Below are positions 1 to 64,000 of a stretch of 64,000 nt of DNA, piece by piece. The first letter of the stretch is position 1; the number at the start of each line of letters is the position of its first letter. A program made the position numbers and the translations under genes. Source of the stretch: Hyphomicrobiaceae bacterium (GTDB lineage: Bacteria; Pseudomonadota; Alphaproteobacteria; Rhizobiales; Hyphomicrobiaceae); contig JAEUMD010000007.1 in the NCBI GenBank assembly GCA_016793635.1, forward strand, positions 62,001-126,000, given 5' to 3'. The notes under the pieces are model-generated. The model saw only the letters and a list, made by a program, of their open reading frames with translations. It was not told the DNA's origin and did not search any database.

Positions 1-450
1 GACGACTCCAAGGCGGCCATCGGGACCGCGCGCCAACGGCATGATGGCTTCAGCGCCGCGCTCGCCGGCAACACCGAGCCGGCCATTGGCGAGAGGAAAG
101 CCGATCGGGCTCTGGATCACGCCACCTTGCGCGAACGGCACCGGCATCGCCGCCGCTGCCGATCCACTGCCGGCGAGACCTGAGAAAAGGCCCGACAGAA
201 GATTGCCGAACCCCTGCTCGAGCGGACGCAGCGACGCCTTCAGCACGATGCTCGAAAGACTGAGCGCGAGGGAACGCAGCACGTCTCCAAGGCTACGCCC
301 TTTGAGCGCCAGTCCCTCGAAGGCAGAGGTCAGAGACGCACCGAACCTCCGTCCAAGATGTTCGGCGTCGGTGAGGCTGCGCTTCAATTCCGTCGTGTCG
401 GCCGAAATCGTGACGACCCACTCTTCGCTGCCGCCTGTTTCATCGTTCAT
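1..450 (-). CDS. GTA/phage tail tape measure protein (gp11-like), partial
   Basis: The 5' end of a tail tape measure gene whose 3' end lies beyond the window. The ATG is at 450 and the frame stays open to base 1 (150 codons). The visible protein starts MNDETGGSEEWVV, followed by a short helical stretch and Gly/Ala/Leu-rich amphipathic segments (SGLFSGLAGSGSAAAAMPVP), then a GGVIQSP and GERGAEAIMPL motif. That C-terminal motif is typical of short tape-measure proteins in GTA and HK97-like tails. The start overlaps the upstream small gene by 11 bases, as expected in a packed tail operon. The protein should set tail length during assembly. In GTA clusters it is followed by distal tail and baseplate genes, which would lie outside this window. 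Confidence 0.75.
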   Translation of the reverse strand, partial: MNDETGGSEEWVVTISADTTELKRSLTDAEHLGRRFGASLTSAFEGLALKGRSLGDVLRSLALSLSSIVLKASLRPLEQGFGNLLSGLFSGLAGSGSAAAAMPVPFAQGGVIQSPIGFPLANGRLGVAGERGAEAIMPLARGPDGRLGVV

Positions 451-625
451 CGCACACCCTTCGATCCGGATACCGTAGCATCAGGCCTGTCATCTCGCGA
501 CGTGACGGCGGTGCGCATGTTCCTTCTGATCCCGTGATCGCCACGAGCGCCGCCTGCAACTCCTTGAGCGTCATCGACCAGAACGCCCGTGGCTCGAGAC
601 GCAAAAGCCCGAGACCCGCCGCCAT
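440..625 (-). CDS. Phage tail assembly chaperone-like small protein (GTA gp10.1-like)
   Basis: A 61-residue protein beginning MAAGLGLLRLEPRAFWSMTL. The pattern G-L-G-x-L-R-L-x-P-x-x-F-W-x-M-T followed by an amphipathic helix is the signature of the small rcc01693-type proteins encoded between the GTA major tail region and the tape measure gene. The ATG at 625 shares one base with the TGA of the preceding gene, and an in-frame GTG at 628 is an alternative start. Its stop overlaps the start of the tape measure gene. It probably acts as a tail assembly chaperone. This is inferred from position and pattern; the family is not characterised in detail. Confidence 0.65.
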   Translation of the reverse strand: MAAGLGLLRLEPRAFWSMTLKELQAALVAITGSEGTCAPPSRREMTGLMLRYPDRRVCDER

Positions 626-1020
626 CACGTCGTTCCAGGGAAAGGGCGATTTCCAATTGCCCCCCCGTCACTGCCCGCTTCAGACACACGCTCGACCTTG
701 GCCGCTTTCTCATCTCCAGCGAACGTTGCCGCCAGCAGACGCGCGACGATGTCGACGTATCCGGCCACTCCGCCCTCCGCCCGCATCCGCGCGACATCGC
801 TCTCAGTCACATCCGCTCCTGCGCCGCGTAACCCGGCGGCGATGATGCGCATGGCGTCGCGCGCCGATATCCGCCCGCCTTCGAACCGGATGGCGAGCGC
901 CAACATGTCCTCGTCACCGAATGCCTGTTCCAGCTCCGCCAACGCACCAAGCGTCAGGCAAAGCCGATGTGTCTTGCCGTCGAGAACTCCGTCGACCTCG
1001 CCGCGACGCGCGTTGGCCAT
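625..1020 (-). CDS. GTA gp10-like tail protein (gene transfer agent family protein)
   Basis: A 131-residue protein starting MANARRGEVDGVLDGKTHRLCLTLGALAELE. The beta-hairpin followed by L-T-L-G-A-L-A-E-L-E, then a helical domain with ISARDAMRIIAAGLRGAG, matches the GTA-gp10 family of tail-chaperone-like proteins. It follows the major tail protein by 19 bases and is coupled to the next gene by a one-base stop/start overlap. The last 20 or so residues are low-complexity and may be poorly conserved. It is expected to act in tail tube or tape-measure assembly. Confidence 0.75.
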   Translation of the reverse strand: MANARRGEVDGVLDGKTHRLCLTLGALAELEQAFGDEDMLALAIRFEGGRISARDAMRIIAAGLRGAGADVTESDVARMRAEGGVAGYVDIVARLLAATFAGDEKAAKVERVSEAGSDGGAIGNRPFPGTT

Positions 1021-1039
1021 GTGTCACCCCCTGCTATCG

Positions 1040-1453
1040 TTAGGACGCCGCGAAGACGAGTTCGCCAGCACTGTCGAGCGACAGTTCGAAGGCAATCTCT
1101 CCGTCGTGGCGGCCTGTCAGCTCGAACGAGGTGATCTGCATTTGCCCCGTGACTGTGCCGAAGTCCGGGACGACGACTTGCCACGCGCGAATACCGCCGT
1201 CGAAGAACAAACCCCTCACAATCTCGTCGGATTGGGCGTCCTTGAAGATGCCCGCGCCCGTAACCCTCGCCGATTTCACTCCGGCTCCCCCTAGCAGCTC
1301 GCGCCAGTGCCCCACGGAATCCGCGTTGGTCACGTCCACCGTCTCGGCATTGAATGCAATCGCACGCGAGCGAAGGCCCGCCACCGTTGTGAAGCTGCCG
1401 AGGCCGTCGCCATCGACCTTCAGCAGCAGGTCCTTGCCCTTCTGTGCAGCCAT
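1040..1453 (-). CDS. Phage major tail tube protein, TP901-1/GTA gp9 family
   Basis: A 137-residue protein beginning MAAQKGKDLLLKVDG. The order K-G-x-D-L-L-L-K, then AETVDVTNADSVGHWRELL and a late FELSLDSAG strand, is characteristic of the TP901-1-type major tail protein that polymerises into the non-contractile tail tube. The start is supported by an AAGGA Shine-Dalgarno sequence about eight bases upstream. Length fits RcGTA gp9. It lies between the tail terminator (gp8-like) and gp10-like genes, as in known GTA clusters. Confidence 0.88.
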   Translation of the reverse strand: MAAQKGKDLLLKVDGDGLGSFTTVAGLRSRAIAFNAETVDVTNADSVGHWRELLGGAGVKSARVTGAGIFKDAQSDEIVRGLFFDGGIRAWQVVVPDFGTVTGQMQITSFELTGRHDGEIAFELSLDSAGELVFAAS

Positions 1454-1517
1454 GTTTGGTTCCTTTTTGATGAGCGAATGACGCGCGACATGGCGCGGAA
1501 ATGGACGACGGCTTGGC

Positions 1518-1925
1518 TCAGACCGGCTCCGTCACGACGCGGTAGCGGACGATTCCGTGATATGTCTCGCCATCGCTGTCGCGACGAGCTTCCGAAAGCT
1601 CGTGCCGCAAGTTCACGATCTGGTGGAACTCGAGCTCCGGCTTCCTGTCGTGGAGCAGGGCGACCAGAACATCGATGATTTCATGCACCTTCTTGCGGCC
1701 CGGAGCGCGCGACCAGACATGCAGTGTCACCAGATGCTCGTGGCCCGGCTCGCTGCCTGTCGACCAGTCGCGCACGAGGCTCTGGCCGAACGTGACATAG
1801 GGCAGTTCGGCGCGCTGCGGCACGTCGTCGTAGACTCGCGGTCCACCGAGGGCTGCGGTGAGTGTGGCGTCGCCCTTCAACAACAGATACAGCGAGCGTT
1901 GCAGCTCGAGTGCCGAGTTCGCCAT
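1518..1925 (-). CDS. Tail terminator / DUF3168 protein (GTA gp8-like)
   Basis: A 135-residue DUF3168 protein: MANSALELQRSLYLLLKGDATL, then the conserved G-x-R-V-Y-D-x-V-P segment (GGPRVYDDVPQRAELPYVTFG) and HLVTLHVWSRAPGRKKVHEI. These are the landmarks of the tail-completion proteins that cap the tail tube and join it to the head. It starts two bases after the stop of a small upstream gene. A 64-base gap separates it from the major tail gene and carries that gene's Shine-Dalgarno site. Confidence 0.85.
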   Translation of the reverse strand: MANSALELQRSLYLLLKGDATLTAALGGPRVYDDVPQRAELPYVTFGQSLVRDWSTGSEPGHEHLVTLHVWSRAPGRKKVHEIIDVLVALLHDRKPELEFHQIVNLRHELSEARRDSDGETYHGIVRYRVVTEPV

Positions 1926-1927
1926 CG

Positions 1928-2113
1928 CTAACTGCCTTCCGTCGCATCACTCGCAGGAATATCCGCAACGCTCTGCACGTCCTGAAACGTCGTGCTCGCC
2001 TTGACGCGGCGGCGCCAAGCTCGCTCCGCAGCACGGCGCGCGAGGCGAGCCTCGACCCGATCGCGGACCCGCCCTTCGATGCGACGGCTCAGGCCGCTCA
2101 GTCGAACAGACAT
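1928..2113 (-). CDS. Small Arg-rich protein in GTA cluster, unknown
   Basis: A 61-residue frame (MSVRLSGLSRRIEGRVRDRV...) packed exactly between the head-closure gene (2 bases away) and the DUF3168 gene (2 bases away). The fit to these boundaries is the main evidence that it is translated. It is strongly basic (many Arg) with a predicted helical middle and an acidic, Ser-rich tail. It could be a shortened relative of the HK97 gp10-type tail proteins often encoded here, but I cannot show that. I recognise no catalytic motif. Confidence 0.5.
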   Translation of the reverse strand: MSVRLSGLSRRIEGRVRDRVEARLARRAAERAWRRRVKASTTFQDVQSVADIPASDATEGS

Positions 2114-2115
2114 CC

Positions 2116-2442
2116 TCACAGCTCGCGCTCCTCGCACAGGCACTTGAGAAACCGGCGTCGTTCGTCAACGTCGATCACCACGCGGATATCGAATGTCCGC
2201 GCCGCGAAGCGAAAACGCATGTCGGGCCTCACGCCCTCGCGCCAGCGCAGCCACACTTCGTGAGTTACCCGGCCGGCGAGCTGGTCCGCCGCCTCACGTT
2301 CGTTGCCCCCGAGCGGCCGTACCGCTGCCCAAACCTCGGCCTGCTCGTGCCAAGTCTCGACCGCGCCACCGCAGCCATCGTCCTCGCGCACCGCCGCCTC
2401 CAGCGAGAGTCGATGGCGCAGATCGCCGATACGCACCGTCAT
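2116..2442 (-). CDS. Phage head closure / head-tail adaptor protein (GTA gp7-like)
   Basis: A 108-residue protein MTVRIGDLRHRLSLEAAVREDDGCGG with the R-I-G-x-L-R-H-R-L opening, then a VWAAVRPLGGNEREAADQ segment and T-H-E-V-W-L-R-W-R-x-G-x-x-P-x-M-R-F. This is the SPP1 gp16-like head-tail joining family. The ATG at 2442 shares one base with the stop of the upstream connector gene, which argues against the longer upstream reading frame. It should plug the portal vertex and connect it to the tail terminator. Confidence 0.85.
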   Translation of the reverse strand: MTVRIGDLRHRLSLEAAVREDDGCGGAVETWHEQAEVWAAVRPLGGNEREAADQLAGRVTHEVWLRWREGVRPDMRFRFAARTFDIRVVIDVDERRRFLKCLCEEREL

Positions 2443-3017
2443 CACAGCCGCACCGGACGATAGGGGCCGAGCAACCGGCTCACCGCTCCCGGAACATGTG
2501 TCTGCGGCGCGCCGATCTCGAAGGGATCGCGATGTTCGTACCAGTGCGCTACGAGCAGCATCAGTGCCTGGCGTATCGGTGCCGGAACATCCTCTGCGGT
2601 TGTGCCGAAGCCGGCGACGAGATCGATCTCGATGCCGGCGACTGGTCGCCCCGGCGGCGGCCATCCCGCACCGCGGCGCACGAGGCGCTGCGGCCGCCCG
2701 GCCGCCGCCAGTTCATAATCATCGGCCGAAACGACTGCTGAATTTCCGTCGCGGTCACGGACGCGAATTTCCTCGATGCCTTGCACTGGCGAAATCGGCA
2801 ACGCCAACGCACCGTCTGCCGGCCAAGCGTCGAGCACGAGGCGCCAGCCCTGCGAGATCAAGGCCAGACCGAGCGCCGCCTCGATATGCAGTCGTGATGT
2901 CAGGATGAGGCTCGCCAGCAACGTATCCTCGCCCGCGCCGTCGAGGCGCAGGTGCAGCTTCACCTGGTCGAGCGTCAAGGGCTCGCCGAGCGGGGCGTTC
3001 CGCATCATCAGCGCCAT
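2442..3017 (-). CDS. Head-tail connector protein (phiE125 gp8 family, GTA gp6-like)
   Basis: A 191-residue protein. The start at 3017 is chosen because a perfect AGGAGG lies seven bases upstream; longer in-frame starts lack this. The sequence (EPLTLDQVKLHLRLDG, then LILTSRLHIEAALGLALISQGW and a C-terminal IRQALMLLVAHWYEHRDPFE) is the standard phiE125 gp8 connector pattern, an N-terminal helical domain that docks under the portal. It follows the capsid gene after a 159-base gap containing two hairpins (see the entry at 3074). It is translationally coupled to the head-closure gene. Confidence 0.87.
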   Translation of the reverse strand: MALMMRNAPLGEPLTLDQVKLHLRLDGAGEDTLLASLILTSRLHIEAALGLALISQGWRLVLDAWPADGALALPISPVQGIEEIRVRDRDGNSAVVSADDYELAAAGRPQRLVRRGAGWPPPGRPVAGIEIDLVAGFGTTAEDVPAPIRQALMLLVAHWYEHRDPFEIGAPQTHVPGAVSRLLGPYRPVRL

Positions 3018-3073
3018 CGTCCATCCTCCTGCTGTGCCGGCATCCGGCGTCCTTCCCAGCTCTAGAATAAGAA

Positions 3074-3136
3074 GCGGGGCCGCCCCGGGGATAAGGACGG
3101 CCCCGCAGTAGCCGCGCGGGCGGGAGGAACTCCCGC
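3074..3136 (-). terminator. Paired hairpins between capsid and connector genes
   Basis: Two inverted repeats lie just downstream of the capsid gene. The first has arms GCGGGGCCG at 3074-3082 and CGGCCCCGC at 3098-3106, followed on the minus strand by a short T-rich stretch (TTCTTATT). The second is GCGGGAG-GAA-CTCCCGC at 3120-3136. Neither has a long U tract, so partial termination or 3'-end protection of capsid mRNA is more likely than complete termination. This would help make capsid protein in excess of connector. Function is inferred from structure only. Confidence 0.45.
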
Positions 3137-3176
3137 GCGGGTCACACATCTCGAAGCGCCACAGCGCGAAGCGCGC

Positions 3177-4397
3177 TCAGGCGCCGAACTTCAACAGCTT
3201 CAGCGCATCGAAATCCTGCACGCCGCCACCGACGCGCTTCGTCGTGTAGAACAGCACGTAAGGCTTCGAGCTGTAGGGGTCGCGAAGAACGCGGATGCCG
3301 ACGCGGTCGACGATCAGGTAGCCGCGACGGAAGTCACCGAAGGCGATCGACATGGAGTTCGCCGCGATGTCCGGCATGTCCTCTGCCTCGGCGATGGGGA
3401 AGCCGAGAAGCGTCGGCGCCTGGCCCGGTTCGGACGCGGGCTGCCACAGATAGGTGCCATCTCCGTCCTTGAGCTTGCGCACCTGTGACTGCGTCGCCCG
3501 GTTCATGACGAAATGCGCATTGGCGCGATAGCCCGCACGCACGGCGTAGATGAGATCGATCAGCACGTCACCGGGATCGCTCGCGGGAAACGCCGCAGAA
3601 ACGCCGGTCGCGACGGTGCCGATGTTGCCCCAACTCCAGCTCGCGTTGGCGACTGTCGGATACGAGAGAAATCCCTTCGGCTGGTTGATGCCGTCGCCCG
3701 AGACGAAGGCCGTTCCCTCCTGCTCCGCGAACGCGACGCGCACCTCCTCGGCGAGCCACTCGTCGATATTGACGGCACTGTCGTCGAGCAGGCTCGCGGT
3801 CGCGGCCGGCATCGCGTAGAGCTCCATCGTCGGGAACGCAAGTTCCGACAGCGTCGGCGTCGTCGTCTGCGGACGCGCCGCGGTCTCGCCGATCCAGCCG
3901 GTAGCGAAGCCCGAGACCGCGTAAGGGCGCTTGTAGACCGACCCCGACACCTGGCGCACCCCGGCGATCGCGCGGATCGGAGAGATGTCGCGCAGCGCGC
4001 GATTGATCGTCGTCTCCGTCTCGTCGGGCACCAGGTAGCCGCCGTCCGGGTCGGACCCAACCGACAGCGCCTTGCCCTCGATGGCGCGCAGACCCGACAC
4101 CTCACCCTTGCGCACGTAGCCGTCGAAGGCGCTCTTGTGCTGGATCGAAATGGACGACCGCGGTGCCGGGCCACCGAGCGGCGGCCGCTGAGACTTCACC
4201 GTGAGCTGATCCAGCGCGCGGTCGATGCGCGCCAGCTTCTCGACAGTCACCACATCCTCTCCCGTGCGCCGCTCCATCTCGTCGAGCCGCCGGTCGTTGG
4301 TCTCCTTGAACTCCTCGAACGCGCGCATGAACTCATCGAACGCAGCTCCGACATCGCCACCCGCCGTCTTCGTCTCGTAGATCGTCCTGTCCGTCAT
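3177..4397 (-). CDS. HK97-family major capsid protein (GTA gp5-like)
   Basis: A 406-residue HK97-fold capsid protein. The N-terminal ~90 residues are a charged coiled-coil scaffold (EFMRAFEEFKETNDRRLDEM), the delta domain that the cognate protease removes. The fold region begins around ALSVGSDPDGGYLVPDETE, followed by ISPIRAIAGVRQVSG, AFVSGDGINQPKGFLSY, the FVMNRATQSQVRKLKDGDG strand and a C-terminal RVGGGVQDFDALKLLKFG. The ATG at 4397 overlaps the protease TGA by four bases (ATGA). Length and order match RcGTA gp5. Confidence 0.93.
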   Translation of the reverse strand: MTDRTIYETKTAGGDVGAAFDEFMRAFEEFKETNDRRLDEMERRTGEDVVTVEKLARIDRALDQLTVKSQRPPLGGPAPRSSISIQHKSAFDGYVRKGEVSGLRAIEGKALSVGSDPDGGYLVPDETETTINRALRDISPIRAIAGVRQVSGSVYKRPYAVSGFATGWIGETAARPQTTTPTLSELAFPTMELYAMPAATASLLDDSAVNIDEWLAEEVRVAFAEQEGTAFVSGDGINQPKGFLSYPTVANASWSWGNIGTVATGVSAAFPASDPGDVLIDLIYAVRAGYRANAHFVMNRATQSQVRKLKDGDGTYLWQPASEPGQAPTLLGFPIAEAEDMPDIAANSMSIAFGDFRRGYLIVDRVGIRVLRDPYSSKPYVLFYTTKRVGGGVQDFDALKLLKFGA

Positions 4398-5128
4398 GTG
4401 TTCTGATCCTCGTGTGGTTTCCAACCGAGGCCCGCGCTCATCCGTCGCGCCGCATCCCGCATGCGCTCGGCCAAGATCACCGCCCCGCTCACCTCCGCGC
4501 CCGCGTCCCGCAGGGCTTGAAGTCCTTTGATACCGTCGCGCATCATGGCGCGTGCCTGCGCGCGGGTTAGGCCCGCAGCGCGCGTGAGCCAGCGCTCCAT
4601 TTCGCGCTCGGTCGGAAAGCCGCCCGCGAACGGCGCGTCCTTGAAACTGTCGATGCGCGCGTCAGGCAGCATCGGAAATGTCACGATCGAGATTTCCCAA
4701 AGGTCGATGCGCTCGAGGCGCCGCACGCCACTCTTGGCATCACGCCGCGCCTTCTCGGCCTTGAAGCCGATTGAAAGACCGTCGAGTGCGCCCGCCTTCA
4801 TCAGTGAGAGCACCTCGCGCGCTCGCGCCACGTCGCGCATAAGGCGACCGCGTGCGAACAGGCCCTTGCGGTCCTCTTCGATCTGCTCCCACACACCGAT
4901 CGGCTCGGCGGGATCGTGCTGGAACAGCATGCGAATGCCGCGTGGTCCGCGCCGCGCAAGGCTTTCCTTGAACGCGCCTGGAATGACGATATCGCGGCTC
5001 AGGTCCTCCCGCCCGAACAGGCTTGCATAGCCTTCGAACGCTCCATCTTCCGCAACACTCTTGAGATCGAGCGCCGTGAACTTCGCTTCCACGCCCGTGA
5101 GCACACGCCCGCAGATCCGATCCGCCAT
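4394..5128 (-). CDS. HK97-family prohead protease (GTA gp4-like)
   Basis: A 244-residue serine protease of the S78 prohead family. It shows F-E-G-Y-A-S-L-F near residue 31, SRDIVIPGAF, then H71 in LFQHDPAEPIGVW and S119 in ALDGLSIGF, the expected His and Ser of the catalytic centre. The C-terminal part after about residue 165 is an extended helical region that could interact with capsid. It should cleave the capsid delta domain and itself during maturation. It is coupled to the capsid gene by a four-base overlap and lies 58 bases after the portal gene; no separate gp3.5-like gene fits in that gap. Confidence 0.9.
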   Translation of the reverse strand: MADRICGRVLTGVEAKFTALDLKSVAEDGAFEGYASLFGREDLSRDIVIPGAFKESLARRGPRGIRMLFQHDPAEPIGVWEQIEEDRKGLFARGRLMRDVARAREVLSLMKAGALDGLSIGFKAEKARRDAKSGVRRLERIDLWEISIVTFPMLPDARIDSFKDAPFAGGFPTEREMERWLTRAAGLTRAQARAMMRDGIKGLQALRDAGAEVSGAVILAERMRDAARRMSAGLGWKPHEDQNT

Positions 5129-5186
5129 CGGCCAACCTCACTCGTCAAATCGCTATTGATGTGCTTTTGAAAGGAGCGCGCCGCGC

Positions 5187-6383
5187 TCACCTCGCCCCGT
5201 TCGCCGGTCCGTAACCCGCCGCCGCCCGCTTCTCGTCGCTGGTGAGGAAGCTCGCCTTCTCGAGCCGCGACCACAACTGATCGCGCTCCGTCGAAAGCGC
5301 TTCGATCGCGTCGAGATCTGGTCTGAGTTCGAGGCGGCCACCCCACGCCGGCGCAAGCCATGCCGACATCGCCTTCGACGTGCGTGTCACCAGCGGCAAA
5401 ACCGTCTGGCGCCAGAACGAGCGGCTTGCCTCCTGGTAGTTCGAATACGTGTTGTCGCCGGGGATGCCGAGAAGCATCGGTGGCACACCGACGGCGAGTG
5501 CAATCTCGCGTGCAGCCGCATTGCGTGCCTCGACGAAATCCATGTCCTTCGGGCTCATACCGATCTGCTTCCAATCGAGCCCACCCTCGAGAAGCATTGG
5601 CCGCCCCGCCTGCCGTGCCCCTTGGAAGCCGGCCTCGAGTTCCCCCTTCAAACGATCGAACTGCTCTTGCGTCAGGTTCCCGTCCCGCGCTGCATAGACG
5701 AGTGCGCCCGACGGGCGGGCCGAGTTATCGAGCAGCGCCTTGTTCCAACGGCCGGCCTGATTGTGAATGTCGATCGCCGAGGCCGCGGCCTCGATGGGAC
5801 TCATCCCGTAGTAATCGTTTGCCGGATGAAAGAGCCGAAGGTGCAACACGCGGCGCACGCCGTCGACTGCATCGCCTTCGAGCCGCACCGAGCGTCCGCC
5901 GACGGTATAGTCGTAGCCTTCCGGCCAGCCATCCGAGCCGGGGATCACCTTCATCCGGTCGGGCCGCAACGCATGCAGTTCGCGCAGGCGCCCATCGATG
6001 CCGACCGCCTCGACGTAGGCATTGCCGGCGACCAGCAGGTAACCGTACCAACTCTCGAAGAAATCCGCGACCGTATGATCGATGCTCGGGTGAGCGACGA
6101 GATCGAGGAATGGATGGCTTTCGATCTCGGTCGCACCGTCGTAGAGAAGCAAGGGAATCGATGCCGCCGCCTCTGCCACCATGCGCACCGAGCGATAGAC
6201 GATGGCGTTCTGCATGAAGCCTTCGCGCGCGAACGAAGCGTAGTCGCGCGGCGCCCATACCGGCTCGCCGAGATGCTCGATCGCGACGAGGCGTTGCGCC
6301 CGGCTCGCCTTCATCTCCGCTGCGGTCGGACCTTGCGCTCGCCACGGCATCAGCCGGGCCAGCGCATCGTGGATGCGGGCCAT
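5187..6383 (-). CDS. HK97-family phage portal protein (GTA gp3-like)
   Basis: A 398-residue portal protein. Landmarks: QNAIVYRSVRMVAEAAASIPLLLYDG near residue 54, LLVAGNAYVEAVG, LHLRLFHPANDYYGMSPIEAAASAIDIHNQAGRWNKALLDNSARPSG and VGVPPMLLGIPGDNTYSNYQEASRSFWRQTVLPLV, the classic portal signature. It forms the dodecameric ring through which DNA is packaged. It follows the large terminase gene by 61 bases. Length is normal for GTA portals. Confidence 0.93.
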   Translation of the reverse strand: MARIHDALARLMPWRAQGPTAAEMKASRAQRLVAIEHLGEPVWAPRDYASFAREGFMQNAIVYRSVRMVAEAAASIPLLLYDGATEIESHPFLDLVAHPSIDHTVADFFESWYGYLLVAGNAYVEAVGIDGRLRELHALRPDRMKVIPGSDGWPEGYDYTVGGRSVRLEGDAVDGVRRVLHLRLFHPANDYYGMSPIEAAASAIDIHNQAGRWNKALLDNSARPSGALVYAARDGNLTQEQFDRLKGELEAGFQGARQAGRPMLLEGGLDWKQIGMSPKDMDFVEARNAAAREIALAVGVPPMLLGIPGDNTYSNYQEASRSFWRQTVLPLVTRTSKAMSAWLAPAWGGRLELRPDLDAIEALSTERDQLWSRLEKASFLTSDEKRAAAGYGPANGAR

Positions 6384-6444
6384 TCGGGATATCCTCGTTT
6401 CTCGAGCTTGTGTCGTGACGTTGCCGGCGAGGCGCCAGCTCCGT

Positions 6445-7818
6445 TCAAAGGCGACGCAGGAACGGGGTCAGCACCGGCCGCGGCGGTTCCGGCGGGTCGA
6501 TCATCAAGTCGGTCAGCGCCCAGACCAGAGCATCGAGCCGGTCCGGGCTGCGGCCACTCGCGCGCCCGTCGCTGCCAAACGCCGCCATTTGTTCCTCGAG
6601 CGCGTCGAAGCGTCCGGCATGCGCAACACGCCCTTCCGCATAAAGCGCCGCCACGGGCTCCGCGCGCACCCACTTGCCGCGTGTCGCGCGCACCGTCCGC
6701 ACGGGCATTGCTGCGTCGATCTGCTTCAAGACCGCGACAACCAGATCGCCGCCCTGGTTGATCTCCGCGACGACGCGGTCCGCACGATGATCGTGATAGG
6801 CGGCGCGCACCGCTCGCGCCCACACGCTCGGCTCGCGTCCCTGCACGGTCCTGTCGTCGATCACGTAGACGCGTCCATCCTTGCCTATGCCGGCGACGAC
6901 GATGCCGCACGCGTCCGACGTGGCCGTTGCCGTCACGGGCGGGTCGACAGCCACGACCACTGTACGAAGCAACGGCGCCTGCTCAACCCGGGCATCATCG
7001 ATCCAGTCACGTCTCCAAAGTCCGCCCTTCAGATCCTCGATCAACTCGCCCTCGAGTTCCTGGCGCCCGAGCAGAGACCCCGCGTAACGCCGCTCCATCT
7101 CAGCAAGAAACGTCGGCGAGAGGTTGCCGGCGTTGGCTGCCGTCGCAGCGCGGGTGGTCACCGTCTGCCGATCGGCGAGAATCGCTTTCAGTAACGGCAC
7201 AGGCCGCGGCGTCGTCGTCACCGTCACCTGTGGTTGATCGCCAAGCCTCAGCGCGAACTGCAGCATGTCCCACGTCGCCTCGGCGTTACGCCACTTGCAG
7301 AGCTCGTCGCACCACGCCGCCGCGAACTGCGGGCCGCGCAAGGCGTCGGGGCATTCGGCCGAAAATATTTCAGCTACGGTTCCGTTCGGCCAGACGAGAC
7401 GGCCCTTCGATGTTTCGAAGCGCGGACGCTCCGCTTCGCCATGCACGGCGAGCAAGCCCGACTGCCCCTCGATCATGACCCGGCGAACATCGGCAAGCGT
7501 CTCGCCGATCAAAGCGATACGCGCCGCTGGCACACCGGCTATCGGCGACACTCCTAACGCTTTCGCGCGCACCCATTCCGCGCCCGCCCGCGTCTTTCCC
7601 GCACCGCGCCCGCCAAGTATCAGCCAAACGCGCCAAGGAGCTTCCGCCATAGTCGCTGGTGGCAGTTGATCGTCGCGCGCCCACACCTGCCAGTCGCCCA
7701 AAAGGAACACGAGTTCGTCGTCGGTCAGACCGGCGAGGAGACGGGCTATGTCAGTTTCGCTCGAGCAGTTTCGCAATGCGTCGCGCAAGCTCCTGGCGGC
7801 GGCGCTCCGTCGTGTCAC
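6445..7818 (-). CDS. Terminase large subunit / DNA-packaging ATPase (GTA gp2-like)
   Basis: A protein of up to 457 residues. The N-terminal ATPase has a Walker A loop GGRGAGKT at 69-76 and a D-E pair in AAWCDELCKWRNAEATWDML; the C-terminal nuclease region opens with VVVAVDPPVTA and ends with DRLDALVWALTDLM. It pumps DNA into the prohead and cuts it. The start is uncertain: the ATG at 7818 overlaps the upstream gp1-like gene by 68 bases, and a TTG near 7776 is a shorter possibility. The family assignment does not depend on this. Confidence 0.9.
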   Translation of the reverse strand: MTRRSAAARSLRDALRNCSSETDIARLLAGLTDDELVFLLGDWQVWARDDQLPPATMAEAPWRVWLILGGRGAGKTRAGAEWVRAKALGVSPIAGVPAARIALIGETLADVRRVMIEGQSGLLAVHGEAERPRFETSKGRLVWPNGTVAEIFSAECPDALRGPQFAAAWCDELCKWRNAEATWDMLQFALRLGDQPQVTVTTTPRPVPLLKAILADRQTVTTRAATAANAGNLSPTFLAEMERRYAGSLLGRQELEGELIEDLKGGLWRRDWIDDARVEQAPLLRTVVVAVDPPVTATATSDACGIVVAGIGKDGRVYVIDDRTVQGREPSVWARAVRAAYHDHRADRVVAEINQGGDLVVAVLKQIDAAMPVRTVRATRGKWVRAEPVAALYAEGRVAHAGRFDALEEQMAAFGSDGRASGRSPDRLDALVWALTDLMIDPPEPPRPVLTPFLRRL

Positions 7819-8389
7819 GCGCGCCCTCCTCTTTGGCTTTCTCGCTGCGGTCCTTGCCTGCCTTGCCGAGCTTCTGCTCGAAGGCGCTGAGCTTTTCGAG
7901 GCTGCGAACCAGCGTGTTGAGCGAACGGGTGGTGCGCTCGCTGTCCGCCGTGCTTGCGTCGGCGTTCTCGGCCATGTGCTGCTCGATCCGTCTCAGCTTG
8001 ACATCCATCGCGTCGTAGAGCCGCTCGACCATTGCGCGGCGCGCCGGAGCACCCTTGCCTGCCCGGCGGGGGCGACGCGCGGAAGTCGGGTTACTTCGCG
8101 AAGAAGATTCGGCGGCGACGCCTTCCCCTGCCCCGTCCACCGGGTGCTGCCCCAATCCCTCGGTTGCGCCGGCCGTTTTCCTTCTGCTCCGATCCGAGAT
8201 CGGCCGGGCCGGCGCATCTGCATCCGGTCCAACATCCCGCCCCCCCCGGGCCGGCCATCGCATCGTCCGGGCCACCGCGACGATCTTCTGGCGCGTCACA
8301 CCGAACCGCGCGGCGATTTCGCCGACGGGATCGGCGCCCTCACGCCACAGACGCGCGATTTCGGCCCATGTCGCTTCGTCGCGTGACAT
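7751..8389 (-). CDS. GTA gp1-like small terminase / HTH protein
   Basis: A 212-residue protein starting MSRDEATWAEIARLWREG. Residues about 7-45 form a helix-turn-helix (ARLWREGADPVGEIAARFGVTRQKI). A long polar, Arg/Ala-rich linker follows, then a C-terminal coiled-coil helix (ERTTRSLNTLVRSLEKLSAFEQKL). This layout fits the small terminase of GTA clusters, which in GTAs may have lost sequence-specific DNA recognition. It is the first gene of the cluster, about 133 bases downstream of the promoter at 8522-8550. Upstream in-frame ATGs exist but give low-quality sequence. Confidence 0.75.
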   Translation of the reverse strand: MSRDEATWAEIARLWREGADPVGEIAARFGVTRQKIVAVARTMRWPARGGRDVGPDADAPARPISDRSRRKTAGATEGLGQHPVDGAGEGVAAESSSRSNPTSARRPRRAGKGAPARRAMVERLYDAMDVKLRRIEQHMAENADASTADSERTTRSLNTLVRSLEKLSAFEQKLGKAGKDRSEKAKEEGARDTTERRRQELARRIAKLLERN

Positions 8390-8521
8390 GGAACTCCGCA
8401 TGCAACGTGCAGGAAATTGAGAGATTGCGCGGACCCTGGGTCGAATCTGGCTGGATCGGCCTGCGCGCCGACTGCGCTGCCCTAACCGCACCCCGCCGAC
8501 CCAATGATCGCGTTATACAGA

Positions 8522-8550
8522 TTTGTAAAGAAACAGCGCGGCGCTGTCAA
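8522..8550 (-). promoter_or_regulatory. Sigma70-like promoter of the GTA cluster
   Basis: Reading the minus strand, TTGACA (8550-8545, a perfect -35 consensus) is followed by a 17-base spacer and TACAAA (8527-8522). It points toward the gp1-like gene. The region is AT-rich compared with its surroundings. A perfect 15-base palindrome, ACAGCGC-G-GCGCTGT (8533-8547), covers part of the -35 and the spacer, so a dimeric regulator bound there would block the polymerase. Transcription has not been demonstrated; the call is from sequence alone. Confidence 0.55.
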
Positions 8551-8597
8551 CAGTAAATGCGCAGCGTTATGAAGTAAAATTCTGACGCAACCAAGTC

Positions 8598-8612
8598 TTT
8601 ACTTGAAGTAAA
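8598..8612. promoter_or_regulatory. Palindromic operator candidate upstream of the GTA promoter
   Basis: A perfect 15-base palindrome, TTTACTT-G-AAGTAAA, lies about 50 bases upstream of the -35 box. Its half GAAGTAAAA is repeated directly at 8571-8579. The position suits an activator or a repressor-looping site. It does not match the CtrA box TTAA-N7-TTAA. The binding protein is unknown. Confidence 0.45.
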
Positions 8613-8674
8613 ACCTTTCAATATTAGGCGACTCCAGTAGGGCGAGGATAAACTTCAGCCGAACCCCATGCGGC

Positions 8675-9136
8675 TCAGCCATCGTCGAGATCGGAAATTA
8701 TGAAGCGCTCGAAGTCCAGCGGGCTGACCCGCGTCTCGCTCAGGCTCCAGTCCCGCACCGAAATTCCCGCCTCGTGCACCGTTTCCGGTGATCCCGAGAT
8801 CAAGGGATGCCACCAGGCCAATCCGCGCCCCTCCGCGACGCGCCTGTACGCGCAAGAGGTGGGCAGCCACGCAAGTCGCTTCACCTTCACCGGGTCGATG
8901 GCGACACAATCCGGCATCTTGGCGTGCCTGTTCTCATAATCTGAACATCGGCATTTGCCGATATCGAGTAGCCCGCAGGCCAGCCTTGTCAGGTGCACGC
9001 TACCGTCGTCCTCGTCCTCGAGCTTCAACAGGCAGCAGCGGCCACAGCCGTCGCAAAGGGCCTCCCACTCCTCCGCTGTCATCTCGTCGAGAAGCTTGGT
9101 CGTCCAGAACGGCGTGCCATCCTCACTCGCGGCCAT
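8675..9136 (-). CDS. YcgN family (UPF0260) cysteine cluster protein
   Basis: A 153-residue protein from the ATG at 9136. It contains [37 protein letters not shown], then [18 protein letters not shown] and [30 protein letters not shown]. The array of conserved cysteines (CDGCGRCC, C-x-C, C, C) is the hallmark of YcgN/UPF0260, presumed to bind a metal or iron-sulfur cluster; its function is unknown. The frame stays open upstream to 9358, but the family starts near the PFW motif. It is divergent from the PBP gene. Confidence 0.88.
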
Positions 9137-9372
9137 CGGAATTTTCCATTGTTCGTGTTGCCGGCAGAACGCGTCTGCCGCCGCGATTCGGCCCGCACTC
9201 GCTGCTATCCTCACTACTCCGGCGAGTCGCAGGGGCGCATCCCCATGCACAATCCCGGTATAGGGCGGGCCGTCCGAGACGAAAACGGTTAATCGGCGGC
9301 TCCAATCGTCGTACATAGTCGCTTCCCGGCGACGCACGCCGGAAAACGACCACCACACGTCCGAGGCCCCGT

Positions 9373-11601
9373 TTGAGCGATTGGTTCTTCAAGGAAGGCG
9401 GGCGCGACCGCCTGATCGACTGGCTCGACCTGGATTCGCGGATCGATTCCGCGTTCGCAGGGACGCGCGCCTGGATCAGCGACAAATGGAACTCGGGGTC
9501 CAGCTATTTCGCGCGGTTCAAGATCAGCGGCTGGAAGCGCCTCGCCAACGAATTCGCCAGCGATGCCCTGACCCTCGGCACCGGCGGCCTGGTCATCCTT
9601 TACGGCCTCGCCCTGCCGGCCCTCGTCGAATTCGACGAAGGGCGCTTTCTGACCGGCCACTATGCCGTGAAGATCCTCGACCGCAACGGCACCGAGATCG
9701 GCAAGCGCGGCATCCTCCACAACGACGCGGTGCCACTCGAGGAGATTCCCGACTACATGATCCGCGCGGCCCTCGCCACCGAGGATCGGCGGTTCTTCGA
9801 GCACTTCGGCGTCGACTTCCTCGGCACCTTCCGCGCCCTCGTCACCAACCTTCAGGCCAACGACGTCGTCCAGGGCGGGTCGACCCTCACACAGCAGCTC
9901 GCCAAGAACCTGTTTCTGTCGTCCGAACGTTCGATCCAGCGCAAGCTGAAGGAGGTCTTCCTCGCCTTCCTGCTCGAGAGCCGCTTCACCAAACGCGAGA
10001 TCCTGAAGCTCTACCTCGACCGTGCCTACATGGGCGGAGGCGCCTTTGGCGTCGAGGCGGCCTCGCAGTTCTATTTCGGCAAGTCGGTCCGCAGCATCAA
10101 CATGGCGGAAGCCGCACTGCTCGCCGGCCTCTTCAAGGCGCCAACCAAGTACGCTCCGCACGTCAACCTGCCGGCCGCCCGTGCCCGCACCAACGAGGTG
10201 CTCTCCAACCTCGTCGAGGCCGGATACTACTCTGCAGGTCAGGTCCACGCTGCCCGCTTGCATCCCGCCCGCATCGTCGAGAACCGATCGACCAGCACGC
10301 CGGACTGGTTCCTCGACTGGGCCTTCGAGGAAGTGCAGCGGGTCGCGGAGGGCAAGGGGCAGTACGTCCTTACGGCGCGGACCACGCTCGACCTCAATCT
10401 GCAAAAGACGGCCGAGGAAGCACTCGTCTCCAATATCAAGTCGAGTGGCCGGGCACTCAACGCACGCTCCGGCGCGCTCGTCTCGATGGACGTCGACGGC
10501 GCGGTGCGCGCCATCGTTGGCGGCGTCGACTATGGCGAGAGCCAGTTCAACCGCGCCACCGCCGCCCGCCGTCAGCCCGGCTCGTCATTCAAGCCCTACG
10601 TCTATGCGGTCGCGCTCGAGGAAGGCTACACGCCGCGCACCGTCGTCCGCGACAGCTCGCGCTCGTGCGGAAACTGGGCGCCGAAGAACTACAGCGGCGG
10701 CGGCGGCAGCGGTCGCTCGCTCTCGCTCACCGAGGCGCTCGCCCGCTCGCTCAACACCGTCGCCGTCGACCTCTCCCTCAAACTTGGGCGCGAGAAGGTC
10801 ATGGACATGGTGCAGCGGCTCGGTGTCTCCGGCGTCAAGAAGACGTGCTCGATGGCCCTCGGCGATGGCGGCGTCACACTGCTCGAGCATACGGGTGGCT
10901 ACGCGACGTTCGCCAACGGCGGCAAGCTCGCCAAGCCCTATGCCGTGCTCGAGCTCGTCAACTCGCAAGGCGAGACGATCTACACTCACGAGCGCGATGC
11001 ACCGAAGCCGCCGCAGACCGTGCCACGCCAGGTCGCCGAGCAGCTCAACCAGATGATGCAGGCGGTGGTCGAGCAGGGCACCGGCACGAAGGCGCAGCTC
11101 CCCTTCACCTACGCCGTCGGCAAGACAGGCACCAGCTCGAGCTATCGCGACGCTTGGTTCGTCGGCTTCACCGGCCAGTTCGTCACCGGCGTCTGGGTCG
11201 GCAACGACGACTTCCGCCCGACGCGCAACGTCACCGGCGGCAGCCTGCCGACACAGGTTTGGCACGCCTACATGTCGGTCGCCCATACCGACATGAATAT
11301 CGGCCAGATCCCGGGCCTGCCGGTACATCCTCGCCAGGTCGAGGAGCAGCAGCGGTTGGCCGAGCTGAAACGCAGCGACCCGATGCTCGCCGCTGAGCGC
11401 GGCACCGCGCCACGAGACCTCAGGCTGCCGCAAACGACGCGTGACGCTCTGAAACGGCTGTCACAGGCCATGCGCAAGGCCGTGTCTGGCGAATCGCCGT
11501 CCGCCGCCCCCGACACCCGCAGAGGCGATGCTTCGCCCGCGTCGAGAACGCAGACGGCGACGGGCGCGGCCCAATCCGCTCCTAGCCTCGAGACACGATA
11601 G
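9373..11601 (+). CDS. Class A penicillin-binding protein (PBP1A-type transglycosylase/transpeptidase)
   Basis: A 742-residue bifunctional peptidoglycan synthase with an apparent TTG start at 9373. A membrane anchor lies near residues 72-90 ([16 protein letters not shown]). The GT51 domain has E137[11 protein letters not shown], [12 protein letters not shown] near 169 and [18 protein letters not shown]. The transpeptidase domain has S404-S-F-K407 (nucleophile motif), S459-L-N461 and K584-T-G586, so all catalytic motifs are intact. The last ~90 residues are a low-complexity cytoplasmic/periplasmic tail. It makes and cross-links glycan strands at the inner membrane. It is followed 9 bases later by the DUF1214 gene. 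Confidence 0.93.
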
Positions 11602-11610
11602 GCTCACCGC

Positions 11611-12240
11611 ATGAACTTCGAGCTCTATCTGCTCCGCCAGCGCCTCATGGCGATCATCGCCAGGGTTTCCGACATCGCGCTGTTCATCGGCATCGTGCTG
11701 ATCGGCGGCATCGGCACGCACTGGTACATGGTCGACGCGGGCTCCGTGCTCTCCGTCGAGCGGATCGGTCCATGGGTCTCGTGGGGGCAGGCGACGCGCC
11801 GCAACAGCGACCCCTACGCGCGCGCCCACTTCGCCCGTCTCGGCGCCCTGCCGCTCAGCTCCGAGATCTCGCGCACCTACGTCGCCCACACGGACAACAG
11901 CGGCCACACGCTCTATTCCTCGTGCGACTACACGATCGAGGGGCAGGCCTTCCGCGCCGGCTGGTGGAGCATTTCCGTCTTCGACAACGACGGCGCGCTG
12001 ATCGAGAACCCGGCCGGCCGCTACTCCTTCACGCGCGACACCATGGCCATCGCGCCCGACGGCCGCTTCGTCGTTTCGGTCGCGCGCGACGCCCGCTCGG
12101 GCAATTGGCTGCCGACCGGGGGCGCCGGGCGCCTCGCCGTCATGCTCGTACTGCAAGATGATCGGTCGTCGATCGCCGATGATGCGCTGACGCACGAGGG
12201 CGAGACGCTGCCGAGCATCACACAGGTGAAATGCCGATGA
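11611..12240 (+). CDS. DUF1214 membrane-anchored protein
   Basis: A 209-residue protein with one N-terminal membrane segment (ALFIGIVLIGGIGTHWYMV, about residues 24-43) and an exported domain. The C-terminal part, YSFTRDTMAIAPDGRFVVSVARDARSGNWLPTG, is the DUF1214 beta-sandwich, a domain often fused to DUF1254. Here the two domains are encoded by adjacent genes that overlap at ATGA, so they are probably made together and may form one envelope complex. Biochemical role unknown. Confidence 0.8.
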   Translation: MNFELYLLRQRLMAIIARVSDIALFIGIVLIGGIGTHWYMVDAGSVLSVERIGPWVSWGQATRRNSDPYARAHFARLGALPLSSEISRTYVAHTDNSGHTLYSSCDYTIEGQAFRAGWWSISVFDNDGALIENPAGRYSFTRDTMAIAPDGRFVVSVARDARSGNWLPTGGAGRLAVMLVLQDDRSSIADDALTHEGETLPSITQVKCR

Positions 12241-12983
12241 GCACCTTGCGCAACCTCCTCTCCGACATTTCCGCCCGCATACCCGACGTCGCCTCGAGAG
12301 CCGCGAGCCTGAACCGGCGACTGCCCGCAATCACTCTGCCTCGGCCGTCGATCCAACTGAAATTGCCGGCTGCTAAGCTGCCCCTGCCGTCGAGCGGCGT
12401 GCGGCTGCCGAGCCCGAAGCTTCGCCTGCCCACGATCAACTTCCGGCTTATTTTGGCTGCCCTCTTCGGCATCGGCATCCTTCACATCTTGGCGACTCTC
12501 GCCGCGCCGAGCCTGGCCATCGCCACGGCCTTCGACCGCCTCTCTCTCGTATTGCCGAAGAACCGCATGTTGGTCTTGCCGGAAATCGCACCTGGCAGTC
12601 AGCCGCTACCCTTCCTCAACCCGGCTCTGCGCTACGCCATGTGCCGGTTCGATACCTCCGAAATGCCGATCGACGTCATCGCCAACCTCACCGACACGGG
12701 CTCGAGCCTCAATATTTATTCGCCGGTCGGCGAGACGATCTATGCCTACGCCGCTTCCGCCGACCTGCGCCGCCAGCGAGTGCGTCTCGTCGCGCCTGGT
12801 GAGCGTTTTCTTGGGCTGACCCCAGAGGCACGTGGCCAAGTAGCCAAGGACGTGCCATCCGCGACGCTCCCTGTCCTCACCGGTATCGCCGTCGTCGCCA
12901 TACCCGACCGCGGCCTGGCCTACCGGTCGGAAACCCTCAAAGTGCTCGAGAGCGCAGTCTGTCAGCAACGCTCGACGTTGTAG
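12237..12983 (+). CDS. DUF1254 membrane-anchored protein
   Basis: A 248-residue protein. The start at 12237 is chosen because AGGTGA lies seven bases upstream and the ATG overlaps the preceding TGA; an ATG at 12231 is possible. Residues to about 75 are a Leu/Pro/Arg repeat-like cytoplasmic region (RLPAITLPRPSIQLKLPAAK), followed by a membrane segment (FGIGILHILATLAAPSLAIATA) and the DUF1254 domain (ALRYAMCRFDTSEMPIDVIANLTDTGSS). Partner of the DUF1214 protein. Function unknown. Confidence 0.75.
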   Translation: MSTLRNLLSDISARIPDVASRAASLNRRLPAITLPRPSIQLKLPAAKLPLPSSGVRLPSPKLRLPTINFRLILAALFGIGILHILATLAAPSLAIATAFDRLSLVLPKNRMLVLPEIAPGSQPLPFLNPALRYAMCRFDTSEMPIDVIANLTDTGSSLNIYSPVGETIYAYAASADLRRQRVRLVAPGERFLGLTPEARGQVAKDVPSATLPVLTGIAVVAIPDRGLAYRSETLKVLESAVCQQRSTL

Positions 12984-13409
12984 CGCTCACCCACCAGTTC
13001 ATAGCCCCCGGGTGAAAACCAGACGCGAGGGGCGCAAAGGCCGAACGGTATCGAGGCCGGCTACAAGTCCGCTGCCTCCTGTCGCAAAAAATCGTCACCG
13101 CACCGCACAAGCGGATTTAGCAGCAGCGATGCGCAGCCTGCGATTTGAACGCGAATCGTGGCACTCAAGCATAATTTTGCATAATGCCGCAGGGTCGTAC
13201 TTTCGGTCCTGGCGCCGTCCCGTCACTTGTCATACGCCCGCCAGCGCTTAAGAGTGCTCGTGTGCCTCGTGCACTCCCCCGATAGCTTGGACATGCCAGA
13301 AGCGGCCTGTCATCGGGCCGAGCGTTATGCGGTCAACCACAAATCGCTGCCAGCGCCGACGGGCTTCGCCAGGCGTCCAACGGTAGCCGGAAAACCTGGA
13401 CGAGCCCCG
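12984..13409. other. Intergenic region upstream of moaA
   Basis: 426 bases without a supported gene. The only structure I see is a direct repeat of GCATAAT at 13169-13175 and 13179-13185, spaced one helical turn (10 bases), in an AT-rich patch; it could be a promoter or operator. I found no recognisable molybdenum-cofactor riboswitch. The moaA frame stays open upstream to 13227, but that part reads as non-coding. Confidence 0.3.
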
Positions 13410-14435
13410 ATGCTCCACGCGCCCGAGATCGACGCATCCGCCCCCCTCATTGATCCCTTCGGCCGTCACGTCAGCTACTTGCGCGTTTCGGTGACCGACC
13501 GCTGCGATTTCCGCTGCGTGTACTGTATGGCCGAGAACATGACGTTCCTTCCGAAGCGTGACTTGCTCACACTCGAGGAACTCGACCGGCTGTGCTCCGC
13601 GTTCGTCGAGAAGGGCGTGCGCAAACTGCGCATCACGGGCGGTGAGCCGCTTGTGCGCAAGAACATCCTTTGGCTGTTCCGTGCACTCTCCCGACACCTC
13701 GAGCGCGGCACGCTGGACGAGCTGACCCTCACCACCAACGGCAGCCAGCTCGTCCGTTATGCCGGCGAACTGAAGGCCTGCGGCGTCGAGCGCATCAACG
13801 TATCGATCGATACGCTGCGTCCCGACCGATTCAAGGCGATCACGCGGTGGGGCGAGTTGCAGCCGGTTCTCGACGGGCTTGAAGCAGCCGAGAAGGCCGG
13901 TCTCAAGATCAAGATCAACGCTGTCGCCCTCAAGGACTTCAACGAGGACGAGATCGAGGAGCTGATCCGTTTCGCCCACGGCCGCGGCGCTGATCTGACC
14001 CTTATTGAAACCATGCCGATGGGCGACATCGATGGCGATCGCACCGACCAGTACTTACCCCTGTCTGTCGTCCGCGCACGGCTGATGGACCGCTTCACGC
14101 TCGAGGACATCCCCTACCGGACGGGCGGCCCCGCACGCTATGTCGAGGTCAAGGAAACTGGAGGCCGTCTCGGCTTCATCACGCCGATGACACACAACTT
14201 CTGTGAAAGCTGCAACCGCGTCCGGCTCACCTGCACGGGCACGCTCTACATGTGCCTCGGCCAGGATGACGCAGCAGACCTGCGCGCGCCGCTGCGGGCA
14301 AGCACTGACGACATTCTGCTCGCGGACGCCATCGAGCGCGCCATTGCCCGCAAGCCCAAGGGGCACGATTTCATCATCGACCGCCGCCGTCAGAAGCCGT
14401 CGATCGGGCGCCACATGAGCGTCACCGGCGGCTGA
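13410..14435 (+). CDS. moaA: GTP 3',8-cyclase MoaA
   Basis: A 341-residue radical SAM enzyme for the first step of molybdenum cofactor synthesis, converting GTP to 3',8-cyclo-GTP with MoaC. The SAM cluster motif is C32-DFR-C36-VY-C39. The second [4Fe-4S] site is in the C-terminal part, [19 protein letters not shown], around residues 264-281. The protein ends in the conserved Gly-Gly tail (SVTGG). Other family landmarks are [20 protein letters not shown] and NVSIDTL. The start at 13410 gives the usual length. The cofactor may serve the molybdenum/tungsten formate dehydrogenase encoded later in this window. Confidence 0.95.
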
Positions 14436-14499
14436 ACGCTCCAGCGATTGCCATCCGGACGAGACGGCTCAGCGACAAGAGGTTCTTCCGGGCGCCCTC

Positions 14500-14715
14500 T
14501 CAGCGCTTCGGACGGTACTGCCCAGTCGCAGGATCTAGCACCAGCGCGCCGAGATCGCGGGCAGTGTCGGAGCGGGCGGCGTCCTCCGCGTGCTGTCTCA
14601 TCTCCTCGGCAGCACGGGCGGTCTCCGCCGCCATCCGCTCGAGCTGGCGCATCGCCCAGCGCCCGCCCGCGTAGAGCCCCGCACCGGCGATCATCAGAAA
14701 TACCACTTGCGGCAT
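14500..14715 (-). CDS. Small membrane protein, unknown
   Basis: A 71-residue protein from the ATG at 14715 (MPQVVFLMIAGAGLYAGGRW). One N-terminal hydrophobic helix is followed by a charged Ala-rich amphipathic helix and a tail VLDPATGQYRPKR. It lies 84 bases downstream of the S49 peptidase gene on the same strand, probably co-transcribed, and might be a membrane partner of that peptidase. I do not recognise a named family. Confidence 0.6.
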   Translation of the reverse strand: MPQVVFLMIAGAGLYAGGRWAMRQLERMAAETARAAEEMRQHAEDAARSDTARDLGALVLDPATGQYRPKR

Positions 14716-14799
14716 TCGAGCCCCCGCATGTCCATGGGACCGGTCGCAGACCGCCCCGCCAGTCATTGCGCGTCGTCGGCAGGCGCCAAATCGCAGCCG

Positions 14800-15660
14800 T
14801 CACAGACCGTAGCGCGACCAGAGCGCCCGCGCCTCGATAGCCGACATCAGATCCTCGGCGAAAGCAAGGCCCTGCCCGCCGCCTTCGAGCATCGCGCCGG
14901 CCGTCGCTGCGGCCCCGACGCCCGGCAGTCTTTGCAGGCGTGACAGCAAACCACCGCGCACCATCGGCACGGCCCGAAGACGGACCTTCTCGCCGAACAC
15001 CTCGCGCATCTTCGAGCGCATGTCCGTGATGCCATCGATCAGGCCAAGGTCGAGCGCCGTCCGTGCCGACCAGAACGCGCCGGAGAAGAGTTCTCCGTCG
15101 GCGCCCTTGAGGCGGCCCGCCCGGCGGTCCTTGACGACGCCGATGAACACGTCGTGGATATCGCGCTGGATCGATTTCAGCAAAGCAACGTCCTCGGGGT
15201 TCTCCGGCCGGAACGGGTCGAGCGATCCCTTCATCTCGCCGCTCGTATGCACGCGGCGCTCGATGTCGAGACGCTTTATCGCCTTGTCGAGACCGAAGCT
15301 CGCCGAGATCACACCGATCGAGCCGACGATCGACGATGGATCGGCGTAGATCTCGTCACCCGCGACCGCGAGATAGTAGCCGCCGGACGCCGCCACGTCC
15401 TCGCAGAACACGTAGACCTTCTTGCCTGTCTCCTTCGCGTGCTGGCGGATGCGCTTGAAGATCAGGCTGGACTGGGCTGGCGAGCCGCCGGGCGAGTTGA
15501 TCGCCACCGCGACCGCCGGCAGCTTGGAGATCGCGAACGCCTTGGCGATCGGCCCGGCCACCGCGCCAATAGACAGCCCCGGCCGCAGTGGCGTCGCCAT
15601 CCCAATCGGCCCTGCAAAGCGCAATACCGGAACTACGGCCCCGCGATCGAACGGCCACAT
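14800..15660 (-). CDS. S49 family signal peptide peptidase-like protease (SppA-type)
   Basis: A 286-residue peptidase. The start at 15660 begins MWPFDRGAVVPVLRFAGPIG. The Ser-Lys dyad is visible as S92 in VAASGGYYLA and K144 in SGEMKGSLDPFRPE, 52 residues apart, the spacing known for short bacterial SppA. AVAINSPGGSPAQS and IVGSIGVIS are further family motifs. There is no clear N-terminal membrane helix, so association with the membrane may be peripheral or through the downstream small membrane protein. It likely degrades residual signal peptides. Confidence 0.88.
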   Translation of the reverse strand: MWPFDRGAVVPVLRFAGPIGMATPLRPGLSIGAVAGPIAKAFAISKLPAVAVAINSPGGSPAQSSLIFKRIRQHAKETGKKVYVFCEDVAASGGYYLAVAGDEIYADPSSIVGSIGVISASFGLDKAIKRLDIERRVHTSGEMKGSLDPFRPENPEDVALLKSIQRDIHDVFIGVVKDRRAGRLKGADGELFSGAFWSARTALDLGLIDGITDMRSKMREVFGEKVRLRAVPMVRGGLLSRLQRLPGVGAAATAGAMLEGGGQGLAFAEDLMSAIEARALWSRYGL

Positions 15661-15733
15661 GTCTTGTCTCTGCTCCTGCGCCAACGAACGCCTCGGAATA
15701 TAGGGATTCTTGTGGGCGGCACGAGGGGGGCCG

Positions 15734-16582
15734 TCAACCCGTTCGCGCGCCCATCGCCGCGAGATCGAGCCCTGCCCCGTCGCGGAGGATCGCATCCGCT
15801 TTGTCGGTGAAACCCCCGTCGGAGCCATGCACCACGAAACCCGCGAGCAGCCGCAGTGGCGCCCGGCTGCCTTTGGTGCCGCGCACGAGCACTCGTCCCG
15901 CCGGCGCGCCAGCACGCGAATGCAGGCCCAGCACGTCGAGCGCGCCGAAGCGCCGGGAGAGCACGGCCAGAACCTCGTCGAGGGCATCGGCCTTGTGGAT
16001 CATCACCGCCTGGCCACCCGGCCTGCAGAACCGTGCCATCGCCCGCGCCCAGTCGTCGAGCGCGCCGGGCGGCATCGCGTTCGCACCGGCCTTGACCGGA
16101 TTGGTCGAGGCCGTGCCGCTTCCCTCCTCGTGGTAGGGCGGATTGGCGAGAACCACATCGTAGTGCTCGCCGGAAAGGCCCGCCGCGGCGAGCGTCGCCG
16201 CCGGCGATAGGATGTCCGCCTCGAAAACGTTGAGGCGCTGAGACAAGCTATTCGCGGCAACGTTGCGGCGCGCCAGATCGGCAAGCAGGGGTTGCATCTC
16301 CACCAGATCCACCCGCGCATCGGGCATCCGCCGCGCGACACATAAGCCGACCGTCCCGACGCCTGCCCCCGCGTCGAGCACGCGGACCGGCCGTCCTGTC
16401 CCACCGGGAGCAGCCGCCGCCAGCAGCACGGCGTCGATGCCCGCGCGATACCCGCGCGCGGGCTGCAGAACCTTGAGCGCGCCGCCGAGGAAGGCATCCG
16501 CCGTCACGCCTGCCGGATCGGCAAACTCCGGTCCCGCGATCGCCCCTCGCTGACCCACCTGCACAACATCATCGCGCCCCAT
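15734..16582 (-). CDS. Class I SAM methyltransferase, TrmN6/YfiC-like
   Basis: A 282-residue Rossmann methyltransferase. It has T-x-D-A-F-L-G-G near the start, RAGIDAVLLAAA, the SAM-binding loop VLDAGAGVGTVGLCVA, VDLVEMQP and the catalytic N-P-P-Y (VVLANPPYHEEG). NPPY plus the DAFLGG/GIDAVLLA arrangement is typical of tRNA1(Val) adenine-37 N6 methyltransferases, so the target is probably an adenine in RNA. The ATG at 16582 overlaps the DUF2007 gene by 14 bases; the two are translationally coupled. Confidence 0.82.
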   Translation of the reverse strand: MGRDDVVQVGQRGAIAGPEFADPAGVTADAFLGGALKVLQPARGYRAGIDAVLLAAAAPGGTGRPVRVLDAGAGVGTVGLCVARRMPDARVDLVEMQPLLADLARRNVAANSLSQRLNVFEADILSPAATLAAAGLSGEHYDVVLANPPYHEEGSGTASTNPVKAGANAMPPGALDDWARAMARFCRPGGQAVMIHKADALDEVLAVLSRRFGALDVLGLHSRAGAPAGRVLVRGTKGSRAPLRLLAGFVVHGSDGGFTDKADAILRDGAGLDLAAMGARTG

Positions 16583-16817
16583 CGTCCGCGCCCCCGTCGT
16601 CACCCTCTTGGCGCAACTGCTCCACATCAGCCATCACCCGCATCGCGACGTCAAAATCCTCGTCGGCCACGAGCAATCGGCGCGGCAATACGCCGATGGA
16701 GCCTTCGAGTACGCTCATGTTCTGATCTGCGATCACGGATGGGATGCCCGCGTCACGCAACAGCACCTCGACGAACGACAGGAGCACCGGATCGTTGGTA
16801 CGGACGACTTCCTTCAT
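16569..16817 (-). CDS. DUF2007 putative signal-transducing protein
   Basis: An 82-residue protein (MKEVVRTNDPVLLSFVEVLLRDAGIPSVIADQNMSVLEGSIG). The motif V-x-x-x-L-x-x-x-G-I-x-x-x-x-x-D followed by SVLEGSIGVLPRRLLVADEDFDVA is DUF2007, a small ferredoxin-like fold resembling a PII/ACT module. It is usually encoded directly upstream of the methyltransferase, as here. The start at 16817 is chosen over longer frames because it matches family length. Divergent from the polyprenyl synthase gene. Confidence 0.8.
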   Translation of the reverse strand: MKEVVRTNDPVLLSFVEVLLRDAGIPSVIADQNMSVLEGSIGVLPRRLLVADEDFDVAMRVMADVEQLRQEGDDGGADDGAR

Positions 16818-16903
16818 GAGGCGTTCCCAAGGGGAAAAAGTTTCATGATGCGCGTCCTCCTGCTTGTCACTAAGGTGCCGGGGCAACGGCCTCCGGCCGA
16901 ACC

Positions 16904-17953
16904 ATGAAGCCTAAACAGATATCAGGGGAAGCACCTTTGGGAGTCGTAGTCCCGCTCGAAGATGCCCGCGATCCGTCCGAAAGCCTGAAGCCGATGCTGG
17001 ATCTGGTGGCCGAGGACATGGGCGGCATCAACCGCATCATCCTCGACAAAGCCATCTCCGACGTCGACCTCATTCCGGAGCTCGCCCATCACCTGATCGA
17101 CTCGGGTGGCAAACGCTTGCGCCCGATGCTGACGATCGCCGCCGCCAAGCTGGTCGGTTTCACCGGCACGAGCCACATCCGCGTCGCTGCCGCCGTCGAG
17201 TTCATGCACACTGCGACACTGCTTCATGACGATGTGGTCGACGAAAGCAATACCCGTCGCGGCAAGCGCGCCGCCCGCATGATCTGGGGCAACCAGGCGA
17301 GCGTTCTCGTCGGCGATTTCCTGCTCGGCCAGGCGTTCCGCATGCTCGTCGAGGTCGGCTCGTTGCCCGTGCTGCGCATTCTCTCCAACGCCGCCGCGGT
17401 CATCGCCGAGGGCGAGGTGATGCAGCTCGCCGCCGCCAAGAACACCTCGACCACGGAAGACGCCTACCTCGCCATTATCGACGCCAAGACGGCGGCGCTG
17501 TTCTCGGGCGCGGCGGAATCGGGTGCGGCCATCGCCAACCGGCCGACCGAGGAACTCGACGCGCTACGGTCCTATGGCAAGAACCTCGGCATCTCGTTCC
17601 AGTTGATCGACGACGCGCTCGACTATTCGGGCGACGCGGCCCGTCTCGGCAAGTCCATCGGAGACGATTTCCGCGAGGGCAAGATCACCCTGCCGGTCAT
17701 CCTCTCCTACCGCCGCGGCAGCGACAAGGAGCGTGCCTTCTGGAACCGCACCATCGCCGCAGGCGACATCCAGGATGGCGACCTCGAGACGGCCATCCAG
17801 CTGATGAAGAAGCACAAGGCGATCGAGTCGACGCTGGAGCGTGCACGCACCTACGGCGCTATAGCCCGTGACGCGCTCGGCGTGTTCCCGGCAAGCCCGG
17901 AGCGCGACGCCATGCGCGAGGTCATCACGTTCTGCGTCAACCGCACGCACTAG
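16904..17953 (+). CDS. ispB: Polyprenyl diphosphate synthase (octaprenyl/decaprenyl, IspB-like)
   Basis: A 349-residue trans-prenyltransferase that elongates farnesyl diphosphate with IPP to make the ubiquinone side chain. It shows GGKRLRPML near residue 68, the first Asp-rich motif D109-D-V-V-D113, the second D236-D-A-L-D240, and GKITLPVIL. Small residues precede the first Asp motif, consistent with a long-chain product, but chain length cannot be read from sequence. Hyphomicrobiales normally use Q-10. The 3' end runs into a palindromic repeat element starting at the stop codon. Confidence 0.92.
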   Translation: MKPKQISGEAPLGVVVPLEDARDPSESLKPMLDLVAEDMGGINRIILDKAISDVDLIPELAHHLIDSGGKRLRPMLTIAAAKLVGFTGTSHIRVAAAVEFMHTATLLHDDVVDESNTRRGKRAARMIWGNQASVLVGDFLLGQAFRMLVEVGSLPVLRILSNAAAVIAEGEVMQLAAAKNTSTTEDAYLAIIDAKTAALFSGAAESGAAIANRPTEELDALRSYGKNLGISFQLIDDALDYSGDAARLGKSIGDDFREGKITLPVILSYRRGSDKERAFWNRTIAAGDIQDGDLETAIQLMKKHKAIESTLERARTYGAIARDALGVFPASPERDAMREVITFCVNRTH

Positions 17954-18133
17954 CGCCCCGATCGTTCGAGGTGCCCTGCACTCGCACCGAGAGCGTGAAT
18001 CGGCGGCGCAAAACAACAAAACTTGGCGCTGCCGATTCACGTCGCGCGGTAGGACGCGCGACGATCGGAGCGCAGCGCCCCGATCGTTCGAGGTGCCCTG
18101 CGCTCGCACCGAGAGCGTGAATCGGCGGCGCAA
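17953..18133. repeat. Imperfect palindromic element (about 121 bp) plus a 60-bp half copy
   Basis: Directly after ispB. The first unit (17953-18073) has outer arms GCGCCCCGATCGT (17953-17965) and ACGATCGGAGCGC (18061-18073), complementary at 12 of 13 positions, and an inner stem 17995-18009 with 18026-18040 (14 of 15). The left 60 bases (17952-18011) are then repeated at 18074-18133 with one mismatch (122-base offset). The structure resembles an intergenic palindromic (REP/MITE-like) element with a truncated second copy. No coding potential seen. It could fold in RNA and protect or terminate the ispB transcript. Confidence 0.7.
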
Positions 18134-18260
18134 TCACGACCGCGCGACCATTTCGCTGTTGCGAGCAAGGTCGGTTGCTGGAACATTCCCACCCGTTCAA
18201 ACCAATGACACTGCCGCCAGCATGACGCGGCGAAATGGCGTGCGAAAGGACCTGACGGAC

Positions 18261-19946
18261 ATGGCATCGAACGGCGAGACGCTTCCCCCCCGCGAGGCCA
18301 TGGAATTCGACGTCGTCATCGTCGGCGCGGGCCCGGCGGGCCTCGCCGCCGCCATCCGCCTGAAGCAGCGGGCCGAGGCGCTCGGACAGGAGATCAGCGT
18401 CGTCGTCGTCGAGAAGGGATCAGAGGTCGGCGCACACATCCTCTCCGGGGCCGTGATCGATCCGATCGGCCTCAACCGGCTGATCCCGGATTGGAAGGAA
18501 AAGGGCGCTCCGGTCGAGACGGCGGTCGAGGTCGACCGTTTCCTCTATCTCGGCCCGGCGGGTGAAATCCGGCTGCCGAACTTCGTCATGCCGCCGCTGA
18601 TGAACAACCACGGCAATTACATCGTCAGCCTCGGCGCGCTCTGCCAGTGGCTCGGCGAGCAAGCGACGGAACTCGGCGTCGAGATCTATCCGGGCTTTGC
18701 AGCAACCGAAATGCTCTTCGACCGTGACAAGGGCGGCGCCGTCGTCGGCATCGCGACGGGTGACATGGGCGTCACGCGCGAGGGCGAGCCGGGGCCGAAC
18801 TTCACGCGCGGCATGGAACTGCGCGGCAAGTACACGTTCCTCGCCGAGGGCGCGCGCGGCTCTCTGTCGAAACAGCTCATCGCCAAGGAGAAGCTCGACA
18901 AGGGCCGCATCCAGAAATACGGCATCGGCATCAAGGAGCTTTGGGAGGTGCCGGCCGACAAGCACCAGCCCGGCCTCGTCCAGCACTCGTTCGGCTGGCC
19001 GCTCGATAATCGCACCGGCGGCGGCTCATTCCTCTATCACTACGGAAAGAACCTCGTTTCCGTGGGCTTCGTCGTCCACCTCAACTACGAGAACCCGTAC
19101 CTCTCGCCGTACGAGGAATTCCAGCGCTTCAAGACGCACCCCACCATCGCGGAGATGCTCGAGGGTGGCAAACGCATCGCTTATGGTGCGCGCGCCATCA
19201 CCGAAGGCGGCTGGCAAGCCATTCCTGACCTCGTGGTGCCGGGCGTCGCTCTGCTCGGCTGTTCGGCCGGCTTTATGAACGTGCCGCGTATCAAGGGCAG
19301 TCACAACGCCATCCTGTCCGGCATCGCCGCCGCCGACGCCGCGGCCGATGCCATCGTGGCGGGCCGGTCGCACGACAAGCTCGATGCCTATGAGGCAGAA
19401 GTCCGCAGCGGCGACATTGCCCGCGACCTCAAGCGCGTGCGCAATGCCAAGCCGCTGTGGTCACGCCTCGGAACGGTCGCGGGCATCGCGCTCGGCGGCA
19501 TCGACATGTGGCTCAACACGCTGATCCCTGGCGTCGGCCTCGGCTACACGCTCGGCCACGGCAAGACGGATGCACAATCGCTGAAGCCCGCGTCGAAGTA
19601 CAAGCCGATCACCTATCCGCGTCCTGACGGCGTTCTGACCTTCGACCGGCTGACGAACGTGTCCTTCTCGGCCACCAACCACGAGGAAGACCAGCCGGTC
19701 CACCTGCGGCTCAAGGACCCGCGCGTGCCCGTACAGGTGAACCTGCCCGAGTTCGCAGAGCCCGCCCAGCGTTACTGCCCGGCTGGCGTCTACGAGATCG
19801 TTACCGATGGCGATGGCCGCGCGCGCTTCCAGATCAACGCTCAGAACTGCGTCCACTGCAAAACGTGTGACATCAAGGACCCGAGCCAGAACATCACGTG
19901 GGTTTGCCCCGAAGGCGGCGGGGGACCGAACTACGCGGGGATGTAA
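18261..19946 (+). CDS. Electron transfer flavoprotein-ubiquinone oxidoreductase
   Basis: A 561-residue ETF-QO passing electrons from ETF (beta-oxidation, amine and choline oxidation) to ubiquinone at the inner membrane. The N-terminal FAD-binding motif VVIVGAGPAGLAAAIRL is followed by VVVVEKGSEVGAHILSGAV. The C-terminal [4Fe-4S] domain has RYCPAGVYEIV and C-V-H-C-K-T-C-D-I-K-D-P...WVCPEGGGGPNY. The start at 18261 fits family length; an upstream in-frame ATG at 18222 is possible. The last 11 codons form the first part of an 84-base tandem repeat that continues downstream. Confidence 0.95.
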   Translation: MASNGETLPPREAMEFDVVIVGAGPAGLAAAIRLKQRAEALGQEISVVVVEKGSEVGAHILSGAVIDPIGLNRLIPDWKEKGAPVETAVEVDRFLYLGPAGEIRLPNFVMPPLMNNHGNYIVSLGALCQWLGEQATELGVEIYPGFAATEMLFDRDKGGAVVGIATGDMGVTREGEPGPNFTRGMELRGKYTFLAEGARGSLSKQLIAKEKLDKGRIQKYGIGIKELWEVPADKHQPGLVQHSFGWPLDNRTGGGSFLYHYGKNLVSVGFVVHLNYENPYLSPYEEFQRFKTHPTIAEMLEGGKRIAYGARAITEGGWQAIPDLVVPGVALLGCSAGFMNVPRIKGSHNAILSGIAAADAAADAIVAGRSHDKLDAYEAEVRSGDIARDLKRVRNAKPLWSRLGTVAGIALGGIDMWLNTLIPGVGLGYTLGHGKTDAQSLKPASKYKPITYPRPDGVLTFDRLTNVSFSATNHEEDQPVHLRLKDPRVPVQVNLPEFAEPAQRYCPAGVYEIVTDGDGRARFQINAQNCVHCKTCDIKDPSQNITWVCPEGGGGPNYAGM

Positions 19947-20164
19947 CGGGACACCGGCACCATCCGCGCCACCGAGCCGCCTTCACTCAAAAGTGCAGGC
20001 GGCGGGTGACCGAACTACGCGGGGATGTGACGGTACACCGGCACCATCCGCGCCGTCGAGCCGCCTTCGCTCAAAAGTGCAGGCGGCGGGGGACCGACCT
20101 ACGCGGGGACGTAACGGAACGCCGGCACCATCCGCGCCGCCGAGCCGCCTTCACTCAAAAGTGC
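19914..20164. repeat. Three 84-bp tandem repeats spanning the 3' end of the ETF-QO gene
   Basis: Three direct copies, 19914-19997, 19998-20081 and 20082-20164, with few mismatches. Copy 1 includes the last 33 coding bases and the stop codon of ETF-QO. Each copy carries a hairpin; in copy 1 it is GCCGCCT-T-CACT-CAAA-AGTG-C-AGGCGGC at 19976-20003. In copy 3 the right arm has diverged and is followed by a T run near 20174-20178. The array looks like replication-slippage duplication of the gene end plus its terminator hairpin. 84 is a multiple of three, but the stop codon in copy 1 prevents read-through. Confidence 0.85.
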
Positions 20165-20402
20165 CTGCGCCAAGCCTTTTTCGCGCGTTTCCATCTTGCT
20201 CCGCCCCGCCGCAGCCGACGACCCGCAACACATTGAACCGATTACGGATGAGCGGCACGGGCTCCTGGTTGCGGTGTGGCCGGATTGGCAAGCGAATCGC
20301 CGTCGCGCCGCCCCATTTTTCTTGGTACCGTGGCGGCACGATGGAATCAGTACGGCGCACCAGCCCATAAAGCGGCGGTCCTGCCGGGAAAGGTCGATAC
20401 GC

Positions 20403-22217
20403 ATGCGCCTGCGATCCAAGCTGGCCGTGTTCCGCAGCTCGGCGGTGGTCGTGGCGGCGCTGACGGCGTTGCTCGCCGCCGGCCCGGCGCAGGCCCGTAG
20501 TAACGAAGTCGATGAGGCCGACGCACCGTCTCGATCGCTGGTCGGCAGCTATCTCGCAGGCCGTTTCGCCAAGTCCCAGAACGACGTCACGCGCGCCGCA
20601 AACTACTACAGCACAGCGCTGGTCTACGACCCGACGAACGAAGTGCTGATCGAGCAGGCGTTCGTGATGGAGGCTTCGGCCGGCAACTGGGACCGCGTCG
20701 CCGACCTCGCCGATCAACTCATTACGCATCAGCCGCAGAACCGGCTGGCGCGACTTTTCCTCGGGCTCGCCGCGTTCAAAGGCGGACAACTCGCCAAGGC
20801 CGACGCACAGTTCATCGCCGGTGGCTCGGGGCCGATCGGAGAGTTGACGACGGCGCTGATGCGCGCCTGGGTGAAGCGTGCCGAGAACAAGCCCTCCGAA
20901 GCGCTCGAGCTGCTGGAGGCGCCGCGCCAGGCGGAGTGGGCGCAGTTCTATCTCCGCTACCATCGCGCACTCATCGCTGACAGTGCAGGCCGCCAGAACG
21001 AGGCGCGCTCTGCCTATCAGCGCGTGCTGAAGCAGGACAGCCGCACATTGCGCACGACGCTCGCCTACGCGCGCCACGCCGCGCATTGGGGCGATGCCAA
21101 GCTCGCAAAATCGATCCTGCGCGAGTACATGCGCAAATCCACCGCCGCGCCGCACCCGCTCGCCGCGGAGCTGCTCGACAAGATCGAGGCAGGCACACCC
21201 ATCGACCTGATGATCACCAAGCCAGGCGATGGCATGGCCGAAGTGCTCTACGGCCTCGGCGAAGCACTGACCACCGAGGGTGGTGTCAGCATCGGCATCA
21301 TCTATTTGCAGCTCTCGCTGTTCCTCGAACCCAATCAGCCACTGGCACTCGCTGCGCTCGCCCATGCCTACGAAACGATGCGCGACAGTGCCGCCGCGCT
21401 CAAAACCTACGAGCGCATCCCGGGCGGCACGCCGCTGCAAAACGCCATCGACGTCCGCAAGGCGTTCAACCTCAATTCGCTCGATCAGGTGGACGCAGCG
21501 AAGGCTATGCTCGAAGCGGTTGCCGCCCGAACCCCGGGCGACATTTCGCCCTACGACGCGCTCGGCAACATATTGCGCGCCCGCAAGCGCTACGAGGAGG
21601 CGATCACCTACTACAGCAAGGCGATCGAGCTGCTCCCCAAGCCGGAGCGTCAGCACTGGAGCTATTTCTACTCGCGCGGCACCTGCTACGAGCGCACCAA
21701 ACAGTGGCCGAAGGCGGAGGCGGACCTCAAGAAGGCAATGGCGCTCTCGCCGGATCAGCCGCTGGTGCTCAACTATCTCGGCTATTCTTGGATCGACCAG
21801 GGGAAGAACCTGAAGCAGGGCTTCGAACTCATCGAGAAGGCCGTCTCGCTGAAGCCGGATGACGGCTACATTGTCGACAGCCTCGGTTGGGCCCATTTTC
21901 GCATGGGCCGATACGAGGAGGCCGTGCGCTACCTCGAGCGTGCGGTGGAGCTGCGACCCGACGATCCCGTGCTCAACGACCACCTGGGCGACGCGCTGTG
22001 GCGCGTCGGGCGCGTGCGTGAGGCGCGCTTCCAGTGGGATCAATCGCTGTCACTCGGACCAGAGCCCGAGGAGGTCGATAAGATCCGCAAGAAACTCACG
22101 AGCGGCCTGCCCTCGGTCACCGATACGCGAACCCTGAAGCGGGCGAAGGCCGCGAGCCGCGAGACACGTCGAGTCAAACGCGTCGAGAGCACCGCCGGGA
22201 CGGATGCCTTGCAGTAG
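20403..22217 (+). CDS. Exported tetratricopeptide repeat protein
   Basis: A 604-residue protein with a signal peptide (MRLRSKLAVFRSSAVVVAALTALLAAGPAQA, cleavage near 31). The rest is tandem TPR helices, e.g. SLVGSYLAGRFAKSQNDVTRAANYYSTAL, AITYYSKAIELLPKP, ADLKKAMALSPDQPLVLNYLGYSW, GYIVDSLGWAHFRMGRYEEAVRYLERAVELRPDDP. The repeated L-N-Y-L-G-Y-S-W and D-S-L-G-W-A segments are typical of periplasmic BamD/NlpI-like scaffolds in alphaproteobacteria. It probably organises envelope complexes. It is followed 129 bases later by ispE. Confidence 0.87.
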   Translation: MRLRSKLAVFRSSAVVVAALTALLAAGPAQARSNEVDEADAPSRSLVGSYLAGRFAKSQNDVTRAANYYSTALVYDPTNEVLIEQAFVMEASAGNWDRVADLADQLITHQPQNRLARLFLGLAAFKGGQLAKADAQFIAGGSGPIGELTTALMRAWVKRAENKPSEALELLEAPRQAEWAQFYLRYHRALIADSAGRQNEARSAYQRVLKQDSRTLRTTLAYARHAAHWGDAKLAKSILREYMRKSTAAPHPLAAELLDKIEAGTPIDLMITKPGDGMAEVLYGLGEALTTEGGVSIGIIYLQLSLFLEPNQPLALAALAHAYETMRDSAAALKTYERIPGGTPLQNAIDVRKAFNLNSLDQVDAAKAMLEAVAARTPGDISPYDALGNILRARKRYEEAITYYSKAIELLPKPERQHWSYFYSRGTCYERTKQWPKAEADLKKAMALSPDQPLVLNYLGYSWIDQGKNLKQGFELIEKAVSLKPDDGYIVDSLGWAHFRMGRYEEAVRYLERAVELRPDDPVLNDHLGDALWRVGRVREARFQWDQSLSLGPEPEEVDKIRKKLTSGLPSVTDTRTLKRAKAASRETRRVKRVESTAGTDALQ

Positions 22218-22346
22218 GGAGCCGAGCAGGAAGCCGATCGGGTTGCAAGCTCTCCCGCATTCCGGCCGACCCTGCCGGCGACCGGCCATGGCGACCTTGG
22301 CAGTCGTCTGCCCGCGCACTCGGCCGCTCGACGTTCAGAGCCACTC

Positions 22347-23225
22347 ATGAGCATCGTCGTCGAGTACGCCCGACCGAAAGTGAATCTGACGCTCGCGATC
22401 CGCGGTCGGCGTGGCGACGGCTACCACGAGCTTGCAAGCCTCGTCGCCTTTGCCAGCGGTGGCCCGACAGACCGCATCGAACTCGACACCGCGGCTCCCT
22501 CAGGCATCAGGGTCGAAGGACCTTTCGCGTCTGCCATCGTCGGAGAAAACCTGCTCCAACGTGTGCTGGATCGCGTCGCGCCGCACCTCGGCGGGCGATC
22601 GCCGGGGACCGTCACGCTCGACAAGAACCTGCCAGTCGCCGCTGGCGTCGGTGGCGGCTCGGCGGACGCGGCTGCCCTGCTCAGAGCGCTGCGACGAGCT
22701 TTCCCCGACCTGGCCACGACGATCGATTGGCAAGCGCTGGCCTTGAGCCTCGGGGCCGACGTACCCGTTTGCCTTGCGGGCACCACGACATGGATGACGG
22801 GCATCGGCGAGACCTTGGCGCCGGTAACGGGCATGCCAGCGTTGGCCGGGGTTCTGGTCAACCCGTGCGTGGCGGTGCCGCCCGACAAGACGGCGCGGGT
22901 TTTCCGAATCCTCGCCGCACCCGCACTCTCAAACGACACACCCATCACTGCGGCTCCGCGCACCGAGGCCAACCCCGCCCGGCAAATCGCCGAGCTGTCA
23001 CGCTTCGAAAACGCCCTCACCGCAGCGGCCGCCCAAGTCGTTCCGCAGATCGGCGGCGTGCTCACGGCGCTGGCGGACTGCGAAGGCTGCCGGCTCGCAC
23101 GCCTCTCCGGCGCCGGGCCGACCGCGTTCGGGCTGTTCGACGACGCAACGTCCGCGGAAAATGCCGCTGTCGCGCTTCAGCGGTCGCATCCCGGCTGGTG
23201 GGTCGCCGCCACGACTCTCGGCTGA
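22347..23225 (+). CDS. ispE: 4-(cytidine 5'-diphospho)-2-C-methyl-D-erythritol kinase
   Basis: A 292-residue GHMP kinase of the MEP isoprenoid pathway, phosphorylating CDP-ME at the 2-hydroxyl. It opens with the substrate-binding ARPKVNLTLAIRGRRGDGYHEL, has the ATP-binding loop PVAAGVGGGSADAAALLRAL starting at residue 96, the catalytic-Asp region SLGADVPVCL, and a C-terminal LSGAGPTAFGLF. All GHMP motifs are present. Together with ispB in this window it links the MEP pathway to ubiquinone side-chain synthesis, though the genes are not in one operon. Confidence 0.94.
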   Translation: MSIVVEYARPKVNLTLAIRGRRGDGYHELASLVAFASGGPTDRIELDTAAPSGIRVEGPFASAIVGENLLQRVLDRVAPHLGGRSPGTVTLDKNLPVAAGVGGGSADAAALLRALRRAFPDLATTIDWQALALSLGADVPVCLAGTTTWMTGIGETLAPVTGMPALAGVLVNPCVAVPPDKTARVFRILAAPALSNDTPITAAPRTEANPARQIAELSRFENALTAAAAQVVPQIGGVLTALADCEGCRLARLSGAGPTAFGLFDDATSAENAAVALQRSHPGWWVAATTLG

Positions 23226-23279
23226 TGGAGACGTCAAGGCATGGGGGCTACGGGTCTGCGCGCGCAGACCGTCTCGGCC

Positions 23280-23765
23280 TCAGCGGCGAACCCGGCGGCG
23301 GGGCTGGTCGAGACCGTCCGAACCGCTGGCACCCGGGCCAGGCTCGCCCTTTGCCGCGCGGGCTGCGGCGCCGACCGGCTGCCGGCAACCGGTCAGCCAG
23401 ATATCGAACACCGGATGCTCGACGGCATTGAGGCCTGGGCTCTCGGCGAACATCCAGCCGGTAAAGATGCGCGCTTGGTTGCCCTCGAGTCCGACTTCAT
23501 CAACCTCGACGAAGGACGTCGTTTTCGGCTGCTCTGTTGGCGGGCGGGCATAGCAGACGCGCGGCGTGAGACGCAGCGATCCGAACTCGACCGTCTGGTT
23601 CAAAGGCACTTCGAGTTTGGAGATCCGCGCAGTCACCTTATCGAGTGCGGCGAACACCGCGACCTCGTTGGGCATGGTCTCGGCCGTGGCCTGCGTCGAA
23701 GACATGACCGCGAGCGCCACGGCGAGTACCGCTACCCGGGACTTGAACACCTGATTCGGCAGCAT
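23280..23765 (-). CDS. Exported DUF2155 protein
   Basis: A 161-residue protein from the ATG at 23765 with a signal peptide (MLPNQVFKSRVAVLAVALAVMSSTQATA). The mature part VAVFAALDKVTARISKLEVPLNQTVEFGSLRLTPRVCYARPPTEQPKTTSFVEVDE and IFTGWMFAESPGLNAVEHPVFDIWLTGC is DUF2155, with two conserved Cys that may form a disulfide. An ATG at 23810 is an alternative start. In related genomes it commonly follows the NDUFA12 gene, as here. Periplasmic; function unknown. Confidence 0.87.
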   Translation of the reverse strand: MLPNQVFKSRVAVLAVALAVMSSTQATAETMPNEVAVFAALDKVTARISKLEVPLNQTVEFGSLRLTPRVCYARPPTEQPKTTSFVEVDEVGLEGNQARIFTGWMFAESPGLNAVEHPVFDIWLTGCRQPVGAAARAAKGEPGPGASGSDGLDQPRRRVRR

Positions 23766-24169
23766 CGGACGAGAAACCCCGCGCGCGGATTTCGTGCTCG
23801 AAACATCCATCGTCGATTGCCGGCCTCGCTCGATCTCATGTCCATTTCGCCCGCCCGATGACGAACGCTGGATATTGCCGCGACGAACTCGCCCGCCGCC
23901 CGGACGAACCGCCCCTCCGCCAAACTCGCGACGGCGCCGAGCGATTTCGTTGTTACGTGAGCGCGTCGTCATCAAAGCGGGGGACAAAACGGCACCTCGG
24001 GCCGAACGCCCCCAATGGGTGACCGATTCGTGCCCGCATCGATGATAGTCGACGGTCTCTACAGCACAATCACGGGAAACGGTGGCGTCAAGGTGTCCAA
24101 CGAGGGGATTCGCCGCCGACACGGGACCATCTGTCACGCGCGGCACCTGTCACACACAGTAATGACCGC
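23766..24169. other. Gap between DUF2155 and NDUFA12 genes
   Basis: 404 bases between two minus-strand genes. I see no frame with family resemblance, no strong hairpin and no clear promoter. Presumably it carries the DUF2155 promoter. Confidence 0.3.
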
Positions 24170-24568
24170 CTATTCCGGGCTCCACGCCTTGTAATCGCCC
24201 GTTGCCTTCGGCCGCTTTGCCGCGGTGAGGATCGAGCCCGCGGGCCGGTACGCCTGCGCCGTGCCCGTCATGTTCGGCACGTGAGGCTTTTCCCACGCCT
24301 TCGGCTGATAGCTTTCCTCGGTCGGCGGCGTGTCGACGGTATGATGCAGCCACCCGTGCCACTGCGGCGGCACCTTGGACGCTTCCGCATAGTCCTTGTA
24401 GGTGACGAAGCGGCGCTTTTTGCCCGTTGGGCCAACGCCTTTGCGCTGCTCGTAATAGCGGTTGCCGAGCTCATCCTCGCCGACGAACCGCATCTTTCGC
24501 GCGATATAGAGGCGCGTCCCCCAAGTGTTGCCGGACCACCAGCAGAAGATCTCCTTGAAGAGGCCCAT
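24170..24568 (-). CDS. Complex I accessory subunit NDUFA12
   Basis: A 132-residue protein, MGLFKEIFCWWSGNTWGTRLYIARKMRFVGEDELGNRYYEQR. The motifs G-T-x-L-(Y)...G-x-x-V-G-E-D-x-x-G-N-x-Y-Y-E and PPQWHGWLHHTVDTPPTEE are those of NDUFA12, an accessory subunit of respiratory complex I shared by alphaproteobacteria and mitochondria. It is peripheral to the Q-module/matrix arm. Its presence supports the alphaproteobacterial origin of the window. Confidence 0.94.
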   Translation of the reverse strand: MGLFKEIFCWWSGNTWGTRLYIARKMRFVGEDELGNRYYEQRKGVGPTGKKRRFVTYKDYAEASKVPPQWHGWLHHTVDTPPTEESYQPKAWEKPHVPNMTGTAQAYRPAGSILTAAKRPKATGDYKAWSPE

Positions 24569-25257
24569 GCGTAATCGTCTCCCTCGTCGGCGCGATACTC
24601 AAGATTCCGAACTGGATTAGCCCCACGGGGACCCGTCTGTCCATACGGCGTTGGACGCGGCTTTCGTGCCACAGAGCGTGGCCGCGGAATCGGACTAGTC
24701 TTACTCCGCTTGTCCGTCCTCGGCCGGTCTCAACCGGCTATCAACAGCCTCCGCCGCGGGTCGATACCGCTCCCAGGCCGGAAATTGGCGGTTTTTCGGC
24801 GGCACTTTCCACAAGTTGCCCACACCACTAGATGTTGTGTCGTATTGATGGCGCAACATACAAGAGATGGTGACTGAGCGGTCGAATCGTCCTAGCTTCT
24901 GACCATCGAAGCAACCTCCGCTCGCCCGGAACGCCCTGCTTCGCTCTCGTTCCGCGTCATCCCGTAACAGACTGCGTTGTCCCGTCCGGCCAGATCCTGG
25001 CCGACGAGCAGCAATGTCTGCGTGCCTGTGCCGGGAATTGAGCCGGGTCGTTTGCCCACTCGGTTCCGCGAGCACCAGTTGCGTCGGGAATGCTCCGACA
25101 TTTTCCAGTTCTGCCCTGCCTGGGCCGTCGCCGACGGTTTCCCGGAGCGAGGAAGTGTGCGTCCCGTCAGTCTTGTCGAGTCCAGCCGATCCATTCACGC
25201 CCCGCGCCATGACACTCCGGCCGGGGCCAAACAGCAGATGCATTGTCGGGGGATGAC
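24569..25257. other. Long upstream region of nrdJ
   Basis: 689 bases without a convincing gene between divergent NDUFA12 and nrdJ. A 16-base palindrome-like site at 24825-24840 resembles an NrdR box (separate entry). I looked for a cobalamin riboswitch because the downstream enzyme uses B12, but saw no B12 box. The rest has no recognisable structure. Confidence 0.35.
24825..24840. promoter_or_regulatory. NrdR-box-like site
   Basis: CCACTAGATGTTGTGT agrees with the general NrdR-box consensus ACACAATATATTGTGT at 12 of 16 positions and has its imperfect dyad symmetry. NrdR represses ribonucleotide reductase genes, and nrdJ starts about 420 bases downstream. NrdR boxes normally occur in pairs; I see no good second copy at the usual distance, which weakens the call. 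Confidence 0.35.
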
Positions 25258-28200
25258 ATGAAGATCACGCGGCGCTTCACCGAGGCTGGCAAATCGCCCT
25301 ACGAGAAGATCGCGTTCCGCCGCGCCACGAGCGAGATCAAGAACCCCGACGGCTCGATCGTCTTCCTGCTCGACGGCTTCGACGTGCCCGAGCACTGGAG
25401 CCAAGTCGCGGCCGACATCCTGGCGCAGAAGTACTTCCGCAAGGCCGGCGTCGCCCGAGCGCTGAAGCGTGTCGAGGAGAACGACGTGCCGTCGTGGCTG
25501 TGGCGCTCGGTCCCCGATACGCGCGCGCTCGCCGACATGGCCGAAGCCGAGCGCTTCACCGGCGAGCGGGATGCCCGCCAGGTGTTCGATCGCCTCGCCG
25601 GCACGTGGACCTACTGGGGCTGGAAGGGTGGCTATTTCACCACCGAGGACGATGCCCGCGCCTTCTTCGATGAGCACCGCTACATGCTGGCCAACCAGAT
25701 GGCGGCGCCGAACAGCCCGCAGTGGTTCAACACCGGCATGCACTGGGCCTATGGCATCGACGGCCCCGGCCAGGGCCACTACTACGTCGATTACAAGACA
25801 GGTGAGCTGACGCTCTCCTCGTCGGCCTACGAGCACCCGCAGCCGCACGCCTGCTTCATCCAGTCTGTCGAGGACGATCTCGTCAACGAGAACGGCATCA
25901 TGGACCTGTGGGTGCGCGAGGCGCGCCTGTTCAAGTATGGCTCGGGCACGGGCTCCAACTTCTCGAGCCTGCGCGGCGCCAACGAGCGCCTTTCGGGCGG
26001 CGGCCGCTCGTCCGGTCTGATGAGCTTCCTCAAGATCGGCGACCGCGCCGCCGGCGCCATCAAGTCGGGCGGAACCACGCGCCGCGCCGCGAAGATGTGC
26101 GTCGTCGACGTCGATCACCCGGATATCGAAGAGTACATCAACTGGAAGGTGCGCGAGGAGCAGAAGGTCGCCGCGCTGGTCACCGGCTCCAAGATCGCGG
26201 GCAAGCGCCTCAAGGCGATCATGAAGGCTTGCGTCAACTGCGAGGCTGACGGCGACGACTGCTACGACCCCGCAAAGAACCCGGCCCTCAAGCGCGCCAT
26301 CAAGGATGCGCGCCGCGACGACGTGCCGAACAACTACATCCTGCGCGTCGTCCAGTTCGCCAAGCAGGGCTACAAGGACATCGCGTTCGACACCTACGAC
26401 ACCGACTGGGATTCGGAGGCCTATCTCACCGTCTCTGGCCAGAACTCGAACAACTCCGTGCGCGTGACCGACGAGTTCCTGAAGGCGGTCGAAGCAGACA
26501 GCGACTGGAAGCTCACCGCGCGCCTCGGCAAGAAGGTGACGAAGACACTGAAGGCGCGCGATCTGTGGGAGCAGATCGGCTATGCCGCCTGGGCATCCGC
26601 CGACCCTGGCATCCAGTTCCACACCACCATCAACGACTGGCACACCTGCCCGAAGTCGGGTGAGATCCGCGCCTCGAACCCGTGCTCGGAATACATGTTC
26701 CTGGACGACACGGCCTGCAACCTCGCCTCGCTCAACCTGATGACGTTCCGTCACGCCGACGGCTCGTTCGACGTCGAGGCGTTCGAGCATGCGTGCCGCC
26801 TGTGGACCATCGTGCTCGAGGTCTCGGTGTTGATGGCGCAGTTCCCGTCGCGCCAGATCGCGGAGCTCTCCTACCGCTATCGTACGCTCGGCCTCGGCTT
26901 CGCCAACATCGGCGGCCTGCTGATGGCTTCCGGCATTCCCTACGACTCTCTCGAAGGCCGTGCGATCTGCGGCGCCATCTCCGCGCTCATGACCGGTTCG
27001 TCCTACGCAGCGAGCGCCGAGATGGCCGGAGAGCTCGGGCCCTTCCCCGGCTACGGCGACAATGCCGGCGACATGCTGCGCGTCATCCGCAACCACCGCC
27101 GCGCGGCCTATGGCGAGGCCACGGGTTACGAAGCGCTGAACGTCGCGCCGGTTCCGCTCGATCATGCCTCTTGCAAGGACAAGCAGCTCGTCGCCGCGGC
27201 CTGCCGCTCCTGGGACAACGCTCTCGCCCTCGGCCGCGCCAACGGCTTCCGCAACGCGCAGGCGACCGTCGTCGCGCCGACCGGCACCATCGGCCTCGTA
27301 ATGGACTGCGACACCACCGGCATCGAGCCCGACTTCGCCCTGGTGAAGTTCAAGAAGCTCGCTGGCGGCGGCTACTTCAAGATCATCAACCGCTCGGTGC
27401 CCGAGGCCCTGCGCACGCTCGGCTACCGCGAGAGCCAGATCGCCGAAATCGAAGCCTACGCGGTCGGCCACGGCTCGCTCGCCCAGGCGCCGGCGATCAA
27501 CCACTCCACGCTGCGGGCCAAGGGCTTCACGCCCGAGGCGATCGACAAGGTCGAGAGCAACCTCAAGACTGCGTTCGACATCAAGTTCGTCTTCAACAAG
27601 TGGACGCTCGGCGAAGGCTTCCTGAAGGACACGCTCAAGGTTCCGGCCGACAAGCTCGCCGATCCGGCGTTCGAGTTGCTCGCGCATCTCGGCTTCTCGA
27701 AGAAGGACATCGAAGCGGCCAACGAGCACGTCTGCGGCGCCATGACGCTCGAGGGCGCGCCGCACCTCAAGACCGAGCATCTCCCGGTGTTCGACTGCGC
27801 CAATCCTTGCGGCCGCAAGGGCAAGCGCTTCCTCTCCGTCGAGAGCCACATTCGCATGATGGCGGCGTCGCAGCCGTTCATCTCGGGTGCCATCTCGAAG
27901 ACCATCAACATGCCGAACGAGGCGACGGTCGACGACTGCAAGCAGAGCTACATGCTGTCGTGGCGCCTCGCCCTCAAGGCGAACGCGCTCTACCGCGACG
28001 GTTCCAAGCTGTCGCAGCCGCTGAACTCGCAGGTTCTCGGTGAGACGGACGACGAGCAGGAGGAGACGGCCGAGAAGCTGGTCGCCACCAACCCGGCGAG
28101 CGTGCGCGCCCAGGTCATGGCCGAGCGCATCGTCGAGCGGATCATCGAGGTGCGCAAGCAGGAGCGCGAGAAGCTGCCCTCGCGCCGCAAGGGCTACACG

Positions 28201-28974
28201 CAGAAAGCCAGCGTCGGCGGCCACAAGGTGTATCTGCGCACCGGTGAGTACGACGACGGCCGCGTCGGCGAGATCTTCATCGACATGCACAAGGAAGGTG
28301 CCGCCTTCCGCTCGTTGATGAACAACTTCGCCATCGCCATCTCGCTCGGCCTGCAGTACGGCGTGCCGCTCGAGGAATACGTCGAGGCCTTCACGTTCAC
28401 GCGCTTCGAGCCGGCCGGCATCGTGCAGGGCAACGAGGCGATCAAGAACGCGACGTCGATCCTCGACTACATCTTCCGCGAGCTCGCCGTGTCGTATCTC
28501 GGCCGTCACGACCTCGCCCACGTCGATCCGCGCGAGATCGTCGGCGAGACCGGCCTTGGTTCGTCCGACGAGGAGACCGACGACGAGCTGGCGCTCGAGC
28601 CGCAGGCACAGAAGCTGGTGTCGATGGGTCTCGTGCGCGGCATCGTCCGCATCGGCGGCGGTCGCAATCACGCGGCCGAAGCGGGCGGCGTCAACGCGGT
28701 CGCGGAGATGCAGTCGAACGCGATGACCGCGTTCGCGACCGAAGGCGCGACGGCTCTGAAGCCGCAGGCCGAGGTGATGTTCAAGCAGCAGACCGTGACG
28801 ACGCGCACCGAGGTTCGCGCCAGCGGCGGCCGCACCGAAGCAGACCGCAGGGCAGAAGCGCGCCTGCGCGGCTATGAGGGCGAAGCCTGCCGCGAGTGTC
28901 AGAACTTCACGCTCGTGCGCAACGGCACCTGCCTGAAATGCGACACCTGCGGCTCTACGAGCGGCTGCAGCTGA
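25258..28974 (+). CDS. nrdJ: Vitamin B12-dependent (class II) ribonucleoside-diphosphate reductase
   Basis: A 1238-residue class II RNR reducing ribonucleotides with adenosylcobalamin, independent of oxygen. It starts at [11 protein letters not shown], three codons after an upstream alternative start. Landmarks: [51 protein letters not shown] (catalytic cysteine region), [13 protein letters not shown]-type nucleotide loop ([20 protein letters not shown]), and a C-terminal cysteine-rich tail [27 protein letters not shown] that shuttles electrons or binds zinc. Length fits the long alphaproteobacterial NrdJ. An intrinsic terminator follows. Confidence 0.96.
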
Positions 28975-28998
28975 ACGACGATACCGTCGAGGAACGCG

Positions 28999-29028
28999 AG
29001 AGCCCCGGTGATTCCGGGGCTCTTTGCT
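28999..29028 (+). terminator. Intrinsic terminator of nrdJ
   Basis: A perfect 10-bp stem AGAGCCCCGG (28999-29008) and CCGGGGCTCT (29014-29023) with loop TGATT, followed by TTTGCTTTG. It starts 25 bases after the nrdJ stop. Confidence 0.85.
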
Positions 29029-29215
29029 TTGCATCTTTGAACAATCGACTGCACCGCCTTCTTCTTTGGAATCCGTGACAAAGCGCGCTCGGGGCTTCAT
29101 TCCAGCACACGAATCACGACACACTTGCCGATACACGCGAGCGCATGGCGCCAGCGTACCGGACCTCACCGCGCGCCGACGATGATCGAGGGCACGCGAC
29201 GACGTTGGAGATCAG

Positions 29216-29965
29216 ATGCGAACGCTTCACAACCACCTCGGCGACGATGAGGTGCCCGCCGCCGCGCTGCTGCTCGCCGATCACCTCGATGCGGCGCTCG
29301 CCGCCGCCGAGGACCTCGAGGCGACGCCGGCAGCCTGGCCGCAATCCGACACGATCGACGATATTTCCGAACGCCGCGCCGCCGAGCGCCGTGTGATCGA
29401 GCGCGTGAGAGCGTTCGAAGCCGTTCTCATCGGCCGCGTGCTGCGTGCCCGCCAGCGCGCTCATGAACTCGCTCGCGAGGAGGCCATCTTCGCCAGCCTC
29501 GCGCGGTTGTTCGTCGGCGGCACCGCACCGCTCGCCGACGCCGTATCGGAACTCGGCGACGCGAGCCACGCCGATTTCGCGACAGGCGACTGCCTCGTCG
29601 CCTACCTGCGCCGGCGCGGCGTGATCGACGCGGAAGCCTGCGGCATACCCGAAGGACAAGCGCTGACGATCGGCGCGGATTTTCTCGTCGCCGGACGTGT
29701 CCCGCTCGGTCCGCTCGTCGACATGATCGTGGCGCTGATCGACGCGCTCGAAGCGGAGTATGACCTCTATTGCGAAGCCGAGGAAGGCGACGCCAGCGCG
29801 GGAACGGCAAGTGAATCGCCGGAAGCCACGCTCTCTCCGGAGCTACACGACGCGGCCAGCCAACACGACGTCGGCCAACACGACGTCGAAGCTATCGACG
29901 CGAACGACCGTCGCGTCCGCGATCTCGACGCGGCGCCCCCGCCCGCAGGTGTGCGCCTGAGCTGA
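29216..29965 (+). CDS. Unknown acidic helical protein
   Basis: A 249-residue protein (MRTLHNHLGDDEVPAAALLLADHLDAALAAAEDLEA). It is acidic and mostly helical, with a central charged helix (SERRAAERRVIERVRAFEAVLIGRVLRARQRAHELAREE) and a globular-looking part to about residue 190. The tail has a short internal duplication (QHDVGQHDVE) and is low-complexity. No signal peptide, membrane segment or catalytic motif is visible. Codon usage is like its neighbours, and the frame is long and consistent. It ends 28 bases before the convergent MoCF gene. I do not recognise the family. Confidence 0.6.
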   Translation: MRTLHNHLGDDEVPAAALLLADHLDAALAAAEDLEATPAAWPQSDTIDDISERRAAERRVIERVRAFEAVLIGRVLRARQRAHELAREEAIFASLARLFVGGTAPLADAVSELGDASHADFATGDCLVAYLRRRGVIDAEACGIPEGQALTIGADFLVAGRVPLGPLVDMIVALIDALEAEYDLYCEAEEGDASAGTASESPEATLSPELHDAASQHDVGQHDVEAIDANDRRVRDLDAAPPPAGVRLS

Positions 29966-29993
29966 CGTCGCCCGGCGATGTCGCCCGCGATGC

Positions 29994-30791
29994 TCATGCC
30001 GGGCGCGGCTCCATCAAGCCCTGCCGCGCGATCTCGTCCGCCAACTCGCGCGTGACCGCGTCGAGATGTGTCTCGTCACGCGAGCGCAGGACGATTTGAA
30101 CCTGCGGGCGGCCGTCGCGGAAGTGCGGGTAGCTGCCCATCGGAACACCGGGATAGCGCAGTTGGTGCGCCGCCAGGATCTCGGCGATGTCGCCTTCGGG
30201 CCGGTCGATGTCGATGTTGCGAGCGAGCATCGGCCGACCGCGCCGCAACTGCGGCGTCACGTCGGTGAGCATGGCCTCCATGATGTTCGGGACCCCCGCC
30301 ATAACGATCACGTTGCCGATGACGAAACCGGGGGCGGCCGAGACCGCGTTGCGGACCAGCATGCCCCCCTGCGGAATGCGCGCCATGCGCCGGCGCGGCT
30401 CCGTCATCGGCACGCCCCGGCGCGCGGCATGTGCAGCGATCAGGTCGAGCGCTTCCTGGTGCATCAGCAGCGGCACGCCGAATGCGGCGGCGATGGCATC
30501 GGCCGTGATGTCGTCGTGCGTCGGCCCGATGCCACCGGTCGTCAGCACATAGTCATAGCGGGCCCGCAGCGCGTTCAGCGCCTCGACGATCTCCTCCTGG
30601 CGGTCGCCGACGATGCGTGCCTCGCGCAGGTCGATCCCGATGGAGGTCAGATGTTCGGCGATCGTGCCGATGTTGCGGTCCTTGGTCCGGCCGGACAGGA
30701 TTTCGTCACCGATCACCAGTACGGCCGCGGTGACGACGGCCGTTTGGGCGCCGGGCCTTTCCCCGGAAGCAACGGTTTCGCTGGTCGTCAT
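29994..30791 (-). CDS. Molybdopterin-binding (MoCF/CinA N-terminal-like) protein
   Basis: A 265-residue protein from the ATG at 30791. The MoCF_biosynth domain begins TAAVLVIGDEILSGRTKDRNIGTIAEHL and contains YDYVLTTGGIGPTHDDITADAIAAAF, the substrate-binding loop shared by MoaB/MogA and CinA. The C-terminal ~90 residues (MGSYPHFRDGRPQVQIVLRSRDE) resemble the CinA linker domain, but the CinA nicotinamide-deamidase domain is absent. It may act as an ADP-ribose/NAD-derivative pyrophosphatase-like CinA homologue or bind molybdopterin. I cannot decide which from sequence. Confidence 0.85.
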   Translation of the reverse strand: MTTSETVASGERPGAQTAVVTAAVLVIGDEILSGRTKDRNIGTIAEHLTSIGIDLREARIVGDRQEEIVEALNALRARYDYVLTTGGIGPTHDDITADAIAAAFGVPLLMHQEALDLIAAHAARRGVPMTEPRRRMARIPQGGMLVRNAVSAAPGFVIGNVIVMAGVPNIMEAMLTDVTPQLRRGRPMLARNIDIDRPEGDIAEILAAHQLRYPGVPMGSYPHFRDGRPQVQIVLRSRDETHLDAVTRELADEIARQGLMEPRPA

Positions 30792-30900
30792 CGGCTGCCT
30801 ACCCCTGCTTGCGTCTCTCTGCGCCATTGTAACCAATCGTCATCGGCTTACGTAGCAGGCATGACATTGGTTCGATCAATCTGACCGGCAACCCGCCCTC

Positions 30901-31527
30901 ATGCTCCGCAGCCTTTTTGCAACCATGACCCGGATACTGGCAATCTGCGCCCTAGCCTCGGCCCCGAACGGACTTGGCGGCGGTGGCACCGCCTCAGCCG
31001 AGGTGCAAGACTCGCTTGCAAAGTTCGAGCAAGAGGTCGCGCGCGACTACCCCGCCATCGCCCACGTCGCCCCAGTGGAGCTCGAAGCCCAGGTGGCGCA
31101 CGCTGCGGGAGACGTTTTGCTGATCGACGCGCGCGGGGTGGGCGAAACCGATGTCAGCCGCCTCCCGGGCGCGATTCCGGTCGATCCCGACATCGCCACC
31201 GACGCGTTCGTCGCACGCTTCGCCGAGGCCGCGAAGGGCCGCGACGTCGTCATCTACTGCTCCGTCGGCGTGCGTAGCTCGAAGCTCGCGGCGCGCGTCC
31301 GGGACGCCATGATTGCCCAGGGCGCGCGGCGCGTCGCCAACCTCCGCGGCGGGATTTTTGCCGTTCACAACGCACGCCGCAAACTGGTCGACTCCCTTGG
31401 CGAGACATACTGGGTGCATCCCTACAGTTGGTGGTGGTCGCGTTACCTGGAGCGCCGCGAATTGACCCGGTACGAGCCCCGTTCGCCCCTCGACGGACCG
31501 CGCCCTGGCGACCCTGACGGCAAGTGA
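30901..31527 (+). CDS. Exported rhodanese-like domain protein
   Basis: A 208-residue protein with a hydrophobic N-terminal signal (MLRSLFATMTRILAICALASAPNGLGGGGTASA). The rhodanese domain has DVLLIDARGVGETDVSRLPGAIPV, and the active-site loop YCSVGVRSS with Cys120. The C-terminal segment TYWVHPYSWWWSRYLERRELTRY is aromatic-rich and may sit at the membrane. It probably transfers sulfur or handles thiols in the periplasm. The gene is followed 50 bases later by sfsA on the same strand. Confidence 0.85.
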   Translation: MLRSLFATMTRILAICALASAPNGLGGGGTASAEVQDSLAKFEQEVARDYPAIAHVAPVELEAQVAHAAGDVLLIDARGVGETDVSRLPGAIPVDPDIATDAFVARFAEAAKGRDVVIYCSVGVRSSKLAARVRDAMIAQGARRVANLRGGIFAVHNARRKLVDSLGETYWVHPYSWWWSRYLERRELTRYEPRSPLDGPRPGDPDGK

Positions 31528-31577
31528 GTGCGCGACGGACTTGAAGCCGCACGACACCAGCGCATAGCATCGGCGCC

Positions 31578-32291
31578 ATGCGATTCCCCTCTCCCCTGAA
31601 GCGCGGCCGGCTGGTGCGACGCTACAAGAGATTCCTCGCCGATGTCGTGCTCGACAGCGGCGAAGAGGTTACCTCGACCTGCCCGAATACCGGCTCCATG
31701 CTGGGCCTGACCGCCCCGGGGGCCACCGTCTGGCTGTCGGAAAGCGACAGCAAGACGCGAAAATACCGGCACACCTGGGAGATGATCGAAAACGACATGG
31801 GCAAGGGACCCGTGCTGGTCGGGATCAACACGTCGCATCCCAATAAGATCGTGGCCGAGGCGATCCGCGCTGGAGAAATCCCCACGCTCGGCGGTTACGA
31901 GCGTTTGAAGCCCGAGCAGAAGTACGGCGCGGCGAGCCGTATCGACCTGCTGCTCGACGACGACGCGAAGGGACGAGCCTACGTCGAGATCAAGAATGTC
32001 CACCTCATGCGCGAGGCGGGGCACGCTGAGTTCCCCGACAGCGTCACCGAGCGTGGCGCGAAACATCTGGCGGAGCTATCGGCAATGGTGGCGGAGGGGC
32101 ATCGAGCGGTGATGCTATACCTCGTCCAGCGCGGTGACGCCCGTTCCTTCAGCGTCGCCCGCGACATCGATCCGACCTATGGGCGCGCGCTCGACTCCGC
32201 GCTGCGTGCCGGAGTCGAAGCCATGGCGCTCAGATGCCGCCTTTCACCTGACGAAATCGTGATCGACGGTGAGATCGAGATGCGGGCCTGA
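31578..32291 (+). CDS. sfsA: Sugar fermentation stimulation protein / DNA-RNA nuclease SfsA
   Basis: A 237-residue SfsA. Motifs: L-K-R-G-R-L-V-R-R-Y-K-R-F, T-S-T-C-P-N-T-G-S-M, S-x-S-D-S-K-T-R-K-Y-x-H-T-W-E, VGINTSHPNKIVAEAI, AYVEIKNVHLMREAGHAEFPDSVTERGAKHL and a C-terminal RCRLSPDEIVID. The E-x-K in VEIKN resembles the PD-(D/E)xK nuclease core reported for this family. Cytoplasmic. Length is standard. Confidence 0.95.
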   Translation: MRFPSPLKRGRLVRRYKRFLADVVLDSGEEVTSTCPNTGSMLGLTAPGATVWLSESDSKTRKYRHTWEMIENDMGKGPVLVGINTSHPNKIVAEAIRAGEIPTLGGYERLKPEQKYGAASRIDLLLDDDAKGRAYVEIKNVHLMREAGHAEFPDSVTERGAKHLAELSAMVAEGHRAVMLYLVQRGDARSFSVARDIDPTYGRALDSALRAGVEAMALRCRLSPDEIVIDGEIEMRA

Positions 32292-32558
32292 ACGGCGGGC
32301 GGCGCGTAACGGCACCGGCCCTCGCCCCGTACTCACGTCGACACGCTCCGGCGCGTGCGGGAGGCGATCCAGCCGCTCCGGAGCACGTATCTTCACTTGA
32401 GTAGCATTCGGCCCCGAGGCATCGCCGCACCGATGAGGCGACGGGCGGAGGCGCTCTGGAGTTCCGCTACTGACCCACATTGATCCGGAAACGGGTCTGG
32501 TTTGTCGGCTGGCGGATAGGAGCGCGCAATGTTGTTTCCCTCGACGCAGGACAAAGCC

Positions 32559-33065
32559 ATGATCACACGCCGCACATTCGGACTGACGGCACTCGGTGCC
32601 GCACTCGGCTCGGCCGCGCTTGCGGGCGTGAGGAACGCCGCCGCGGAGACGGCCGAAAAGGAGACGTTCAAAGTGAACAAGACGCCCGAGGAGTGGAAGA
32701 AGCAGCTCACGCCCATGCAGTACCACGTGCTGCGCGAGCACGGCACCGAGCGCGCCGGCTCGAGCCCGCTCGACAAGACCTACTCACCCGGCACCTACCA
32801 GTGCGCCGGTTGCGAGCAGGCGCTCTACTCCTCCGACCACAAGTTCGACAGCGGCACGGGCTGGCCGAGCTTCTTCCAGGCGATCGACGAGAAGGCTGTC
32901 GGCAAATCGGTGGACAAGAGCTGGTTCATGACGCGCACCGAAGTGCATTGCAGCCGCTGCGGCGGCCATCTCGGCCACGTATTCGATGATGGGCCGCGCC
33001 CCACGGGCTTGCGCCACTGCATCAACGGTGTCGCTCTGAAGTTCGTGCCCAAGGCGACCGGCTGA
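32559..33065 (+). CDS. msrB: Exported peptide-methionine (R)-S-oxide reductase
   Basis: A 168-residue MsrB from the ATG at 32559 (an in-frame ATG at 32529 is also possible). The N terminus MITRRTFGLTALGAALGSAALAG has a twin-arginine motif, so the enzyme should be exported folded by Tat. Zinc cysteines are C82/C85 and C131/C134; the catalytic cysteine is C154 in RHCINGVALKF. SGTGWPSFF is another family motif. It reduces methionine-R-sulfoxide in periplasmic proteins. It lies 23 bases before msrA, a likely operon. Confidence 0.93.
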   Translation: MITRRTFGLTALGAALGSAALAGVRNAAAETAEKETFKVNKTPEEWKKQLTPMQYHVLREHGTERAGSSPLDKTYSPGTYQCAGCEQALYSSDHKFDSGTGWPSFFQAIDEKAVGKSVDKSWFMTRTEVHCSRCGGHLGHVFDDGPRPTGLRHCINGVALKFVPKATG

Positions 33066-33088
33066 ACCTTGTCGGGAGGATTGCGCGT

Positions 33089-33787
33089 ATGACCGACCCG
33101 ACCATGACTTCGCCCCCCGGCGGCCGGCGGCGGCGCATGGTGGTGACTGCGATAGCGGCCACCACCATCGCCCTGCTGGTAGCGCTTCTACCGTCGCTGC
33201 ACTCGGCGAGCACGGCGGCCGAAATGCCAAACGACGCCAAACCCCTTCCCGCGAATGCGGCGATCGCCACGTTCGCCGCCGGTTGCTTCTGGTGCGTCGA
33301 GAGCGATTTCGACAAGGTCGAGGGCGTCATCTCGACGACGTCGGGCTACACGGGGGGCCGCACACCGAACCCTGATTACGACAGCGTCTCGACCGGTCGC
33401 ACGGGCCATACCGAAGCGTTGCAGGTGGTCTACGATCCAGCGAAAGTCAGCTACGAAGGATTGCTCGCCACCTTCTGGCGCAACGTCGATCCTATCGACG
33501 GCGGCGGGCAGTTCTGCGACCGCGGCAATCAATATCGGCCCGCCGTCTTCGTTCACACAGCCGAGCAGCGCAAACTGGCGGAGGCAAGCCGAACGGCACT
33601 TGAGAAGAGCGGCCGGTTCGGGCGGCCGATCGTGGTGCCGATCCTCGACGCCTCGAAATTCACCCCGGCCGAGTCCGAGCACCAGGATTTCCACCTCAAA
33701 CACCCGATCAGGTACGCGATCTACCGGCACGGCTGCGGGCGCGATCAGCGCCTGCGGCAACTGTGGACCAACCGGCCGAGCGGCTGA
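33089..33787 (+). CDS. msrA: Membrane-anchored or exported peptide-methionine (S)-S-oxide reductase
   Basis: A 232-residue MsrA. An N-terminal basic patch (GGRRRRM) is followed by a hydrophobic segment VVTAIAATTIALLVALLPSLHSASTA, a signal peptide or anchor. The catalytic motif is G-C66-F-W-C-V-E; further motifs are GVISTTSGYTGG, TGHTEALQVVYDP and FCDRGNQYRPAVF. It reduces methionine-S-sulfoxide and so complements the adjacent Tat-exported MsrB. Both are predicted to act outside the cytoplasm. Confidence 0.93.
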   Translation: MTDPTMTSPPGGRRRRMVVTAIAATTIALLVALLPSLHSASTAAEMPNDAKPLPANAAIATFAAGCFWCVESDFDKVEGVISTTSGYTGGRTPNPDYDSVSTGRTGHTEALQVVYDPAKVSYEGLLATFWRNVDPIDGGGQFCDRGNQYRPAVFVHTAEQRKLAEASRTALEKSGRFGRPIVVPILDASKFTPAESEHQDFHLKHPIRYAIYRHGCGRDQRLRQLWTNRPSG

Positions 33788-33823
33788 GCCACCCGCCCCT
33801 GGACGCGTAATCGACCTGCAAGG

Positions 33824-34081
33824 TCAGTCGCGCCGTTCCGGCTCACGCAAGGCGGCGGCGAGGCGCGCGGCGATCTCTTCTGCGCGCCCTCTCACTGCAC
33901 GCTCGACGCGCTCGCGGCCAAGCTCACGAATCAATCCGGCCGCATGCAACTGCGTCAGCCCGGATACGGACGTGCCGAGCGTTGTCGTGACGTAGTGGCA
34001 CTGGTCGCCGTCGGCGCCGTCGCAGCCGAGCGTCTTGTGGGGGCACTTCTGCGACATCTTCGGACATTGCTCGAGCGTCAT
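33824..34081 (-). CDS. Small cysteine-containing protein, unknown
   Basis: An 85-residue protein from the ATG at 34081 (MTLEQCPKMSQKCPHKTLGCDGADGDQCHYVTT). Four cysteines and two histidines in the first 32 residues suggest metal binding, followed by an amphipathic helical region rich in Arg/Ala/Glu. It sits between msrA (convergent) and a membrane protein gene. No family recognised; expression is not proven. Confidence 0.45.
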   Translation of the reverse strand: MTLEQCPKMSQKCPHKTLGCDGADGDQCHYVTTTLGTSVSGLTQLHAAGLIRELGRERVERAVRGRAEEIAARLAAALREPERRD

Positions 34082-34115
34082 TGTCGCTCCTCCCATCGAC
34101 TACGAAACGGTCCCG

Positions 34116-34559
34116 TCACGACATCCATTTGAGAATCGCCGCGAAGAACACCACCGCAGCGCCGAGGAATGCGACCCAGCGCTCCTGCAGTGACCTCTCG
34201 CCATCGGCCACCGCCTGCAGCTCCTTGATGTAGACATCGGGAAGCGGCGGTCCGCCCCACGCGGCTTGCAGAACAGTCCGCTCGATGTGCGGGATCGACG
34301 GCTTCACGAACGTGTACAGCGCCAGCGCGAACGTGACGATGACGGCGATGACATCGTTGCGTGCTTCCGCTGGCGCAAACGATGCGACGGCCAGCATCAC
34401 CAGCATGAAGACGACCGTTCCGACCAACGTGCGGTGACGATTGTTCCGCTCGAACTGTTCGATCTCCGCCGTGATGCGCCGCACCGCATCGTCTTTCGGT
34501 GCGAGAGGGCGGAGGATCGCTCCCACGCGCACCTCGATCGTATCGCGAACGGATGACAT
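34116..34559 (-). CDS. Membrane protein of unknown function
   Basis: A 147-residue protein from the ATG at 34559. An N-terminal cytoplasmic helical part (APKDDAVRRITAEIEQFERNNRHR) is followed by two closely spaced membrane helices (TLVGTVVFMLVMLAVASFAPA and NDVIAVIVTFALALYTFVKPS), a polar segment and a third at the C terminus (WVAFLGAAVVFFAAILKWMS). The EIEQFERNNRHR helix may be a coiled coil. Family not recognised. It lies downstream of the EF-G-like gene, separated by a strong terminator, so it is transcribed on its own. Confidence 0.6.
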   Translation of the reverse strand: MSSVRDTIEVRVGAILRPLAPKDDAVRRITAEIEQFERNNRHRTLVGTVVFMLVMLAVASFAPAEARNDVIAVIVTFALALYTFVKPSIPHIERTVLQAAWGGPPLPDVYIKELQAVADGERSLQERWVAFLGAAVVFFAAILKWMS

Positions 34560-34636
34560 GGTATTTGAAACCGATCGATGAAATGTCTTTTCAAGACTCG
34601 CTAACCACACCACAGCCGGCAATCACCGGCAAATCA

Positions 34637-34674
34637 CAAAAAATCGGCCGGGGTGCGCGCATGCATCCCGGCCG
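34637..34674 (-). terminator. Intrinsic terminator of the EF-G-like gene
   Basis: Minus-strand stem: arms at 34663-34674 and 34645-34656 pair through CGGCCGGG/CCCGGCCG plus TGC/GCA with one G-U, followed by A-T6 (34643-34638). It lies 22 bases after the stop of the EF-G-like gene. Confidence 0.88.
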
Positions 34675-34695
34675 CACAGCGCATATCCCTCGAAC

Positions 34696-36774
34696 TCAGG
34701 CCGCCGCTGGCTTGTGCTGCGAGAGCACATGATCCGCGAGCTTGCCCGTCAATTCGGCGAGATGATCGAAACGCGCGGTGAAGGTGCCGACACCCGCTGT
34801 CGCCGAACGCACCTCGACGATGAGATCATCCATCTCCGCTGCCGGGATGTGTGCCTTGACGATATCCCAGCCCGGCCAGTTCTCACGCCCGTCGAAGCCG
34901 AGGATCTGCCCGCGCCGCTGCGGGATCATACCGTTGATGCGCGCGGTCGCGTCGGAAGGAATGGCGATGTCGACCGACATGATCGGTTCGAGCAGCACGG
35001 GATGGCAGCTTGGCATGCCCTCGCTCATGGCAAGGCGCGCGGCCTGCCGGAACGCCATATCCGAGCTGTCGACGGTGTGGAACGATCCGTCCTTCAACGT
35101 CACCGCGATGTCGACCACGGGGAAGCCGAGCGGGCCTGAGCGCATGTAGTCACGCACGCCATGCTCGACGGATGGGATGTATTGGCGCGGTATGGCACCA
35201 CCGGTGATCGTCTCGTTGAACTGGAAGCCCGTGCCGCGCGGCAGCGGCGCGATATCGACCAGCACGTCACCGAACTGGCCATGGCCGCCCGACTGCTTCT
35301 TGTGCCGGCCGCGCACCTCGACCAGCTTGCGGATCGTCTCCTTGTACGGCACGTGCCGGCGCTCTCGCACGACGGGCACGGCGAATTTCCGCTCGAGCCG
35401 TTCGATGGCGACGCGCATGTGCATCTCGCCCTGGCCGAGCAGAAGCATCTGGTGCGTTTCCTGATCGTGCACGAAGACCAGCGATGGGTCCTCCTCGACG
35501 AGCTTCGCGAGCGCCGCGGAAAGTTTCACCTCATCCTTGCGGTCCTTGAGCCCGAGGCCGATACCGAACACCGGCTCCATTGGTGCCGGCACAACGATCT
35601 GTGCGACGGCGTGCTTGCCAGACGTGACCGTTTCGCCCGAACGGATCGTCTCGAGCCGTCCGAACGCGACCGTCTCGCCAGCGGCCGCGCCGTTGCGTTT
35701 GCGCGCTTCCTCGCCGTGCATCGTGAACACGCCGGAAACTCGCTCCTCGTGACCGTCGTCGCCGATGATGGTGGCGCCGTCGTCGACGTGCCCCGTCAGC
35801 ACGCGGGCCAGTGAAAGCTTGCCGCCGTGGTTGGTGTGGATCGTCTTGTAGACGAAAGCGACACCCTCGCCGCTGACGCCCAGCCGCTCTGCCACGCGGT
35901 CAACGGCCGGCGCCTCGTGACGCAGCGCCTTCAGCAGACGCGAGATACCGTGGCCACGTGCGGCCGAGCCGATCAGTACCGGGCAGATCAGCCCCTCGGC
36001 CAACTCTCGCGTCAGATCGTCGAAGACGCGATCCTTGGGCGGCTCGATCTCGGTGAGCAATTGTTCCATCAGCTCGTCGTCGTAATCGGCGAGCTGCTCG
36101 AGCATGTGGAAACGCGCGTCCTTCTCGCGTCCCGCCACGTCGCCCGGCAGCGGCACGATCTCGGAGACAGCATGCTCGCGGTAGACGTAGGCGCGCTCGG
36201 ACGCGAGGTCGACGAAGCCGGTCGCGACACCGTTCTGCCAGATCGGAATCTGGCGCAGCACCAGCGGGCGCCGGCTCGCAGGTTGCAGCATCGGCACGAT
36301 CTCGCGCACGGGCGTATCGGAAACGTCGATCTTGTTGAGGAACAGAAGGTGGGGAATGCCGCGATCCTCGAGCTGCTTCATGATGAGCTGAAGCGCTGGA
36401 ACGCGGCGGCTGTCGGGCTCGCAGACGACGATGGCTAGATCACAGACGGTGAGCGCGAGCGCACCTTCGTGCTGGAATTCCACCGAGCCTGGGCAATCGA
36501 TGAAGGTGTACGTGTCGCCGAGGTAATCGGCGCTCGCGACGTTGAGCGACACGCTCATGCCATGCGCGCGGGCCTCGGGGCTCTGGTCTCCGACGCTGTT
36601 GCCATCCGCCACACTGCCGGCCCGCTGAACGGCTCCGCACCGCTCGAGGATCGCCTCGAGGAGTGTCGTCTTGCCCGAGAGATAAGGTCCTATCAGTGCA
36701 ATGGCGCGAGCCCCCCGGCCCGCGCCACCTGTCGATCTTCCGTCACCTCTGCCGCCGGTTTGTTTCTCTGGCAT
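34696..36774 (-). CDS. Elongation factor G-like translational GTPase paralogue
   Basis: A 692-residue EF-G family protein; the start at 36774 has GGAGG eight bases upstream. G1 is GPYLSGKT at 29-36 and G4 is NKID at 147-150. G3 reads D93-C-P-G-S instead of D-T-P-G-H, so the catalytic histidine of translational GTPases is replaced by Ser. Switch I is also atypical (AHGMSVSLNVA). Domains II-V are retained (FVYKTIHTNHGGKLSLARVLTG, VPYKETI, GHGQFGDVLVDI, NGMIPQRRGQILGFD). It is a paralogue, not the main fusA, which normally sits in the str operon. Its role may be in stress or ribosome rescue; this is inference. Confidence 0.87.
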   Translation of the reverse strand: MPEKQTGGRGDGRSTGGAGRGARAIALIGPYLSGKTTLLEAILERCGAVQRAGSVADGNSVGDQSPEARAHGMSVSLNVASADYLGDTYTFIDCPGSVEFQHEGALALTVCDLAIVVCEPDSRRVPALQLIMKQLEDRGIPHLLFLNKIDVSDTPVREIVPMLQPASRRPLVLRQIPIWQNGVATGFVDLASERAYVYREHAVSEIVPLPGDVAGREKDARFHMLEQLADYDDELMEQLLTEIEPPKDRVFDDLTRELAEGLICPVLIGSAARGHGISRLLKALRHEAPAVDRVAERLGVSGEGVAFVYKTIHTNHGGKLSLARVLTGHVDDGATIIGDDGHEERVSGVFTMHGEEARKRNGAAAGETVAFGRLETIRSGETVTSGKHAVAQIVVPAPMEPVFGIGLGLKDRKDEVKLSAALAKLVEEDPSLVFVHDQETHQMLLLGQGEMHMRVAIERLERKFAVPVVRERRHVPYKETIRKLVEVRGRHKKQSGGHGQFGDVLVDIAPLPRGTGFQFNETITGGAIPRQYIPSVEHGVRDYMRSGPLGFPVVDIAVTLKDGSFHTVDSSDMAFRQAARLAMSEGMPSCHPVLLEPIMSVDIAIPSDATARINGMIPQRRGQILGFDGRENWPGWDIVKAHIPAAEMDDLIVEVRSATAGVGTFTARFDHLAELTGKLADHVLSQHKPAAA

Positions 36775-37424
36775 GACGTCGTCCTCCATATTGCGAACCT
36801 GGGCGTTCGGCGCCGTTCGGCCGCCCGGCCGTTCTTGTCCCGAATAGCAAGCTCCGCCTCGCCACAAATGGGCGCGGTGCGAGCTTCAGTATCGTCTTCG
36901 AAGGAAGATCCAGAGGGCAACGCGCCGCCCGGACCTGCCGGCGGACTACCCGCGCGTCGACACGCGACCACGCCCTCCACGTGCAACCCCAAGGTTCGCG
37001 TGGGGTGCGTAGCGCGATCATGTTCGCGCCGTCCCGAGACCCACGCAAGGGCCTCGATCAATGCTGCACGCGCGCTCGGCGACACTGCATTGCACACTCT
37101 GCAGACGCGCAGGCCCACCTGTCGCAAGCGTTGAAAACGGCGGTTCAACATCGGAACCGGCACCGCCGAACCCTCGTTGTACAGACGCCGGCAACTATTT
37201 GTGCGCCGCAACATCAACTTGCGAAATACTCGCAGCTGCGAGGTCCTTCAAAATCTCAGCGAGTACAACGGAAAAATTACTTGACCTGCGACAAAGTTAC
37301 ATCATCATGGAATCGGGCGCTCGGAAAGCCCCGCCACGATACGGAACAGGAGAGGCTCGCCCTCGTGGTGGCGGGTGATTGACGAGTTGAGGGCCAAGAG
37401 CCCCAAGTGCGAGAGGCGTAGATC
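36775..37424. other. Intergenic region upstream of the EF-G-like gene
   Basis: 650 bases between divergent genes. I see a perfect 14-base palindrome CTCGCAGCTGCGAG at 37229-37242 and an AT-richer patch at about 37240-37310 that probably contains the promoter of the small gene at 37425. No open frame has a recognisable product. Confidence 0.35.
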
Positions 37425-37679
37425 ATGAGAATGAAATCGCTAATGACCGTCGCCGAGGCTGCGGGCTACGCCATGGCCTCCTACGAGATCGATCCGTTCG
37501 ATGAGGTCGTGGAAGAGCCGAGCGCCGTTCCGCCGCTGCCGGATGCGGTCGCACCGTACCGCCCTTCAAACGCACTGGTGCCGGCCGGCCGCCCGGTGAT
37601 GCAGAAATCGCTGGCCGAGTCTCTGCTGCGCAGTTGCATGAGCTTCAGCGGCCTGCTGACCCGCCGCGCCGCCGCCTGA
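37425..37679 (+). CDS. Small hypothetical protein
   Basis: An 84-residue protein (MRMKSLMTVAEAAGYAMASYEIDPFDEV) with a GAGAGG-like Shine-Dalgarno sequence before the ATG. It has a helical start, an acidic Pro-rich middle (VVEEPSAVPPLPDAVAPYRPS) and a hydrophobic/basic end. No family recognised. The support is the ribosome binding site, a normal codon pattern and an intrinsic terminator 27 bases after the stop. Confidence 0.55.
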   Translation: MRMKSLMTVAEAAGYAMASYEIDPFDEVVEEPSAVPPLPDAVAPYRPSNALVPAGRPVMQKSLAESLLRSCMSFSGLLTRRAAA

Positions 37680-37706
37680 GCTACGGTATCCCCCGACCAC
37701 GACCAG

Positions 37707-37747
37707 GCCCGTCCGCACCCACCGGTGCAGGCGGGCTTTCATTTTGT
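37707..37747 (+). terminator. Intrinsic terminator after the 84-aa gene
   Basis: Stem GCCCGTCCGCACC (37707-37719) with GGTGCAGGCGGGC (37724-37736), 11 of 13 paired plus one wobble, loop CACC region, followed by TTTCATTTTGT. Confidence 0.8.
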
Positions 37748-37974
37748 CTGAGCGCCATGCGGCATACCTGGGCGCCACGCCTCGACTGGCGGTTCACATC
37801 TCGAAATGAGCGGAAATTATCCGACCAGAAACACCCGCTCCTTGCACACTCACGAAGCATGCAAGCAACATAACGTTCGTGTCGCGATCTCAAACAATTC
37901 GTGATCGTCCAACGTCATATTCCTGCCACCGCCCGTGCGGAACCTCCTGCGGAATCAACCCTCAGGAGTTGCCG

Positions 37975-38424
37975 ATGCTTCGCGCTGCCGTACTCGCCAT
38001 TGCCATCTCCGCACTCGCCGGAATAACGTTTACGGGTGCCAGTGCCCAGAATCTCGAAGCGATCAAGGCTCGCAAGGCCCTGCTCAAGGAGATGGCCGAC
38101 GCGACCAAGAAGCCCGGCGCCATGATGAAGCAGGAGGCCCCATTCGATCCCGCTCCGGTCAAGGCGGCGCTGGCCAAGATCCAGGCCAACGCACCGAAGA
38201 TCGCCGCCCTCTTCCCCGACGATTCCAAGACCGGCGGCGAGACCGAGGCCCTCCCGTCGATCTGGGAGAAGAAGGCCGACTTCACTGAGCGCTTCGAGAA
38301 GCTGGCGGCGGCCGCGAAGGCGGCAGAAACCTCCATTACGGACGAATTCTCGTTCCAGGAGGAATGGCCGAAGGTCGTCGGCAATTGCGGCGGATGCCAC
38401 AAGCAGTACCGCAAGGACAAGTGA
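37975..38424 (+). CDS. Class II cytochrome c (cytochrome c' family)
   Basis: A 149-residue protein with a signal peptide (MLRAAVLAIAISALAGITFTGASA). The mature protein is a four-helix bundle pattern, and the haem site is C138-G-G-C-H142 near the C terminus (VVGNCGGCHKQYRKDK), the arrangement specific to class II cytochromes c. AGGAG lies eight bases before the ATG. Periplasmic; the family handles NO/oxidative stress or electron transfer. Followed by a strong terminator. Confidence 0.9.
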   Translation: MLRAAVLAIAISALAGITFTGASAQNLEAIKARKALLKEMADATKKPGAMMKQEAPFDPAPVKAALAKIQANAPKIAALFPDDSKTGGETEALPSIWEKKADFTERFEKLAAAAKAAETSITDEFSFQEEWPKVVGNCGGCHKQYRKDK

Positions 38425-38485
38425 TCACGCCGGACGTCGCCGCTCTGCCCTCACCCTGCCCCTTACCCTGCCCGATCCTGCACAC

Positions 38486-38516
38486 CCCCTGCCGCACCCC
38501 GCGGCAGGGGTTTATT
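38486..38516 (+). terminator. Intrinsic terminator between cytochrome c' and creA genes
   Basis: A perfect 10-bp stem CCCCTGCCGC (38486-38495) and GCGGCAGGGG (38501-38510), loop ACCCC, followed by TTTATT. It may also help the convergent creA transcript, though without a T run on that strand. Confidence 0.8.
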
Positions 38517-38525
38517 GATGGGCGA

Positions 38526-39074
38526 TCAACCCTTCACCCAATCGGCGCAACGCGGCGGCTCGCCTGACGTGCCCCAGGGCATGATCGGCACCGTCGAGGT
38601 CGAATTCTCTGGGCTGCCCTCGATCAGCTTGTCCGTATAGGTCACGTAGACCAGGACGTTGCGCTTGGTATCGCAACCGCGAACGATGCGCATCTTCTTG
38701 AACAGGATCGAGCGCCGCTGCCGGAACGCCTCGTCACCTTGCTCGAATTTCTCCTTGAACGCGATCGGCCCAACCTGCCGGCAGGCGAGCGAGGCGTTCG
38801 AGAGCTCCTCCGCCAAACCGAGCCATCCGGTCCACCCGCCTTTTTCCGGCACGGTGAAGTGGCACGTCACGCCTGCCACCAACGGGTCGTCGATGGCATA
38901 CGTTGCGAGCTTGTGGTCGGGCGACAGAAACTTCCAGACGGTTGTCTTACGGAAGATGAGATCGGGGTCGTCGTCCGCGCGCGCGGCGAGCGGCAGCAAA
39001 CTGGCCACGCCAGCCACAAATGCGAGTACCGCCGCGCCACGCGCCATCGATGCACGCTTTCCCATCTTCCTCAT
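38526..39074 (-). CDS. creA: CreA family protein
   Basis: A 182-residue exported protein with a signal peptide (to about ...LLPLAARA). The mature part has DDPDLIFRKTTVWKFLSPDHKLATYAIDDPLVAGVTCHFTVPEKGGW, SNASLACRQVGPI and RSILFKKMRIVRGCDTKRNVLVYVTYTDKLIEGSPENSTSTVPI, the conserved CreA pattern including three Cys. Periplasmic; function unknown. Alternative starts at residues 4 and 10 exist. Confidence 0.92.
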   Translation of the reverse strand: MRKMGKRASMARGAAVLAFVAGVASLLPLAARADDDPDLIFRKTTVWKFLSPDHKLATYAIDDPLVAGVTCHFTVPEKGGWTGWLGLAEELSNASLACRQVGPIAFKEKFEQGDEAFRQRRSILFKKMRIVRGCDTKRNVLVYVTYTDKLIEGSPENSTSTVPIMPWGTSGEPPRCADWVKG

Positions 39075-39208
39075 GCCTCTTACGTTTGGCCGGCCCTCGC
39101 ATGCCGGCGATCCGCGAAATCATCGCCCCTTCGGGCAGCCCGCTCGCGACGTGAGCAAGATGGTGAGCGCTGACGGGTTTGCAAGCGGCGGCCCTTGGCG
39201 GGAACGAT

Positions 39209-41101
39209 CTACTCTGCCGCCTGTTCCGTCATGTCAGCCGCCAGGAATCCGCCGGACTGCCGCGCCCAGAGATCCGCGTAGAGCCCGCCACGCCGCAACA
39301 GCTCCCCGTGTGTGCCCTCTTCGACTATCGCGCCCTTATCCATGATGATCAGACGGTCCATGGCCGCGATGGTCGACAGCCGGTGCGCGATGGCGATCAC
39401 TGTCTTTCCAGCCATCAGGTTGACAAGCTGCTCCTGGATCGCGGCCTCCACCTCGCTGTCGAGCGCGCTCGTGGCCTCGTCGAGGATCAGGATCGGCGCA
39501 TCCTTCAGCAGCACGCGGGCAATCGCGATACGCTGGCGCTGACCACCCGACAACTTCACACCGCGCTCGCCCACATGGGCGTCGTAGCCGGTGCGTCCCT
39601 TCTGATCGACCAGCCCGGTGATGAACTGGTGAGCGTGGGCCCGTTTTGCCGCCTCGATAGCCTGCTCGCGCGTCGCGTCGGGCCGGCCGTAGACGATGTT
39701 TTCCAGCACCGAGCGATGTAGCAGCGACGTATCCTGCGTCACCATACCGATGGCAGCGCGCAGACTGTCCTGCGTGACTCCGGCGATGTCCTGGGCATCG
39801 ATCGCGATGCGTCCCGCCTCGAGATCGTAAAAGCGCAGCAGAACGTTGACGAGGGTCGACTTGCCGGCCCCCGAGCGGCCGACGATGCCGACCTTCTCGC
39901 CCGGCGCGATACGCAGGCTCAGGTTGTCGATGACGCCGCTTCGCGGTTGCCCCTGCTCCGCTTCGCCGAGTTCCTTGCCATAGTTGAAGCAGATCTGATC
40001 ATAGACGATCTCACCCGCGTTCACGGTGAGTGCGGCGGCGCCGGGCGCGTCCACGACATCGCGATCGCGCGATAGTGCCTCGATGCCATCCTCGACCACG
40101 CCGACGTTCTCGAAGAGGCCCGCCACCTCCCACATGATCCAGTGCGCCATACCTTGCATACGGAGCACCAAGCCCATCGCCAGAGCGATCGCGCCCGCGG
40201 TCACGGCCTCGATGGACCAGAGCCACAGCGCCAGCGCCGAGACCGAGAACAGCAACGCGGCGTTGAGCGAGTTGAGCGTGAACGTCAACAACGTAACCAG
40301 GCGCATCTGACGATAAGCCGTGGTGAGGAAGGTCAGCATGCTTTCACGCGCGTAGACATCCTCGCGCTCGGCGTGAGCGAACATCTTCACCGTCGCGATG
40401 TTCGTGTAGCTGTCGACGACGCGCCCGGTCATGATAGAGCGTGCGTCCGCCTGCTCGCTCGAGATGACCGCGAGGCGTGGAATGAAAAACCGCAATGCCA
40501 GGATGTAGGCAGCGAGCCAGACGATCAGCGGCGCGCTCAAGCGCAGGTCGGTCGCTGCGAAGCTGACGACGGCGCCGAGGAAATACACGGCGACGTAGAC
40601 CATCACCTCGGTCAGCTTCATCACCACCTCGCGGATGGCGAGCGACGTCTGCATCACCTTGGCCGATATGCGCCCGGCGAAGTCGTTCTGGAAATAGGTC
40701 ATCGACTGGCGCAGCACGTAGCGGTGCGCCTGCCAGCGCGCACGCATGGCAAAGTTCGCCATGATGCCCTGGTGCACGACAGCCTCGTAGACGAGCTTCA
40801 ATGCTGGCAGAACGCCGAGCACCAGCACCGCCATGACGGTGAGGAACATGCCATGCGTCTGCCAGAACGTGGCGCGGTCCGCGGAGGCGAGCCAGTCGAC
40901 CAGCCGCCCCATGAACGAGAACAGAGAAACCTCGAGGATCGCGATCAGCGCGGCAAGAAGTGCCGCCGTCACGATCAGCGACTGGAACGGGCGCGTGTAG
41001 TGGAGCACGAACGGCCAGAACCGCGCCGGAGGCTTCGACGGCGGTTCCGGCGGAAACGGCTGCCGGTACTTTTCGAGCCAAGAGAACATCCAATCGATCA
41101 T
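39209..41101 (-). CDS. ABC transporter, fused permease-ATPase (exporter type)
   Basis: A 630-residue half-transporter. The N-terminal six-helix exporter domain (WPFVLHYTRPFQSLIVTAALLAALIAILEVSLFSFMGRLVDW ... ) runs to about 340. The ATPase has Walker A GRSGAGKST near residue 410, signature LSGGQRQRIAIARVL near 515, and Walker B ILILDEATSALDSEVE followed by the H-loop AHRLSTI. It works as a homodimer in the inner membrane. The substrate (lipid, peptide or drug) is not readable; the family includes MsbA-like and ATM1-like exporters. It is divergent from hemF. Confidence 0.92.
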   Translation of the reverse strand: MIDWMFSWLEKYRQPFPPEPPSKPPARFWPFVLHYTRPFQSLIVTAALLAALIAILEVSLFSFMGRLVDWLASADRATFWQTHGMFLTVMAVLVLGVLPALKLVYEAVVHQGIMANFAMRARWQAHRYVLRQSMTYFQNDFAGRISAKVMQTSLAIREVVMKLTEVMVYVAVYFLGAVVSFAATDLRLSAPLIVWLAAYILALRFFIPRLAVISSEQADARSIMTGRVVDSYTNIATVKMFAHAEREDVYARESMLTFLTTAYRQMRLVTLLTFTLNSLNAALLFSVSALALWLWSIEAVTAGAIALAMGLVLRMQGMAHWIMWEVAGLFENVGVVEDGIEALSRDRDVVDAPGAAALTVNAGEIVYDQICFNYGKELGEAEQGQPRSGVIDNLSLRIAPGEKVGIVGRSGAGKSTLVNVLLRFYDLEAGRIAIDAQDIAGVTQDSLRAAIGMVTQDTSLLHRSVLENIVYGRPDATREQAIEAAKRAHAHQFITGLVDQKGRTGYDAHVGERGVKLSGGQRQRIAIARVLLKDAPILILDEATSALDSEVEAAIQEQLVNLMAGKTVIAIAHRLSTIAAMDRLIIMDKGAIVEEGTHGELLRRGGLYADLWARQSGGFLAADMTEQAAE

Positions 41102-41621
41102 CGTGCCTGTCCATCGTTCGCGGCACCGGCCTATGCCGCGTGCAACGCTTTGTATTCTTCATTCGCCCCAAACGTCGTCGGGCGCCGAAACCGTCGACCG
41201 TCGGCTCGCCCGTGTGGAGCGACGGGCTGTCCAGCGACGGGACGAAATCTTCGAACGCGCCATCGCCCCCGGACACCCGCGCCAGCACTCCTGAACGCTT
41301 GGGCCGCAAAGCAAAGGCACAGTCCCGATCGGGCTCCAACCTGCGCGGATCCCCGGCTGGACGGATGTGCCCCTGCCGTAAATTTCCACCGCAACTCTCG
41401 CCAAACGCGCGACTCCATGACCGCACGAATGACGGCGCTGGCGAGCTGTTGGGGCGGTCCCGCCGCGGCGGTATCGACTGGAGTACCCTATTCACCGAAT
41501 TCGACTGGGGCGTGTCGCGGCGGGAGGCACGCCGGACGGAGAACGGACTTGCGGGCTCCGCACGTCACATGGTGAATAGCCCGGCTTCCCGCAACCCGCG
41601 AGCCTGTCGAGGTCCCACACC
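41102..41621. other. Intergenic region between the ABC exporter and hemF
   Basis: 520 bases between divergent genes. Overlapping short frames on both strands show no family resemblance. I searched by eye for an FNR-type site upstream of hemF and found none. Confidence 0.3.
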
Positions 41622-42533
41622 ATGCCGCTGCCCGCAGACGCCGAGCTGAACGAGATGAAAGGGGCCGCGCGCCTGTGGTTCGAGGAACTGCGCGATCGGA
41701 TCTGCCGTGCCTTCGAATCGGTCGAGGACGACCTGCCGTCCGGCGCGCACTACTCGCTACGGCCAGCCGGGCGCTTCCTCGCCAAGCCATGGCAGCGTAC
41801 CGATTCCGATGGCTCGCCCGGCGGCGGCGGTACCATGAGCATGATGTCCGGCCGCGTCTTCGAGAAGGTCGGCGTTCACACCTCGACCGTTCATGGCACT
41901 TTCGCTCCCGAGTTCCGCAAGCAGATTCCGGGCGCCGAGGAAGACCCGCGCTTCTGGGCCTCCGGTATTTCGCTCATCGCCCACATGCAGAACCCGCACG
42001 TGCCGGCGGTGCACATGAACACGCGCATGGTCGTGACCAGCAAGTGGTGGCTCGGCGGCGGCGCTGACCTCACGCCGGTGCTGAACCGGCGGCGCACACA
42101 GGAGGATCAGGACACTCTGGACTTCCATGCGGCAATGCAGGGCGCCTGCGAGCACCACGCCGTCGCCGACTACACCCGCTACAAGGCTTGGTGCGACGAA
42201 TACTTCTACCTGCCGCACCGCAAGGAGATGCGCGGCATCGGCGGCATTTTCTACGACTATCTCACCCCCGAGCCGGGAGACGGCGGTTTTAGCGCGGCAC
42301 TCGCCTTCACGAAGGACGTCGGGCTTGCCTTCCTCGATGTCTATCCGCGCCTCGTGCGCCGTAACTTTGCCAAGGACTGGACCGAGGCCGACCGCGACGA
42401 GCAACTGGTTCGGCGCGGGCGCTACGTCGAGTTCAACCTGCTCTACGACCGCGGCACCATCTTCGGCCTGAAGACCGGCGGTAACATCGAGAGCATTCTC
42501 TCATCCATGCCGCCGCTGGTGAAATGGCCTTGA
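41622..42533 (+). CDS. hemF: Oxygen-dependent coproporphyrinogen III oxidase
   Basis: A 303-residue HemF, converting coproporphyrinogen III to protoporphyrinogen IX with O2. Landmarks: [87 protein letters not shown] and a C-terminal [33 protein letters not shown]. Complete length. Cytoplasmic, aerobic haem synthesis. Confidence 0.96.
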
Positions 42534-42704
42534 TAGGCGCGCGGGCCGCATGTCGGCCTGGGGACATGTGCGGACAAGGTAGGGGATAGGATCCGAACCT
42601 AGAAAGGTACAGTCAGAGCGCTTCCCCTAGCGTACATCCACTCTTCGCCCAGACGCGGTAGCGTCGGCCGCGCGCTTGGATGCCTGGTCAAGTCTTAGAC
42701 TGTG

Positions 42705-43109
42705 CTACTCCGCGACTTCCTGGGCGGAGTGAAGGTAGGCGATGCCGTCGACCTTATTCGCCGCGTAGCGCTTGAAGCCCTTACCCTTCTTGAAGATGAT
42801 GACGTCATTTCCCGTCACATCGACGAAGGTCATGCGGCCATCAGTGTAGACGCGCCAAGCTACAACCTTCGCCATCACGGGGAAGGCCGCGGCGCATTTG
42901 CCGCTATCCTCGAAAAATGTCAGCTTGTAGCCCTGCTCAACTTTGTCCTCGAACAGGGCGACAGTACAGCGGTCATCGCCCTTGTTCGCCATGACGCCGA
43001 CATCGCCCAGCATCTCCTGCACCTTGCTGGGCGGCGCAAGCGCTCCAGCGGCAGCAACAGGTGCAGCGGAGGCAACAAGCAAGCTTGCAGCGATAACGCA
43101 GGCTCTCAT
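42705..43109 (-). CDS. Exported AprI/Inh-like (Omp19-type) protease inhibitor family protein
   Basis: A 134-residue protein with a signal peptide (MRACVIAASLLVASAAPVAAAG). The mature part, RCTVALFEDKVEQGYKLTFFEDSGKCAAAFPVMAKVVAWRVYTDGRMTFVDVTGNDVIIFKK, follows the Inh pattern: C-x-V-x-L, then a Cys about 25 residues later, A-F-P-x-x-x-x-V-x-A-W-R and beta strands, an eight-stranded barrel that inhibits metalloproteases. The C-terminal tail (GIAYLHSAQEVAE) is longer than usual. Assignment by pattern only. Confidence 0.6.
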   Translation of the reverse strand: MRACVIAASLLVASAAPVAAAGALAPPSKVQEMLGDVGVMANKGDDRCTVALFEDKVEQGYKLTFFEDSGKCAAAFPVMAKVVAWRVYTDGRMTFVDVTGNDVIIFKKGKGFKRYAANKVDGIAYLHSAQEVAE

Positions 43110-43259
43110 GGCACCCTCACAGTGTTATGCTCGGCAGTTCAATCTTCTGATTTTTCGCACAGTCAAGGGCGAGATTATAGTCCGCGTCCGCATGGCGCAC
43201 CGCTCGCGCCGCCCCAACTTTGCGCCACAAAGGCTGCAATGTTTCGAACGCCCCGGGTC

Positions 43260-43299
43260 AAAACAGTCCTCGCGCCTCCGTGTAACGGCGCGAGGACTG
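43260..43299 (-). terminator. Intrinsic terminator of the formate dehydrogenase operon
   Basis: Minus-strand stem of 13 bp: CAGTCCTCGCGCC (43299-43287) with GGCGCGAGGACTG (43276-43264), loop of 10, followed by TTTTG. It lies 10 bases after the stop of the FDH large subunit gene. Confidence 0.9.
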
Positions 43300-43309
43300 C
43301 TTGCCGGTC

Positions 43310-46108
43310 TTACTCCGCCGCGTCTGCTTCCTCGTGCGCTGGCTGGTCGATCCGCTCGATGCGGCAGGCGCAATACTTGAACTCCGGGATCTTGCCCATC
43401 GGATCGAGCTGAGGGTTCGTCAGCGCGTTGGCGGGCGCCTCCGCGAACGCGAACGGAATGAACACCATCCCCTCCGCCGTATCACGGTCCGCGCGCGCCT
43501 TGAGCGTGATCTCGCCGCGCCGGGTCGCGACGATGATCATCTCGCCCGGCTCGATGCCCATGCGCTGCATGTCGCGCGGATTGAGCCCGGCGATAGCCTC
43601 GGGCTCGAGCGCGTCGAGCGTCGTCGCGCGGCGGGACATGGAGCCCGTGTGCCAATGCTCGAGCAGACGGCCCGTGGTCAGCACCAGCGGGAACTCGTCG
43701 TCGGGCAACTCGTGCGGCGGCATCAGCGACGCCGGTACGATGCGGGCACGGCCCGACTTGGTCGGGAAGCCGCGCGAGAAGATGATCTCGTTGCCGGGCT
43801 TGTCGGGCGCGTCGCACGGGTACGTCACGGCACCCTCGCTGACGAGGCGCTGCCAGGTGATGTTCTTCAGCGATGGCATCATGTTCGCCATCTCTGTGAA
43901 CGCCTCCGAGACGTCCTTGTAACGCCACGGCAGCCCCATGCGCTGCGCGATCTCTTGAATGATCTGCCAGTCCTGGCGCGCTTCGCCGGGCGGCGAGATC
44001 ACCGGGCGGCCGATCTGCACCTGCCGGTTGGTGTTGGTGAAGGTTCCCCACTTCTCGGCATGCGCGGAAGCGGGCAGCACGATGTCTGCCTGCCATGCCG
44101 TCTCGGTCATGAAGATGTCCTGCACCACGAACAGCTCGAGCTCGCAGAGCGCCTGACGCGCCTGGCGCACGTTGGGATCGGACATCGCCGGGTTCTCACC
44201 CATGATGAACATGCCCTTGACGAGGCCTTCGTGGATCGAATGCATGATCTCGATGACCGTGAGGCCGCGGTTGGGATCGAGCTTCGTATTCCACAGGATC
44301 TCGTATTTCTTGCGCGTGTCCTCGTCCTCGACAGAGATGTAGTCGGGGAAAACCATCGGGATGAGGCCAGCGTCGGAAGCACCCTGCACGTTGTTCTGAC
44401 CGCGCAAGGGATGCAGGCCCGTGCCCGGCCGGCCGATCTGACCGGTGATGAGCGCGAGCGAGATGAGGCAGCGCGAGTTGTCGGTGCCGTGGGTGTGCTG
44501 TGACACGCCCATGCCCCAGAAGATGATCGACGCTTTCGATCGCGCATAGAGGCGAGCGACCTCGCGGATCACCTCCGCGTCGATGCCGCAAACGGGCGCC
44601 ATGCGCTCGGGGCTGAACGCGCGCACCTTCGAACGCAGGGCGTCGTAGCCGTCCGTGTTGGCCTGCACATACTGCACATCGACCATGCCTTCCTCGATGA
44701 TGGTGTGCAGCATGGCGTTGAGCAGCGCGACGTCGTGCGCCGGCTTGAAGTTCAGAACGTGGGTCGCATACCGGGCAATGCCAGAGTGCTGGCCGCGCGG
44801 GTCCATGACGATCAGGTTGGCGCCACGCGCCGCGGCCTGTTTCAGATAGGTTGCCGCGACCGGGTGGTTTTCCGCCGGACGGGCGCCGATGACGATGATC
44901 GTCTCGGCGTCCTTCGCTGCCGTGAACGGGGCGGTCACCGCGCCCGAGTTCACGCCTTCCATCAGCGCCGCGACCGACGAGGCATGGCAGAGCCGCGTGC
45001 AATGATCGACGTTGTTGGTGCCGAAGCCCTGACGGACGAGCTTCTGGAACAGATAGGCTTCCTCGTTCGAGCCTTTCGCCGAGCCGAGACCGGCGAGCGC
45101 CGAGCCGCCCCACGTGTCGCGAATGCGCTTGAAGCCGTTCGCCGCCTTGTCCAGTGCCTCTTCCCAGGTCGCCTCACGGAACACTTCCAGGATCTCGTCG
45201 CGCGTGCGCGGAATGAGGCACTCGCGCTTCGGCATGCCCTCCTTGCGGATCAGCGGCTTGGTGAGACGGTCGGGATGGTGGATGTAGTCGAAGCCGAAGC
45301 GGCCTTTCACGCACAGCCGGTTCTCGTTGGCCGGACCGTCGCGCCCGTCGACGTAGAGGATCTTCTCGTCCTTGACGTGCACGGTGGTCTGGCAGCCGAC
45401 GCCGCAATAAGGGCAGATCGTATCGACGCTGTGGTCCTCGTAGGCGACACGCTTGCCGGTGGCCTTGTCGAGGAGGTTGCCTTCCATGAGCGCGCCGGTC
45501 GGGCAGGCTTGGACGCACTCGCCGCAGGCGACACACGTGGAAGAACCCATCGGATCGTCGAAGTCGAACACGACCTTGGCCCCATGCCCGCGGTAGGCCA
45601 TGCCGATGACGTCGTTCATCTGCACTTCGCGGCAAGCGCGAACACAGAGGTTGCAGTTGATGCAGGCGTCGAGATTGACGGCGATCGCCGCGTGCGAGTT
45701 GTCGGCGGCGGGCCGCTCGGCGCTCGGCATCCGGCTGACGGGCGCGACGCCCATGCGATCCACCCACGACCAGAACTTGGACTTCGGATCGTGGCTCGTT
45801 TCGCGCGCCGGTTGATCGGCGAGCAGCAGCTCGAACACCATCTCGCGCGATTTCTTCGCCCGCTCGGATGCGGTCTTCACCTTCATTCCGCTCGCGGCCT
45901 TGCGCTGGCACGAGGCGGCGAGAACCCGCTCACCCTCGATCTCCACCATGCACGCGCGGCAGTTGCCATCGGCGCGGTAGCCCGGCGCCGGGTGATAACA
46001 CAGGTGCGGAATCGACGTTCCATGGCGCTTGGCGACCTGCCAGATGGTTTCACCAGGCGCGGCCTCGACCTCGACACCATCGAGCAGGAATTTGATCTTG
46101 TCCGTCAT
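43310..46108 (-). CDS. NAD-dependent formate dehydrogenase, catalytic (alpha) subunit
   Basis: A 932-residue molybdenum- or tungsten-bis-MGD enzyme oxidising formate to CO2. Order of domains: N-terminal [2Fe-2S] (HLCYHPAPGYRADGNCRACMVEIEG), a His-Cys cluster region, two ferredoxin [4Fe-4S] motifs (CINCNLCVRAC near 149, CVACGECVQAC near 191), the MopB cluster CPYCGVGC near 230, and the catalytic domain with C374 in TRLCHASS as the metal-ligand cysteine. NNVQGASDAGLIPMVFPDY and the C-terminal GRLLEHWHTGSMSRR are MGD-binding regions. It lies 86 bases after the beta subunit gene; the operon ends with a strong terminator. Confidence 0.94.
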   Translation of the reverse strand: MTDKIKFLLDGVEVEAAPGETIWQVAKRHGTSIPHLCYHPAPGYRADGNCRACMVEIEGERVLAASCQRKAASGMKVKTASERAKKSREMVFELLLADQPARETSHDPKSKFWSWVDRMGVAPVSRMPSAERPAADNSHAAIAVNLDACINCNLCVRACREVQMNDVIGMAYRGHGAKVVFDFDDPMGSSTCVACGECVQACPTGALMEGNLLDKATGKRVAYEDHSVDTICPYCGVGCQTTVHVKDEKILYVDGRDGPANENRLCVKGRFGFDYIHHPDRLTKPLIRKEGMPKRECLIPRTRDEILEVFREATWEEALDKAANGFKRIRDTWGGSALAGLGSAKGSNEEAYLFQKLVRQGFGTNNVDHCTRLCHASSVAALMEGVNSGAVTAPFTAAKDAETIIVIGARPAENHPVAATYLKQAAARGANLIVMDPRGQHSGIARYATHVLNFKPAHDVALLNAMLHTIIEEGMVDVQYVQANTDGYDALRSKVRAFSPERMAPVCGIDAEVIREVARLYARSKASIIFWGMGVSQHTHGTDNSRCLISLALITGQIGRPGTGLHPLRGQNNVQGASDAGLIPMVFPDYISVEDEDTRKKYEILWNTKLDPNRGLTVIEIMHSIHEGLVKGMFIMGENPAMSDPNVRQARQALCELELFVVQDIFMTETAWQADIVLPASAHAEKWGTFTNTNRQVQIGRPVISPPGEARQDWQIIQEIAQRMGLPWRYKDVSEAFTEMANMMPSLKNITWQRLVSEGAVTYPCDAPDKPGNEIIFSRGFPTKSGRARIVPASLMPPHELPDDEFPLVLTTGRLLEHWHTGSMSRRATTLDALEPEAIAGLNPRDMQRMGIEPGEMIIVATRRGEITLKARADRDTAEGMVFIPFAFAEAPANALTNPQLDPMGKIPEFKYCACRIERIDQPAHEEADAAE

Positions 46109-46194
46109 GACACCGTCTTTCGCGGTTCTCGTCGTTCAGGTTATCCGCGGCACCGGCCTCATCGGCATGTCCGGCGTCGGGATGCGGAATGAAA

Positions 46195-47991
46195 TCAGCC
46201 GAGGTCCTCGGGGAAGAACTTCAGCACCGACTGGAGCGGATTGGAAGCCGCCTGCCCAAGGCCGCAGATGGACGCATCACGCATCACCTGGCTCAGATCG
46301 TCCAGCAGCGGCTTGTCCCAAGATTTGGCGCCCATCAGCTTCACGGCCTTCTCGGTACCGGCACGGCAAGGCGTACATTGCCCGCAGCTCTCGTCCTCGA
46401 AGAAGCGCATCAGGTTGAGGGCCACGGACTTCATGTCGTCCTTGTCCGACAGGATCACAACCGCATGGCTGCCGACGAAGCAGCCATGTTTCTCAAGCTG
46501 CCCAAAATCGAGGGGAATGTCCGCCATCGAGGACGGCAGGATACCACCCGAGGCGCCGCCCGGCAGGTAGCCCTTGAACGCATGTCCGTCGAGCATGCCA
46601 CCGCACAGCTCGATCAGCTCTGCGGCCGTCGTTCCCGCAGCCGTCAGAACGACGCCCGGGGTCTTGACGCGCCCCGACACGGAGTAGGAGCGAAGCCCCT
46701 TCGCGCCGTTCTTCCCTTGCGAGGCGAACCAGGACGAGCCCTTCGCCAGGATCGACGGAATCCAGTAGAGCGTCTCGACGTTGTTGACGAGCGTCGGCCG
46801 GCCGAAGATGCCGACCTCGGCGACATATGGCGGCCGCTGGCGCGGCAGGCCGCGCTTGCCCTCGATGCTTTCGATCATAGCGCTTTCCTCGCCGCAGATG
46901 TAAGCGCCCGCGCCACGCCGCACCTGGATCTTGGTGTGCCGCATCAGGCCAGCCGCCTCCACCTTGGCGAGCTCCGTCGCAAGGATCTCGCGCACCGCCG
47001 GATACTCGTCACGCATGTAGATGAAGACCTGCTCGGCCTCCACCGCCCACGCTCCGATCAGCATGCCCTCGATGAAGGCGTGCGGACGCGTTTCGAGGTA
47101 GTGACGATCCTTGAACGTGCCGGGCTCGCCCTCGTCGCCGTTGACCGCCATGAGGCGCGGGCCCTTGTAGCCGCGCACGAACGTCCACTTGCGGCCGGTC
47201 GGGAAGCCAGCACCGCCGAGCCCGCGCAAACCACCGTCGGAAAGTGTGGTGATGACGCTGTCGACACTGCGCTCGCCGCCGAGGCATTGCTTCAGCACCG
47301 CGTAGCCACCGTCGGCGGTGTAACTTTCGAACGTCTGATAGTCGGGGATGGTCGCGTGCGAACGGCCGTGCTCCACCTGAGACTTGATCTTGTCGACCGT
47401 CGCATGATCGACGTGGGCGTGACCGACATGCACGGCCGGCGCCGTATGGCACGAACCGAGGCAGGGCGCGCGCAGCACGCGCACGTTCTCCATGTCCTCG
47501 GCACCGAGCGCAGCCAGAAGCTCCTCGGCACCGGCCATCATGCACGAGAGAGAATCGCATACGCGGATCGTATGCTCGGCGGGCCGCGGCTCGCCGTCAG
47601 AGATCACGTCGAAGTGCGCATAGAACGTCGCCACTTCGTAAACCGCCGCCATCGGCATGCGCATCAGCTCGCCAAGCGCTTGCAGATGGCCGACCGGGAG
47701 ACAGCCCTCCTTGTCTTGAATCTTGTGCAGGTTCTCGATCAGCATGTCGTGGGTATGCGGCCCGGGACCGACGATCTGCGCGACGGCCTGTCGCTCGTCG
47801 TCTTTCAGCAATCGGCCCTTCGGGAAGATCAGCGCCTTGCGCCGCCCGGCACCGGGATGGGGAGAACGCTTGCCGCCCTCCCACGGCTCGCCGCCAAACC
47901 CGCCGGATGCGTTGCCGGCGCCCGTGGCATGATTGCGGCCGAAGCCACTCGCGTTGTCGCTCGTCACCGATGATGTCCTTCCGACCTGCAT
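46195..47991 (-). CDS. NAD-dependent formate dehydrogenase, beta subunit (NuoE-NuoF fusion)
   Basis: A 598-residue diaphorase subunit. Residues about 60-190 are NuoE-like: a thioredoxin-fold [2Fe-2S] site with C-DSLS-C and C-LGS-C. The rest is NuoF-like: FMN/NAD site GLRGLGGAGFPTGRKW, GDEGEPGTFKDR, GAGAYICGEESAMIESIEGKRG, and the [4Fe-4S] motif ESCGQCTPCRAG with a further Cys in SICGLGQ. A fused NuoE-NuoF beta subunit is the FDH1 architecture known from methylotrophs, where the metal is tungsten. The first ~60 residues are low-complexity. The start at 47991 is the best ATG, with a weak ribosome site. Confidence 0.93.
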   Translation of the reverse strand: MQVGRTSSVTSDNASGFGRNHATGAGNASGGFGGEPWEGGKRSPHPGAGRRKALIFPKGRLLKDDERQAVAQIVGPGPHTHDMLIENLHKIQDKEGCLPVGHLQALGELMRMPMAAVYEVATFYAHFDVISDGEPRPAEHTIRVCDSLSCMMAGAEELLAALGAEDMENVRVLRAPCLGSCHTAPAVHVGHAHVDHATVDKIKSQVEHGRSHATIPDYQTFESYTADGGYAVLKQCLGGERSVDSVITTLSDGGLRGLGGAGFPTGRKWTFVRGYKGPRLMAVNGDEGEPGTFKDRHYLETRPHAFIEGMLIGAWAVEAEQVFIYMRDEYPAVREILATELAKVEAAGLMRHTKIQVRRGAGAYICGEESAMIESIEGKRGLPRQRPPYVAEVGIFGRPTLVNNVETLYWIPSILAKGSSWFASQGKNGAKGLRSYSVSGRVKTPGVVLTAAGTTAAELIELCGGMLDGHAFKGYLPGGASGGILPSSMADIPLDFGQLEKHGCFVGSHAVVILSDKDDMKSVALNLMRFFEDESCGQCTPCRAGTEKAVKLMGAKSWDKPLLDDLSQVMRDASICGLGQAASNPLQSVLKFFPEDLG

Positions 47992-48038
47992 GTTTGTTCT
48001 TGGTTGCGTTCGCTCGCCGCCGGTTGGCGCGGACCGGC

Positions 48039-49235
48039 TCAAGGCGGACGTTTGGCCGCCTCGACGGCGTTGCGGGACGCGGCGGCCATGTCGCTCGCGC
48101 CCTGATACGCGACGCCATTGTTCGCGAGAACAGTGGCCGCGAACGCCGCGTTGTTTCCAGCCATACGCACCACGATCGCCGGCTTGTGCGCCGAGCGGCG
48201 AAGTGCGATGCCGACGCCCTCTGCAATCGTATCGCATGGCTGCATGCCGCCACCGTGAACGTTCACGAGGATCACCCGAACCTTCGGATTGGCAAGGATC
48301 AGCTCGACGCCATAGGCGACATCGAGGCTCGTCGCCGTCGTCCGGATGTCCATGAAGTTCGCGGGCTGACCGCCGGCATCGACGATCGCATCGAGCGTCG
48401 CAAGCGCGAGGCCCGCTCCGTTGACGACGAGGCCGACGTCGCCATCCATGCGCTGGTAGTTGATGTGGTGACGGTCAGCGCCGAGCACCACCGCATCCCC
48501 CTCCTCCGCCTCGACTGCGGCGGCGAGCGCCGCGAGTGCCGGATGGCGGATCAGCGCATTGTCATCGATGGTGATCTTCGCATCGAGGGCGACGAGGTCA
48601 CCATCCCACGTCACCGCCAGCGGATTGATCTCGACCTGCGTCGCGTCGAGCGCAACGGCCAGCGAGGCCATACGGCGGAAGATGGTCGCGGCCTTCTCCG
48701 CGACGCCACCGTCGAGGCCGATGCTCGCCGCCATTCCAGCGAAATCGCCCTCCGCGCCGTCGCGGGTGATCGTGAGCGGGGCACGGCGGATGAACTGCGC
48801 GTCCTGCTTGGCGCGCGCCTCGATGGCCGAGCCGCCGGCCGGCGCGGCCATCAGTGAAAGTTGCCCCGTCACCCGGTCGAGGAATACGGCCGCATAGAGC
48901 GCCTGCATCGCCTCGATCGCTTCTTCGATCAGCACCCAACGGACTTTTTCGCCGGAATTGGCTGCGTCCGCCAGCCCACCACCCGCGCGTGAAATCCGCG
49001 AATCGAGCAGCAGGCGTGCGGTCTCGCCGACACCCTCCGGAGAGGCGGAGAACCGCACACCGCCAGCGGCGAGACGGTCGGTGGACCGCACCTGGGCCTT
49101 GACGGCAAAGCGGGGGAACGAAAGGCGCCGCGCCACCCGCTCGGCGTCGGCGGCACTATCGGCGATCCGCCCCCTCGGAACGGGCACGGCGAATCGGGTC
49201 AGGAGTTCCTTGGCTTGGAACTCTTGCAGATTCAT
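48039..49235 (-). CDS. Orphan succinyl-CoA ligase beta-like ATP-grasp protein
   Basis: A 398-residue protein clearly related to SucC/MtkA: MNLQEFQAKELLTRFAVPVPRG, VALDAKITIDDNALIRHP, GDVGLVVNGAGLALATLDAI, GGQPANFMDI, ILVNVHGGG. It departs at key places: the AGGRGKAGG nucleotide loop is VRSTDRLAAGG here, and the F-G-G-I-x-R-C-D loop is HGGGMQPCD. No alpha subunit (SucD, carrying the phospho-His) is adjacent. It is 47 bases upstream of the FDH beta gene and probably the first gene of that operon. It may activate an acid to its CoA ester for the lyase module, or pair with an alpha subunit elsewhere. Substrate unknown. Confidence 0.8.
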   Translation of the reverse strand: MNLQEFQAKELLTRFAVPVPRGRIADSAADAERVARRLSFPRFAVKAQVRSTDRLAAGGVRFSASPEGVGETARLLLDSRISRAGGGLADAANSGEKVRWVLIEEAIEAMQALYAAVFLDRVTGQLSLMAAPAGGSAIEARAKQDAQFIRRAPLTITRDGAEGDFAGMAASIGLDGGVAEKAATIFRRMASLAVALDATQVEINPLAVTWDGDLVALDAKITIDDNALIRHPALAALAAAVEAEEGDAVVLGADRHHINYQRMDGDVGLVVNGAGLALATLDAIVDAGGQPANFMDIRTTATSLDVAYGVELILANPKVRVILVNVHGGGMQPCDTIAEGVGIALRRSAHKPAIVVRMAGNNAAFAATVLANNGVAYQGASDMAAASRNAVEAAKRPP

Positions 49236-49479
49236 GCTCCGGCGCTCCGCTCCCGCGCGGTCCAGAACCGCGCATCTGGTTTCTTCTTTTCTTGCGCGCC
49301 CGCTTCTACATCGTCCCCCTGTCCGCCGCGTCACCCAAACGGGTGGGCGCAGGAGACCTGGGCATCATGAGAAAGCGAACCGACGATGACTTACCGCACC
49401 TAAGGACAAACCAGCTCGAAGCGGCTGATCGCGGAACTCCAGAAAACCAGGATCCACAGCGATTACAAGTCGTCAACAC

Positions 49480-49489
49480 TGGTATACCA
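49480..49489. promoter_or_regulatory. GntR/FCD-type operator candidate 1
   Basis: TGGTATACCA, a perfect 10-base palindrome identical to the core site bound by many FCD-subfamily GntR regulators. It lies 245 bases upstream of the SucC-like gene and 427 bases before gntR. Confidence 0.55.
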
Positions 49490-49750
49490 CAGCCCGGCGG
49501 GTGGGGTGAGCGTCTTCCTCGACGCGCGCGATCAACTTTGGGATGCACGCTTCTCGGTCGCTCTGCACTTTTCGCGGGCCAGCCATGAGCATCCTGCCGC
49601 TGATCCCGTTGATGTTTGGGTTGTTAGAGAGGCGGCACCCGTCGCCAGCGAAACCAATGCGGAACACAACCGCGAAAGGCTGGATGACCCGAAGGGCTGA
49701 TACTATAGTGCCGTTCCCTGCCCGATCTGGTGTTGAAGAGCCGCCCACCT

Positions 49751-49767
49751 TGGCATATGGTATGCCA
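49751..49767. promoter_or_regulatory. GntR/FCD-type operator candidate 2
   Basis: TGGCATA-TGG-TATGCCA, a perfect 7-3-7 inverted repeat that also contains the FCD-like core TGGTATGCCA. It lies 149 bases upstream of the gntR start, suggesting autoregulation and control of the downstream lyase/transferase operon. Confidence 0.6.
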
Positions 49768-49916
49768 GAAGTGATGCCGTCCACCGGATCCCTCTCGAAC
49801 TCTCGCGCGCCGTCACCGCCATTCAATCGGGCCGCGCCGCGAAGCGAGTGCTAACGGAGGGCGCCCCACGGCAACGACACACGGCTCACGACTTCCACCG
49901 GAACGGGAAGCTTCGC

Positions 49917-50603
49917 ATGGACATGCAGAAGACGAGCCTCAACATCGTCCCGATCGGCGAAAGCCAGAGTCTCAAGACGCGTGCCTACGAGGCGTTGAAG
50001 GCCGCGATCGCCGAGATGAACATCTATGACGACAACGCCGTGCTTCGCCTCGACGAGCGCGACCTCTCGGCCCGCTTCGGCATCTCGCGCACGCCGCTTC
50101 GCGAGGCACTGGCCCAGCTCGACCAGGAGGGGTTGGTTCGCGTCGTCGCCCGCCGGGGCATTTTCATCGTCAGGAAGACGAAGGCCGAAATTCTCGACAT
50201 GATAACGGTGTGGGCCGCGCTCGAGAGCATGGCCGCGCGCCTCGCAGCAGAGCATACGCCGCCCGAGAGCCTGACGGAGTTGCGCCAGCTCACCGACCCC
50301 TACGACGACGTCAGCCGCAAGATGGGTGAATACTCGGACGCCAATATTCGCTTCCATCAGGCGATCCTGAGAGCCAGCGGCAACCCGCTCATCGGTGACA
50401 TCGCCGACGGGCTCTTTCTTCATGTCCGCGCCATCCGCAACCGCACCATTTTCGAAAAGGACCGTGCCCAGCGCTCGATCGTCGATCATCGCCAGATCGT
50501 CACGGCGATCTCCGAGCGCGACGGCGATCTAGCCGAGCGGCTGGTGCGGGAGCACACGCTGCGACTGAGAGCTCACGTCGAACAGCACGTCGACATTCCC
50601 TGA
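49917..50603 (+). CDS. GntR family transcriptional regulator, FCD subfamily
   Basis: A 228-residue regulator from the ATG at 49917 (GGGAAG seven bases upstream). The N-terminal winged helix is SLKTRAYEALKAAIAEM...LDERDLSARFGISRTPLREALAQLDQEGLVRVVARRGIFIV. The C-terminal FCD ligand domain has NIRFHQAILRASGNPLI and VDHRQIVTAISERDGDLAERLVREHTLRLRAHV, with the His/Asp residues that bind metal and carboxylate ligands. FCD regulators usually respond to organic acids. It lies 80 bases upstream of the ThDP lyase gene and probably senses that pathway's acid substrate. Confidence 0.93.
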   Translation: MDMQKTSLNIVPIGESQSLKTRAYEALKAAIAEMNIYDDNAVLRLDERDLSARFGISRTPLREALAQLDQEGLVRVVARRGIFIVRKTKAEILDMITVWAALESMAARLAAEHTPPESLTELRQLTDPYDDVSRKMGEYSDANIRFHQAILRASGNPLIGDIADGLFLHVRAIRNRTIFEKDRAQRSIVDHRQIVTAISERDGDLAERLVREHTLRLRAHVEQHVDIP

Positions 50604-50683
50604 CGTTCGCGAAACGCCAGCCGACACGGCAAGACACAAACAACAAGAACAAACAAGAATCCCGACCTAGAGGAGGAATAGAC

Positions 50684-52441
50684 ATGGCGGCAACCGGTGC
50701 AGCCGAGGCGAAGATCGCCACGACGACGGCCGAGGATACGCTGAAGCGCAAGAGCACGGATCCCAACGTCGTCTCGGGCGGGCGCCTGGTCGCCAAGGCC
50801 CTCAAGAACGAAGGCGTCGATACGATCTTCACGCTCTGCGGCGGTCACATCATCGACATCTACGACGGCTGCATCGACGAGGGCATTCGCGTCGTCGACG
50901 TCCGACATGAGCAGGTCGCCGCGCACGCCGCCGACGGCTACTCGCGCCAGACCGGAAAGCTCGGCTGCGTCGTCACCACCGCCGGCCCAGGCTGCACGAA
51001 CGCCGTCACTGGCGTCGCCACGGCGTTCCGTTCCGAAAGCCCGATCATCCACATCGGCGGCCAGTCCTCGCTCACCCAGCACAAGATGGGCTCGCTGCAG
51101 GATCTGCCTCACGTCGACATGATGACCCCCATCACCAAGTTCGCGTCAGGCGTCTTCTCGACCGATCGCGTCGCCGACATGATCTCGATGGCCGCGCGCG
51201 AGTGCTACGCAGGCGCCTACGGTCCCTCCTACCTCGAGATCCCGCGCGACGTGCTGGACGCCGAGATCCACCTCGACAAGGCGCGTATCCCCAAGCCCGG
51301 ACACTATCGCGCCTCGGGCCGTTCCATCGGCGACCCGGCCGACATCGAGCGGCTGGCCGAGATCATCAACAAATCCAAGCGTCCGGCCGTGCTGTTCGGT
51401 CAGCAGGTCTGGATGTCCGGCAGCCACCAGGAAGCGATCGACTTTGTTCGCGCGCTCGACGTACCGGCCTACCTGAACGGCGCCAGCCGCGGCATGCTGC
51501 ACCCCGACGACCCGCACCACTTCGACCGCACGCGCAGCTTGGCGTTCAAGGACGCCGACGTCCTCCTCATCATCGGTACGCCGTTCGATTTCCGCATGGG
51601 CTACGGCAAGCGCATCTCGGTGCCGACGCTGGTGCAGATCGACATGGACTACCGCACGGTCGGCAAGAACCGCGACATCTCGCTCGGTCTCGTTGGACAT
51701 CCGGGCGCCATCCTCTCGGCGGTTGCAGCGGCTATCTCGGCCGGTCCTGACGCTGCGGCGCGCCAGGAGCGTCAGCAGTGGATGAAGAAGCTGCGCCAGG
51801 CCGAGGGCATCGCGCTCGAAAAGCTGATGCCGCTGTTCAAGTCGAATCAATCACCGATCCATCCCTATCGCCTTGCCTGGGAGATCAACGAATTCCTCGG
51901 CGACGACACGATCTACATCGGCGATGGCGGCGACGTCGTCACGATCTCGGCGCAGGCGGTCCGCCCGCGCGGTCCCGGCCAGTGGATGGACCCCGGCGCA
52001 CTCGGCTCGCTCGGCGTCGGCACCGGCTTCGCGCTCGCAGCCAAGCTTGCGCATCCGAACAAGGAAGTCATGTGCCTCTATGGCGACGGCTCGTTCGGCA
52101 TGACCGCCTTCGACATGGAGACGGCGCAGCGCTTCGGCGCGCCTTATCTAGCGGTGATCGGCAACAACTCCGCCATGAACCAGATCCGCTATGGTCAGAT
52201 CGCAAAGTACGGCGAGAACCGCGGTGACATCGGCAATAAGCTCGGCGACGTCGAGTTCTCCATCTTCGCCAAAATGATCGGCGGCTATGGCGAGGAAGTC
52301 CGCGACGCCAACGAGATAGGCCCCGCACTCCAGCGTGCCCGCGAGGCGATCGCCAAGACCGGCAAGTGCGCCGTGGTCAACGTCTGGATCGACCCGCGCG
52401 AGTACGCGCCGGGCACCAAGAACCAGACGATGTACAAATAG
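50684..52441 (+). CDS. ThDP-dependent 2-hydroxyacyl-CoA lyase / oxalyl-CoA decarboxylase-like enzyme
   Basis: A 585-residue ThDP enzyme; AGGAGG precedes the ATG. The activating Glu is E76 in VRHEQVAAHAADGYSR. The Mg-ThDP motif is G467-D-G-S...N494-N495. Between them, DGGDVVTISAQAVRPRGPGQWMDPGALGSLGVG and KEVMCLYGDGSFGMTAFDMETA resemble HACL2/ILVBL much more than canonical Oxc: the Oxc segments GYIEGKPGVCLTVSAPG and NNGGIY are replaced by GYSRQTGKLGCVVTTAGPG and NNSAMNQIRYG. I infer cleavage of a 2-hydroxyacyl-CoA to formyl-CoA plus an aldehyde or ketone, with oxalyl-CoA decarboxylation as the alternative. The frc gene follows after 154 bases. Confidence 0.82.
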   Translation: MAATGAAEAKIATTTAEDTLKRKSTDPNVVSGGRLVAKALKNEGVDTIFTLCGGHIIDIYDGCIDEGIRVVDVRHEQVAAHAADGYSRQTGKLGCVVTTAGPGCTNAVTGVATAFRSESPIIHIGGQSSLTQHKMGSLQDLPHVDMMTPITKFASGVFSTDRVADMISMAARECYAGAYGPSYLEIPRDVLDAEIHLDKARIPKPGHYRASGRSIGDPADIERLAEIINKSKRPAVLFGQQVWMSGSHQEAIDFVRALDVPAYLNGASRGMLHPDDPHHFDRTRSLAFKDADVLLIIGTPFDFRMGYGKRISVPTLVQIDMDYRTVGKNRDISLGLVGHPGAILSAVAAAISAGPDAAARQERQQWMKKLRQAEGIALEKLMPLFKSNQSPIHPYRLAWEINEFLGDDTIYIGDGGDVVTISAQAVRPRGPGQWMDPGALGSLGVGTGFALAAKLAHPNKEVMCLYGDGSFGMTAFDMETAQRFGAPYLAVIGNNSAMNQIRYGQIAKYGENRGDIGNKLGDVEFSIFAKMIGGYGEEVRDANEIGPALQRAREAIAKTGKCAVVNVWIDPREYAPGTKNQTMYK

Positions 52442-52595
52442 CAACGCGCCCGCGTGAGCCCGCGTCGAGAGCCGTCACCGGCTTTCAACCCGGGCTGCGC
52501 ACACCGGCCTTCACCCCCTCGCCTGAGCGGGGCTGGATTTTCGATACAAAAATACCGCGAGAGACAGCGCGGACGCCCAAGGAGAACAAGCGACA

Positions 52596-53870
52596 ATGAA
52601 AGCCCTCGACGGCATCAAAATCCTCGACTTCACCCATGTCCAGTCGGGGCCCACCTGCACGCAGCTTCTCGCCTGGTTCGGCGCCGACGTCATCAAGGTC
52701 GAGCGCCCCGGAGAAGGTGATGCGACGCGCAAGCAGCTCATCGACGTTCCGGGCGCCGACAGCCTCTATTTCACGATGCTCAACCACAACAAGCGGTCGA
52801 TCACCATCGACACGAAGAACAAGCGCGGCAAGGAAATCCTCGAGCGCCTGGTGAAGACCTGCGACGTGCTCGTCGAGAACTTCGCCCCAGGCGCGCTCGA
52901 CCGCATGGGCTTCTCGTGGGAACGCATCCAGGAATTGAACCCGCGGATGATCATGGCCTCGGTGAAGGGCTTCGGCCCCGGCAAGTACGAGGATTGCAAG
53001 GTTTATGAGAACGTCGCGCAGTGCGCCGGCGGCTCGGCCTCAACGACCGGCTTTCGCGACGGGCCGCCGCTCGTCACCGGCGCCCAGATCGGCGACTCCG
53101 GCACCGGTCTGCATCTTGCGCTCGGCATCGTCACCGCACTCTACCAGCGCGAGCGCTCGGGCCGCGGCCAGCGTGTGCTCGCACCGATGCAGGATGGCGT
53201 GCTGAACCTTTGCCGCGTGAAGCTGCGCGACCAGCAGCGACTCGAGAAGGGCCCGCTGAAGGAATATTCGCAGTTCGGCGAGGGTATTCCGTTCGGTGAG
53301 GCGACGCCGCGCGCCGGCAACGACTCGGGCGGCGGCCAGCCGGGCCGCATTCTCAAGTGCAAGGGCTGGGAGACAGACCCCAACGCCTACACCTACTTCA
53401 TCACCCAGGCCGCCGTCTGGGAGAAGGTGTGCGACGTGATCGGCGAGCCCGAGTGGAAGACCAAGCCCGGCTACGCCAAGCCGGTGGAGCGCCTCGACAA
53501 GTTGAATGAGATCTTCGCGCGCATCGAGCAGTGGACGATGACCAAGACCAAGTTCGAGGTGATGGACATCTGCAATCCGCTCGACATTCCGGTCGGACCG
53601 ATCCTTTCGCTAAAGGAGATCGCGGCGGATGAAGGCCTGCGTGCCACCGGCACGATCGTCGAGGTCGATCACCCCGAGCGCGGTCCCTACCTCTCGGTCG
53701 GCTGCCCGATCAAGATGTCGGACAGCCCCGTCGAGGTGAAGCGTTCGCCGCTCCTCGGCGAGCACACCGACGAGATCCTGACAGAGGTGCTCGGCTACTC
53801 GAAGGAGGAGGCGGCCGAGCTCAGAACCGTCGGCGCGACCGAGATCGTCAAGCGCCAGGCCGCCGAGTAG
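52596..53870 (+). CDS. frc: Formyl-CoA transferase (class III CoA-transferase, Frc family)
   Basis: A 424-residue class III CoA-transferase with high similarity to Oxalobacter Frc: [44 protein letters not shown], the catalytic D167 in [26 protein letters not shown], the mobile glycine loop GGGQP (245-249) and LKCKGWETD. It moves CoA from formyl-CoA to an acid (oxalate in characterised members), releasing formate. AAGGAG precedes the start. Because the adjacent lyase is not a canonical Oxc, the acceptor acid may be different. Canonical length. Confidence 0.92.
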
Positions 53871-54184
53871 GCGATGGTTTATCGGGGGGCGCTTTCGCGC
53901 CCCTCGTCACGCCCGGCCCGCGCCAATGGGCAAACGTCGCGACCATCGCCGCATTCGGAGAGCCGATCGAAGCCCCGGGAAATTAGCGAAGCCTGGAACA
54001 TCACTCGAGCGCGCGGCATGCGTGAGCCAAAGGGCGATCCGGACCCGGATGCTCTCGAAACTTCAAGATGGAGCGCAATCGTCCGGCCAGGAAACATTTG
54101 CGCTTCGCTCTGATCGAATAGCGCAACAGCTCAACAACATGACATGGGGCCGCATCCAATGGGCTCCGAACGGGAGGATCATCG
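53871..54184. other. Intergenic region after frc
   Basis: 314 bases. A hairpin GGGGCGC-TTTC-GCGCCCC at 53886-53903 lies 15 bases after the frc stop but has no T run, so termination would be weak. The rest shows no gene or strong signal until the GGGAGG ribosome site at 54174. Confidence 0.4.
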
Positions 54185-55123
54185 ATGCGCATCGTCGTCC
54201 ATGGCCAGGAGGCCTTCGGCAAGGCCGTGCTCGAGCGCCTGCTCGAGCGCGGTGAGAACGTGGTCGCGGTTTTCTCGGCCCCCGACAAGGAGGGCAAGGC
54301 CCGCGACCCCCTCGCCGCCTTCGCCTCCGAGAAGGGCTTGCCCGTACATCAGCCGGCGTCGTGGAAGACACCGGAAGCGCTGGCACTGATGCAGTCGTTC
54401 AAACCTGATGTCTGCATCATGGCCTACGTGACGCTGTTCGTCCCGCAGCCCGTGATCGACGCGCCGACCTATGGCACGTTCCAGTACCATCCCTCACTGC
54501 TGCCCGAGCACCGCGGCCCTTCGGCGATCAGCTGGCCGATCGCGATGGGCAAGACACGCACAGGCCTATCTATCTTCTGGCCCGACGAGGGTCTCGACGA
54601 GGGCCCCATCCTGATGCAGAAGGAGTGCGACATCGGCCCGGATGAAACGCTCGGCGACGTCTACTTCAAGAAGCTCTTTCCGCTCGGCGTCGATGCCATG
54701 ATCGAAAGCCTCGATCTCGTTCGCGACGGCAAGGCGCCCAAGATTCCGCAGGACCACTCGAAGGCCACCTACGAGTACCGCTTCAAGAAGGCGATGGCCG
54801 AAATCGACTGGTCGAAGCCTGCTGCCGACGTTTACAACCTCATTCGCGCGGTGAACCCGGCGCCCGGCGCCTGGACCCGCCTCAAAGGCGTCAAGCTCGA
54901 CATCTTCGACTCGCGCAAAGCCGAGGGATCGGGCAAACCCGGCGAGGTGCTCGCCATCTCCACGGACGGCGTCACGGTCGCAGCCGGCAGCGGTGCCATT
55001 CTGGTGAAGCGGCTCCGCGCCGACGCCGGACAGAAGATCACGGCTGCGGAATTTGCCGCATCGACCGGGCTCAAAGTCGGCGACATCTTCGAGGCGGCAA
55101 CCCCAGCCGAAGCGAAAGCCTAA
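54185..55123 (+). CDS. Stand-alone 10-formyl-THF hydrolase/formyltransferase-domain protein
   Basis: A 312-residue protein matching the N-terminal hydrolase domain of 10-formyltetrahydrofolate dehydrogenase (ALDH1L1): MRIVVHGQEAFGKAVLERLL, VFSAPDKEGKA, FQYHPSLLPEHRGPSAISW, GLSIFWPDEGLDEGPILMQKECDI, PAADVYNLIRAVNPAPGAWT. Catalytic H102 and D138 are 36 residues apart, as H106/D142 in the mammalian enzyme. The Fmt-type N-x-H is Q-Y-H, arguing against methionyl-tRNA formyltransferase. The carrier and aldehyde dehydrogenase domains are missing. It should take formyl from 10-formyl-THF (to water or another acceptor), or move formyl between CoA and THF in this operon. Confidence 0.82.
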   Translation: MRIVVHGQEAFGKAVLERLLERGENVVAVFSAPDKEGKARDPLAAFASEKGLPVHQPASWKTPEALALMQSFKPDVCIMAYVTLFVPQPVIDAPTYGTFQYHPSLLPEHRGPSAISWPIAMGKTRTGLSIFWPDEGLDEGPILMQKECDIGPDETLGDVYFKKLFPLGVDAMIESLDLVRDGKAPKIPQDHSKATYEYRFKKAMAEIDWSKPAADVYNLIRAVNPAPGAWTRLKGVKLDIFDSRKAEGSGKPGEVLAISTDGVTVAAGSGAILVKRLRADAGQKITAAEFAASTGLKVGDIFEAATPAEAKA

Positions 55124-55173
55124 AAACCAAGGTTCGGACGTTAGAGCCGGTCGGACCATCAAAAAACGGGAAG

Positions 55174-55191
55174 TGCCAGCCAAGACTGGCA
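55174..55191 (+). promoter_or_regulatory. Hairpin abutting the fhs ribosome binding site
   Basis: TGCCAG-CCAAGA-CTGGCA, a perfect 6-bp inverted repeat, ends on the first base of the AGGAGG Shine-Dalgarno site of fhs. It could modulate access to the site or be a protein binding site. Confidence 0.35.
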
Positions 55192-55207
55192 GGAGGAGAC
55201 AAAAACA

Positions 55208-56884
55208 ATGGCCGTGAAATCCGACATCGAGATTGCCCGCGAAGCCAAGATGAAGCCGATTGCCGAGGTCGCCACCAAGGTCGACATTCCGGCTTCTGCG
55301 CTGCTCAACTACGGCCCCTACAAGGCCAAGGTGTCTGCCGAATTCATCGACGGCCTCAAGGATAAGAAGGACGGCAAGCTCATCCTCGTCACGGCCATCA
55401 ACCCTACTCCGGCGGGCGAGGGCAAGACGACGACGACGGTTGGTCTCGGCGACGGCCTCAACCGCATCGGCAAGAAGGCCATGATGTGCTTGCGCGAGCC
55501 GTCGCTCGGCCCGTGCTTCGGCGTCAAGGGCGGTGCCGCCGGCGGCGGATATGCCCAGGTCGTGCCGATGGAGGACATCAACCTCCACTTCACGGGTGAC
55601 TTCCACGCCATCACCTCGGCCCACAACCTGCTCTCGGCACTGCTCGACAACCACATCTACTGGGGCAACGCGCTCGGCCTCGACGCCCGCCGCATCGGCT
55701 GGCGCCGCGTGCTCGACATGAACGACCGCGCGCTGCGCTACATCGTCAACTCGCTTGGCGGCACGGCCAACGGCTTCCCGCGTGAGGACGGCTTCGACAT
55801 CACCGTCGCTTCCGAAGTGATGGCCATCCTGTGCCTGTCGATGGATCTCAAGGATCTCGAGCGCCGCCTCGGCAACATCGTCGTCGGCTACACCCGCGAC
55901 AAGACCGCGATCCGCGCCCGCGATCTCAAGGGCGATGGTGCCATGACCGTACTGCTCAAGGACGCCATGATGCCGAACCTCGTGCAGACGCTGGAGAACA
56001 ACCCCGTCTTCATCCACGGCGGTCCGTTCGCCAACATCGCCCACGGCTGCAACTCTGTGCTGGCCACCAAGACTGCGTTGAAACTTGCCGACTACGTCGT
56101 CACGGAAGCGGGCTTCGGTGCGGACCTCGGTGCCGAGAAGTTCTTCGACATCAAGTGCCGCAAGGCCGGGCTGCAGCCGGCCGCAGCAGTCATCGTCGCG
56201 ACGGTCCGCGCCCTCAAGATGCACGGCGGCATCGCCAAGGACGACCTCAAGGCCGAGATCGCCGCAGCGGTCGCGAAGGGCTGCGAAAACCTGAAGCGCC
56301 ACATCGAAAACGTGCGCAAGTTCGGCGTGCCGCCGGTCGTGGCCGTCAACCGCTTCATCACCGATACCGACGCCGAGATCGCCGAGGTGATGAAGGCCGC
56401 GGAGAGCATGGGCACGAAGGCTTTCTTGTGCACGCACTGGGCCGATGGCGGTAAGGGCACCGAGGAGCTGGCACGCCACGTTGCCGACGTCGCCAACAGC
56501 GGCGAGGCCCGCTTCCAGCCGCTCTACCCGGACGACATGCCCCTGCGCGACAAGGTGCGGACGATCGCGAAGGAGATCTATCGCGCCGCCGATATTTCGT
56601 GCGACGCTTCCGTCGAGGCGCGCTTCAAGGAGCTGGAAGCCGCGGGCTACGGCAAGCTGCCGGTGTGCATGGCGAAAACACAGTATTCGTTCTCGACCAA
56701 CCCCAACCTGCGTGGCGCTCCCACAGGCCACATGGTCCCCGTGCGCGAGCTGCGACTTTCCGCCGGCGCCGAGTTCATCGTCGTCATCACCGGCGAGATC
56801 ATGACCATGCCGGGCCTTCCGCGCGTGCCGTCCGCCGACAACATCCGCCTCAACGAGAACGGTCAGATCGAAGGACTGTTCTGA
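55208..56884 (+). CDS. fhs: Formate-tetrahydrofolate ligase
   Basis: A 558-residue Fhs making 10-formyl-THF from formate, THF and ATP. Landmarks: the P-loop [17 protein letters not shown] near residue 70, [73 protein letters not shown] and [21 protein letters not shown]. It starts with a strong AGGAGG site. It channels formate released by Frc into the folate C1 pool for serine, purine and methyl synthesis. An intrinsic terminator follows. Confidence 0.97.
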
Positions 56885-56910
56885 AACACACGAGACGATC
56901 TGGATGAGAA

Positions 56911-56938
56911 AAGGCCCCGCGAAAGCGGGGCCTTTTTG
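56911..56938 (+). terminator. Intrinsic terminator of fhs
   Basis: A perfect 10-bp stem AAGGCCCCGC (56911-56920) and GCGGGGCCTT (56925-56934) with a GAAA tetraloop, followed by further T residues. The A residues on the left side make it usable in both directions, so it may also serve the convergent antiporter gene. Confidence 0.92.
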
Positions 56939-56963
56939 TATGCCTCTACCGATGGACCTCGGA

Positions 56964-58451
56964 TCAGCCTTGTTGGCTCTCCTGCTGCTGGCGTAGCCGC
57001 CGCTCGTCCTCATGATCGACGCTGCTCTGGTTCACCGGCGTCACGGCGGCCTTGGCCACCGGCGGCGCTTCCGCCCGCGCCGCCTTTGCGGCCTCCGCAC
57101 GGCGCGCTTCCGCACGCGCCCGGCGCATCTCGATCACCCGCATCGCGTAGGCCTGCAATAGCGTCGGATGCCCCGCGACGCGGCGCGTGACGACGATGCC
57201 ACGGGCCATGGCGGACTGAACCCGCGTCAACTCCTCCACCTCGCCCGAGTAGGCGTGTACCAGCGCGAGCTTGAGACTTTCGATGCCGGTTTGCGAGGCA
57301 CCGTGAACCCGGCGGATTGTGCTGAGCCACAGCGGGCTCAGCAGCAGCGACAACACGATGACCGAGATTGCGAGCTTGTAGCCCACCGGGTCGAGTACCT
57401 GGTTGGCGAGACCGACCCCGGCCAGCACGAACGAGAACTCGCCGAGCTGCCCGATGATGAGGCCGGCCTGATAGGCGTCCGTCCAGCTCAGTCCGACGAA
57501 GCGCAGGATGGCGATATTGGCGAGCGACTTGAGGCCGAGCACCGCGAGCACGAACACCGTCACCAGCGCCAGGTTGTGGACGATGAACTCGCCATCGAGC
57601 AGCAAGCCGATGGCGACGAAGAACAGCACCATCAACACGCCCTGGATCGGCTCCATGGCGTTGATGGCTTCCGTGCGCAGGGTCGTCTTGCCGATGAACA
57701 GGCCAGCGAGGAACGCGCCGTAGGCCGGCGAGAACCCGAGCACGCCGGACAACGTCGCCGCCGAGCAGCAGACCGCGAGCGCCGTCAGCGTGACGAGCTC
57801 GATACGGCCGAGGATGTGGTCCTGGAAGGGGAAATGCAGCTTGCCGCGCGGACCGAGCGTGGCGATGAAGAGCGCGAGACCGCCAACCGCAAGCGCCAGG
57901 ATCACCAGCGTCTTCGGCTCGAACGTGACGCCGTGGCTCCAGGACTCCGCCATGATGAGCATCGGCACCAGCGCGATGTCCTGCGCGATCATGATCGCGA
58001 CGACGATGCGCCCGAGCTGAGTTCGAAGCTCGCCGATTTCCTCGAGCACCTTCAGCGCCACCGCCGTCGACGACATGGTGACGACGAACGCCAGCAGCAG
58101 TGACTGCTGCGTTGTCCAGCCGAGGAACGCGCCGGTCAGCACCATCGCTCCGATTGCCAGAACGAGCTGGCCAACGACGGCAAGCACCGCGGGCTTCAAG
58201 TCGGTGATGAACGCCTTCAGCGATATTTCCATGCCGACGAGGAACAGCAGGAACAGCACGCCGAGCTCGGCGAGCAGCGGCACGGCCTCGGCTCGCGGAA
58301 CGAAGCCGAGCACGGTCGGTCCGAGCGTCACGCCGGCGAGGATGTAGCCGACCATCGGCGGCTGTTTCAGCCGCACCATGACGAGGCCCATCGTGACAGC
58401 CGCCAGTGTCAGAATCGCAATGGCCAGGAGATGCGGCAGTTGCTCGTCCAT
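56964..58451 (-). CDS. Cation:proton antiporter, CPA2 (KefB-like) family
   Basis: A 495-residue membrane protein with about 12 hydrophobic segments. It starts MDEQLPHLLAIAILTLAAVTMGLVMVRLKQPPMVGYILAGVTLGP; LGVLFLLFLVGMEISLKAF and SPAYGAFLAGLFIGKTTL are CPA2 signatures. The C-terminal ~110 residues are cytoplasmic and charged (RVIEMRRARAEARRAEAAKAARA), with no Rossmann-type RCK domain, so regulation differs from KefB/KefC. Probable K+/H+ or Na+/H+ exchange at the inner membrane. Confidence 0.9.
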   Translation of the reverse strand: MDEQLPHLLAIAILTLAAVTMGLVMVRLKQPPMVGYILAGVTLGPTVLGFVPRAEAVPLLAELGVLFLLFLVGMEISLKAFITDLKPAVLAVVGQLVLAIGAMVLTGAFLGWTTQQSLLLAFVVTMSSTAVALKVLEEIGELRTQLGRIVVAIMIAQDIALVPMLIMAESWSHGVTFEPKTLVILALAVGGLALFIATLGPRGKLHFPFQDHILGRIELVTLTALAVCCSAATLSGVLGFSPAYGAFLAGLFIGKTTLRTEAINAMEPIQGVLMVLFFVAIGLLLDGEFIVHNLALVTVFVLAVLGLKSLANIAILRFVGLSWTDAYQAGLIIGQLGEFSFVLAGVGLANQVLDPVGYKLAISVIVLSLLLSPLWLSTIRRVHGASQTGIESLKLALVHAYSGEVEELTRVQSAMARGIVVTRRVAGHPTLLQAYAMRVIEMRRARAEARRAEAAKAARAEAPPVAKAAVTPVNQSSVDHEDERRLRQQQESQQG

Positions 58452-58692
58452 CCACCCCGCTCGCAGTTGGCGTCAATGCTGACAAAATCGGCGAAACTTG
58501 TCGGCGGCGGACTCGAAAAGCAACGCCCCGCGCAAGCTGTTGAACAATACTCCAGCTACGTGAAAAAATACAGCAGTGCCGCACACTTCGCCCATGCGGG
58601 GCACGCCTGACGGGCTCCCTCGTCGTGACATCGCATCATGCGCTCGAGGCGGGCAGTCCGATGCCGCGCGCTGGTCCCTTCAACGGCACCGG

Positions 58693-59643
58693 TCAGGCAC
58701 CACACGTCGACCGGATCGGAGCGGCGGCGAGAATGCGCCGCGCGGCATCGCAATCCGCTTGCATCTGCGCCTTCAACGCCTCGACCGTATCGAACCGGCG
58801 GTCGGCGCGGATGTGTTCGACGAATGCCACAGTCAGCTCGCGTCCGTAGAGGTCGCCGCTGAAATCGAGCAGGAACACCTCGAGCATCGGCGAACCGTCG
58901 TCGAAGGTTGGCCGCGTGCCGAGGTAGGCGGCGGCGGCCTGGCGGACGCCGTCGAGCTCGGCCCACACCGCATAGATGCCGTGCGCGAGTGCCGTGCCAG
59001 GCTCGAGCGGAATGTTCGCCGTCGGGAAGCCGAGACCGGTGCCGCGCTTGAAACCACCCGCGACGGTGCCCCTCACCCGCCACAGCCGACCGAGTGCCGC
59101 CGTCGCGCCCTGGATGTCGCCTTGCGCAAGCTTCAGGCGGATCGCGGTCGAGGAGAAAACTTCGCCATCCTCGGCGACCGGAGCGACGACCGAGACGCCG
59201 AAGCCCAGCCGATCGCCTTCCGCCCTCATCGTCTCGGGCGTGCCGGCACGGCCCTTCCCGAAAAAGAAATCGTAACCGATCACGAGGTGGCGGGGCGCCA
59301 GATGCCCGACGATCAGATCCTCGATGAACGATTGCGCCGAACGCGCCGCCATCTCGCGATCGAATTTCAGCACGACGGCAAGGTCGAGCCCCAACTCGCC
59401 GAAGCAATCGAGTTTCAACGGCAACGGCGTCAGGTGGAAGTGGGGCTCCGACGGCTGAAACAATTCACGCGGGTGAGGCTCGAACACGATCACACCCGAG
59501 GGCGCACCCATTCTACCCGCCCGTTGGCGAACTTCCGCGAGCAGCGCCTGATGCCCGCGATGAACTCCGTCGAAGTTGCCGATCGCCAGCACCGCGCCGC
59601 GCAGCGCGGATGTCACGTTCGCGGTGTCACGGACAACCTGCAT
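58693..59643 (-). CDS. ribF: Bifunctional riboflavin kinase / FAD synthetase
   Basis: A 316-residue RibF from the ATG at 59643 (GGGAGG close upstream). The nucleotidyltransferase domain has LAIGNFDGVHRGHQALL, VFEPHPRELF and VIGYDFFFGKGRAG, plus EVFSSTAIR. The kinase domain has RGTVAGGFKRGTGLGFPTANIPL and GTRPTFDDGSPMLEVFLLDFSGDLYG. It makes FMN and FAD for the many flavoproteins, including ETF-QO. Complete. Confidence 0.95.
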   Translation of the reverse strand: MQVVRDTANVTSALRGAVLAIGNFDGVHRGHQALLAEVRQRAGRMGAPSGVIVFEPHPRELFQPSEPHFHLTPLPLKLDCFGELGLDLAVVLKFDREMAARSAQSFIEDLIVGHLAPRHLVIGYDFFFGKGRAGTPETMRAEGDRLGFGVSVVAPVAEDGEVFSSTAIRLKLAQGDIQGATAALGRLWRVRGTVAGGFKRGTGLGFPTANIPLEPGTALAHGIYAVWAELDGVRQAAAAYLGTRPTFDDGSPMLEVFLLDFSGDLYGRELTVAFVEHIRADRRFDTVEALKAQMQADCDAARRILAAAPIRSTCGA

Positions 59644-59713
59644 TGGCCTCCCCTTGCGGCGGTGGAGCGGGGCGCACACTCGGCGCGCCACCGCTCTGCG
59701 CCTCGCCGCGGCC

Positions 59714-60142
59714 TCAGCCGCGCGACGGCACCATCAGCATCGCCTCACCCGTCACAACGGGCTTGCCATTGACGGCGCAGACGCACTCGAACCGCGCGCG
59801 CTTCTTCTCCGCGATTACCTCGACGACCTTCACCGTCGTGACGACCGTGTCGCCGATCTTGACCGGCGCCTTGAAGGCCAGCGTCTGCGACATGTAGATC
59901 GCACCCGGACCCGGCATCTGCATGCCGAACACGGCCGAGATATAGGCGGCCGACAGCATGCCGTGGGCGATGCGCTCCTTGAACATCGTGCCGGCGGCGT
60001 AGGCGGCATCGAGATGCACGGGGTTCTTGTCGCCCGAAACCTCGGCGAAGGCGACGATGTCGGCGTCTGATACTGTCTTCGAGAGGGAGGCCTCCATACC
60101 GACGGCGAGGTCCTCGATGAAGTAGCTTTTCGTCGGCGCCAT
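59714..60142 (-). CDS. MaoC family (R)-enoyl-CoA hydratase-like protein
   Basis: A 142-residue single hotdog domain, MAPTKSYFIEDLAVGMEASLSKTVSDADIVAFAEVSGDKNPVHLDAAYA. The hydratase-2 motif is D-x-N-P-V-H-L-D followed by IAHGMLSAAYISAVFG. It hydrates trans-2-enoyl-CoA to (R)-3-hydroxyacyl-CoA, used in fatty acid or polyhydroxyalkanoate metabolism. It is 70 bases upstream of ribF on the same strand. Confidence 0.92.
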   Translation of the reverse strand: MAPTKSYFIEDLAVGMEASLSKTVSDADIVAFAEVSGDKNPVHLDAAYAAGTMFKERIAHGMLSAAYISAVFGMQMPGPGAIYMSQTLAFKAPVKIGDTVVTTVKVVEVIAEKKRARFECVCAVNGKPVVTGEAMLMVPSRG

Positions 60143-60444
60143 GACGTTTTTTCCTTGTGATCGCGGCTGGGGTCAATCGATTACGCACACATGCGGCGGA
60201 CGAGCCGGCGGTGTGCGGCTCGCGCGTTTTGTGCGGTGCGGCGGCACACTAGCGGCGCCTCTCCCAAGCCGCAATCGGTCTTGAGAAGCAACGTGTTCGA
60301 TGATGCGGTGAGGGCACCGCACGGGGAAGTGAATGCGCCGAACTGCCGGCCTCCCGAGGCACCCGCTCGAAAAGTTCGGGAATTCCACAAAGGCACTTGA
60401 TCGGCCCCGGCGCCTGACATATAGGTGGCGGCCTTGGAAGCGCT
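60143..60444. other. Intergenic region upstream of tRNA-Glu
   Basis: 302 bases between the divergent MaoC gene and the tRNA. Apart from the tRNA promoter at 60397-60425, I see no gene or strong hairpin. Confidence 0.4.
60397..60425 (+). promoter_or_regulatory. Promoter of tRNA-Glu
   Basis: TTGATC (60397-60402), a 17-base spacer and TATAGG (60420-60425), ending 20 bases before the mature 5' end of the tRNA. Spacing is optimal for the housekeeping sigma factor. Confidence 0.7.
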
Positions 60445-60520
60445 GTCCCGTTCGTCTAGTGGCCTAGGACACCAGCCTCTCACGTTGGGAACAGGGGTTC
60501 GAACCCCCTACGGGGCGCCA
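60445..60520 (+). tRNA. tRNA-Glu (anticodon CTC)
   Basis: A 76-base tRNA with encoded CCA. Acceptor stem GTCCCGT with ACGGGGC (one G-U), D arm GTCTAGTGGCCTAGGAC, anticodon stem CCAGC/GTTGG with loop CTCTCAC giving anticodon CTC, T arm CAGGGGTTCGAACCCCCT, discriminator G and CCA. The sequence closely follows bacterial tRNA-Glu. It decodes GAG. Confidence 0.96.
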
Positions 60521-60684
60521 CCAATCTTCACACATCGCTGGCATGAAACCGCTGCAACGAAACCGCGAGCGGTCCGGGGCCATGGATGCGCTGACGGAAT
60601 GCGAGGCAGAGAATATTTCTGCACAAGCGACAGCAACCGTGCTTTTGCGAAGTCCAGACTGCTCCGGCGATTTACTCCACCGAG

Positions 60685-60873
60685 CTATTCCGGAAGGTCG
60701 ATCCGATCACGTGCTCTGCCGTGTGGCATGGTGCCGGCTGCGGTGCCATCGTCCCAGCGCTCGTAGCGCACGCCGGGGAATATGACGATCTGTGCCGAGC
60801 CACGTGCGGACACTGGTGCCGATCGATTGTGATTGCGCCTCGACGAGGCCCGGAATTCGACGACGTGTGCCAT
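60685..60873 (-). CDS. Small basic hypothetical protein
   Basis: A 62-residue protein from the ATG at 60873, with AAGGGA upstream. It starts MAHVVEFRASSRRNHNRSAP, and the second half has the pattern GSAQIVIFPGVRYERWDD. A short Arg-rich start followed by Q-I-V-(I/L)-F-x-G-V-R-Y-E-R resembles small conserved proteins I recall from Hyphomicrobiales, but I cannot name a family. The rest of 60521-61021 shows nothing else. Confidence 0.5.
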   Translation of the reverse strand: MAHVVEFRASSRRNHNRSAPVSARGSAQIVIFPGVRYERWDDGTAAGTMPHGRARDRIDLPE

Positions 60874-61021
60874 GGTCAATCCCTTTGTGACCAGTTGTGC
60901 TGCTCCTCTCCCGGGCGACTCGCTTTCATTCCCAGCCCTTACGAATTAACTGACAGCGTACGCCCGCGGTGCCTAGTCAATATCTGCAACGTCGGCACTC
61001 GCGCTGTTCCCTGTGTTGCAT

Positions 61022-61375
61022 TCAAGTTTCTGATTTGAGCAGCCAGTCATCGAGGAAGTGACGCCCGTCACGCTCCTCGACCTCGACGAGCCACATGTCG
61101 GAATCGAGCCTCGTCTCTCGCTCGAGACGCGCATCGGCATCGCGCTCGTCGATTGGAACCGCTCCCGAGATGCATATCCATCGCCGATCGTACACGGCTT
61201 CATCTAGGCCCGTCGGCGCCGGTGCGAAAATCTGAGCCGTGCGATCGGCGCGTGTCACCTTGAGGAATATTGCCCCGGCATCGTCATCGCCGTGCCGCAC
61301 GACGAACGCCTGCGCGCCCGCTGCCGCGCAGATGCGCAGATACGCCTTCACCCAAATCGCCGCCTTGAGACGCAT
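61022..61375 (-). CDS. DUF1491 protein
   Basis: A 117-residue protein from the ATG at 61375 (MRLKAAIWVKAYLRICAAAGAQAFVVRHGDDDAGAIFLKV). The motif V-x-A-Y-L-R-x-C...G-A-x-A-F-V-V-R-H-G-D-x-D-A-G-A-I-F-L-K and the C-terminal DMWLVEVEERDGRHFLDDWLL define DUF1491, widespread in alphaproteobacteria. Function unknown; cytoplasmic. Usually near a peptidoglycan-binding-domain gene, and here the next upstream gene may be a remnant of one. Confidence 0.9.
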   Translation of the reverse strand: MRLKAAIWVKAYLRICAAAGAQAFVVRHGDDDAGAIFLKVTRADRTAQIFAPAPTGLDEAVYDRRWICISGAVPIDERDADARLERETRLDSDMWLVEVEERDGRHFLDDWLLKSET

Positions 61376-61432
61376 GTTCAGCGCTCCCGCTCGCATTGAC
61401 GGCGCACGATGCCACGTCCGAACGGCGAGCGG

Positions 61433-61472
61433 CTAGGGTCGGGGTCTGTTGACTAGGGTCGCGGTCTGTTGA
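61433..61472. repeat. Two 20-bp tandem repeats
   Basis: CTAGGGTCGGGGTCTGTTGA at 61433-61452 is repeated at 61453-61472 with one mismatch. It lies between the DUF1491 gene and the possibly truncated membrane protein gene, in the stretch where the missing peptidoglycan-binding domain would be expected. Confidence 0.75.
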
Positions 61473-61563
61473 GACGTGAAGCGCAACCGATGCCAACGTT
61501 CGAGTGTGCAGCTGGCGATCTTGAGGGATCCGCGGATGCGGCTCCATCAACGCCGACACCACT

Positions 61564-61920
61564 CTAGTCGCTCGCGGATCGCGACATCAAACTGGCGATG
61601 CCGTCCGTATCTCCGCCGTACCCACTCCGCGCTGCGAGTTCGTCTTGGACCGATCGCTTGAATTCGTCGGTCGTCGTGGTGCCGCGCGACGAGCCGGTGC
61701 GAGCACTACCCGCAGCAACCGGTACATTCTGCCGCACCGTCGTCGCGCTGCCGGCGAATGATGACGGCGTTGCACCCGGCAAGATGTCGAGGCCCCGATA
61801 AGCGTGCTCCGGGCGTGCTCCGCGCAAGGAGCTCGGTTGCATCGCCAAGAGATTGAACGCCACCGAACCGACGATGACGCAGATGGTCGCAAATCCGAAT
61901 TTGAGCTGGCGCGAAGACAT
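61564..61920 (-). CDS. Membrane-anchored protein, possibly truncated peptidoglycan-binding protein
   Basis: A 118-residue protein with an N-terminal membrane segment (KFGFATICVIVGSVAFNLLAM), a Ser/Thr/Gly-rich linker, and a C-terminal segment SVQDELAARSGYGGDTDGIASL. The last part looks like the first helix and loop of a PG_binding_1 domain (V-Q-x-x-L-A-x-x-G-Y-x-x-G-x-x-D-G-I), but the frame stops 12 residues later, before the rest of the domain. In related genomes a full peptidoglycan-binding protein commonly sits next to DUF1491. Either a natural short form or a frameshift/decay product. Confidence 0.5.
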   Translation of the reverse strand: MSSRQLKFGFATICVIVGSVAFNLLAMQPSSLRGARPEHAYRGLDILPGATPSSFAGSATTVRQNVPVAAGSARTGSSRGTTTTDEFKRSVQDELAARSGYGGDTDGIASLMSRSASD

Positions 61921-62138
61921 GACGATCCGGGGGTGATTGCAGCTGGGGCGATTATCCGTCGCTCATCTTAACGAGCTGTTAACCGGCCATACCGGTCCCT
62001 TAATGCGAGCCATGCAATTTTGCGAAAGTTGGTGCGCGCCAGCCAACCGTTCCCTCGCCATGCTCGGACAGCATTTGTTGACGCAGCGACGGTAATCATA
62101 ACGCCTGCAATTTGATGCACCTGATCGAGGGGCAAGCC

Positions 62139-62513
62139 ATGTTCTCCATCCGCACACTCGCGTTGGCGGGATTAGTCGTCTACATGCTTCCGACCGACCC
62201 GGCGCAGCAGCAGCTGTTCATGGAAAAAGCCATGGCGGCAGCGCATTGGACGAAGACATATTGCGACCGCAACGCGGCGACCTGTGAGATCGCCTCAGGC
62301 GTGTGGAGCGAGATGAAGCAAAAGGCATCGTTCGGCTTCGCCCTCGCCTACGACATCGCGACCCGCAAGTCCGGCTCGGAGCCGGCAGACGGCTTCATCG
62401 ACGCCAGCAGCGACCGCCCGCGCGCATGGCCTACGTCGAACAAGCCTTCGTACTCCGGGACCTTGACGCAGGACGACTTGCGTCCAGTCTGGCGCGGTCA
62501 TCCGGCGCCTTGA
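62139..62513 (+). CDS. DUF5330 protein
   Basis: A 124-residue protein from the ATG at 62139, MFSIRTLALAGLVVYMLPTDPAQQQLFMEKAMAAAHWTKTYCDRNAATC. An N-terminal hydrophobic helix is followed by Y-C-x-R-N-x-x-T-C and VWSEMKQKASFGFALAYDI, the DUF5330 layout. It is regularly encoded just upstream of sufE in Hyphomicrobiales, as here (91 bases). Probably membrane-anchored with a disulfide; function unknown. The Pro/Ser-rich tail is not conserved. Confidence 0.8.
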   Translation: MFSIRTLALAGLVVYMLPTDPAQQQLFMEKAMAAAHWTKTYCDRNAATCEIASGVWSEMKQKASFGFALAYDIATRKSGSEPADGFIDASSDRPRAWPTSNKPSYSGTLTQDDLRPVWRGHPAP

Positions 62514-62604
62514 CCCGGCCTGTCGCACCACAACCTGATTCATCGTCGTCTCCACGTCCTTGCATCTGCGGTGCCGATGCCTCTATCTGAGGCTTGGTGG
62601 AGGC

Positions 62605-63042
62605 ATGATCGGAACAGCGATGCGACTGGACGAGATCCGCGACGACTTCGAGCTCCTCGACGACTGGGAGGATCGCTACCGCTACGTCATCGAGCTCGGC
62701 CGCAAGCTGCCGCCGTTCCCCGAGGCGATGCGCACCGACGCCAACAAGGTGCGTGGTTGTGCCAGTCAGGTCTGGATCATCAGCCGACCGGACGAGCGCG
62801 GCGGCGTGCGAACGCTTCACTTCGAGGGTGACAGCGACGCGCACATCGTTCGCGGCCTCATCGCCGTGCTACTCGCGATCTACCAGGACATGACGCCCGA
62901 GCAGATCCTCGCGATCGATGCGACCAAGGCGTTCTCGGACCTCGGCCTCGCCCAGCACCTCACGCAGCAACGCTCCAACGGCCTCGCATCGATGGTCGCG
63001 CGCATTCGCGCCGATGCCACCGCCGCCGGTTCGGGCGCGTAA
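62605..63042 (+). CDS. sufE: SufE family Fe-S cluster assembly protein
   Basis: A 145-residue SufE from the ATG at 62605; an ATG at 62620 (MRLDEIRDDFELLDDWEDRYRYVIELG) is the alternative. It has LDDWEDRYRYVIELGRKLPPFPEAMRTDANKVRGCASQVW with the sulfur-accepting Cys in V-R-G-C-x-S-Q-V-W. It accepts persulfide from the cysteine desulfurase SufS and passes it to the SUF scaffold, needed for the many Fe-S enzymes here (FDH, MoaA, ETF-QO). Cytoplasmic. Confidence 0.93.
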   Translation: MIGTAMRLDEIRDDFELLDDWEDRYRYVIELGRKLPPFPEAMRTDANKVRGCASQVWIISRPDERGGVRTLHFEGDSDAHIVRGLIAVLLAIYQDMTPEQILAIDATKAFSDLGLAQHLTQQRSNGLASMVARIRADATAAGSGA

Positions 63043-63101
63043 AATCTCCCGCCGCCCGCGACACCCGCTGGCCGGCGCGGCCTCAGGCCCGTGTCGCGCG
63101 C

Positions 63102-63959
63102 TCAGCCGTCGATTGTCGGGCGATAGTCGGCGGTCGCCCAGTGCTGGATCACGGCAGCTGCCGATGATGCGAGCCGCCCGCCGAAACCATAATGGCGCGC
63201 CAGTGCGTCGAGCGCCATGTGTAGCGCGACCTTGCCCGAGCGCTGCGGCCATCCCGCCTCGCGCTCGAGTTGCTCCAGCCCCTTGAGGTGACAGCAGACC
63301 TCGAGCAGAACACTGGCCAGCTCCGGGCCGACCGCTGCGAGTGCTCGCCCTACCCTGTCGCGCGCCGCGACGACGCTGTCTCGCAAGTCTCCCGCCGCTC
63401 GTCCCGCCTGCGGGCTTCGTGACTGCCCCGACCCCAGTGCCGTCCAGTTGGCGGTGACGCGCGGCGTCAACTGGCCAAGTTCGAAGTCGGCGCGCAGCCG
63501 CTCGCCTGCGTCGAACTGGGTATCGCTGACCATCGGCTGGCCATTGCGATCGCGCCGCCGACGCAACCATCCGAGTGGGCTCTCGGCGAAGTTCTCGACC
63601 GGACGACCGGCAGGCGACGTTTCGGCGACATCGGCTCCGCGCGCTCCCGTCAGCGCCGGCTCTGGCCCGCCCGCCGTTGGACCGGTCCGAACCACGAGAA
63701 GGCGTCGCGCCTCCGCGCTCAGCCCCCAGCCCGCCCCCTCCCGCTCTCGCACGATCAATGCGGCCGCGACAGCCGCCCTCCAAGCCTCCGCAGATGCGCG
63801 ATGGAGAACGTCGGGTGTCTCCCCCCCGCCTCGCCGCACCACCCGCACCGCTTCGACGCCACCCTGGGCGTCTTCGGCCAGCTCGACGCGGGCGTCGGCA
63901 CGCGCCATTGCCTTCAATAGCCGCAGCACTCCGCGACCCGGACCCGAAGTTGCGTTCAT
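63102..63959 (-). CDS. DUF6456 helical protein
   Basis: A 285-residue protein. The N-terminal ~85 residues look like a small regulatory or winged-helix-like domain (VLRLLKAMARADARVELAEDAQGG). Residues from about 120 on form the conserved C-terminal domain: ESPLGWLRRRRDRNGQPMVSDTQFDAGERLRADFELGQLTPRVTANW, then VLLEVCCHLKGLEQLEREAGWPQRSGKVALHMALDALARHYG. The pattern G-W-P-x-R-S-x-K-V-x-L-x-x-A-L-x-x-L-A-x-H-Y-G is DUF6456. It may bind DNA, but the function is unknown. It is convergent with sufE. Confidence 0.8.
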   Translation of the reverse strand: MNATSGPGRGVLRLLKAMARADARVELAEDAQGGVEAVRVVRRGGGETPDVLHRASAEAWRAAVAAALIVREREGAGWGLSAEARRLLVVRTGPTAGGPEPALTGARGADVAETSPAGRPVENFAESPLGWLRRRRDRNGQPMVSDTQFDAGERLRADFELGQLTPRVTANWTALGSGQSRSPQAGRAAGDLRDSVVAARDRVGRALAAVGPELASVLLEVCCHLKGLEQLEREAGWPQRSGKVALHMALDALARHYGFGGRLASSAAAVIQHWATADYRPTIDG

Positions 63960-64000
63960 CAGTGCACCAGCCAGCCTGCGCTTTGACGAGGGCGGCCAAG

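Follow-up and report, generated by a model that had tools for sequence, protein, structure and literature searches.

The locus described here is very probably (probability about 0.86) an operon for oxalate catabolism, in which the decarboxylase would be a non-orthologous replacement of the canonical oxalyl-CoA decarboxylase, Oxc. It lies in a 64,000-nucleotide stretch of Hyphomicrobiaceae DNA (the window), and its features are listed in Table 1. Partner exchange, gene content, enrichment of an operator-like site and active-site differences were all observed by computation, while we infer every catalytic step of the scheme, the role of Fth and the function of the operator. Frc would transfer the CoA of formyl-CoA to oxalate, with oxalyl-CoA and formate as products, and the ThDP enzyme would convert oxalyl-CoA to CO2 and regenerated formyl-CoA. 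Formate would be oxidised by the divergently encoded formate dehydrogenase (FDH), yielding NADH, or would enter folate through Fhs. Together, Fhs and Fth may also link formate and formyl-CoA through 10-formyl-THF in an ATP-coupled manner and so top up the pool of CoA esters whenever oxalyl-CoA is withdrawn, as when a PanE-type reductase converts it to glyoxylate; such a reductase is encoded elsewhere in the window genome.

Table 1. Features of the locus, in window coordinates.
Feature	Position	Strand	Evidence
FdhA, molybdenum formate dehydrogenase catalytic subunit	43310..46108	-	TIGR01591 729.6 bits, cut-off 666.25
FdhB, NuoE/NuoF fusion subunit of NAD formate dehydrogenase	46195..47991 (start probable, approximate)	-	profile matches
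Orphan SucC-like ATP-grasp CoA-ligase beta subunit	48039..49235 (ORF listed to 49334)	-	PF08442, PF00549
Operator-like palindrome TGGTATACCA	49480..49489	.	pattern scan of GntR upstream regions
Operator-like palindrome TGGTATGCCA	49758..49767	.	pattern scan of GntR upstream regions
GntR/FCD regulator	49848..50603 (start perhaps ATG 49917)	+	PF07729, PF00392
ThDP enzyme, proposed non-orthologous oxalyl-CoA decarboxylase, HACL-type pocket	50684..52441	+	TPP N, M and C domains
Frc, formyl-CoA:oxalate CoA-transferase	52596..53870	+	TIGR03253 703.1 bits, cut-off 504.2
Fth, 10-formyl-THF hydrolase/formyltransferase, ALDH1L1-N type	54185..55123	+	ALDH1L1 hydrolase domain, E 3.2e-65
Fhs, formate-THF ligase	55208..56884	+	NF010030 927.2 bits, cut-off 652

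Gene content of the locus

All eight named genes are intact open reading frames in the ORF listing of the window, as the sequence-only reading had claimed; the range it gave (48039-56884) takes in the other genes, with the two FDH genes (43310-47991) falling just beyond. FdhA exceeds its profile cut-off, and FdhB is a fused NuoE/NuoF-like subunit. The SucC-like protein has ATP-grasp and Ligase_CoA domains and scores 322.5 bits, below the cut-off of 370; it probably starts at 49235 rather than 49334, because the profile match begins at residue 34. It is an orphan: the genome has six SucC matches of nearly full length, and this one alone lacks an adjoining SucD match. The supposed unit of orphan SucC and FDH is not conserved, as relatives have SucCD, SucC with PanE, or neither in that place.

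Frc is canonical, as had been proposed. It passes its profile cut-off and is 60% identical to E. coli YfdW, and the catalytic Asp167 (D169 of YfdW) is kept in 94/94 Frc proteins; the Frc beside the ThDP enzyme retains both the catalytic aspartate and the glycine loop.

The ThDP enzyme and its pocket

The ThDP enzyme belongs to a sharply bounded family, with identities of 61-83% for Proteobacteria and 62-65% for three Actinobacteria. For this family 97 loci were examined; a set of 80 loci comprises the nearest of 592 relatives and is not a random sample. Its identity to canonical Oxc is 23-27%, and to the acetolactate synthase of the same genome 28%. The Oxc profile NF006721 gives it 220.1 bits (cut-off 557) and the HACL profile NF058623 347.1 bits (cut-off 600), and no cut-off is reached among the best 25 of the 52 NCBIfam families listed. 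In the window genome no protein scores above the Oxc cut-off, and no OxdC match was found. Three labelled plasmid records with close matches call the protein 'thiamine pyrophosphate-binding protein', and in the portions of the open-licence literature that were available we recognised no account of the family or of its biochemistry.

The residues compared were Tyr120-Glu121, Tyr483 and Ser553 of O. formigenes Oxc, placed by motif at Y118, E119, Y478 and S550 of YfdU. All four are kept in 12/12 canonical Oxc proteins. In 97/97 members of the ThDP family the Tyr-Glu-Tyr set is replaced by Leu, Gln and Asn (L138, Q139 and N499), and the serine position holds Asn in 57, Ala in 37 and Arg in 3. The glutamate that activates ThDP, common to the whole superfamily, is E76 in 97/97. 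The non-canonical nature of the enzyme, asserted from the sequence alone, is supported. That the pocket differs from Oxc at all four of the oxalyl-positioning residues tested counts against the oxalate reading.

Both in sequence (34% identity) and in predicted fold, the solved structure closest to the enzyme is AcHACL, the actinobacterial 2-hydroxyisobutyryl-CoA lyase (PDB 7pt1-7pt4); the fold comparison used a second structure model with a pLDDT of 85.7, the first (68.7) being poor. The motifs GGH, LQD and DGGD are common to the two enzymes and not to Oxc, and the family joins AcHACL on the tree with support of 86/71, a grouping that carries a long-branch warning. The titles of the nearest structures, which name 2-hydroxyacyl-CoA lyase or synthase and not Oxc, count against the oxalate reading; some of these chains carry the molecule name oxalyl-CoA decarboxylase. 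The enzyme might instead be a true 2-hydroxyacyl-CoA lyase, with Frc activating a 2-hydroxy acid by means of formyl-CoA and the lyase releasing formyl-CoA and an aldehyde or ketone. Six Paraburkholderia/Burkholderia loci and one of Streptomyces (L088) have an aldehyde dehydrogenase gene downstream, which would suit a lyase and in that respect also counts against the oxalate reading; among the 97 loci it is confined to these. Glu493 of AcHACL is moreover Ile501 in the window enzyme, invariant in 22/22, and the same kinds of Frc, Fth, Fhs, GntR gene and operator accompany canonical Oxc, while OxlT adjoins relatives; a lyase is therefore improbable. The label 'HACL2-like' given earlier was a fair guess as to the closest structure, although no family cut-off among those best 25 of 52 is reached.

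The HACL/HACS enzymes of the bacterial and human HACL1 type (6xn8, 8vza) are predicted to share the fold, and the HACL1-like group has Gln where Oxc has Glu, as does the ThDP family. They differ in being only 25-29% identical, and the HACL1-like group joins Oxc on the tree, not the ThDP family. In the available part of PMC7176365, the acid that becomes the substrate of AcHACL is activated by the CoA ligase HCL, not by Frc.

The enzyme might also be a natural C1 carboligase, condensing formyl-CoA with formaldehyde or glyoxylate in an operon for C1 assimilation. According to the accessible text of PMC8411744, changing E135, A415, Y497 and S568 of MeOXC together left <0.2% of the catalytic efficiency on oxalyl-CoA, a result that counts against the oxalate reading; changes at E135, Y497 and S568 raised carboligation. 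These last three positions appear to correspond to Gln, Asn and Asn/Ala/Arg in the ThDP family. Its pocket resembles carboligases under engineering for C1 assimilation, and formyl-CoA could be supplied from formate via Fhs and Fth. The distribution of the family nevertheless tracks oxalate genes, and no gene for glycolyl-CoA or tartronyl-CoA was recognised among the named conserved clusters (most small clusters being unannotated), which leaves a dedicated carboligase very improbable. For the reverse reaction suggested earlier, from formyl-CoA and formaldehyde to glycolyl-CoA, no support was found, though the pocket is compatible with it.

Exchange of the ThDP family with Oxc

In a class-wide sample, Frc exceeds its cut-off in 35/385 genomes, of which 15 have the ThDP family, 18 canonical Oxc (strong matches, >=740 bits), none both and two neither. 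The hypergeometric probability of zero overlap is 4e-8, or 3e-5 when counted by taxonomic family. A HACL1-like group, present in six genomes and scoring 544-582 bits against the Oxc profile, was treated separately from canonical Oxc; 5/6 pass the Oxc cut-off, and including them under Oxc would leave one Frc-positive genome (G187) with both enzymes. The sole further genome with the ThDP family (G071) has a piece of Frc right behind it at a contig end (L123), and in one genome with Oxc and no Frc match (G127) the contig stops 136 bases behind Oxc (L148). The exclusion is not absolute, since 3/23 named isolates with the ThDP family, all Paraburkholderia, have Oxc too. These three isolates, and a genome with Frc and neither partner (G239), count against the oxalate reading.

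Among the 97 loci, Frc lies less than 9 kb from the ThDP gene in 62/66 with complete flanks, a grouping far beyond chance. Six genomes have no Frc at the ThDP locus, one of these loci (L021) ending 0.7 kb behind the ThDP gene, and all six have Frc elsewhere. Identity to the window Frc is 56-88% (median 78) on the ThDP-family side and 60-84% on the Oxc side (8/12 at 75-84%). In a tree of 48 Frc proteins, comprising 36/82 from the lyase side and 12/12 from the Oxc side, the partner label switches at least five times on starred branches (bootstrap count 5-6); the Frc of L119 is encoded about 5 kb away from the ThDP gene.

Neighbourhoods and the identity of the acid

The order GntR-Oxc-Frc-Fth-Fhs is found in 5/19 canonical Oxc loci, four of the five with Tct and four with FDH. 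Flanks are complete in 12 of the Oxc loci, and in these Fth occurs in 5, Fhs in 4, TctA in 7 and GntR in 10. Relatives of the ThDP enzyme adjoin PanE and, in one case, glyoxylate carboligase. In Paraburkholderia, from which a single protein was scanned (635 bits on the equivalog profile, cut-off 335), OxlT, the oxalate/formate antiporter, is encoded next to the ThDP family, and in Phyllobacterium the neighbouring gene is annotated as oxlT. The sequence-only reading had left the acid open. Because a like Frc, regulator, operator, Fth, Fhs and Tct surround canonical Oxc elsewhere, and because relatives adjoin OxlT, PanE and once glyoxylate carboligase, its oxalate/CO2 option is almost certain, and the general 2-hydroxyacid option is narrowed away. 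The proposed transfer of CoA from formyl-CoA to the acid by Frc, with regeneration of formyl-CoA by the ThDP enzyme, and the proposed use of formate by FDH and Fhs, are likewise supported as probable steps. It had also been said that a neighbourhood already described as an oxalate operon would refute the proposal; this is largely the case for the identity of the pathway, but not for that of the lyase.

PanE and a FAH-family gene, both common beside the ThDP family, occur in 0/12 of the Oxc loci with full flanks, which counts against the oxalate reading. In the window genome TctA is likewise lacking up to 9 kb from the ThDP gene, another point against that reading. Of the 28 OFA loci in the neighbourhood survey, three (L082, L088, L092) are matches with an identity of only 23-26%, and the Fisher values treat related loci as independent.

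The known oxc-frc operon (E. coli yfdWU; B. phytofirmans PsJN) has the same kind of Frc and the same logic, and in the class sample five operons of the Oxc type have GntR, Fth and Fhs genes as here; it differs in its decarboxylase, to which the one here is 23-27% identical, with other pocket residues. If the assignment is correct, the ThDP family would represent another naturally evolved solution to oxalyl-CoA chemistry beside Oxc. Gene surveys of oxalotrophy search for oxc. In the parts available, one such survey describes E56, Y120 and E121 as fully conserved across the 27 genes that it selected as being of interest (PMC10192776), and another uses a set forming one network at 50% identity (PMC7190790). 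At its low identity to Oxc, and lacking Y120 and E121, the ThDP family would fall outside such sets; with 15/35 Frc-positive genomes carrying it instead of Oxc, oxalate turnover would be undercounted. As current annotation does not recognise the family, oxalate degradation by many bacteria of soils and the sea has likely gone unnoticed.

Fth and Fhs

Fth has Formyl_trans_N and C domains, and its best solved match is the hydrolase domain of ALDH1L1, whose triad (His106, Ser108, Asp142) is present as His102, Ser104 and Asp138 in 36/36; the earlier description as a stand-alone formyl-THF hydrolase domain was sound. The methionyl-tRNA formyltransferase profile TIGR00460 gives it 177.8 bits (cut-off 201.5), and a separate true Fmt is found on contig C16 (257.4 bits).

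With this closest relative and an intact triad, Fth could simply hydrolyse 10-formyl-THF to keep the folate pool in balance, with no connection to formyl-CoA, a role compatible with the oxalate operon and only somewhat short of even odds. Hydrolysis next to Fhs would, however, be futile, and Fth appears to be interchangeable with an ADP-forming acyl-CoA synthetase, found in 1/26 Fth-positive vs 24/40 Fth-negative loci (lineages not independent). This alternation suggests that Fth and Fhs may interconvert formate and formyl-CoA, and Fth is proposed to be a formyl-CoA:THF formyltransferase, a role that becomes directly testable. The route from formate via 10-formyl-THF to formyl-CoA would, if true, add a new activity to the ALDH1L1-N fold. 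The N-terminal domain of HypX/HoxX is homologous to Fth; it is followed by a second, crotonase-like half, whereas Fth is stand-alone and nearer to ALDH1L1. Transfer of formyl from 10-formyl-THF to CoA has been proposed for that domain (PMC6802093, available in part). In the accessible portions of the open-licence literature no formyl-CoA:THF formyltransferase was recognised in oxalate operons. It is unlikely, if less so than either a lyase or a dedicated carboligase, that Fhs and Fth form an ATP-driven formyl-CoA synthase and the decarboxylase also condenses formyl-CoA with formaldehyde or glyoxylate, combining formate assimilation with oxalate degradation.

The GntR/FCD regulator and its putative operator

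A GntR gene lies upstream of the ThDP family or Oxc in most relatives. Allowing at most one mismatch, the 10-base palindrome, a pattern picked after inspecting the window, gives 34 sites in 28/76 GntR upstream regions. With the window left out there are 32 sites in 27/75 regions, the majority (48) having none. Shuffled regions give a mean of 0.71 sites and a maximum of 3; the shuffling kept only blocks of two bases intact, and the upstream regions are themselves related. Upstream regions of Oxc loci have a site in 5/8. An earlier pattern with at least three spacer bases gave no sites. The GntR/FCD protein probably binds operators of this TGGTATACCA type.

Isolates with a reported phenotype

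P. kururiensis LMG 19447 is listed as an oxalate degrader in Table 1 of PMC3886118 (available in part). Its draft genome contains the ThDP family, and no match to Oxc or OxdC, the two enzymes sought, was found in it. This speaks for the oxalate reading; that the link comprises one strain with a single published phenotype and a draft genome counts against it.

The oxc knockout of B. phytofirmans PsJN was considered as a test of the ThDP family and rejected by PCR primer matching, because the primers of PMC3886118 fit canonical Oxc loci of Paraburkholderia better. They have 1-3 mismatches to the Paraburkholderia Oxc loci L105-L107 (4.7 kb each), and 4-7 to ten Paraburkholderia/Burkholderia ThDP-family loci and the window (16-64 kb each). 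Two Oxc loci of other bacteria fit the primers less well, with 2 and 8 mismatches in L104 and 6 and 7 in L097.

Gene content of the window locus

The window locus is very probably (roughly 0.86) an oxalate operon of a known kind whose oxalyl-CoA decarboxylase is non-orthologous and appears to have gone unrecognised so far. From left to right it encodes FdhA and FdhB (an NAD-linked formate dehydrogenase, FDH) and a SucC-like ligase on the minus strand, then a GntR/FCD regulator, the ThDP enzyme, the CoA-transferase Frc, the stand-alone formyl-folate enzyme Fth and the formate-THF ligase Fhs on the plus strand; this gene content, described in the sequence-only reading, is borne out. By adjacency, the window SucC is the only one of the six near-full-length SucC matches of the genome that lacks a SucD; a SucD-less SucC adjoining PanE is also found in Filomicrobium insigne (L035) and MAG BRH_c36 (L039). 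Outside the window, a gene for Xsc, sulfoacetaldehyde acetyltransferase (NF005713, 1042 bits), directly adjoins SucD-like and SucC-like genes, perhaps a sulfoacetate-CoA ligase module.

Locations of loci and features noted beside the main analysis
Feature	Genome	Contig	Positions
Xsc with SucD-like and SucC-like genes	G000	C11	216171-219948
Formyltransferase-domain match	G000	C26	128024-128671
L120, small-genome locus	G030	C1	
L121, locus with glyoxylate carboligase	G277	C143	

The ThDP enzyme as a separate family

The window ThDP enzyme belongs to a family of its own. Its nearest 80 relatives, out of 592 in the genome collection, share 75-83% identity with it and span alpha-, beta- and gammaproteobacteria; plasmid records add eight relatives with 60-80% identity, including three actinobacterial ones (62-65%), and the next matches fall below 35%. 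In the profile search it falls under every NCBIfam cut-off among the best families listed, scoring 220 bits against 557 for canonical oxalyl-CoA decarboxylase (Oxc), 347 against 600 for HACL and 430 against 587 for an acetolactate synthase model; the genome's own acetolactate synthase scores 1161 against 974. Identity is 23-27% to Oxc, 26-29% to HACL1-like proteins and 28% to that acetolactate synthase. The tree separates the family (100/99) from Oxc, which groups with the HACL1-like proteins.

The predicted structure (pLDDT 85.7) best matches the actinobacterial 2-hydroxyisobutyryl-CoA lyase AcHACL. No entry titled oxalyl-CoA decarboxylase is among the best 50 structural matches listed, although some HACS chains bear that molecule name despite their entry titles. 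In an alignment of 97 family members with 12 Oxc, ThDP Glu76 is retained and the C-terminal end is an invariant Gln-Thr-Met-Tyr-Lys, while Y118, E119 and Y478 of Oxc (E. coli numbering) are replaced by Leu138, Gln139 and Asn499 in all 97, and S550 by Asn, Ala or Arg. The pocket lacks the residue network used by Oxc, which is evidence against the proposed function. Altering four pocket positions of MeOXC is described as leaving <0.2% of decarboxylation efficiency (PMC8411744); the mycobacterial Oxc mutants Y126A, E127A and Y485A are described as retaining ~10% activity (PMC7190790). It is possible that the enzyme acts as a lyase or carboligase in addition to a decarboxylase; a lyase would also explain the aldehyde dehydrogenase gene downstream in six Paraburkholderia/Burkholderia loci and in Streptomyces L088. 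No published assay of any family member was found in searches of the open-licence literature.

The family is nevertheless read as an oxalyl-CoA decarboxylase from its complementary distribution, partner exchange, common cassette and operator, neighbouring oxalate genes and the phenotype of strain LMG 19447.

Distribution against Oxc

Frc exceeds its cut-off in 35 of the 385 class-sample genomes. Of these, 15 have the family and 18 strong Oxc (740 bits or more); no genome has both, and two lack both (G239, and G312, whose Frc begins at base 93 of its contig). Zero overlap has a chance probability of 4e-8 when genomes are counted and of 3e-5 when taxonomic families are. No Frc is listed for G071 (family) or G127 (Oxc); in both the contig ends directly behind the gene, and at the G071 end a Frc fragment is visible. 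Twenty of the 23 named isolates with the family lack Oxc; the other three, all Paraburkholderia, carry both.

Five loci (L013, L014, L018, L023 and L054) have the family without adjoining Frc, its neighbours being Tct transporter and/or Fth alone; each of the five genomes carries Frc at another place. Streamlined 1.4-Mb genomes of one genus (that of L120, G259 and G337) also contain the family and Frc. L120 groups the two with Tct, GntR, Fth and a SucC; judged by these genes, the small-genome lineage would likely use oxalate.

Partner exchange, cassette and operator

In a tree of 48 Frc, well-supported branches carry at least five switches of the ThDP neighbour between the family and Oxc. Among the 19 canonical Oxc loci in the class sample, five (L134, L136, L138, L143 and L144) show the order GntR-Oxc-Frc-Fth-Fhs; Tct accompanies it in four of them and FDH in four. 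FdhA, FdhB and Tct of L144 run divergently from GntR, an arrangement that FDH shares in the window. Palindromes of the TGGTATACCA type, a candidate operator, precede the GntR gene in both operon kinds: 34 sites in 28 of 76 upstream regions (mean in shuffles, 0.71), including five of the eight from Oxc loci.

Oxalate genes and phenotype

Genes beside family relatives include OxlT (TIGR04259, 635 bits; cut-off 335), a Phyllobacterium gene annotated oxlT, PanE-type reductases and, in one case (L121), glyoxylate carboligase. The PanE of the window genome is 85% identical to that adjoining the Filomicrobium operon; the oxalyl-CoA reductase PanE2 of Methylobacterium belongs to these reductases, a likeness here at family level only (PMC7486775, PMC8411744). 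L121 has GntR, the ThDP enzyme, Frc, glyoxylate carboligase and PanE in a single row, a complete-looking putative oxalate assimilation operon.

Table 1 of PMC3886118 lists Paraburkholderia kururiensis LMG 19447 as an oxalate degrader. Locus L059, whose record names this strain, combines the family with Frc, an ADP-forming acyl-CoA synthetase and an OFA transporter, and the genome has no Oxc or OxdC match. Deletion of frc-oxc is reported to abolish growth of C. necator on oxalate (PMC7486775); a requirement for a decarboxylase would accordingly be expected.

Operon types and formyl transfer

The 66 loci with full flanks show two main operon types. In one, Fth accompanies Tct (in 21 of 26 Tct loci), often together with Fhs; the other pairs an OFA-family transporter with the synthetase (19/28 OFA loci). 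Fth and the synthetase meet in one locus only. The synthetase may interconvert formate and formyl-CoA with ATP, and Fhs plus Fth may do so via 10-formyl-THF; these roles are tentative. Chemical precedent for the formyl transfer suggested for Fth comes from the ALDH1L1 hydrolase domain, described as passing formyl to a phosphopantetheine thiol, and from HypX, proposed to pass it to CoA (PMC6802093). The catalytic triad is retained in 36 of 36 Fth, and Fmt is encoded separately in the window genome.

A formyltransferase-domain match on contig C26 lies inside a 605-aa open frame, possibly HypX. A fumarylacetoacetate hydrolase-family (FAH) gene occurs in 18 of the 28 OFA loci (L077, L059, L066 and others); one guess is a putative formyl-CoA or oxalyl-CoA hydrolase. 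PanE and the FAH-family gene occur in none of the 12 canonical Oxc loci with full flanks.
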